DNA of 33,999 nt from Thermodesulfobacteriota bacterium. Its GTDB lineage: Bacteria > Desulfobacterota > Deferrisomatia > Deferrisomatales > JACRMM01. How positions within the stretch are numbered: the stretch's first letter is position 1; each line of letters starts with the position of its first letter. The stretch is taken from positions 1-33,999 of the forward strand of contig JBFLZB010000027.1 of assembly GCA_040756475.1 (NCBI GenBank), written 5' to 3'. A program made the translations under genes and the position numbers. The notes under the pieces are model-generated. The model was given only the letters and a program-made list of their open reading frames with translations. It made no database searches and was not told the DNA's origin. This document shows, piece by piece, positions 1 to 33,999 of the stretch.

Positions 1-547
1 GCACCCGCCCCCCCCGGCCCACCCGCACCGCGCCCGAGGTGACCACGAAGATCGAGTCCCCGGGGTCACCCTGGCGAAAGAGCACCTCCCCCAGGCCCAG
101 GGTCCGGGGCACGAGCTTCTCCACCAACCGGGCGAAGGCCTCCGGGTCCAGATCCGAGAAGAGCGGGATCTCCGGCAGCGGGCCGCGCCCCGCCTCGGCC
201 GGCCGGGGGGCCAGGCCGCGCTTGCCGTAGAGATCCGCCAGGGCACGGCCCACGTCCTCGGCCGAGGGGTCCAGGCGCAGCAGGATCTTCTGGATGGCGA
301 TGGCCTGGACCAGGAACCCCCCATGGGCATAGAGCTCGGCCAGCTTCCGGTACGAGGCGGCCGCGTCCTCCCGCCGGCCGGCCCGCGCCTGCAGGTCGGC
401 CACCCGCCGCAGCACCTTGACGTTGTCGGGCTCCCGCGCCCCGATCCGCAGGTAGGCCTCCAGGGCCTGGGACCACTGGCCCCGGGTGTAGTGCTCTTCG
501 GCCGCCGCCCTGTCGTCCTTCCTGTCCTTGCGGAAGAGGGAGACCAT
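1..547 (-). CDS. TPR / cyclic-nucleotide-binding domain protein (partial, C-terminus beyond window)
   Basis: The minus-strand frame is open from an ATG at 547 to the left window edge, giving about 182 residues. The N-terminal ~110 residues are TPR-like amphipathic helices (YTRGQWSQALEAYLRIG, then DNVKVLRRVADLQARAG, then AAASYRKLAELYAHGG). From about residue 125 a Crp-like cyclic-nucleotide-binding beta-roll begins: IPLFSDLDPEAFARLVEKL followed by LGEVLFRQGDPGDSIFVVTSG. TPR + cNMP proteins of this kind are usually cytoplasmic sensors or scaffolds, but the ligand is not predictable. The start lies 7 nt beyond the stop of the LolC-type gene, so it is probably the next cistron of the lysS-lolC operon. 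That position is more often occupied by the ATPase gene lolD. No catalytic domain is visible in the part present. Confidence 0.72.
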   Translation of the reverse strand, partial: MVSLFRKDRKDDRAAAEEHYTRGQWSQALEAYLRIGAREPDNVKVLRRVADLQARAGRREDAAASYRKLAELYAHGGFLVQAIAIQKILLRLDPSAEDVGRALADLYGKRGLAPRPAEAGRGPLPEIPLFSDLDPEAFARLVEKLVPRTLGLGEVLFRQGDPGDSIFVVTSGAVRVGRGGRV

Positions 548-554
548 GGGCCGC

Positions 555-1784
555 CTACTCGTACCGGAGGATCTCCACCGGGTCGAGCCTAGAGGCCTGC
601 CAGGAGGGGTAGAGGGTGGCCAGGAAACACAGGGCCACCGCGCACACCGCCACCAGGGCGAAGACCTCGGGCTTCATCACCACGGGGAGGGTATCGATGT
701 AGTACACGTCGCCGGGGAGATCGATGAACTTGTACCGCTTGAGGAGCACGCACAGCACCCAGCCCCCCAGGAGCCCTCCCCCGGTGCCCAGCCCCCCGAT
801 CACGAGCCCCTCGAGCATGAAGATGCGGCGGATGGAGCGCCCGGTGGCCCCCATGGACTTGAGGATACCGATGTCGCGCGCCTTTTCCATCACCACCATG
901 ATCAGGGTGGCCGCGATGTTGAATGCGGCCACGAGCACGATGAGCGCCAGGATGACGAACATCACGATCTTTTCGAGCTTCAGCGCGCTGAAGAGGTTGC
1001 GGTTCATCTCCATCCAGTCCCGGGTCCAGTACCCGGGCCCCAGACGCGCCTCCACCGCCCGGGCCGTCTTGCCCGCGCCGTAGAGGTCCCGGGTGCGCAC
1101 CTCGATGCCGTGGACGTCCTGCCCCAGTCGCAGGAAATCCTGTGCCGTGGGCAGGGACGCGAAGAGAAAGCTCGTGTCGTACTCGTACATCCCCGAGGCG
1201 AAGATCCCGGCGACCCGGAAGGCTCGAGTGCGGGGGAGCACCCCCAGCGGCGTCGGACTCCCCACGGGGCTCACGATCTGGACCACGTCGCCGAGGAAGA
1301 GACCCAGGTTGCGGGCCATCTCCCGGCCCACCAGGAGGCCGGGAACGTCCCCGCCGAGGTCCGCAAGCCTCCCCTCCACGACGAAGCGCTCGATCTCCGT
1401 CGCCCTGCCCGCGCTCTCCACGTCGATGCCCCGAAAGACCGCCCCCTGGGCCGACCGCCCCACCATCAGCATCACCTGGCTCATGGCAAAGGGAGCGGCG
1501 GCCACCACGCCGGGCACCTGCTCCACCTCCCGGGCGACCGCCTCCGGGTTTCGCAGGGTGCCCCCCATGGGGTAGACCATCACGTGGGCGTTGGTGCCCA
1601 GGATCTTGTCGCGCAGATCCTCCTCGAACCCGGTCATCACCGAGAGCACCACCACCAGCGCCATCACCCCCAGGGCCACGCCCCCCACGCTGATCCAGGT
1701 GATCAGCGAGATGAAGAGCTCGCCCCGGCGCGCCTTGAGGTAGCGCAGGGCGATGCCGAGCTCGTAGGCGGCGGCCACGGGCAC
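555..1784 (-). CDS. lolC: LolC/LolE-type lipoprotein-releasing ABC permease
   Basis: A 409-aa FtsX/MacB-fold permease. It starts with GTG at 1784, directly after the lysS stop codon, and reads ELGIALRYLKARRGELFISL, the typical N-terminus of Lol permeases. One membrane segment near residues 20-52 is followed by a large periplasmic MacB-PCD-like domain (about 55-265) and three C-terminal segments (about 270-300, 320-350, 370-395). The cytoplasmic coupling sequence KARDIGILKSMGAT is present and the protein ends SRLDPVEILRYE, as is typical. The family extracts outer-membrane lipoproteins from the inner membrane together with the ATPase LolD and the chaperone LolA. lolD is not the next gene here. 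LolC versus LolE versus a merged LolF cannot be decided from one gene. Confidence 0.85.
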   Translation of the reverse strand: MPVAAAYELGIALRYLKARRGELFISLITWISVGGVALGVMALVVVLSVMTGFEEDLRDKILGTNAHVMVYPMGGTLRNPEAVAREVEQVPGVVAAAPFAMSQVMLMVGRSAQGAVFRGIDVESAGRATEIERFVVEGRLADLGGDVPGLLVGREMARNLGLFLGDVVQIVSPVGSPTPLGVLPRTRAFRVAGIFASGMYEYDTSFLFASLPTAQDFLRLGQDVHGIEVRTRDLYGAGKTARAVEARLGPGYWTRDWMEMNRNLFSALKLEKIVMFVILALIVLVAAFNIAATLIMVVMEKARDIGILKSMGATGRSIRRIFMLEGLVIGGLGTGGGLLGGWVLCVLLKRYKFIDLPGDVYYIDTLPVVMKPEVFALVAVCAVALCFLATLYPSWQASRLDPVEILRYE

Positions 1785-3269
<1,485 letters not shown>

Positions 3270-3326
3270 CCCGTCATCCTTGCATTGGGTGGGCGCCCGG
3301 AAAGCTTGGAAACATACCACAGGAAG

Positions 3327-3420
3327 GAATCGAAATCGCTATCGGTATCGCCATCGGTATCGGGATCGAAATCGCTCTCGGGATCGGTGTCGAAGTCCGG
3401 TCGATACCAATACCGATCCC
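3327..3420. repeat. Degenerate hexamer tandem array (NNATCG)n with inverted end
   Basis: From 3327 the sequence reads in exact 6-nt steps: GAATCG, AAATCG, CTATCG, GTATCG, CCATCG, GTATCG, GGATCG, AAATCG, CTCTCG, GGATCG, GTGTCG. Near 3400 the orientation flips to TCGATA, CCAATA, CCGATC. A 9-bp perfect stem (GGGATCGGT 3380-3388 with ACCGATCCC 3412-3420) joins the two parts. It sits between ymdB and lysS. Arrays of the same family occur at 22408-22486 and 33945-33998. Function is unknown; it is not a typical CRISPR, REP or rho-independent terminator. Confidence 0.85.
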
Positions 3421-3485
3421 CAGGCCGAGAGGCCTTCCTTCCTCCGCGCCCTCGCAGGGTCCCGTCGCGGGCTCGGGGGGCGCGG

Positions 3486-4271
3486 CTAGGGTCCCCGCTC
3501 GACCCGCTCGATGCCCAGGCAGCGCCCCGTGTCCGGGTCGGCCGTGACCAGGACCCCGCAGACGGTCGCCTGCCCCTCGGCCACGGCGTGCCCCCGGGGA
3601 ATGCGGGTGCGAAACCGGGCCAGGGCCTTCGAGGCCGAGACCCCGATGACCGAATCGCGAACGCCGGTCATGCCCACGTCGGTGATGAAGCCGGTTCCGC
3701 CCGGGAGCACCCGGGCGTCGGCGGTGGCCACGTGGGTGTGGGTGCCGAGAACGGCCGTGACCCGGCCGTCCAGGTGCCAGCCCATGGCCTGCTTCTCGCT
3801 GGTGGCCTCGGCGTGGAAGTCCAGGAGACGGACGCGCACCCCGGCGGGGAACCGGGCGAGGACCTCGTCCGCGCCCCGGAAGGGGCAGTCCAGGGGGTCC
3901 ATGAAGATCCTGCCGGAGAGATTCGCCACCCCCACCCCCACCCCGTCCACGTCGACCGTACACCAGCCGGCCCCGGGCGTGCCCGGGGGGTAGTTGGCAG
4001 GGCGCAACAGCCGCGGCAGGTGGTCGATCCGCCCCAGGATCTCCTTCTTGTCCCACACGTGGTTGCCGGTGGTGATCACCTGGACGCCGGCGGCAAAGAG
4101 CCGGCGGGCCGCCGCCGGCGTGATCCCGAGACCCGCCGCCGCGTTTTCCCCATTGGCCACCACGAGCCGCGCGCCGGTATCGGCCAGCAGTGCCGGCAGC
4201 CGGGTCTCCACGGCAGCCAGCCCCGGCTCCCCCACCACGTCCCCCAGGAAGAGAAGCCTCAGGCCGCCCAC
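3486..4271 (-). CDS. ymdB: YmdB-family metallophosphoesterase (2',3'-cyclic nucleotide phosphodiesterase-like)
   Basis: A 261-aa calcineurin-like phosphoesterase of the TIGR00282/YmdB type. The metal-ligand motifs appear in order: LFLGDVVGEPG (Asp11), VANGENAAAG, TTGNHVWDKKE, LLDFHAEATSEKQAMG and VLGTHTHVATADARVLPGG. Characterised YmdB proteins hydrolyse 2',3'-cyclic nucleotides and influence global gene expression; the exact substrate here is inferred. The GTG start at 4271 overlaps the rny stop codon by one base (TAGTG), so translation is probably coupled to rny. Co-occurrence of rny and ymdB is a widely conserved pairing. Confidence 0.9.
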   Translation of the reverse strand: MGGLRLLFLGDVVGEPGLAAVETRLPALLADTGARLVVANGENAAAGLGITPAAARRLFAAGVQVITTGNHVWDKKEILGRIDHLPRLLRPANYPPGTPGAGWCTVDVDGVGVGVANLSGRIFMDPLDCPFRGADEVLARFPAGVRVRLLDFHAEATSEKQAMGWHLDGRVTAVLGTHTHVATADARVLPGGTGFITDVGMTGVRDSVIGVSASKALARFRTRIPRGHAVAEGQATVCGVLVTADPDTGRCLGIERVERGP

Positions 4272-5836
4272 TACTTGGCGTACTCCACGGCCCGGGTCTC
4301 CCGAATCACGGTGATCCGGATCTGGCCGGGGTAGGAGAGCTCCTTCTCGACCTTGCGGGCGATGTCCTTGGAGAGGAGCACCGCCGTGTCATCGTCCACG
4401 CGGTCGTTGTTGACGATGATGCGGATCTCCCGGCCGGCCTGGATCGCAAAGGACTTCGCAACTCCGTCGAAGGAGTTGGCGATGCGCTCCAGGTCTTCCA
4501 GCCGCTTCACATAGGTTTCGAGCATCTCGCGCCGCGCCCCCGGCCGCGCCGCCGAGAGGGCATCGGCCGACTGCACGAGCACCGCCAGGATCGACTCGGG
4601 CCGCACGTCGTCGTGGTGGGCGGCTACGGCATGGACGATTTCCTTGGGCTCGCCGTACTTGCGGCACAGATCGGCCCCGATGGTGGCGTGGGAGCCCTCC
4701 ACCTCGTGGTCCACGGCCTTCCCCAGATCGTGCAGGAGCCCCGCCCGCTTGGCCTGCTTGACGTTGAGGCCGAGCTCGGAGGCCATGATGCCGCACAGGA
4801 AGGCCACTTCGAGGGAGTGGTTGAGCACGTTCTGCGCGAATGACGAGCGGTACTTGAGGCGCCCCAGCAGGTTGATCACGTCCGGGTGGATGCCGTGGAC
4901 CCCCACGTCGAAGGTGGCCTGCTCGCCGGCTTCCTTGAGCTCCTGCTCCACCTCCTTGGTGACCTTCTTGACCACTTCTTCGATCCGGGCCGGGTGGATG
5001 CGCCCGTCGCTGATGAGCCGTTCCAGCGACACCCGGGCGATCTCGCGCCGCACGGGGTTGTATCCCGACAGCAGCACCGTCTCGGGAGTGTCGTCCACGA
5101 TGAGGTCGATCCCCGTTGCCGCCTCGATGGCCCGGATGTTTCGGCCCTCACGCCCGATGATGCGCCCCTTCATCTCCTCCCCCGGGAGCTGCACGCTCGT
5201 GACCGTGCGCTCGGCCACGTACTCGCCCGCGTAGCGCTGGATGGCCAGGCTGATGATCTCCTTGGCCTTCTTGTCGGCGATCTTCTTCGCCTCTTCCTCC
5301 GCTTCCCGGATCTCCCGGGCCGCGTCGTGGCGGGCCTCGCTCAGGAGCGACTGTCTGAGCTCCTCCTTGGCCTCTTCGGCGCTCATCCCGGCCACCCTCT
5401 CGAGCTGCCGGGTCACCTCTGCGCCCTTGGCCTCCACCTCTTCCTGTGCCTTCTGCACATCGGCCGTACGCTCCTCCAGGCTGTCCTCCCGCTCCTGCAA
5501 GCGGGTCTCCCGCTTGTCGAGGTTTTCTTCCTTCTTGTCGAGGTTGCCTTCGCGCTGCTGTACCCGCTTCTCTACGGCCAGGACCTCGCTCTTGCGCTCT
5601 TCGAGCTCCTTCTCCACGCGCTCCTTCTCGGCGAAGGTCTCCTCCTTGGCACGGAGGATCGCCTCCTTCTTGAGGATCTCCGCCTCCTTGCGGGCCTCCT
5701 CCCGCAGTGCCTGGGCCTCGGCCCGGGCGTTCTCGAAGGATGTCTGGCCGCGCCGTCGGCCCACGAGCACGCCGACCGCGAGGGCGGCCGCCACGGCCAC
5801 CGCCGCCAGGAGGACTACAATTGCCATGACGTCCAA
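4271..5836 (-). CDS. rny: Ribonuclease Y
   Basis: A 521-aa membrane-anchored endoribonuclease that initiates mRNA decay. Order of parts: one N-terminal membrane helix (about residues 4-26); a long charged coiled coil (about 30-200, rich in [14 protein letters not shown]-type heptads); a KH RNA-binding domain near 205-270 ([20 protein letters not shown]); then an HD domain with HSLEVAF and [12 protein letters not shown] carrying the metal-binding His-Asp pair. The length is standard. Two starts are possible: TTG at 5836, with AGGAG 6 nt upstream, or ATG at 5827. The Shine-Dalgarno spacing favours the TTG. It is preceded by the 6S RNA candidate and zapA and overlaps ymdB by 1 nt. Confidence 0.96.
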
Positions 5837-5969
5837 GGGGGTCTCCTTTCCCTGGGAAGGACCGGGCAGTCTCGCCGGCGGCCGGGCGGGTCAGGAGGCT
5901 CGTGAAGGGCGCACTGCCACCCCGGGGAAGGGGGATGGCAGGCTGCGACGAAGGGGAAGAGGATCCGGA

Positions 5970-6096
5970 GAGAAAGAGATCCCCCGCTCGTGCCGTGTTC
6001 CTAAGGTTCGGTTGAACCTCGCGTGGAAAGGTGGGCGTCCTGTAACCGTTTCACGGGCTCCCCGGAGGGCATGCCATCCACGGATAGGGAGGACCC
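5970..6096 (-). ncRNA. ssrS: Candidate 6S RNA (RNA polymerase regulator)
   Basis: The 279-nt gap between zapA and rny, both minus strand, is where 6S RNA commonly lies beside zapA. Read on the minus strand, a 5' segment TCCCTATCCGTG (6078-6089) can pair with a 3' segment CACGAGCGGGGGA (5979-5991), closing a long imperfect stem. The 3' side carries a small hairpin GGTTC-AACC-GAACC (about 6005-6018), comparable with the small hairpin in the 3' strand of the E. coli 6S central bubble. The 5' strand has CCCTCCGGGGAGCC, comparable with the CCCUGAGCCG region of E. coli. 6S RNA mimics an open promoter and sequesters sigma-70 holoenzyme. Ends are approximate, and the element is shorter than the usual ~180 nt, so it may extend on either side. 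A separate hairpin (5915-5923 with 5931-5940) lies between it and rny. Confidence 0.55.
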
Positions 6097-6115
6097 CCAA
6101 CGTCATGCCGTTGGC

Positions 6116-6460
6116 TCAACAGCTTCCAGCGGAATCACGCGCACAGCAGGGGAATTCGGTCGTCTTCGCTGCAAACACCTCTGGAAGAAGGGTGTCGATG
6201 CGCCGGGCCAGGCCCGCGTGGCGTTCCTCCACTTCGGCCGTCCACGCCTGGGTGGAAACCCGCTCCTGGAGGAGCTCGCTGGCCAGGTCCATGGCGGCCA
6301 GCACCGCGATCTGCAGGGTGGAAACCGTGCGGGCGGCCGAGGCCACCTCGCGCATCTTCCGGTCCACCAGCTCGGCAACGCGCTTTACGTGCTCCCCCTC
6401 GACGTCGGCGCGCAGGGTGTAGCCCTGTCCGAAGATCTCCACCTGGTGAACCGTGCCCAT
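6116..6460 (-). CDS. zapA: Cell division protein ZapA
   Basis: A 114-aa ZapA-family protein that bundles FtsZ protofilaments at the division site. The N-terminal globular part reads VHQVEIFGQGYTLRADVEGE, then HVKRVAELVDRKMREVA; the C-terminal coiled coil includes LQIAVLAAMDLASELLQE. The start ATG at 6460 overlaps the stop of the upstream coiled-coil gene (TGATG), indicating translational coupling. The length is near the usual 90-110 aa, with a slightly extended cysteine-containing tail (CCARDSAGSC) of no known role. A 6S RNA candidate follows. Confidence 0.9.
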   Translation of the reverse strand: MGTVHQVEIFGQGYTLRADVEGEHVKRVAELVDRKMREVASAARTVSTLQIAVLAAMDLASELLQERVSTQAWTAEVEERHAGLARRIDTLLPEVFAAKTTEFPCCARDSAGSC

Positions 6461-6714
6461 CAGGTCGCCCCGCCGCCTGCCGCCGCCTCCAACGCCTCGA
6501 GCCGCTCCAGGGTCTCCACCAGCCGGCCCAGTCTCTCTCGGATCACATCCCGTTCCTTCCGAAACTCCTCGACCTCCCGCTCGAGGTCGCCAAGCCGCCC
6601 GGTCTTCTCTTCGAGGCGGCGTTCGAGGAGGATCTTCTCCTCCTTCAGCCGGTTGAAGTGGTCTACGAGCCGGGTCAGCCGTTGCTCCAGAAGGTCCAGT
6701 TTTTCCAGGTGCAT
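6460..6714 (-). CDS. Small coiled-coil protein, ZapB-like
   Basis: An 84-aa, almost entirely coiled-coil protein: MHLEKLDLLEQRLTRLVDHF, then KEEKILLERRLEEKTGRLG, then EREVEEFRKERDVIRERL. Size, composition and position directly before zapA, with start and stop overlapping, match the small coiled-coil proteins called ZapB-like in related genomes. ZapB in E. coli crosslinks ZapA at the Z-ring; that role is inferred here because coiled coils carry little family-specific sequence. A GGAG 6 nt before the ATG supports the start, and a good sigma-70 promoter lies just upstream. Confidence 0.75.
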   Translation of the reverse strand: MHLEKLDLLEQRLTRLVDHFNRLKEEKILLERRLEEKTGRLGDLEREVEEFRKERDVIRERLGRLVETLERLEALEAAAGGGAT

Positions 6715-6737
6715 AGGCCTCTCCGCGCTCGAAGGCC

Positions 6738-6766
6738 ATCGTAGACGGGCCCCCGGGGCAAGTCAA
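6738..6766 (-). promoter_or_regulatory. Sigma-70 promoter for the zapB-like/zapA operon
   Basis: On the minus strand TTGACT (6766-6761) and TACGAT (6743-6738) are separated by exactly 17 nt. Transcription would start near 6731, about 17 nt before the ATG at 6714. Both hexamers are close to consensus in an otherwise very GC-rich stretch. The promoter probably drives the coiled-coil gene, zapA and possibly the 6S RNA and rny. Confidence 0.7.
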
Positions 6767-6864
6767 GAGACAATCCCGGCGCGGATCCGACACGATCGCC
6801 CGCCCGCGGCGCCTCGGTCGGCGCTTCCAGAGGCGGCCGGCGAAGACCGCATGCCGGACGTGCG

Positions 6865-7785
6865 TCAAGAGGACGGGGACATCCGCCGGCCGAACTCGCC
6901 GCGCTCCTCTTCCAGAATCGCGAGGAAAGCCCGAGCGGCAGGGGAAAGCTCGCCTTCCTCCCGGAACGCGGTGTACACCTGGAGCGCCATCTCCTGGTCC
7001 CGGACCGGGACGACCCGGAGCCGTTCCTCCGCCAGCTCCCGGGCAACCGCCGAGCGCACCAGAAACGTGAGCCCTTCGCCCTTCTCGACCATCTCTTTGA
7101 TGAACTCCACGTTGCTCGTTTCCAGCAGCACGTCGGGGGACAGGCCCCAACGGTCGAAGAGCCGGCGCACCAGGGCGTGGGTGCTGGAGCCCTCTTCCTT
7201 GAGGATGACGAGCTGCCCGGAGAGGTCGCCAAAGGAGATGCCCCGCTTCCTTCGGGCCAAGGGGTGGGACGGCGCCGCGAGCAGCACCACCTCCTCCTCC
7301 CGGAAGGGCCGCAGGGTCAACCCCTTGCCTTCCTCCGACAGGGCGACCACCGCGAGCTCGTTCTTGAGGCCCAGGAGGCTGCGGCACACCTCCAGGGAGC
7401 TCCCCTCGTCGAGAATCACCTTGATCTTGGGGTAGGCGGCCCGGAAGCGGCTGATGAGACCCGGCATGAGGTACCGGGCATAGGTCTTGGTGGTGCCGAT
7501 CTTGAGCAGCCCCCGCTTGAGCTCCCGCACCTCCGCCACGAGGCGCTCCATCCGCTTCTCGATCTCGAAGACCTCCCGCGCCTGCTGGAACAGGAGCGCG
7601 CCCGCCTCGGACAGGACCATCCGACGGCCCCGTTTCTTGAAGAGCTTGAGCTCCAGAGCCGCCTCCAGGGCGCGAATCTGCCCGGTGACCGCGGGTTGGG
7701 TGACGCAGAGGTTGCGCGCGGCCTGGGAGAAGCTCTGGCTGCGGGCCGCCTCGCAAAACGCCCGGAGCTGGTTGAAGTTGAGCAC
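6865..7785 (-). CDS. LysR-family transcriptional regulator, probable regulator of the ppc operon
   Basis: A LysR-type regulator of 306 aa from the GTG at 7785; an upstream in-frame ATG at 7812 would add 9 residues. The GTG is preferred because GGGGAGG lies 5 nt before it and LNFNQLRAFCEAARSQSFSQ is the usual LysR N-terminus. The winged HTH spans about residues 1-60 (AARNLCVTQPAVTGQIRALE), followed by a linker helix and a two-lobed effector domain from about 90 (GLLKIGTTKTYARYLMPGL). It is divergent from the phenylphosphate carboxylase operon, the classic arrangement for a LysR regulator acting on its neighbour, and a palindromic operator lies between them. The inducer may be phenol, phenylphosphate or 4-hydroxybenzoate; this is inference. 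Confidence 0.9.
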   Translation of the reverse strand: MLNFNQLRAFCEAARSQSFSQAARNLCVTQPAVTGQIRALEAALELKLFKKRGRRMVLSEAGALLFQQAREVFEIEKRMERLVAEVRELKRGLLKIGTTKTYARYLMPGLISRFRAAYPKIKVILDEGSSLEVCRSLLGLKNELAVVALSEEGKGLTLRPFREEEVVLLAAPSHPLARRKRGISFGDLSGQLVILKEEGSSTHALVRRLFDRWGLSPDVLLETSNVEFIKEMVEKGEGLTFLVRSAVARELAEERLRVVPVRDQEMALQVYTAFREEGELSPAARAFLAILEEERGEFGRRMSPSS

Positions 7786-7819
7786 GGGGGCCTCCCCACT
7801 TCGAACATGCAAGTTTTCC

Positions 7820-7834
7820 TTATGGATAGCATAA
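7820..7834. promoter_or_regulatory. Putative LysR operator (palindrome containing T-N11-A)
   Basis: TTATGGATAGCATAA is a perfect inverted repeat (TTATG / CATAA around GATAG) and contains the LysR T-N11-A signature. A second A/T palindrome, ATAAAGTTAT, follows at 7831-7840. Both lie between the divergent lysR and ppcB genes, just upstream of the -35 box at 7846, where an activator would bind. The AT-rich run contrasts strongly with the surrounding sequence. Confidence 0.6.
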
Positions 7835-7845
7835 AGTTATATGAA

Positions 7846-7874
7846 TTGACCAGGCAGTGTCCGCCTTCTACACT
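7846..7874 (+). promoter_or_regulatory. Sigma-70 promoter of the ppc operon
   Basis: TTGACC (7846-7851) and TACACT (7869-7874) are separated by 17 nt. Transcription would begin near 7881, leaving a leader of about 58 nt before ppcB. The -35 box begins 6 nt after the second AT palindrome, consistent with LysR-dependent activation. Confidence 0.65.
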
Positions 7875-7938
7875 CGAACCACGTTTTGAAGCGGACGCGA
7901 CTCCAGTGGCCGGCCTGCCGCAGACGAGGAGGAAGAGC

Positions 7939-9351
7939 ATGGATCTTCGGGAGTTCATAGCACTTTGCGAGAGGGACGGCGACCTGAAACGCGTGACCGC
8001 AGAGGTCGACTGGGACCTGGAGATGTCCCACATCGCCAAGCTCGTGGAGGAAAAGAGCGGACCCTCGCTGCTCTTCGAGAAGGTCAAGGGCAGCGTGGGC
8101 CGTGTGATGTTCGGCGCCTTCAGCAACACCAAACGCTTCGCGAAGATCCTTGGAAAGCCCAGCCACCTCTCCATGTGCGACCTGAGCTACGAGTGGATGA
8201 AGCTCTCGGTGGGCGAGGTGATCCGGGCCCGGGAGGTGGAGACGGGGCCGGTCTTCGAGAACGTCATCGAAGGGGCGGCGGTGGACGTGACGAAGCTCCC
8301 CGCCCCCAAGTTCTACGAGAAGGACGGCGGCCGGTTCATCGGCACCGCGTGCTTCATGGTGGTGCAGGACCCGGAGACCGGGGAGATCAACCTGGGCACC
8401 TACCGCAGCCAGGTGCTGGACGCCAGGACCGTGGGCGCCCAGATCCTGAAGGGCAAGCGGGGAGACCGTATCCTGCAGAAGTACCGCAAGGCCGGCAAGA
8501 AGATGCCCATCTGCATGGTGGTGGGGTGCGACCCGCTGCTCATGCTCGCCGGGAGCGCCATGGTGGAGGGCGCCAACGAGTACGACGTGGTGGGCACCCT
8601 GCGGGGCGAGCCGGTGGACGTGGTGAAGGCTCCGCTGACGGGGCTTCCCATCCCGGCCACCGCCGAGATCGTGCTCGAGGGATACGTGGACGGGGACAAC
8701 CTGCGCCCCGAGGGGCCCTTCGGGGAGTACACGGGGTACTACACCGAAGAGGTCTACAAGCAGGTGGTAAAGCCCGCCATCGAGGTGGAGCGGATCTACC
8801 ACCGCGACGACCCGATCCTGCTGGCCGCGTCGGTGGGGCGGCCCGTCAACGACAACCACATGATGCTGGCCTTCGTGCGCAATGCCACCCTGTGGACCGA
8901 GCTCACGAAGATGAAGATCCCGGGCATCCAGTCCGTCTACATGCCCCCGGAGGCCTGCGGCCGGTTCTGGGCCATCGTCTCGGTCAAGCAGATGTACCCG
9001 GGCCACGCCGACCAGGTGGCCGCCGCGGTCATCGCCTCCAACACCTGCACCTACGGCCTCAAGGGCCTCATCGTCGTCGACCACGACATCCAGGCCGACG
9101 ACCTCCCGCGCGTGTGGTGGGCGCTTGCGACCCGCTACGACCCCCTGCGGGGCACCCAGCTCATCAACCGGGGCAGATCCACGCCCCTGGACCCCGCCCT
9201 CTTCCAGAGCGACAACAAGTTCATCACCTCCCGCATCGTGATGGACGCCACCCTCCCCTTCGAATGGAAGGAAAAACCGGTGCAGGTGGAGATGTCGAAG
9301 GAGGTGCTCGAGCGGGTGAAGGCGCGGTGGGCGGAGCTGGGGCTGGAGTAG
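7939..9351 (+). CDS. ppcB: Phenylphosphate carboxylase beta-type subunit (UbiD family)
   Basis: A 470-aa UbiD-family (de)carboxylase. It starts at the ATG at 7939 with AGGAGG about 7 nt upstream; the open frame continues much further upstream but the N-terminus MDLREFIALCERDGDLKRVT fits the family. Prenyl-FMN active-site motifs are present: N-L-G-T-Y-R (151-156) and E-G-P-F-G-E (258-263, the catalytic Glu pair). Phenylphosphate carboxylase converts phenylphosphate + CO2 to 4-hydroxybenzoate + phosphate in anaerobic phenol degradation. In Thauera aromatica it has two UbiD-like subunits, a ~10-kDa subunit and an ~18-kDa HAD subunit, and all four are encoded here. Remembered similarity to T. aromatica PpcB and the length (about 472 aa there) favour beta over alpha; no alignment was run. 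Confidence 0.85.
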   Translation: MDLREFIALCERDGDLKRVTAEVDWDLEMSHIAKLVEEKSGPSLLFEKVKGSVGRVMFGAFSNTKRFAKILGKPSHLSMCDLSYEWMKLSVGEVIRAREVETGPVFENVIEGAAVDVTKLPAPKFYEKDGGRFIGTACFMVVQDPETGEINLGTYRSQVLDARTVGAQILKGKRGDRILQKYRKAGKKMPICMVVGCDPLLMLAGSAMVEGANEYDVVGTLRGEPVDVVKAPLTGLPIPATAEIVLEGYVDGDNLRPEGPFGEYTGYYTEEVYKQVVKPAIEVERIYHRDDPILLAASVGRPVNDNHMMLAFVRNATLWTELTKMKIPGIQSVYMPPEACGRFWAIVSVKQMYPGHADQVAAAVIASNTCTYGLKGLIVVDHDIQADDLPRVWWALATRYDPLRGTQLINRGRSTPLDPALFQSDNKFITSRIVMDATLPFEWKEKPVQVEMSKEVLERVKARWAELGLE

Positions 9352-9362
9352 GATCGACGGGG

Positions 9363-9388
9363 ACAGGATGACAGGAGGAACAGGATGG
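9363..9388. repeat. Short ACAGGATG-type tandem repeat
   Basis: Three consecutive units, ACAGGATG, ACAGGAGGA and ACAGGATGG, lie in the 81-nt gap between ppcB and ppcD. The stretch is short, but the spacing (8 then 9 nt) resembles the other degenerate tandem arrays of the window. Confidence 0.45.
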
Positions 9389-9432
9389 GTCTGTCGGATC
9401 GCGGAGCCGCGGCCACGTGAAGGAGAATGACG

Positions 9433-9975
9433 ATGCCCTACGACTACATCGACGCTACGGAGCGGGCCAGGAAGATCAAGGTGGTGGTGCTCGACGTACA
9501 CGGGGTACTCACGAGCGGGATGGTCCTCTTCAACGAGGAGGGGGTGAAGTTCCAGGCCTTTCACCACGACGACGGGTTCGGCGCCAACGCCCTGATGATG
9601 ATGGGCATCGAGGTGGCCCTCATGACCCGGAAGTCCAAGAGCGTGCTCGCCCGGGCCGAGGAGATCGGGATCAAGCGCGTGTACATGGCGAAGGACAAGT
9701 GGGCCAAGATGCAGGAGCTCATCGCCGAGATGCAGATCGGGCTGGACGAGGTCTGCTACGTGGGCGACGAGATCATCGACCTCGGGGCCATGCGCCGGGT
9801 GGGGTTCGCCGTCTCCCCCGCCAACGGGTGTCCCGAGGTCCTGGAGGTCTCCCACTTCGTGACCCGGCGGGCCGGGGGCGAAGGGATGCTCCGGGAACTC
9901 GGGGAGTTCATCCTGAGAGCCCAGGGCAAGTGGCAACCCCTGGTGGACAAGGTCTCGAACATGGGGTGGGGGTAG
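9433..9975 (+). CDS. ppcD: Phenylphosphate carboxylase delta subunit (HAD superfamily, KdsC-like)
   Basis: A 180-aa HAD protein of the KdsC type without a cap domain. The ATG at 9433 is chosen over one at 9427 because AGGAG (9421-9425) is 7 nt from the former and only 1 nt from the latter. Motif I reads L-D-V-H-G-V-L-T (Asp21, His23), then MTRKSKSVLARAEEIGI, then motif IV YVGDEIIDLGAMRRVGFAVS and PANGCPEVLEV. Known KdsC phosphatases have D-x-D in motif I; here the second Asp (general acid/base) is His, and GDD is GDE. In T. aromatica the 18-kDa subunit is what lets the core enzyme use phenylphosphate rather than only exchange CO2. Its position between ppcB and ppcA supports the assignment. 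The alternative, a stray KdsC, is unlikely without other Kdo genes nearby. Confidence 0.82.
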   Translation: MPYDYIDATERARKIKVVVLDVHGVLTSGMVLFNEEGVKFQAFHHDDGFGANALMMMGIEVALMTRKSKSVLARAEEIGIKRVYMAKDKWAKMQELIAEMQIGLDEVCYVGDEIIDLGAMRRVGFAVSPANGCPEVLEVSHFVTRRAGGEGMLRELGEFILRAQGKWQPLVDKVSNMGWG

Positions 9976-10000
9976 GCCGGCGGAGCCGGCCGCCGGCCAG

Positions 10001-10086
10001 CTCGGCGGCTCGGCGGCGCAACCCCCTTTTGGAACTCACCTTCACTTCGCAGCCAAGCCGCCCGGCGGCCTCGCTGCCCAGCAGGG
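10001..10086. repeat. Degenerate octamer repeats (ppcD-ppcA gap)
   Basis: Two exact CTCGGCGG units (10001-10016) are followed, after a non-repetitive 30 nt, by units in 8-nt register: TCGCAGCC, AAGCCGCC, CGGCGGCC, TCGCTGCC, CAGCAGGG (10047-10086). The second set approximates the inverted complement of the first. The array ends 9 nt before the ppcA start codon and includes its GGAG. A related period-8 array lies at 28066-28105. Confidence 0.5.
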
Positions 10087-10095
10087 AGCGGACTC

Positions 10096-11544
10096 ATGGC
10101 GCACAAGTACTACAAGGACAATCGGGAGTTCATCCAGGCCCTGGACGCCTCCGGCGACCTGGTCACGGTCGAGCAGGAGGTGGACTGGGACATGGAGATG
10201 GGCGCCATCGTGCGCCGGGTGTGCGAGAAACAGGGACCCTCGCCCTACTTCAAGAAGATCAAGGAGTACCCAGGGTTCGAGGCCTTCGGCGCGCCCCTGG
10301 CCACCTACCGTAAGCTCGCCATCTCGCTGGGCCTGCCGCCGGAAACCCCGATCCCCCAGATCGCCCAGGTCTATCTGGAGCGCACCGACAAGGGCACGCC
10401 CCACAAGCCCAGGGTGGTGGATCGGAGCAAGGCCCCCTGCAAGGAGAACGTGATCACCGGCGACGCGGTGAACCTCTTCGATCTGCCGGCCCCCATGGTG
10501 CACGCCGGCGACGGCGGCCGCTACCTCTCCACCTGGCACATGATCGTGGCCGAGGACCCGGACACCCGGGCCATCAACTGGGGCATGTACCGCCAGATGG
10601 TGTTCGACGAAAAGACCATGGTGGGGCCGGTGCTGCCCTTCTCGGACATGGGCAAGATGTTCTGGAACAAGGCCGTGCCGAGGAACCAGCCCATGCCGTT
10701 TGCCACCGTGATCGGCATGGACCCCCTGGCCGGCATCGCCGCCTGCGCCCCGGCCCAGATCCCCGAGGACGAGTTCTGCGGCATGCTCATGGGCGAGGGC
10801 GTGGAGATGGTGAAGTGCGAGCTCTCCGACCTGATGGTGCCGGCCCACGCCGAGATCATCATCGAGGGCGACATCCTCCCGAACATCGCCCTCGAGGAGG
10901 CCCCCTTCGGCGAGTACACGGGCTACCGCACCTCGCCCCGGGACCCGCGCACGGTGTACCGCTGCCGGGCCATCACCTACCGGAACAACCCGATCATGCC
11001 GATCTCCTGCATGGGCGTTCCGACGGACGAGGGGCAGCTCCTGCGCTCCTTCTCCCTGGGGCTCGAGATGGACAAGCTGCTGCGCAGCCAGGGCATCCCG
11101 ATCACGGGCGTGTTCATGTGGCCCGAGTCCACCCACCACCTGGTGGTCGTCGGCACCCGCCACGCTTACGCGGGCATCGCCAGCCAGATCGCCCAGCTCA
11201 TCTTCGGCAGCAAGCTCGGGCCGTGGTTCCACATGGCCGTGGTCGTGGACGAGGAGACCGACATCTACGACAAGGACAAGGTCATCCACGCCCTGACGAC
11301 CAAGTGCCACCCCGTCGACGGCATCCACGTGTACAAGAACTCGGCGGGCACGCCGCTGTACCCCTTCGCCCCCATCGCCGAGCGGAAGATCGGGAAGGGC
11401 TCCAAGGTGCTCTTCGACTGTCTCACGCCGCTCGACTGGAAGAAGTCCGACATCCCGATCCTGGTGTCCTTCGACAAGGTCTACCCGGACGAAGTCAAGA
11501 AGAAGGTGCTCGACAACTGGACGAGCTACGGGTTCAAGGATTGA
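10096..11544 (+). CDS. ppcA: Phenylphosphate carboxylase alpha-type subunit (UbiD family)
   Basis: A 482-aa UbiD-family protein with ATG at 10096 and GGAG 8 nt upstream. Active-site motifs: N-W-G-M-Y-R (161-166) and E-A-P-F-G-E (268-273) followed by YTGYRTSPRD. The C-terminal part includes WPESTHHLVVVG, LIFGSKLGPWFHM and LDNWTSYGFK. Together with PpcB, PpcC and prenyl-FMN it should form the core that exchanges CO2 with the carboxyl group of 4-hydroxybenzoate; with PpcD it carboxylates phenylphosphate. The length is close to T. aromatica PpcA (about 485 aa) and the remembered sequence is strongly similar, so alpha is preferred, without an alignment. The histidine common in other UbiD metal sites near residue 184 is not seen, a trait shared with PpcB. 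Confidence 0.85.
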   Translation: MAHKYYKDNREFIQALDASGDLVTVEQEVDWDMEMGAIVRRVCEKQGPSPYFKKIKEYPGFEAFGAPLATYRKLAISLGLPPETPIPQIAQVYLERTDKGTPHKPRVVDRSKAPCKENVITGDAVNLFDLPAPMVHAGDGGRYLSTWHMIVAEDPDTRAINWGMYRQMVFDEKTMVGPVLPFSDMGKMFWNKAVPRNQPMPFATVIGMDPLAGIAACAPAQIPEDEFCGMLMGEGVEMVKCELSDLMVPAHAEIIIEGDILPNIALEEAPFGEYTGYRTSPRDPRTVYRCRAITYRNNPIMPISCMGVPTDEGQLLRSFSLGLEMDKLLRSQGIPITGVFMWPESTHHLVVVGTRHAYAGIASQIAQLIFGSKLGPWFHMAVVVDEETDIYDKDKVIHALTTKCHPVDGIHVYKNSAGTPLYPFAPIAERKIGKGSKVLFDCLTPLDWKKSDIPILVSFDKVYPDEVKKKVLDNWTSYGFKD

Positions 11545-11553
11545 GGACCGCAA

Positions 11554-11598
11554 GACCGGTCCGACCCGTCTGACAGGTCCGACCGGCCCGACACGAAA
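11554..11598. repeat. Degenerate nonamer tandem array
   Basis: Five units in exact 9-nt register: GACCGGTCC, GACCCGTCT, GACAGGTCC, GACCGGCCC, GACACGAAA. The array begins 10 nt after the ppcA stop codon and ends just before the Shine-Dalgarno of ppcC. Individual units such as GGACCGGTCC are themselves palindromic, so the transcript could fold. Confidence 0.65.
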
Positions 11599-11613
11599 CT
11601 CGAGGAGCAGACG

Positions 11614-11871
11614 ATGCAAGAATACGATACCTTCATCCTCACCGACCTGAACGAGGCCGTGTTCGACGTGGAGCTGGACATGACCATCCGGGACCTGACG
11701 CCGGGGCGGGCCAAATACTGCTGCAAGTGCGTGCGGGCCAAGATGTCCGACAACCCCGACAAGTACCCCGACCGCCTCTGGCCCCGGCTCGGCCGCGGCC
11801 AGTGGGTCGGGAAGCCGTGGTCGATCCAGGTGGTCTCCTTCGTGAACAAGATCCCGGAGGCCTGGCGGTAG
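11614..11871 (+). CDS. ppcC: Phenylphosphate carboxylase gamma subunit
   Basis: An 85-aa protein matching the small Ppc gamma family in size, position and remembered sequence (YDTFILTDLNEAVFDVELDM, then IRDLTPGRAKY, KMSDNPDKYPD, and GKPWSIQVVSF). The ATG at 11614 has AGGAG about 8 nt upstream. In T. aromatica the 10-kDa subunit is needed with alpha and beta for CO2 exchange; it has no known catalytic motif. A Cys cluster C36-C37-x-C39 stands out and could bind metal, but I do not know whether it is conserved. The stop overlaps the GTG of the next gene (TAGTG). Confidence 0.82.
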   Translation: MQEYDTFILTDLNEAVFDVELDMTIRDLTPGRAKYCCKCVRAKMSDNPDKYPDRLWPRLGRGQWVGKPWSIQVVSFVNKIPEAWR

Positions 11872-13238
11872 TGGCCTTCGGGGACCTGCGCGAGACCGTG
11901 GACACCCTGAGGGAGAGGGGTCGGCTCCTGGAGATCTCCGTACCCCTCTCCCCGGTCCACGAGGCCGCCGCCGTGCTGGCCGTGGCGGGGCAGCGGGGGG
12001 AGGGGGCCGTCCACCTCTCCCGGGTGGGTGCCCACCCGGTCCCGGTGGTGGGGAATTTGTTCTACGGGCGGGAGCTCCTCGCCTGGGCCATGGACGTGGA
12101 AGAGCCGGACCTGCCGGGGGAGCTCGCCCGGCGCCTCGCCCGGCACGTCCCGCCCCGGGTCGTGAAGGCGGGGGCCGGGGCTCCGGTCCTGGAGTGTGCG
12201 GAGCCCGACGACCGGCCGCTGGAAGACATCTTCCCCCTCCTCACCCACTGCCGGGAGGATTCGGCTCCCTACGTGACCACCGGGATGGTCTCCGCCCTGG
12301 ACCCGGAGAGCGGCACGGTGGCCCGGGGCATCCACCGGATGGAGCTGCGGGGCCCCCGGGACCTGGGCGTGGCCCTGGTCAACCCTCCCCTCTCCGACCT
12401 CTACGCCCGCGCCAAGGCCCGGGGCGAGCCCCTGCCCGCCGCCGTGGTCATCGGCGTCGACCCCCTGACCTTCGCCTCCTTTGCGCTGCGGGGGGCGGCA
12501 GGCGTGGACAAGCTCGCGGTGGCCGGGGGCCTGCGGGGCCGACCGGTGGACGTGGTGGCCGCCCCCTTCACGGGCATACCCGTGCCGGCTCGGGCCGAGT
12601 TTCTCCTGGAGGGCGAGGTGGATCCCTCGGAGGAACGCCCCGACGGACCCCTGGGAGAAGTGGGTGGATACTCCCTGGTCTTCCCCGGCACCCCGACCTT
12701 CCGGGTGCGCAGGATCACCCACCGGGCGGCGCCCCTCTACCACGCCCTCCACCCCACCGGGCCCGAGGGGGATCTGCTGCTGGCGGTCGTCTCCGAGGCC
12801 AACACCGCCCCCCGGGTGCGCAGCCTCTTCCCCTTCCTCCGGGAGCTCCACTTCGTGCCCGGCACCTGCGGGCTCTGCGTCGTCGCGCGGCTGGACCCGG
12901 CACCCCGGGAGCAGATCCGGGGCCTTCTCCTCCAGCTCCTCACCCTCGGGGTGGTCAAGAAGGCCGTGGCGGTGGCCGCCGACGTGGACCCCTCCGATCC
13001 GGGCCGGGTGGAGTGGTCGGTAGCCACCCGATGCCAGCCCGACCGGGACTGCCTCATCCTGAGCGATCTCAAGGCGCTGCCCATCGACCCTTCTTGCCCC
13101 GCGCCCTTCCGGACGTCCAAACTGGCGGTCGACGCCACCGGGTACGAGCGCGCCGGGGGTCGGCGCCCCGCCGAGATCGAGCCCCGGGCCCTGGAAAAGG
13201 CCCAAGACCTTTTCGCCGGGAGACACGCCCATGGCTAG
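11871..13238 (+). CDS. UbiD-family decarboxylase paralogue (third UbiD of the operon)
   Basis: A 455-aa UbiD-fold protein. The GTG at 11871 is preferred: it overlaps the ppcC stop by one base, has GGAGG 10 nt before it, and gives the family N-terminus FGDLRETVDTLRERGRLLEI; the open frame extends further upstream only inside ppcC. D-G-P-L-G-E (258-263) keeps the acidic pair, but the N-x-G-x-Y-R motif is A-R-G-I-H-R (151-156), so the metal-binding Asn is lost and only the Arg remains. The phenol cluster of T. aromatica likewise carries an additional UbiD-like ORF (orf7) followed by a UbiX-like ORF. It may be an accessory or a decarboxylase of another aromatic acid; the function is not known to me. 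Confidence 0.75.
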   Translation: MAFGDLRETVDTLRERGRLLEISVPLSPVHEAAAVLAVAGQRGEGAVHLSRVGAHPVPVVGNLFYGRELLAWAMDVEEPDLPGELARRLARHVPPRVVKAGAGAPVLECAEPDDRPLEDIFPLLTHCREDSAPYVTTGMVSALDPESGTVARGIHRMELRGPRDLGVALVNPPLSDLYARAKARGEPLPAAVVIGVDPLTFASFALRGAAGVDKLAVAGGLRGRPVDVVAAPFTGIPVPARAEFLLEGEVDPSEERPDGPLGEVGGYSLVFPGTPTFRVRRITHRAAPLYHALHPTGPEGDLLLAVVSEANTAPRVRSLFPFLRELHFVPGTCGLCVVARLDPAPREQIRGLLLQLLTLGVVKKAVAVAADVDPSDPGRVEWSVATRCQPDRDCLILSDLKALPIDPSCPAPFRTSKLAVDATGYERAGGRRPAEIEPRALEKAQDLFAGRHAHG

Positions 13239-13821
13239 AAAGCGCATCGTCGTCGGGATCTCGGGGGCAACCGGCCCCCAGTACGGCATCCGGCTCCTCC
13301 AGGTGCTCGCGGAACTCGGCGTGGAGACCCACCTCGTGCTCTCCCACGCCAGCCGCCGCAACATCGCCCTGGAGAGCGACTGGAAGGCCGAGGACGTGGA
13401 GCGCCTGGCCGCCCGCTCCTACGACGTGGACGACGTGGGGGCGGCCATCGCCAGCGGCTCGTTCCTCACCGACGGGATGGTGGTGGCCCCCTGCTCGGTG
13501 AAGACCGCGTCGGCCATCGCCAACTCCTACAACGAGAACCTCCTCATCCGCGCCGCCGACGTGACCATCAAGGAGCGCCGGGACCTCGTCCTGCTCTTCC
13601 GGGAGACGCCGCTGCACAAGGGGCACCTGGACCTGCTGCGGCGCTGCGCGGACCTGGGGGCGGTGATCCTTCCCCCCATGGTGGCCTTCTACCACCGCCC
13701 CCGCACCGTGGAGGAGATCGTGGACCAGACCGTGGGGAAGGTCCTCGACGCCCTGCGCATCGAGCACCAGCTCTTCCGCCGGTGGAAAGGCGCAGGCGAG
13801 CTGGCAGTGGTGGGGGGGTAA
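13231..13821 (+). CDS. ubiX: UbiX-family flavin prenyltransferase
   Basis: A 196-aa UbiX/Pad1 flavoprotein. It joins a dimethylallyl group to reduced FMN, giving prenyl-FMN, the cofactor required by UbiD enzymes, so it should serve the three UbiD proteins upstream. Motifs: an N-terminal FMN-phosphate loop GISGATGPQYGIRLL, the central VVAPCSVKTASAIANSYNEN, LLIRAADVTIKERRDLVLLF, and RETPLHKGHL. The length is standard. The ATG at 13231 overlaps the third UbiD gene by 8 nt, showing tight coupling. A heptamer repeat array begins 7 nt after the stop. Confidence 0.93.
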   Translation: MARKRIVVGISGATGPQYGIRLLQVLAELGVETHLVLSHASRRNIALESDWKAEDVERLAARSYDVDDVGAAIASGSFLTDGMVVAPCSVKTASAIANSYNENLLIRAADVTIKERRDLVLLFRETPLHKGHLDLLRRCADLGAVILPPMVAFYHRPRTVEEIVDQTVGKVLDALRIEHQLFRRWKGAGELAVVGG

Positions 13822-13827
13822 GGGAGG

Positions 13828-13940
13828 GTGCCAAGTGCCACGTTCCACGTGCCAGGTTCCAGGCGCCGAGTTCCGACTGCCGAGTTGACGGGTAACGCGC
13901 ATCTCGACGCGGCACGTGGCACCCGGCACCCGGCAGCCGG
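13828..13940. repeat. Degenerate heptamer tandem array with inverted second half
   Basis: From 13828 the units step by exactly 7 nt: GTGCCAA, GTGCCAC, GTTCCAC, GTGCCAG, GTTCCAG, GCGCCGA, GTTCCGA, CTGCCGA, GTTGACG. After about 20 non-repetitive nt the inverted orientation appears: GGCACGT, GGCACCC, GGCACCC, GGCAGCC (13911-13938). The array ends at the ATG of the next gene (13941). The two halves are imperfectly complementary. A related array lies at 17117-17165. Confidence 0.8.
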
Positions 13941-14489
13941 ATGATCTACCTGGGCCGGCGTGCCTCCCGGGAAGGCTGGGTGAGCTTCGAGAGCGATCCC
14001 GGGCTGCGTGAGACCAAGGCGCGGCTCCAGGGGGACTGCCTGCCCTGCCTCACGGCACTCTTGGAGCAGTTGCGCAGCGGCGCCGACCGGATCGCGCTGG
14101 GCCCCGCGTGGGAGTGCTGGAAGGTGGTCGCGCTCCTCCCGGGCGAGGACGAGGCGCTGGAGCTCCTGCACGGGTTCGGCGACGCCCACCCCCGGGAGCC
14201 GGTACGCGGCAAGCTCGGCCGGGGAGGGGCGGACCGCCCGGAGTGGGCCCTGATCTTCCACACCCGGACCCAGGAGAACCGGGACCGCCTCCTGGCCCTG
14301 CTCCGGGAGGTCGCGGCCCGCCGCACGCCCGTCCCCACCATTTTCTGCTCCCGGGCCTGCGGCCGCCCCTACCAGGACCTCCTGGGACCGTGGGAGGAGT
14401 GGGAGCCGGTCACCCCGGTGCGGCACCCCGAGCGGGTGGCACGCGTCACGGCGGCCCTGCGGGAGAGCCTCTACGGGTCCTCGCGATGA
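13941..14489 (+). CDS. Hypothetical protein with paired cysteines, downstream of ubiX
   Basis: I do not recognise this 182-aa protein. It is soluble, with no signal peptide or membrane segment. It has C33-x-x-C36 (GDCLPCLTALLEQLRSGAD), a single C59 and C136-x-x-x-C140 (IFCSRACGRPY), a pattern that could bind metal or form a redox pair, plus a central WALIFHTRTQENRDRLLALL. Codon use matches the neighbours and it continues in the orientation of the ppc-ubiX operon after a 119-nt gap filled by a heptamer array. No Shine-Dalgarno is seen because the array runs to the ATG, so the start is uncertain. An accessory role in aromatic carboxylation is possible by position only. Confidence 0.6.
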   Translation: MIYLGRRASREGWVSFESDPGLRETKARLQGDCLPCLTALLEQLRSGADRIALGPAWECWKVVALLPGEDEALELLHGFGDAHPREPVRGKLGRGGADRPEWALIFHTRTQENRDRLLALLREVAARRTPVPTIFCSRACGRPYQDLLGPWEEWEPVTPVRHPERVARVTAALRESLYGSSR

Positions 14490-14527
14490 ACGCCTCCCCC
14501 GTGCCACGACGCAGCAGCGGCATGCCC

Positions 14528-15724
14528 TCAGGGTTCCCCGCCGCCCCACCCGGGCAGGCGCACTGTGGCGCACACCCCACCACCCGGGCGGTTTGCGAGG
14601 GAGATCTCTCCCCCCCATTCCCCCAGGATCCGCCGACACACCAGGAGGCCGAGGCCGCCACCCTTCTCCTTGGTGGTGAAGAACGGCTCGAAGAATCGCT
14701 CGGGGTCCAGGCTTCCGAGGCCGGACCCCTCGTCCTCCACCCGCACCTCGGCCCACGCTCGCCGGAGCACGGCGGGCCGGGGGGCGAGGAGGGAATCCCC
14801 CCCCACGAGGGTCTCCCGTTCCAGGCGCCGCCCCGAGATCCGCACCGTTCCGCCCTCCCCCATGGCCTCCACGGCATTGAGGAGCAGGTTCAGGAGCACC
14901 TGCTTCATCTCGCCCGGATCGGCCTCCACCAGGGGGGTTTCCGGCTCCCACCCCACCTGCCAGGCGATCCCCTGCCGTTTCATGCGGTACGCGACCAGGG
15001 CAAGGGTCTCCCGGACCAGGTCTCCCAAGTTGAGGGGGGTGGGCCGCGGCAGGGTTCGGGAAGACCGGGCATAGTCGAGAAACTGCCCCACGATCTCGCG
15101 GCATCGCTGGGCCTCGGCGTAGATGCGCTCGCGGAGCTCGCCGCCGGGGTCCCGGCCCCCCTCCTCCACGAGCAGGCGGGCAAAGCCCAGAATCACCCCC
15201 ACGGGGTTTCCGATCTCGTGCACGAGCGAGCTCGCCAGCTCTCCCAGGCTCGCCATGCGCTCGTGGGCCACGAGCTTTCGCTGGAGGCTCTCTTGCAGGG
15301 AGACCTCGGAAAACAGGCCCAGCTGGCCCGTGGGTCGCCCCGCCCGGTCGCCCACCCACCGGGTGCGCAGGCGAAGCACGAGCGGGCTGCCGTCCGCCCG
15401 CGTGCCGCGGCACGTGCGCTCCGTCCAGATACTTCCCGAGGACGCCGGGGCCCCGCGATCCTCTCGGCCGTCGCACCCCAGGGCCTGGAAGTAGCTCTCC
15501 CCCAGCACCTCCCCCGCCCCGCGGCCGGTAATCACCTCGGCGGCGGGGTTGAATGCGCGTACGTCCCCCTCGGGACCCACCAGGAAGGCGCCCTCGCGCA
15601 TGCCCGTCAGGAGCGCGGCGGCCAGGTCGCCCTGCGGCCCTGCGGTCTGCGCCAAACTACCGTTTGGTCTGCACCGGGCGCGCGTGTTATCGTCGCCGCA
15701 GCCAGAGCGTCGCCGCCTCCCCAT
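14528..15724 (-). CDS. PAS-domain sensor histidine kinase (NtrB-like)
   Basis: A 398-aa soluble histidine kinase. Start ATG at 15724 has AAAGGAG 4 nt upstream. Order: a short variable N-terminus; one PAS domain at about residues 33-145 (GMREGAFLVGPEGDVRAFNP); a HisKA dimerisation helix with H169 in LASSLVHEIGNPVG; and a HATPase domain with N-box NLLLNAVEAMG, DEGSGL and FFEPFFTTKEKGGGLGL. No membrane segments are seen, so a cytoplasmic signal is expected. The nearest response regulator is the sigma-54 activator at 17168, on the opposite strand beyond the GHMP gene; pairing them is plausible but unproven. Stop-to-stop distance to the hypothetical gene on its left is only 38 nt (convergent). Confidence 0.9.
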   Translation of the reverse strand: MGRRRRSGCGDDNTRARCRPNGSLAQTAGPQGDLAAALLTGMREGAFLVGPEGDVRAFNPAAEVITGRGAGEVLGESYFQALGCDGREDRGAPASSGSIWTERTCRGTRADGSPLVLRLRTRWVGDRAGRPTGQLGLFSEVSLQESLQRKLVAHERMASLGELASSLVHEIGNPVGVILGFARLLVEEGGRDPGGELRERIYAEAQRCREIVGQFLDYARSSRTLPRPTPLNLGDLVRETLALVAYRMKRQGIAWQVGWEPETPLVEADPGEMKQVLLNLLLNAVEAMGEGGTVRISGRRLERETLVGGDSLLAPRPAVLRRAWAEVRVEDEGSGLGSLDPERFFEPFFTTKEKGGGLGLLVCRRILGEWGGEISLANRPGGGVCATVRLPGWGGGEP

Positions 15725-15924
15725 GGGACTCCTTTCACCCAGCGCCTGTGTGCGCGCGCCCCCGGCGGTCCGATCCGGGCGCGCCGTCTCTCGGCGACCC
15801 CGCCCGCCGTGCTGGGCCGCAGGATCGAGACTCTAGGACAGGCGGCGCCCGAGGTCCAGGGGCTCCGACTCTCCGTCGGGGCGTCCCAGAGGGTCGTGCC
15901 GCCCCGGCGCAGGAGGCAGGTGGC

Positions 15925-17079
15925 ATGACGCGAGTGCCGGACTCCAAGCTCGCACCCTTTCCCCCGGGCGACTCCGCCCGATTCGTCTTCCCTCCCGCGT
16001 GGGGAGGCCGGGTTCGGCCTTGGGAGGCCTGCGCCGAGGGTACCGTCTGCGAGGTGGAGGTCCCCGCCCGGCTTCACGCCTCGGTGACGGACATGAACCG
16101 CTTCGGCATCGGCCGGCCGGGCGGCGGCGGCATCGGGTTCGCGGTAGCCCTCCACTCCCGGGCGCGCGCCGTCCTGCGGGCCGGGCCCCGGGGAGCGGCG
16201 GGGGGAACGCGCCCCGCCATCGCGCAACACCTGTGCGCGCTCTTCCAGGAGCTCACGGGTTTTCGGGGAGGCCTGGACCTGGACGTGACCGATCACGGCC
16301 ACCGCCACCTGGGCCTGGGCTCGTCCGTGGGCAGCCTGGCCGCGGGGGCGGTGGCCTGCAACGAGATGCTGGGTCGCCCCCTGGCCCTGCGGGACCTGCG
16401 AAAGCTCGTGGCCCACAATTACTGCGAAGAGGCGCCCGGAGAGACCGACGTCCTGGTCCGCGGCTTCGAGACCAACGTGGGGGCCATGGCCGCCCTGCAC
16501 GGGGGCATGGTGGTCGCCTCCGACCGCTGTGAGCTCGTCTACCGCACGGCGCTGCCCGGCTCCATGAAGGCCCTGCTCCTCGTGCCCCAGCTCGGCCCCA
16601 AGGTCTCCTCGGGCGAAGAGGAAGCCCAGGCGCTGCTCACCCGAGCCCGGGCGCTCGACCGGCGCGACGCCGCCCACAAGGCCTACCGGGTACTCATGGA
16701 CCTGCTCCCGGCCATGATCCAGGGCGACACGAGCACCCTGGGCGACGTGCTCTGGGACCTGGCGCAGCTGGGATCCAAGCACGCCGAGTGCTGCCTCCAC
16801 GGGGAGGGCGGCCGCGAGATCTACGAGACCATGGGGGCCCTCCGGGACGAAGGCGCCGAGATCGTGGGCATGAGCTCGGTGGGGCCGGCCGTCTTCGCCC
16901 TGAGCACCCGCCCCCGGGTCTGGGAGCGGTGGCAGGCGCGCCATGGGCCCGATGCACCAGGGTGCACCCTGGTCGTTCCCGTGGACAACGCCGGGGCCCG
17001 GGTGCGCCTCGACGGCACTCCGGTGCCCTATCAACTGGAGGCCTGGTGGCACGAGCCCCACGCAGAGGCCTCCTCGTGA
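15925..17079 (+). CDS. GHMP-superfamily protein resembling beta-ribofuranosylhydroxybenzene 5'-phosphate synthase
   Basis: A 384-aa protein with ATG at 15925 and AGGAGG 8 nt upstream. Near residue 45 it reads VEVPARLHASVTDMNRFGIG then PGGGGIGFAV, like the R-[IL]-H-x-x-x-x-D-[LM]-N...GGIG opening of archaeal beta-RFA-P synthases. The GHMP loop H-L-G-L-G-S-S follows at 128-134, then ETDVLVRGFETNVGAMAAL, HGGMVVASD and a C-terminal GHMP half with EIVGMSSVGPAVFAL. The archaeal enzyme condenses 4-hydroxybenzoate (or 4-aminobenzoate) with PRPP, losing CO2, in methanopterin synthesis. Other GHMP members (sugar or mevalonate-type kinases) remain possible. No other methanopterin gene is visible. It lies 1.4 kb past a locus that should make 4-hydroxybenzoate. 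Confidence 0.65.
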   Translation: MTRVPDSKLAPFPPGDSARFVFPPAWGGRVRPWEACAEGTVCEVEVPARLHASVTDMNRFGIGRPGGGGIGFAVALHSRARAVLRAGPRGAAGGTRPAIAQHLCALFQELTGFRGGLDLDVTDHGHRHLGLGSSVGSLAAGAVACNEMLGRPLALRDLRKLVAHNYCEEAPGETDVLVRGFETNVGAMAALHGGMVVASDRCELVYRTALPGSMKALLLVPQLGPKVSSGEEEAQALLTRARALDRRDAAHKAYRVLMDLLPAMIQGDTSTLGDVLWDLAQLGSKHAECCLHGEGGREIYETMGALRDEGAEIVGMSSVGPAVFALSTRPRVWERWQARHGPDAPGCTLVVPVDNAGARVRLDGTPVPYQLEAWWHEPHAEASS

Positions 17080-17116
17080 GGGTTCGAGGGCCCTGCCCGG
17101 GTGGCGCCCCGTCCCC

Positions 17117-17165
17117 CGGAAGCTCGAGCCCGGAACCTCCAACCCCGAACAGGGAACCCCGAGGC
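17117..17165. repeat. Degenerate heptamer tandem array (GGAACC type)
   Basis: Seven units in 7-nt register: CGGAAGC, TCGAGCC, CGGAACC, TCCAACC, CCGAACA, GGGAACC, CCGAGGC. This is the reverse orientation of the GTTCC-type heptamers at 13828-13940. The array ends 2 nt before the ATG of the response regulator (17168), so the repeat occupies its ribosome-binding region. Confidence 0.7.
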
Positions 17166-17167
17166 CC

Positions 17168-18607
17168 ATGACCCGCGAGACCCACATCCTGGTGGTCGAC
17201 GACGAGCCGGGCATGACCGACCTCCTGCGCCGGGTCCTCTCCGGGCAGGGCCACACCGTGGCCTGCGCCCGGTCGACCGAAGAAGCCGCGGAGCACCTGG
17301 CCTCGGCGACCGTCGACCTGGTGATCACCGACCTGGTGATGGGGGGCAAGGGGGGTGAGCACCTGGTGCGCCGGATCAAGGAGGAGCGGCCCGACACCGA
17401 GGTGATCGTGGTGACCGCCCACGCCTCGGTGGACTCCGCCATCGAGGTCATGAAGCTCGGGGCCTTCGACTACCTGCGAAAGCCCCTGCTCACGGAGGAG
17501 CTGCTCCACACCGTCACCCGGGCCCTGGAGATCAAGGGTCTGCGCGACGAGGTGCGCACGCTTCGCCGGGAGCGGGCCCAGGCCCACCTGCACGGCAAGA
17601 TCCTGGGCCGCAGCCCCGCCATGCAGCAACTCTACGACAAACTGCGCCGCGCGGCGCGCACCGACGCCACGGTGCTCCTGGAGGGCGAGTCGGGCACCGG
17701 CAAGGAGCTCTTCGCCCGAGCCATCCACGCCGAGTCGCCCCGGGCGGGGGGCCCCTTCCTGGCCATCAACTGCGGGGCGATTCCCGGCGAGCTCCTGGAG
17801 AGCGAGCTCTTCGGCCACGCCCGGGGGGCGTTCACCGGTGCCCATCGGGAGCGCAAGGGCTACTTCGAGTCCGCCTCCGGGGGTACGCTGCTCCTGGACG
17901 AAGTGGGAGAGATGGAGCCCCGGCTCCAGGTGCGCCTCCTGCGGGTGCTCCAGGAGGGGCAGATCACTCCCGTGGGGGAGACCCGCACCCGCAGCGTCGA
18001 CGTGCGCATCGTCGCCGCCACGAACAAGCACCTGCGCGACGAGGTGCGGCGCGGCACGTTTCGCCGCGACCTGTACTACCGGCTGCACGTGGTGCACCTC
18101 CAGATCCCTCCCCTGCGGGACCGCAGGGAAGACATCCTGCTGCTGGCCCACGCGTTCCTCCAGGAGTACGCCAAGCGTTACGGCAAGGGGTTCGAGGACA
18201 TCGATCCCGGCGCCGCACTCATCCTCCAGCGCCACGACTACCCGGGAAACGTGCGCGAGCTGGAGAACATCGTGGAGAGCGCCGTGGTCATCGGCTCCGG
18301 GAAGGTCCTCCACCCCGCGCACCTGCGGGAAGCCATGGGTGTGGAGGCCTTCGAGGAAGCCGAGGAAGCGGATCGGGGTGCCCTGGACGTGCCCTTCGAC
18401 GAGGCGCTGGCGCAGGTGGTGGAGGGCTTCGAGCAGCAGTACCTGGAGGCCCAGCTCAAGCGGTTCGGGGGCCAGATCCAGAAGGTCGCCCGGGCCTCGG
18501 GTCTCTCGCGGCGCACGGTGGAGCGCAAGATGAGGAAGTACGCCCTGGAACGGCGCACCTTCGTGCCCAGGGGATCTGCGGCGAAGGAGGTGGGCGGCGA
18601 CCACTGA
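17168..18607 (+). CDS. Sigma-54-dependent response regulator (NtrC/AtoC family)
   Basis: A 479-aa three-domain activator. The receiver domain (about 1-120) has phosphorylatable Asp55 in [10 protein letters not shown], the DDE acid pocket (VVDDEPG) and the KPLLTEEL lysine. The AAA+ domain (about 145-385) has Walker A GESGTGKE (173-180), the sigma-54 contact loop GAFTGA, Walker [12 protein letters not shown] and arginine-finger region [12 protein letters not shown] Fis-type HTH ends the protein ([19 protein letters not shown]). When phosphorylated such proteins remodel sigma-54 RNA polymerase at -24/-12 promoters. No strong Shine-Dalgarno is seen because a heptamer array abuts the ATG. The likely kinase is the PAS kinase at 14528-15724 or the hybrid kinase at 20227. 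Confidence 0.94.
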
Positions 18608-18610
18608 GGG

Positions 18611-18632
18611 GGGGACTCCGGCTCGAGTCCCC
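18611..18632 (+). terminator. Hairpin after the response regulator gene
   Basis: GGGGACTC (18611-18618) and GAGTCCCC (18625-18632) form a perfect 8-bp stem around a 6-nt loop, starting 4 nt after the stop codon. There is no U tract, so it may act in Rho-dependent termination or mRNA stabilisation rather than as a true intrinsic terminator. Confidence 0.45.
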
Positions 18633-18758
18633 GCAACACCCCCATCCACCACCCCGATGGGCCGCGGATTCCTGCCCCACCCCGGGTGCCGAGGCGGCGA
18701 AACCTGGCTGTCGGCCTCATGGTCCTCGCACCTCGAACCGATCTATAGTTCGCACGGT

Positions 18759-19970
18759 ATGGCGTCGGGGGATGACGGTCGGGGCGCGGCGGCGTCGTCT
18801 CGCCAAGGGTGGAAGGTCGTCTTGGGACTTCTCTCGCTGGGCTTCCTCGCCCTGGGACTCGTGGCGGGGTTCGCGATGCACCGGTCGGGCTTCTGCCTGG
18901 CGGGGGCGTTCCGGGACTGGTTTCTCTTCCGGAGTACCCGGCTGCTCCCGAGCCTGGCCCTTCTGATCGCCCTGAACATGGTGCTCTTCGAGGGGGCCCG
19001 GATCGCGGGGATCCTGCCCCGGTTTCCGTTCCTCCTCCTGGGTCCCCCCAACGTCCTCACCCCCTTGGGCGGCCTGCTCTTCGGCGTGGGCATGGTGCTG
19101 GCGGGCGGATGCGTGGTGGGGACCCTGTACAAGCTCGGGGCCGGCAGCGCGCTCGCGGGGACCGCTCTTGCGGGGCTCGTGTTGGGCAGCGGCCTCTACG
19201 CCGAGATCCACCCCTGGTGGCGGGCACTGGCCGCAGGCGCGGCTTCCTGGCCCGACGTGCTGACGGTGCCCCAGGCCCTGGGGGTCGCCCCCGCGTGGCT
19301 CGTGGTCCCGGCTGCCGCCGCAGGCGTCGCCCTCTTTCGGCACGGGCGCGGGTGGGGCCTGTGGACCGGCCCCTCGCCGGCGCGAGGGTACCTTGCCCCC
19401 CCGAAGGCGGCGCTGGCGCTGGCCGTGGTGAGCCTCGCCTCCTATCTCCTGGCCGGCATGCCCCTGGGGATCACCACCTGTTACGCGAAGATCGCGGCCA
19501 CCCTCACCCACTGGGTCGTCCCGGAATACGCGGCGGGGGTGGCCTACTACGCGACCACCCCGCTCGACGCCTCCCTCGAGGGCCTGGGCCTTCGTCTGGT
19601 CGGGGGCCCCGGACCCGGGTGGGACGCAATTGCGGCGGTGCAGGGCATGACGATCCTCGGGATCGTCCTGGGAGGGTTCGCCTCGGCCGCCCTGGTGGGG
19701 GAGTTCCGGCCCGCCCTTCGGGCTCCGGCCCGCCAGTACGCCTCGGCCCTGGCCGGCGGCGTGCTCCTGGCTCTGGGTTCGCGGTTCTCCGGCGGGTGCA
19801 ACGTGTGGTACCTGCTCGGGGGGTTGCCGGTATTCGCCCTCCAGAGCTTGCTCTTCGTGGCGGGGATGATCCCGGGCGCCTGGCTCGGGGCCCGGCTTCT
19901 CGAGACGGCCGTGGTCCCGGCGGGGCCTGCGGGCACGCTGGCCGCCTGCGTCGAGGCAGACGCGCCGTGA
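18759..19970 (+). CDS. YeeE/YedE-family (TsuA-like) sulfur-compound transporter
   Basis: A 403-aa polytopic inner-membrane protein with about ten hydrophobic segments. Conserved cysteines: C46 in HRSGFCLAGAF, C118 in LAGGCVVGTLYKLG, C241 in GITTCYAK and C347 in FSGGCNVWYLLGG. In the characterised thiosulfate importer TsuA (YeeE) three such cysteines along the pore relay the substrate; the YedE branch is linked to selenium metabolism. The ATG at 18759 is preferred over an upstream one at 18657 because the family N-terminus follows it; no clear Shine-Dalgarno is seen, and a TATAGT (18744-18749) 9 nt upstream could make the mRNA nearly leaderless. The stop overlaps the GTG of the tusA-like gene, the usual partner. 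Confidence 0.87.
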   Translation: MASGDDGRGAAASSRQGWKVVLGLLSLGFLALGLVAGFAMHRSGFCLAGAFRDWFLFRSTRLLPSLALLIALNMVLFEGARIAGILPRFPFLLLGPPNVLTPLGGLLFGVGMVLAGGCVVGTLYKLGAGSALAGTALAGLVLGSGLYAEIHPWWRALAAGAASWPDVLTVPQALGVAPAWLVVPAAAAGVALFRHGRGWGLWTGPSPARGYLAPPKAALALAVVSLASYLLAGMPLGITTCYAKIAATLTHWVVPEYAAGVAYYATTPLDASLEGLGLRLVGGPGPGWDAIAAVQGMTILGIVLGGFASAALVGEFRPALRAPARQYASALAGGVLLALGSRFSGGCNVWYLLGGLPVFALQSLLFVAGMIPGAWLGARLLETAVVPAGPAGTLAACVEADAP

Positions 19971-20226
19971 ACACCCTGACGCTCGACATCCGGGGCCAGA
20001 TCTGCCCCTCCGCCCTGCTCACGGCGCTTCGCGCCCTCAACGCCCACCGGGAGCGCCTTCGGGAGGGGGAGCTGCGGGTGACGATCCTCACCGACGCCAG
20101 GGACGCCACGGAAACCATCCCGGAGGCCGCCGGCAACATGGGCTACTGCGTCCGCGTAACGGCGGAGCAGGGAACCTACGCCATCTCCGTGTGGGCGGAA
20201 GCAGGCCGCCCCGTAGGGGGAGGGCC

Positions 20227-20230
<4 letters not shown>
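19967..20230 (+). CDS. TusA/SirA-family sulfur carrier protein (TsuB-like)
   Basis: An 87-aa TusA-fold protein with GTG start at 19967 overlapping the transporter stop (GTGA). The family signature is a Cys-Pro pair at the start of the first helix, here C13-P14 in LDIRGQICPSALL; the cysteine carries persulfide or a selenium/sulfur adduct. A second cysteine occurs in MGYCVRV. Proteins of this type encoded beside YeeE-type channels accept imported sulfur (TsuB with TsuA). The C-terminus is slightly longer than usual. Its stop overlaps the GTG of the next gene, so all three proteins should be made together. Confidence 0.87.
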
Positions 20231-22389
<2,159 letters not shown>

Positions 22390-22407
22390 GACCGCAGGAG
22401 GGCATTC

Positions 22408-22486
22408 ATCGAAAGCGCCGTCGGGAGCCGGATCGATTTCGATCCCGACTTCGATAGCGATTTCGATCCCGATTCCGATCTGGATC
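22408..22486. repeat. Degenerate hexamer tandem array (NCGATN)n between convergent genes
   Basis: Nine units in exact 6-nt register at 22433-22486: TCGATT, TCGATC, CCGACT, TCGATA, GCGATT, TCGATC, CCGATT, CCGATC, TGGATC. A decayed extension upstream reads ATCGAA, AGCGCC, GTCGGG, AGCCGG. This is the family seen at 3327-3420 and 33945-33998, here mostly in one orientation. It fills the gap between the convergent ends of the hybrid kinase gene and smc. Confidence 0.85.
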
Positions 22487-22560
22487 TTGGGGCTGGCTCC
22501 TCGGCTCGCACGCTGGGGCCTTTGCTTTCGGCGTGCTCGCGAGGGTCCTCTTGCAGACCC

Positions 22561-25500
22561 TCACGCCGCCTGGGCGGGGTAGTGCTCGGCGAGCCGCACG
22601 GAGACCGCCCGGCTCACCCCCGGCTCGTCGGTGGTGACCCCGAAGAGGTGGTCGGCCGCCTCCATGGTGGACTTGTTGTGGGTGATGAGGAGGAACTGGG
22701 AGGCGCCCGAGAGGGTGCGGAGCAGGTCGCAGAACCGGCCGATGTTGGCCTCGTCCAGGGGTGCGTCGACCTCGTCGAGGATGCAAAACGGGCTCGGCTT
22801 CACGAGAAAGATGGAGAAGATCAGGGCCACCGCGGTGAGGGCCTTCTCTCCGCCCGAGAGCAGCCCGATGTGCTGCGGGCGCTTGCCCGGGGGGCGCGCC
22901 ACGATGTCGATGCCGGTCTCCAGGAGGTCTTCGGGCTCGGTGAGCACCAGCCGCGCCTCCCCGCCTCGGAAGAGCTGGGGGTAGAGCTCCCGGAAGGTGT
23001 CGCTCACCTTCTCGAAGGTCTCGGCGAAGCGCTCCCGCGAAACCCGGTTGATGCGCTGGATTGCCTCCCGCAGGGACGCCAGGCTCTGCTCCAGGTCGCG
23101 GCGCTGGGCCTCCAGGAACTCGAACCGGCTCTTCTTCTCCTCGTGCTCCTCGATGGCCAGCAAGTTGATCTCTCCGAAGCCGTCGAGCTCGGCCCCCAGG
23201 GCCCGGATGCGCGCTTCGGCCGCCCCCGGGTCGAAGCCCTCCGACACCCCCCGGGAGGCCTCGTCCTCCAGGTCGCCCCCCAGGCGCTCCCGAAAGCGCT
23301 CGGCGAGCGTCTCGCCTCGCAGCTCCAGGTCGCGTAGGCCGAGCTGGGCTTCGTTTGCGCGCTTGTGGAGGGCGTCCACCTCGCGCCGGGCCTGGGCCGC
23401 GGCCCGCTCCTCCCCCGTGAGCTCGCCCCGGCGGGCGTCGAGGCGGCGGGCCAGCTCCGAGACGCCCGACTCCTGCCGCCCCAACTCCCCGCGCAGGACC
23501 TCGATCTCCCGGGCAACGCGCAGGAGCTCCGCTCCCCGCTCCTCCTGGAGGCCAGTGCACTCCTGGCCCTCCTGGCCGAGCTTCTCCACGCGGCGCACGA
23601 CGTTCTCCAGGGAGGTGCGAAGGGTCCGGATCCGCTCCCCCAGCCCCTGGCGCCGCTCCCGGTCCGACGCCTCCTCCACCTGGAGCCGGGTCAGGCCTTC
23701 GTGGAGGGCAGCGACCCGCTCCCGCCCCCGCCCCACCTCGCGCTCCCGCGAGACCCGACGGCTCGCGGCCTCGTCCTGGACACCCAGCAGGCGCACCCGC
23801 TCGGCTTCCAGGGCGGCGGCCTCGGTCACCAGGCGCGCCACCCCACTCGAGAGATCCTCCCGCTCGAACTCCAGGGCCTCCCGGCGCTCCTCGAGCCGAT
23901 CGCGCCGCTCCCGCAGCTGGGCCAGGTCCTTGGCGGCGTGCACCACCTGGAGCTCGCGCCGGTGGACCTCTTCCCGGATGGCCTCCAGACTCGCGGCCGC
24001 CGCCTCGGCGCGGGCGTCCAGCGCCCCGAGCTCTCCTTCACGCCGGGCGAGCTCCGCTTCCCGAGCCTGCACCTCCTGGCGCAGCTCCCGGATCTCCCGG
24101 TTGCGCCGAAGCAGGCCCGGCACCTGGGTTCCGGCCGTCCCCCCGGAGATCACCCCCTCGGGGCTCACGGTCTCCCCCTCCAGGGTGACCAGGGTGGCCC
24201 GCATCCCGTTGGCCGCCCACAGCCCCAGGGCGTGGTCCAGGGTCTCCACCACGTAGACGTCGCCCAGGAGGCACCGCGCCAGCCCCTCGTAGGAGGGAGC
24301 CACCGTCACCAGGTCCAGCAGGGGGCCCCGCGCCCACCCCTCCGCCACGGTCGGGAAGGCGGCGGCAGGGCCCTCGCGCAGGTTTACGGGCGCGAAGCTC
24401 GAGCGGCCGGCCCGCCTGTGCTTGAGGTGCCGCACCCCCTCCAGGCCGCGCTCCGGGCTCTCCACGACGACATACTGGAGGCGCTCCCCCAGGGCGGCCT
24501 CCAGGGCCGCTTCGTACTCGGGGGGAGCCGAGATGGTATCGGCCACCACCCCGCGCACCCCGTTCTTCCCCCCGGCCCGGGCGTCGGCGAGCACAGCCTT
24601 TACTCCGGCACCGTACCACTCCAGGCTGTCCTTGAGCTGCTCGAGCCCCTTGAGGCGGGATTGGCCGGTGTGAAGGGCCTTGCGGGCCTCTTCCACCTCC
24701 CGGCCCAGCGCCTGGCGCCTTCCCCGGACGCCCTTGAGCTCCTCCTCCCAGCGGACGCGATCCGCTCGGGCCTCTTCCCGCCCCTGTTCCGCCGCTTCGA
24801 GCTCGGCGTCCCGAAGCTCCAGGTCCTCGGCCAGCTCCCGAAGCCGGGTGGCGACCTCCACCCCCTGGCGGCCCATTCCCTCCAGGCGGCGCACGGCTTC
24901 GTCGCGCTGGCGCCGGGCGTGCTCCAGGCCATGTCCCACCCGGCTGAGGTCTCCCAGGCACGAGAGCTCTCTGCCCTTCTCGGCTTCCAGGGCCTTCTCG
25001 GCCTCGGCCTGGGCCTTCGCCGCCGTCCCGTGCTCCCCGCGCAGCGCCTCGAGCGCTCCCTCTCGACTCGCGATCCGCTCCCCGACCCTGGCGAGCTCCT
25101 CCTCAACGGAACGAACCTCTCCCTCCAGGGAGGCCCGGCGGGCTTCCAGATCGGCGGCCTCGGTGCGGGCCGCGTCCGCCCGAGCCGCCAGCCCCTCGGC
25201 CTCGCGCCGGAGGAACTCGGCCCGCTCCTCCCTCTGGGAGATCTGGTTTCGCAGGTGGTAGACCCCCTGTTGACGGCTCTCGAGGGCCCGCTCCTCGTCC
25301 AGGAGCTGCAAGCGTCCCTTCTCCAGGCGGGCCTCCAGGCGCCCGGAGCCCGCCTGTGCCTGCGCCAGGGCGCCCTCCAGCTCCTCCAAGCTCCGGCGCG
25401 CCTGGGCCGCGCGCCCTTGCAGGTCCAGCCACGCCCCCACCAGCACGTCGCGCTCCAGGCCCCGCTTTTCGGCGCGCAGCCGTTTGAAGGCCTCCGCCCG

Positions 25501-26139
25501 GGCCGCCTGGCGCTTGAGGCCGTTCATCTCCCGGCGCACCTCGGCGATGACGTCGCCCAGCCGCTCCAGGTTCTGGGCGGTGTGCTCCATCTTGCGCACC
25601 GTCTCTTCCTTGCGGCTGCGGTACTTGGTAATGCCCGCGGCCTCCTCGATGAGGACGCGCCGCTCCTTGGGCTTGGCCGCCAAGAGGGCGTCGATGCGCC
25701 CCTGCTCCACCACGGAGTAGGCCCGGCGGCCCACCCCGGTGTCCATGAAGAGCTCGGTGACGTCTTTGAGCCGGCAGGGGACCTTGTTGATCAGGTACTC
25801 GCTCTCCCCCGAGCGGTGGAGGCGCCGCGTCACCGCGACCTCGTGGAACGAGCCGTACCTCTCGGGCAGATGCCCTTCGGCCTCGGTCAGGGTCAGGGTG
25901 ACTTCGCACAGGTTCAAGGGCTTTCGCGACTCGCTCCCGGAGAAGATCACGTCCTCCATGGAGTCGCCCCGCAGCCCCTTCGCGCTGGTCTCCCCCATCA
26001 CCCACCGGATGGCGTCGATGAGGTTGGACTTGCCGCACCCGTTGGGTCCGACGATGGAGGTGATGCCGTCGTGGAAGACGAGCTCGGTGGGCTCGGGGAA
26101 GGACTTGAAACCGAAGAGGGAGAGCTTTTTGAGCTTCAT
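22561..26139 (-). CDS. smc: Chromosome partition protein SMC
   Basis: A 1192-aa SMC ATPase, standard length. SMC homodimers with ScpA/ScpB organise and help segregate the chromosome. The N-terminal ABC half carries Walker A G-P-N-G-C-G-K-S (31-38); two long coiled coils (about 170-500 and 680-1010) flank a hinge (KNGVRGVVADTISAPPEYEA to GRSSFAPVNL); the C-terminal half has the signature LLSGGEKALTAVAL and Walker B FCILDEVDAPLDEANIGRF. The ATG at 26139 is chosen because MKLKKLSLFGFKSF is the canonical N-terminus; the open frame runs on to 26748 but that part is the shadow of the NYN gene. Upstream Shine-Dalgarno is weak. scpAB are not in the window. Confidence 0.97.
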   Translation of the reverse strand: MKLKKLSLFGFKSFPEPTELVFHDGITSIVGPNGCGKSNLIDAIRWVMGETSAKGLRGDSMEDVIFSGSESRKPLNLCEVTLTLTEAEGHLPERYGSFHEVAVTRRLHRSGESEYLINKVPCRLKDVTELFMDTGVGRRAYSVVEQGRIDALLAAKPKERRVLIEEAAGITKYRSRKEETVRKMEHTAQNLERLGDVIAEVRREMNGLKRQAARAEAFKRLRAEKRGLERDVLVGAWLDLQGRAAQARRSLEELEGALAQAQAGSGRLEARLEKGRLQLLDEERALESRQQGVYHLRNQISQREERAEFLRREAEGLAARADAARTEAADLEARRASLEGEVRSVEEELARVGERIASREGALEALRGEHGTAAKAQAEAEKALEAEKGRELSCLGDLSRVGHGLEHARRQRDEAVRRLEGMGRQGVEVATRLRELAEDLELRDAELEAAEQGREEARADRVRWEEELKGVRGRRQALGREVEEARKALHTGQSRLKGLEQLKDSLEWYGAGVKAVLADARAGGKNGVRGVVADTISAPPEYEAALEAALGERLQYVVVESPERGLEGVRHLKHRRAGRSSFAPVNLREGPAAAFPTVAEGWARGPLLDLVTVAPSYEGLARCLLGDVYVVETLDHALGLWAANGMRATLVTLEGETVSPEGVISGGTAGTQVPGLLRRNREIRELRQEVQAREAELARREGELGALDARAEAAAASLEAIREEVHRRELQVVHAAKDLAQLRERRDRLEERREALEFEREDLSSGVARLVTEAAALEAERVRLLGVQDEAASRRVSREREVGRGRERVAALHEGLTRLQVEEASDRERRQGLGERIRTLRTSLENVVRRVEKLGQEGQECTGLQEERGAELLRVAREIEVLRGELGRQESGVSELARRLDARRGELTGEERAAAQARREVDALHKRANEAQLGLRDLELRGETLAERFRERLGGDLEDEASRGVSEGFDPGAAEARIRALGAELDGFGEINLLAIEEHEEKKSRFEFLEAQRRDLEQSLASLREAIQRINRVSRERFAETFEKVSDTFRELYPQLFRGGEARLVLTEPEDLLETGIDIVARPPGKRPQHIGLLSGGEKALTAVALIFSIFLVKPSPFCILDEVDAPLDEANIGRFCDLLRTLSGASQFLLITHNKSTMEAADHLFGVTTDEPGVSRAVSVRLAEHYPAQAA

Positions 26140-26249
26140 CCGGGCCTGCGCGGTGGGGCAGGGAGAGGGTCGCGCGCAGGGTACCGCAGGACGGGGTCGG
26201 GAGTAAAGGGGAAAGACACAACAGGTAGTAGACAGCCCCTCGGCGGGCA

Positions 26250-26720
26250 CTACATTTTGTGCTTGTCTCGGAACACCTGGAGCCAGGCCTCCACCTCGCT
26301 CGGGGCCAGGCAGGCAGCCGCAGACGGTGCGCTCTCCCGGCGGACGGCGGCGTCGCGCTCGAGCCGGCTCAGAAACGACTCGCAGCTCTCCACCCCGGCA
26401 CCCAGGTCCAGCGCCCGCTGCGCAAGTTGCCGGTCGGAAGTGACCACCGTCGCCTGGCCCCGGTGGCCCCGAGCCACCCGGCGCAGGATCTCCTCGTCGG
26501 CGCTGCGCCCCTCGGGGCTGTAGACGACCCGCAGACCCCCGAAGGCGCCTTCCTTGGCGCTGCCCGGGCGATTGCCGTCGAAGACCACCACCACCTGCCG
26601 ACGTCCGCTTCCCCGTGCGGCGCCGATGCGCCGCAGGAGGAACTCGCGGGCCTCGTCCTCCCGGTCCAGGGAGAGGCCGGGGGTGCGTCCGATGAGGTTG
26701 TGCCCGTCTAGGAGGAGCAC
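26250..26720 (-). CDS. NYN-domain (YacP/Rae1-like) ribonuclease family protein
   Basis: A 156-aa protein of the YacP-like NYN family. It starts with GTG at 26720, 8 nt after GGAG. PIN-like acidic positions are visible: LLLDGHNLIGRTPG (N-terminal Asp), VVVVFDGNRPGSA, ADEEILRRVARGH and VVTSDRQLAQRAL. The Bacillus member Rae1 is a ribosome-associated endonuclease; others are uncharacterised. It lies 110 nt upstream of smc in the same orientation and may share its transcript. The C-terminal ~30 residues (SEVEAWLQVFRDKHKM) form a short helical tail. Confidence 0.83.
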   Translation of the reverse strand: MLLLDGHNLIGRTPGLSLDREDEAREFLLRRIGAARGSGRRQVVVVFDGNRPGSAKEGAFGGLRVVYSPEGRSADEEILRRVARGHRGQATVVTSDRQLAQRALDLGAGVESCESFLSRLERDAAVRRESAPSAAACLAPSEVEAWLQVFRDKHKM

Positions 26721-26748
26721 GGGGCGCGCTCCGCCGGGCAGGCGACAC

Positions 26749-26768
26749 CCCAGGGCGCCGCCCCTGGG
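26749..26768 (-). terminator. Possible terminator hairpin downstream of the aminotransferase
   Basis: CCCAGGG (26749-26755) and CCCTGGG (26762-26768) form a perfect 7-bp stem about 45 nt beyond the aminotransferase stop, before the NYN gene. It lacks a U tract on the minus strand, so termination is only suggested. Confidence 0.3.
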
Positions 26769-26813
26769 CCCAATGGTGCCGGGTCTGTGTTTATTGAATT
26801 CGACATCTACAGC

Positions 26814-28001
26814 CTATCTCGAGAGCACCCGGGCGATCGCTCGCTGGAAGCCAGGGAGGCCGCGCGTGACGGTCTCGGGAGAGCAGCAGTAGGCAAGGCG
26901 AAAGTGCCCCGGGCCCCCGAACCCCGTGCCGGGCACGGCGAGGATGTTCTCCTGCTGGAGCTCCCGCACGAACGCGACGTCGTCGGGGATGGGGCTCTTG
27001 GGGAAGAGGTAGAAGGCGCCCTCGGGGCAGTGACAGGCGTAGCCGGCCTCTCGCAGCCCCTGGTAGAGCCGGTCGCGGTTGCTCCGGTAGGGTCCCAGGT
27101 CCACCGTCACCCCCTGGAGCCGCGCCACCGCCCGCTGCATGAGGGCCGGCGCGTTGACGAAGCCCAGGATGCGGTTGGTCAGGGTGATGGCCCCCACCAG
27201 GGCGTCGGCCTCGGCCGCCGCCGGGTTGACGGCGGCATACCCGATCCGCTCCCCGGCAAGGCTCAAGTCCTTGGAGTAGGAGGTGCACACGACGCAGTTG
27301 GGGAAGAGCGGGAACACCCCCGGCACCTCCACCCCGTCGTACACGATCTTGCGGTACGGCTCGTCGGAGATCAGGTAGATGACCCGTCCCCACTGGGCGG
27401 ACTTGCGGGCAATGAGATCGCCGAGCTGCCGGAGGTTCTCCCGGGAGTAGACCTTTCCCGTGGGGTTGTTGGGGGAGTTGAGGAGCACGGCCCGGGTCCG
27501 GGGCGAGAACGCGGCCTCCAGCGCGTCGATGCGCAAGTCGAAGTCCTCGGTGGTGGGCACCACTTGCAAGACCCCGCCGTGGTTTTCGGCGTAGAACCCG
27601 TACTCCACGAAGTACGGCCGCGACACGAGGATCTCGTCGCCGGGCTCCAGGATGGCCCGGAACACGGCGTTGAGCGCCCCTCCCGCTCCCACCGTCATCA
27701 CCACGTGCCGGCCCTGCACCGGGACCCCCTGCTCCCGGGAGACCTGGGCCCCCACCGCTTCGCGCACCTCGGGGTAGCCCGCGTTGGGCATGTAACCGTG
27801 GGAGCCGGGCCGCTCCTCGGCGGCCAGCTCGCGCAGCACCCGTCGAAACGCCTCCGGGGGTTCCAGGTTGGGATTTCCCAGGCTGAAGTCGAAGACATTC
27901 TCCTGCCCAAACTCCGCTTTGAGGCGCGCGCCCTCTTCGAACATCCGTCGAATCCAGGACGACCGCTCCATGGCTTCTCGAACCCTACGTGCGACGGGCA
28001 T
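26814..28001 (-). CDS. Class I/II PLP-dependent aminotransferase
   Basis: A 395-aa fold-type I aminotransferase. The ATG at 28001 (MPVARRVREAMERSSWIRRM) is preferred over one at 28067 because AGGAG lies 7 nt before it. Motifs: FDFSLGNPNLEPPEAF, the SHGYMPNAGYPEVREAVG substrate region, LLNSPNNPTGKVYSRENL (Asn binding the PLP ring), LISDEPYRKIVYDG (Asp/Tyr), and the Schiff-base lysine in S-Y-S-K-D-L-S-L-A-G-E-R-I-G-Y. The family includes aspartate, alanine and aromatic aminotransferases; substrate is not predictable from sequence alone. An octamer repeat array lies in its upstream region. Confidence 0.92.
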   Translation of the reverse strand: MPVARRVREAMERSSWIRRMFEEGARLKAEFGQENVFDFSLGNPNLEPPEAFRRVLRELAAEERPGSHGYMPNAGYPEVREAVGAQVSREQGVPVQGRHVVMTVGAGGALNAVFRAILEPGDEILVSRPYFVEYGFYAENHGGVLQVVPTTEDFDLRIDALEAAFSPRTRAVLLNSPNNPTGKVYSRENLRQLGDLIARKSAQWGRVIYLISDEPYRKIVYDGVEVPGVFPLFPNCVVCTSYSKDLSLAGERIGYAAVNPAAAEADALVGAITLTNRILGFVNAPALMQRAVARLQGVTVDLGPYRSNRDRLYQGLREAGYACHCPEGAFYLFPKSPIPDDVAFVRELQQENILAVPGTGFGGPGHFRLAYCCSPETVTRGLPGFQRAIARVLSR

Positions 28002-28065
28002 GGCACCTCTCCTCTGTGTGCGGCGGGCAGGGCGATGGACTGTAGCAGAGGTAGCCCGGTCCGAC

Positions 28066-28105
28066 AACGGCCGGGCGGCTGGGCAGCCGAGCGAGCCAGC
28101 GGCTG
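28066..28105. repeat. Degenerate octamer tandem array
   Basis: Units in 8-nt register: AACGGCCG, GGCGGCTG, GGCAGCCG, AGCGAGCC, AGCGGCTG. Adjacent units are partly each other's inverted complements, so the stretch can fold. It lies in the divergent gap between the aminotransferase (minus) and the FKBP isomerase gene (plus). Confidence 0.5.
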
Positions 28106-28210
28106 GGGAACGTGATCGCCCTGTGGGCTTCTCCTCGGCGCCCTGGGTTCCCCCGGCCCCCCGCGCTCCTGCCGAGAGCCAGTCCGAGCATGGAAATCCG
28201 GCCGCCGAGG

Positions 28211-28239
28211 TTGACTTTTTCGCGGCCCGACGCTAGCCT
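28211..28239 (+). promoter_or_regulatory. Sigma-70-like promoter for the SlyD-like gene
   Basis: TTGACT (28211-28216) and TAGCCT (28234-28239) are 17 nt apart. The -35 is near consensus and the -10 weak. Initiation near 28246 would give a leader of about 65 nt containing a strong hairpin. Confidence 0.5.
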
Positions 28240-28251
28240 GCCCCTGGTCAA

Positions 28252-28290
28252 CCCCGGAGGCTCCCCGCGCGGTGCGGGAGCCGGCCGGGG
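28252..28290 (+). promoter_or_regulatory. Strong hairpin in the 5' leader of the SlyD-like gene
   Basis: CCCCGG (28252-28257) pairs with CCGGGG (28285-28290) and, inside it, GGCTCCCCGC (28259-28268) pairs with GCGGGAGCC (28274-28282, one bulge). The stem ends 11 nt before the AAGGAG of the gene. It could stabilise the leader or hold back early transcription; it matches no riboswitch class I know. Confidence 0.5.
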
Positions 28291-28310
28291 TCTTTGCTCA
28301 AGGAGCCGAC

Positions 28311-28817
28311 ATGAAGGTGGAGAACCGCCGCTACGTTACGATCGAGTATTCCCTCTCCCTGGACTCGGGAGAGGTCGTGGATCAGTCGTCCCCCGGAGAG
28401 CCCATGGGCTTTCTCTTCGGTTCGGGGCAGATCATCTCGGGTCTGGAGAAGGGGCTCGAGGGGCTCGAGCCCGGGGCGGCCGCCCAGGTGACCGTCGAGC
28501 CCCGGGACGGGTACGGAGAGACCAACCCCGCCCTCCTGCGGGAGATCCCGAGGGAGAACTTCCCCAAGGACATGGAACTCCAGGCCGGCATGGGGTTCGA
28601 GGCCCGGGGTCCCCACGGGCCCGTCACCTTCCGCATCAAGGAGGTCCGCCCCCAGGACGTGCTCGCCGACTTCAACCACCCCCTCGCCGGGGAGCGACTG
28701 CATTTCGACGTGAAAGTCGCCGACGTGCGGGAGCCCCGGGCCGAGGAGCTCGCCGAGCTGCTCCGCGGAGGGTGCGACGAATCCGCCTGCGGCAGTTGCG
28801 GCGGCGGCTGCGGCTAG
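28311..28817 (+). CDS. FKBP-type peptidyl-prolyl isomerase, SlyD-like
   Basis: A 168-aa SlyD-type isomerase. ATG at 28311, AAGGAG 5 nt upstream. The split FKBP domain (YVTIEYSLSLDSGEVVDQS; FLFGSGQIISGLEKGLEGLE; later DFNHPLAGERLHFDVKVADV) surrounds an insert-in-flap chaperone domain (about residues 70-125, VEPRDGYGETNPALLREIPR). The C-terminal tail C-D-E-S-A-C-G-S-C-G-G-G-C-G has four cysteines, a short version of the metal-binding tail through which E. coli SlyD supplies Ni to hydrogenase. The enzyme is cytoplasmic and catalyses Xaa-Pro isomerisation with chaperone activity. It is followed by a perfect intrinsic terminator. Confidence 0.93.
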   Translation: MKVENRRYVTIEYSLSLDSGEVVDQSSPGEPMGFLFGSGQIISGLEKGLEGLEPGAAAQVTVEPRDGYGETNPALLREIPRENFPKDMELQAGMGFEARGPHGPVTFRIKEVRPQDVLADFNHPLAGERLHFDVKVADVREPRAEELAELLRGGCDESACGSCGGGCG

Positions 28818-28838
28818 GCATCGCCACACACGCCGAGA

Positions 28839-28862
28839 AGAAGGGCCCCGCGGGGCCCTTCT
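28839..28862 (+). terminator. Intrinsic terminator after the SlyD-like gene
   Basis: AGAAGGGCCCCG directly followed by CGGGGCCCTTCT is a perfect 24-nt palindrome (28839-28862), followed by GTTGTTTC. It lies 21 nt after the stop codon. Its symmetry would let it act on both strands, giving a second stop for the minus-strand sRNA unit at 28912-28972. Confidence 0.8.
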
Positions 28863-28911
28863 GTTGTTTCGTCAGCGGATGGCCATTTCCGGCAGAGCCC
28901 CCAGCTTCGGG

Positions 28912-28972
28912 CAAAAAAAGGCCCCGCTCCCAGGAGGATAGGAACGGGGCAAAGGGGGAACTTTCGTTCCGC
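28912..28972 (-). ncRNA. Candidate small RNA with anti-Shine-Dalgarno loop
   Basis: In a 314-nt gap between two plus-strand genes, the minus strand has a consensus promoter (28977-29005) whose predicted start (28970-28972) immediately precedes a hairpin GGAAC-GAAA-GTTCC (28970-28957) with a GNRA tetraloop. A short linker CCCTTT follows, then a 10-bp hairpin (28950-28941 with 28930-28921) and a run of seven T. The terminator loop reads TATCCTCCTG, containing TCCTCCT, complementary to Shine-Dalgarno AGGAGGA. No ORF fits. Promoter, 5' hairpin and terminator within 95 nt define a stand-alone transcript of about 60 nt. The anti-SD loop suggests base-pairing at ribosome-binding sites. Family unknown to me. 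Confidence 0.68.
28913..28950 (-). terminator. Intrinsic terminator of the candidate sRNA
   Basis: On the minus strand GCCCCGTTCC (28950-28941) pairs with GGAGCGGGGC (28930-28921), with one G-U wobble, around a 10-nt loop and is followed by CTTTTTTT. It is the clearest intrinsic terminator in the window. No protein-coding gene on the minus strand ends here. Confidence 0.85.
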
Positions 28973-28976
28973 TCGT

Positions 28977-29005
28977 ATGTTAGGTTCGATAGAGGAGTTT
29001 GTCAA
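28977..29005 (-). promoter_or_regulatory. Sigma-70 promoter of the candidate sRNA
   Basis: On the minus strand a perfect TTGACA (29005-29000) and TAACAT (28982-28977) are separated by exactly 17 nt. With the perfect -35 upstream of metY it is one of the two best promoter matches in the window. It faces away from the neighbouring plus-strand genes and has no ORF downstream other than the short RNA. Confidence 0.75.
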
Positions 29006-29131
29006 TCTCCCTTGTAGGCCTTTTCTCCGGGCCACGCTCCTCCGCCCCCTCGACGGGGCTTCCGACCAGGCCAACCTCTTGAGCCCGCGGCCCCCCCGTG
29101 GCATGCTTTGCGCCCCTTTCCAGGAGGACTC

Positions 29132-29562
29132 GTGGACGCGACTCCTGCCCTTCTCGGCTCGGTGCGCGTGGGTCTGCGCCGCGGCCTGTCCTCGGTGCTG
29201 ATCCTCGCCCGGGTCATGGTACCGGTCTACCTTGCTGTCGATCTGCTGCGGCACACACCGGTTCTCGACGCCGTGGCCGGCGCCCTGCATCCGCTCATGG
29301 CGCTCTTCGGGCTCCCGGGCGAGGCGGCGATGGTCCTGGTGGCCGGCGCTCTCATCAACCTGTACGCGGCCATCGGAGCCCTGGCCCCCCTGGGACTCGG
29401 GGGGCGGGAGGTGACGATCCTGGGGCTCATGCTGGGGCTTGCCCACGGCCTCATCCTGGAGACGGCCATCATGAGGCAGGTGAGCCAACGCTGGCTCCTG
29501 CTCGCGATGCTCCGGATGCTCCTCGCGATCGTGGCGGGCCTTGTCGTGCACCGGATACTGCC

Positions 29563-29566
<4 letters not shown>
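29132..29566 (+). CDS. Nucleoside-recognition (Gate) domain membrane protein, first of pair
   Basis: A 144-aa membrane protein with GTG start at 29132 and AGGAGG 4 nt upstream. Four hydrophobic segments are visible (around LSSVLILARVMVPVYLAVDL, PLMALFG, AAMVLVAGALINLYAAIGAL and VTILGLMLGLAHGLILETAI). The last two, with the N-L-Y-A-A-I-G-A-L and H-G-L-I-L-E-T-A pattern, are typical of Gate-domain proteins (SpmA/SpmB, nucleoside-transporter-gate family). Half-size tandem pairs of this type occur in anaerobic bacteria and their substrate is unknown. The stop overlaps the start of its partner (GTGA). Confidence 0.8.
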
Positions 29567-31606
<2,040 letters not shown>

Positions 31607-31646
31607 GGAGTCTGCCGCGGGGCGGCCCGGTGATGGAGCTCGCCCG

Positions 31647-31976
31647 TCACCCCGCCCGCGCCCTGATGAGCGACACCGCCGCTTCGACCCCGGCAACGAG
31701 GCGGCGCCATGCCGCGAAGGCGGTGGGTAGCCCGGCCCGCGGGGGCCTTTCCAGCTCGACGGCTGCCGGGGTCAGGGCCCACACCACCAGGAGGCCGGGC
31801 GCGCGCACCTCGAACACGGCGCCGGCATGGAGCACATAGTCCGACCGGTCGCCCTCCCGGGTCACCGCGCAGGTGCCCCTGCGGCACCGTACCCGAAGAC
31901 CCCGGCGGCCCGCCCTTGCCGCCAGGGTGCCGTTTGCTGCGAGCTCCCGCCGTCCCGCCCCTATTGAATCGCCCAT
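31647..31976 (-). CDS. DUF2917-type small protein
   Basis: A 109-aa soluble protein with ATG at 31976 and GGGAGG 5 nt upstream. The core LRVRCRRGTCAVTREGDRSD followed by YVLHAGAVFEV matches the DUF2917 pattern, a small cupin-like beta-rich domain of unknown function. It is convergent with metY (40-nt gap) and divergent from the MocR regulator, sharing a 189-nt upstream region with it, so the MocR protein may regulate it. The C-terminal ~30 residues (AFAAWRRLVAGVEAAVSLIR) form a helix. Confidence 0.7.
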   Translation of the reverse strand: MGDSIGAGRRELAANGTLAARAGRRGLRVRCRRGTCAVTREGDRSDYVLHAGAVFEVRAPGLLVVWALTPAAVELERPPRAGLPTAFAAWRRLVAGVEAAVSLIRARAG

Positions 31977-32095
31977 GGAGACCTCCCTCGCTGGAAAACG
32001 GCTTCTGGCTTCGAGGGAAGTATGGGGCGAGTGCCGCACCCGCGGCAGAGGCAGGCGGGCACCTTGCGGGGAGAAACACCACGGGCCGCGCGCCC

Positions 32096-32128
32096 ACTGT
32101 ACCGGTCTGTCGAGCGACAAACTGTGCC
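32096..32128. promoter_or_regulatory. Candidate MocR operator between DUF2917 and mocR genes
   Basis: A direct repeat ACTGTACC (32096-32103) and ACTGTGCC (32121-32128), 25 nt apart start to start, brackets a perfect palindrome TGTCG-AG-CGACA (32108-32119). MocR regulators typically bind direct repeats near their own promoters. Position in the shared divergent region fits autoregulation, but no binding motif is known for this protein. Confidence 0.45.
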
Positions 32129-32165
32129 TTGCGAAACAGACGCCGGGGCGGTTCAATGCGGGTCC

Positions 32166-33626
32166 ATGGAACCCTTGGAATCCCTTCCCCGAGGCGGGGG
32201 CTTCCTCTACGAGGCGGTGGCGGAGAAGGTGTCGCGCCTCGTGGAGGCCGGCACCTTCCGGCCAGGTCAGCGCATCCCGTCGGTGCGGGGCTTGGGCCGC
32301 CAGCTCGGCGTGAGCCTGAGCACGGTCCTCGAGGCCTACGCCCTCCTGGAGGACCGGGGCATCGTGGAGGCCCGGCCCCAGTCGGGCTACTACGTGCGGG
32401 GCCGGCCGCTTCGCCGCCCGCCGGAGCCCGAGATCTCGGCCCCCGCCATGCGCCCCACCGGCGTGAGCGTGGCCGAGCTCGTCATGATGGTGTTGCGCGA
32501 CGCCGGCAACCCCGATCTCCTCCAACTCGGGGCCGCGATCCCCAGCCCGGACCTCCTCCCCATCGACAAGCTCAACCGGGCGTTGGGCGCCGCGGCCCGG
32601 CGCCACCGGATCGCGAGCGTCTCCTACGAGATGCCCCCCGGGAGTCGCGCGCTGCGCGTTCAGGTGGCCCGCCGCGCCCTGGAGGCCGGGTGCGCCGTCA
32701 GCCCGGAGGAGGTCGTCATCACGTCCGGGTGTCAGGAGGCCATTACGCTGGCCTTGCGGGCACTGTGCGAGCCGGGGGACACCGTGGCGGTGGAATCCCC
32801 CACGTACTATAACTTCCTCCAAGCCGCCGAGGTCCTTGGCCTGAAGGTCCTGGAGATCCCCACCCATCCTCGCGACGGCCTCAGCATCGAAGCCTTGAGT
32901 TTCGCCCTGGACCACAGCCCGGTGCGGGCGTGCGTGGCCATGCCCAACTTCAACAACCCGTTGGGGGCCCTCATGCCCGACGAGCGCAAGTGCGAGCTCG
33001 TGGCGCTCCTGGCCCGCCGAGGGATCCCCCTCATCGAGGACGATATCCACGGGGAGCTCTCCCACTCGGGCGAACGGCCCCGGGCGGCCAAGGCCTTCGA
33101 CCGCGAGGGCCTGGTGGTGCTGTGCTCCTCGGTCTCGAAGACCCTTGCCCCGGGCTACCGGGTGGGGTGGACCCTCGCCGGCCGGTTCCAGAAGCGCATC
33201 GAGCACCTCAAAGCCGTGAGCAACCTCGCCACCCCCACCCTGCCCCAGCTCGCGGTGGCAGAGTTTCTGGCCAACGGCGGCTACGACCGCCACCTGCGCC
33301 GGGTCCGCCGGGTATACGCCCGGCGGATGGCATCCATGGCCGATGCAGTGGCCCGGCACTTCCCCCCGGGCACCCGCCTCACCCGTCCCGCCGGGGCCTT
33401 CGCCCTGTGGGTGGAGCTCCCCCCCGGCACCGACGCCCTGGTTCTCTACGAGAAGGCCCTGGCCGCCGGCATCACCGTGGCCCCTGGCCCCATCTTCTCA
33501 CCCACCCAGCGCTACCGAAACTTTCTGCGCCTCAACGCCGGCTACTGGATCGAAGGCATGGAGGGGGCGGTGGAGACCCTGGGCCGGCTGGCGCGGGAGT
33601 GCGTGGAGGGACGCGCCGCCGTCTGA
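32166..33626 (+). CDS. MocR-type regulator (GntR HTH fused to aminotransferase domain)
   Basis: A 486-aa MocR/PdxR-type protein. The ATG at 32166 is preferred over an upstream one at 32022 because the GntR wing begins shortly after it. Residues ~10-80 are the GntR winged helix (LYEAVAEKVSRLVEAGTFRP, IPSVRGLGRQLGVSLSTVLE). From ~115 it is a fold-type I aminotransferase-like effector domain with SYEMPPGSRALRVQ, VITSGCQEAITLALRA, VESPTYYNF, MPNFNNPLGALM, LIEDDIHGEL and the PLP lysine in S-S-V-S-K-T-L-A-P-G-Y-R-V-G-W. Such proteins sense PLP or amino acids. All PLP residues seem intact. Target genes are unknown; the divergent DUF2917 gene is the obvious candidate. Confidence 0.93.
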   Translation: MEPLESLPRGGGFLYEAVAEKVSRLVEAGTFRPGQRIPSVRGLGRQLGVSLSTVLEAYALLEDRGIVEARPQSGYYVRGRPLRRPPEPEISAPAMRPTGVSVAELVMMVLRDAGNPDLLQLGAAIPSPDLLPIDKLNRALGAAARRHRIASVSYEMPPGSRALRVQVARRALEAGCAVSPEEVVITSGCQEAITLALRALCEPGDTVAVESPTYYNFLQAAEVLGLKVLEIPTHPRDGLSIEALSFALDHSPVRACVAMPNFNNPLGALMPDERKCELVALLARRGIPLIEDDIHGELSHSGERPRAAKAFDREGLVVLCSSVSKTLAPGYRVGWTLAGRFQKRIEHLKAVSNLATPTLPQLAVAEFLANGGYDRHLRRVRRVYARRMASMADAVARHFPPGTRLTRPAGAFALWVELPPGTDALVLYEKALAAGITVAPGPIFSPTQRYRNFLRLNAGYWIEGMEGAVETLGRLARECVEGRAAV

Positions 33627-33631
33627 GGCGC

Positions 33632-33868
33632 TCACGTCTGCGCGCCGATGCGAAGTCGCCGGAGCTCCTCCTCCGAGCAGGGCTCCGACACCGGGAGCTC
33701 CCGGCGCCCTTCGGCGCCTCGCACCTCCACGGTGCCGCTTTGGCGGTGGGCGTAGCGCAGGAGGATGCGGCCGATGGCTTCCGCCTCCCCCGGCTCCAGG
33801 GGCTCGCGGACCAGCGCGGTGGGGCCCGTGAAGTCGGTGCCGGAGAGGAGGGTACCGCCTGCGGCCAC
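33632..33868 (-). CDS. Small hypothetical protein (possibly 5'-extended)
   Basis: A 78-aa frame from GTG at 33868, convergent with mocR (5 nt apart). Codon use is typical of the window, with GTDFTGPTALVREPLEPGEA, AEAIGRILLRYAHRQSGTVE and VSEPCSEEELRRLRIG. I recognise no family. The residues just before the GTG, in the same open frame, read ARWSRPSAALLAGAG, so the true start may be farther right and include a hydrophobic stretch; the frame stays open through the hexamer array to the window edge with no good Shine-Dalgarno. Confidence 0.4.
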   Translation of the reverse strand: MAAGGTLLSGTDFTGPTALVREPLEPGEAEAIGRILLRYAHRQSGTVEVRGAEGRRELPVSEPCSEEELRRLRIGAQT

Positions 33869-33944
33869 GCCGGCACCCGCCAGGAGCGCCGCCGAAGGCC
33901 GTGACCATCGCGCAACGGGCGACTCCGGGGTGGGTTGCCCCCCG

Positions 33945-33998
33945 GTATCGGGATCGGCATCGGCATCGAGACCTCGGTGGCGATCCCGATCCCGATAG
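33945..33998. repeat. Hexamer array forming an 18-bp inverted repeat
   Basis: Left units GTATCG, GGATCG, GCATCG, GCATCG (33945-33968) and right units CGATCC, CGATCC, CGATAG (33981-33998) are in 6-nt register and inverted. The reverse complement of 33981-33998 matches 33945-33962 at 16 of 18 positions, giving a long stem with an 18-nt loop. Same family as 3327-3420 and 22408-22486. It runs to the end of the window and may continue. Confidence 0.8.
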
Positions 33999-33999
33999 C

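Follow-up and report, generated by a model that had tools for sequence, protein, structure and literature searches.

A predicted stand-alone small RNA gene with an anti-Shine-Dalgarno terminator loop, conserved among Deferrisomatales

Analysis of the window (the whole stretch of 33,999 nucleotides under study) revealed a candidate small RNA (sRNA) gene on the minus strand, situated between a slyD-like gene and a gene for a Gate-domain membrane protein, both on the plus strand. The features of the locus are given below. Handles beginning with G denote genomes, G000 being the window's own, and "the order" is Deferrisomatia/Deferrisomatales.

28272..28817, plus strand: SlyD-like FKBP peptidyl-prolyl isomerase, convergent neighbour (Pfam FKBP_C, 5e-14; same-place orthologs in G006 and G002)
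28913..28972, minus strand: predicted sRNA of about 60 nt (fold z -5.2; covariance-model matches across the order)
28913..28919, minus strand: T7 tract of the terminator (from the sequence)
28921..28950, minus strand: intrinsic terminator hairpin, 10-12 bp (terminator scan, fold, compensatory changes in relatives)
28932..28937, minus strand: CCTCCT loop, identical to the anti-Shine-Dalgarno (anti-SD) core at the 3′-end of this genome's 16S rRNA (fold; invariant in alignments)
28951..28956, minus strand: last part (CCCTTT) of the C-rich, single-stranded linker that joins the two hairpins, in the conserved run CCCC-N-UUUGCC
28957..28970, minus strand: 5′ hairpin GGAAC-GAAA-GTTCC (fold; kept in part of the orthologs only)
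28977..28982, minus strand: -10 element TAACAT (TAnnnT), behind a 17-nt spacer (spacing kept in 7/7 orthologs, spacer sequence variable)
29000..29005, minus strand: -35 element TTGACA (promoter scan; the same in 7/7 orthologs)
29132..29566, plus strand: Gate-domain membrane protein, divergent neighbour (Pfam Gate, 1e-7; same-place orthologs in G004, G008 and G010)

The minus strand between 28912 and 29005 read TTGACA-17 nt-TAACAT-ACGA-GCGGAACGAAAGTTCCCCCTTTGCCCCGTTCCTATCCTCCTGGGAGCGGGGCCTTTTTTT, and the promoter boxes, 5′ hairpin, linker, terminator and seven T of the preliminary description were all present where it had placed them. The promoter matched at 10 of 12 positions; scanning 3 kb gave two such matches, where shuffled sequence would give 0.1. 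Of five terminators detected (1.7 expected), this one had the longest stem. Judged by the distance to the -10 element, the RNA would start near 28970-28972. The absence of an ORF was also borne out, as the RNA contained neither an ATG nor a GTG start, and a small-protein reading of the locus was rejected on this ground. A bidirectional terminator was rejected because the plus strand lacks a T-tract. No family reached its gathering score at the RNA locus in an Rfam scan of the window. Elsewhere in the window, a 6S RNA gene was found on the minus strand at 5977-6155 (RF00013, 80.6 bits).

Folding of the 61-nt RNA gave -29.9 kcal/mol compared to -16.5 kcal/mol for shuffled sequences (z -5.2), and none of 200 shuffles folded as well. 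The stem and loop of the 10-bp terminator with an exposed loop, as originally described, were recovered, but the predicted minimum added two weak pairs (U-G and A-U) to the 10-bp stem, which left a 6-nt loop, UCCUCC. The predicted probability of being unpaired was 1.0 for CCUCC and only 0.15 for the last U of CCUCCU. The 3′-end of the 16S rRNA of this genome reads GGATCACCTCCTTTCT, so the loop copies the anti-SD core. A survey of 874 kb of the genome gave 80 loose terminator candidates, and no strong one other than the RNA locus had a CCTCC loop; two further matches in this genome, C56 and C110, had CCTCC loops without a TTGAC-type promoter.

A blast search with a 111-base query against 99 relatives returned one strong match (E 9.3e-14), in G006, a Deferrisomatales MAG (JAJRUI010000075.1, pattern search). 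A covariance model extended the RNA to seven genomes (G000, G001, G002, G004, G006, G008 and G010). G003 and G005 gave looser matches; in these two, a CCUCC-loop RNA lay at another location and lacked TTGACA. No match was obtained in G007, G009 or G011 in a phylum scan at E 0.05. Comparison of the orthologs showed that all seven genomes had an exact TTGACA-N17-TAnnnT with differing spacer sequence, and that all retained the C-rich linker and the loop CCUCCUGGG. The preliminary description had suggested a covariance search with both hairpins in related genomes. Conservation extended to the promoter, the C-rich linker and the CCUCC-loop terminator, but not to the 5′ hairpin, which was well formed in G000 and G006 only, at best a remnant (palindrome GGAACGTTCC) in G004, G008 and G010, and absent from G001 and G002.

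Compensating changes were seen in four of the ten terminator pairs within the order alone, and in a 21-sequence alignment, which had been fitted to the model's structure, 14 of 19 pairs showed two-sided changes. This covariation supports the predicted hairpins. CCTCCT was invariant in all 14 members of alignment A3, which came from the phylum scan with RF01733 described below, and in the 21 rows of alignment A5. The conservation rules out a chance origin of the elements of the locus. Additionally, the -35 box of five of the seven orthologs (L054, L057, L058, L059 and L061) overlapped an imperfect palindrome, TGACAyGGTCA, that is perhaps an operator; the window's copy did not have it.

The neighbourhood of the RNA was compared by tblastn. 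In G006 and G002 the RNA was adjoined by both the slyD-like gene and an aminotransferase gene, and in G001 by the aminotransferase gene; the Gate-domain gene was on its other side in G004, G008 and G010. The next gene was a convergent slyD in the window, G006 and G002 and a convergent dehydrogenase in G004, G008 and G010. All flanking genes were on the strand opposite to the RNA, with the exception of the downstream gene in G001, where the aminotransferase lay about 130 nt on along the RNA's own strand. A terminator-like site belonging to slyD itself was located at 28839-28862. Because its place beside the Gate and/or slyD-like gene is kept while these face the opposite way, the RNA appears to be an independent transcript; lying between the plus-strand slyD and Gate genes, it is therefore the leader of neither.

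The window RNA thus has its own promoter, its own terminator, no ORF and an exposed anti-SD seed, the sequence hallmarks of an anti-SD sRNA, and the stand-alone, terminated sRNA gene that had been proposed is supported by the seven-genome conservation, the neighbourhood and the covariation. We consider the best explanation, with a probability of about 0.72, to be a stand-alone Deferrisomatales sRNA whose loop would act in trans on SD sites and which would be kin to the atoC RNA motif (RF01733). A sigma-70-type promoter would give rise to an RNA of about 60 nt, with its 3′-end at the gene's own intrinsic terminator. The terminator loop CCUCC(U), in the same letters as the 16S anti-SD tail, would pair with SD sites in a group of mRNAs, blocking ribosome loading and so silencing them in trans. 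The C-rich linker may add contacts, and Hfq may help at the U-tail. We infer each of these steps, namely transcription, trans action, SD blocking and the help of Hfq, from sequence. An hfq gene was present in the window's own genome (E 8.8e-23) and in 10 of 12 genomes of the order; two genomes that carry the RNA, G006 (92% complete) and G008 (81% complete), gave no hfq match.

Genes with AGGAGG-type sites (ppcB, metY, the Gate-domain gene and the GHMP gene) had been put forward as examples of sites that the loop could pair with, but they carry no weight as evidence. The window holds 78 copies of AGGAGG where 37 would be expected, and a target list drawn from it was rejected, as a motif this frequent has no discriminating power. 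The suggested target prediction with the loop fared no better: matches of 8-10 nt in the window were mostly not before a plausible start codon. A 9-nt match was present at the SD of the Gate gene (CCAGGAGGA), but it was not kept in the orthologs of G004, G008 and G010 (GGAGGTTC, GGAGGTCC and GGAGGGTC), so the adjacent Gate gene is unsupported as a conserved target. An SD-complementary loop by itself gives no specificity. The terminator and the anti-SD seed are one hairpin, and target choice therefore needs something beyond SD complementarity.

The CCUCC loop could alternatively be a decoy, an SD or 16S mimic that binds a protein or the translation machinery and not specific mRNAs. The conserved core is indeed that of the 16S anti-SD, and besides the C-rich linker little else is kept; however, we know of no protein that reads a CCUCC motif in a hairpin loop. 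Moreover, the sRNAs known to have a loop of this kind target mRNAs (PMC10746234, PMC3927594), and we regard a decoy as much less likely than an sRNA acting on SD sites.

RF01733 bears on a further alternative. In a permissive Rfam scan it was the best match of both the window (27.2 bits, E 0.006) and G006 (28.9 bits, E 0.002), scores that are below its gathering score of 50 bits. Scanning 395 genomes of the phylum found classical members in about a dozen genomes, in addition to G006 and G000. An order-only model (R3) found the classical sites of G159, G035 and G342 at E 0.004-0.007 and did not rank them above other CCUCC-loop terminators. We do not claim membership of RF01733, given the sub-gathering scores and the recovery by R3 of only these three classical sites amid other CCUCC-loop terminators. 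The motif was entered by Weinberg et al. 2010 as RNA "y" and cis-reg "y" (PMC2864571). The classical members each ended in a terminator of their own, in which the loop CCUCCU was invariant, and most of those examined were not in front of an atoC gene. Behind the motif in G287, G072 and G361 was an AtoC-like protein with an iron-hydrogenase-like domain by Pfam and a sigma-54-activator-type part recognised by eye from the sequence, which probably explains the motif's name. Behind it in G159, G035 and G206 was folK, and convergent to it were an Rrf2 gene (G342, G324 and G133) or a LysR gene (G268 and G306). Because of the members' own terminator, their changing neighbours and the convergent orientation in several families, a family of stand-alone sRNAs whose terminator loop carries the anti-SD motif is a better reading of RF01733 than a cis-element.

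By the listing of RF01733, the window RNA would act in cis, as the leader or attenuator of the gene behind it. The same-strand aminotransferase of G001 would suit such a role, as would the AtoC-like sigma-54 activator behind one group of the wider motif and folK behind another, but the next gene is convergent in the window, G006, G002, G004, G008 and G010, classical members are convergent to Rrf2 or LysR genes, and a full terminator closes the RNA, for which no alternative structure was seen; we therefore judge a leader improbable. Least probable of all is a mere terminator with a chance loop, serving a neighbour gene or some unseen transcript of the minus strand: the terminator is strong, and C/T-rich-loop terminators resembling mRNA ends exist elsewhere (the second matches of G004, G008 and G010), but no minus-strand gene was recognised directly upstream, the promoter is kept just upstream of the hairpins in 7/7 orthologs, the loop stays invariant on a changing stem, and slyD is provided with a terminator of its own.

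Elsewhere in the phylum, families f62, f85 and f100 and genome G001 each contained several RNA-like elements whose terminator loops were of the CUCC type, and their multiple occurrence per genome suggests sibling sRNAs. G324 and G342 (L052, L107, L109, L110 and L114) contained multi-copy sibling RNAs, several per genome, with a GATCGCCGAGAGGCGGTC-like 5′ part and the terminator loop ACACCCCCTCC. Two near-identical elements of G001, L180 and L181, read GCGTTGTTCCC-CTCTTGAAGCGG-CTCACTCCTCCTGT-..-CCGCTTC-T6/7 with conserved upstream sequence and are probably a further duplicated CCUCC-loop sRNA. At L066, L067 and L069 (G008, G010 and G004 respectively), a terminator with a TTCCTCCTCCC-type loop lay directly behind an apparent coding-region end (...GGSTGCFLQTLSRP), and may be an mRNA terminator or a 3′UTR-derived sRNA. 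In G004, a GGAAC..GTTCCCCCTTTGCCCCGG-like stretch was located between sucC and sucD (L003, 1483-1546), with a blast E of 3.3e-5 and only 11.9 bits with model R1. A pattern match in Candidatus Onthomonas avicola was judged a probable chance match.

A literature search turned up no described sRNA for the bacterial group of the Deferrisomatales, to which the present locus would add an order-wide, largely syntenic sRNA gene with a clear seed. Its design is compact, the terminator and the anti-SD seed being in one hairpin. The results also give reasons to move RF01733 from the cis-regulators to the stand-alone sRNAs. The window RNA and the atoC RNA both have two hairpins, of which the second is a terminator with a U-tail and a CCUCC(U) loop, and a -10-like promoter box close to the 5′-end of the region covered by the model; both come from one bacterial lineage, the delta-proteobacteria as formerly defined. 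The window RNA and its orthologs differ in their sub-gathering score, in a first hairpin that is short or absent, in the C-rich linker and in the gene context, which in the window is slyD and Gate on the opposite strand with no atoC behind. The two have a common architecture and probably a shared ancestry, although common descent is not proven.

Pseudomon-1/ErsA, anti-hemB and sX13 gave weak Rfam matches at the same place in the window and G006, and are likewise short with C-rich loops; they are from gamma- or beta-proteobacteria and the matches were far below gathering scores, so the likeness is probably one of plan only. The closest parallel in action would be the cuckoo RNAs of the Rhizobiales. 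NfeR1 and its relatives silence ntrB at the translation start by anti-SD loops (PMC10746234, PMC3927594), reporter assays showed that rhizobial sRNAs with such loops silence mRNAs at the SD, an action demonstrated in trans for NfeR1, and NfeR1 is Hfq-independent (PMC10746234). The cuckoo RNAs/alpha-r14 (NfeR1, SmelA075 and SmelA099) and the window RNA alike carry an anti-SD motif in an unpaired loop on stems that vary. The former belong to another phylum and have three or four hairpins, each with CCUCCUCCC, whereas the window RNA has one CCUCC loop and no Rfam match to cuckoo or alpha-r14. Tentatively, and at somewhat less than even odds, RF01733 and the Deferrisomatales RNA may be two branches of a single class of trans-acting sRNAs that spans the phylum, with the seed in the terminator loop and sibling genes in f62, f85, f100 and G001, a counterpart of the alphaproteobacterial cuckoo RNAs.
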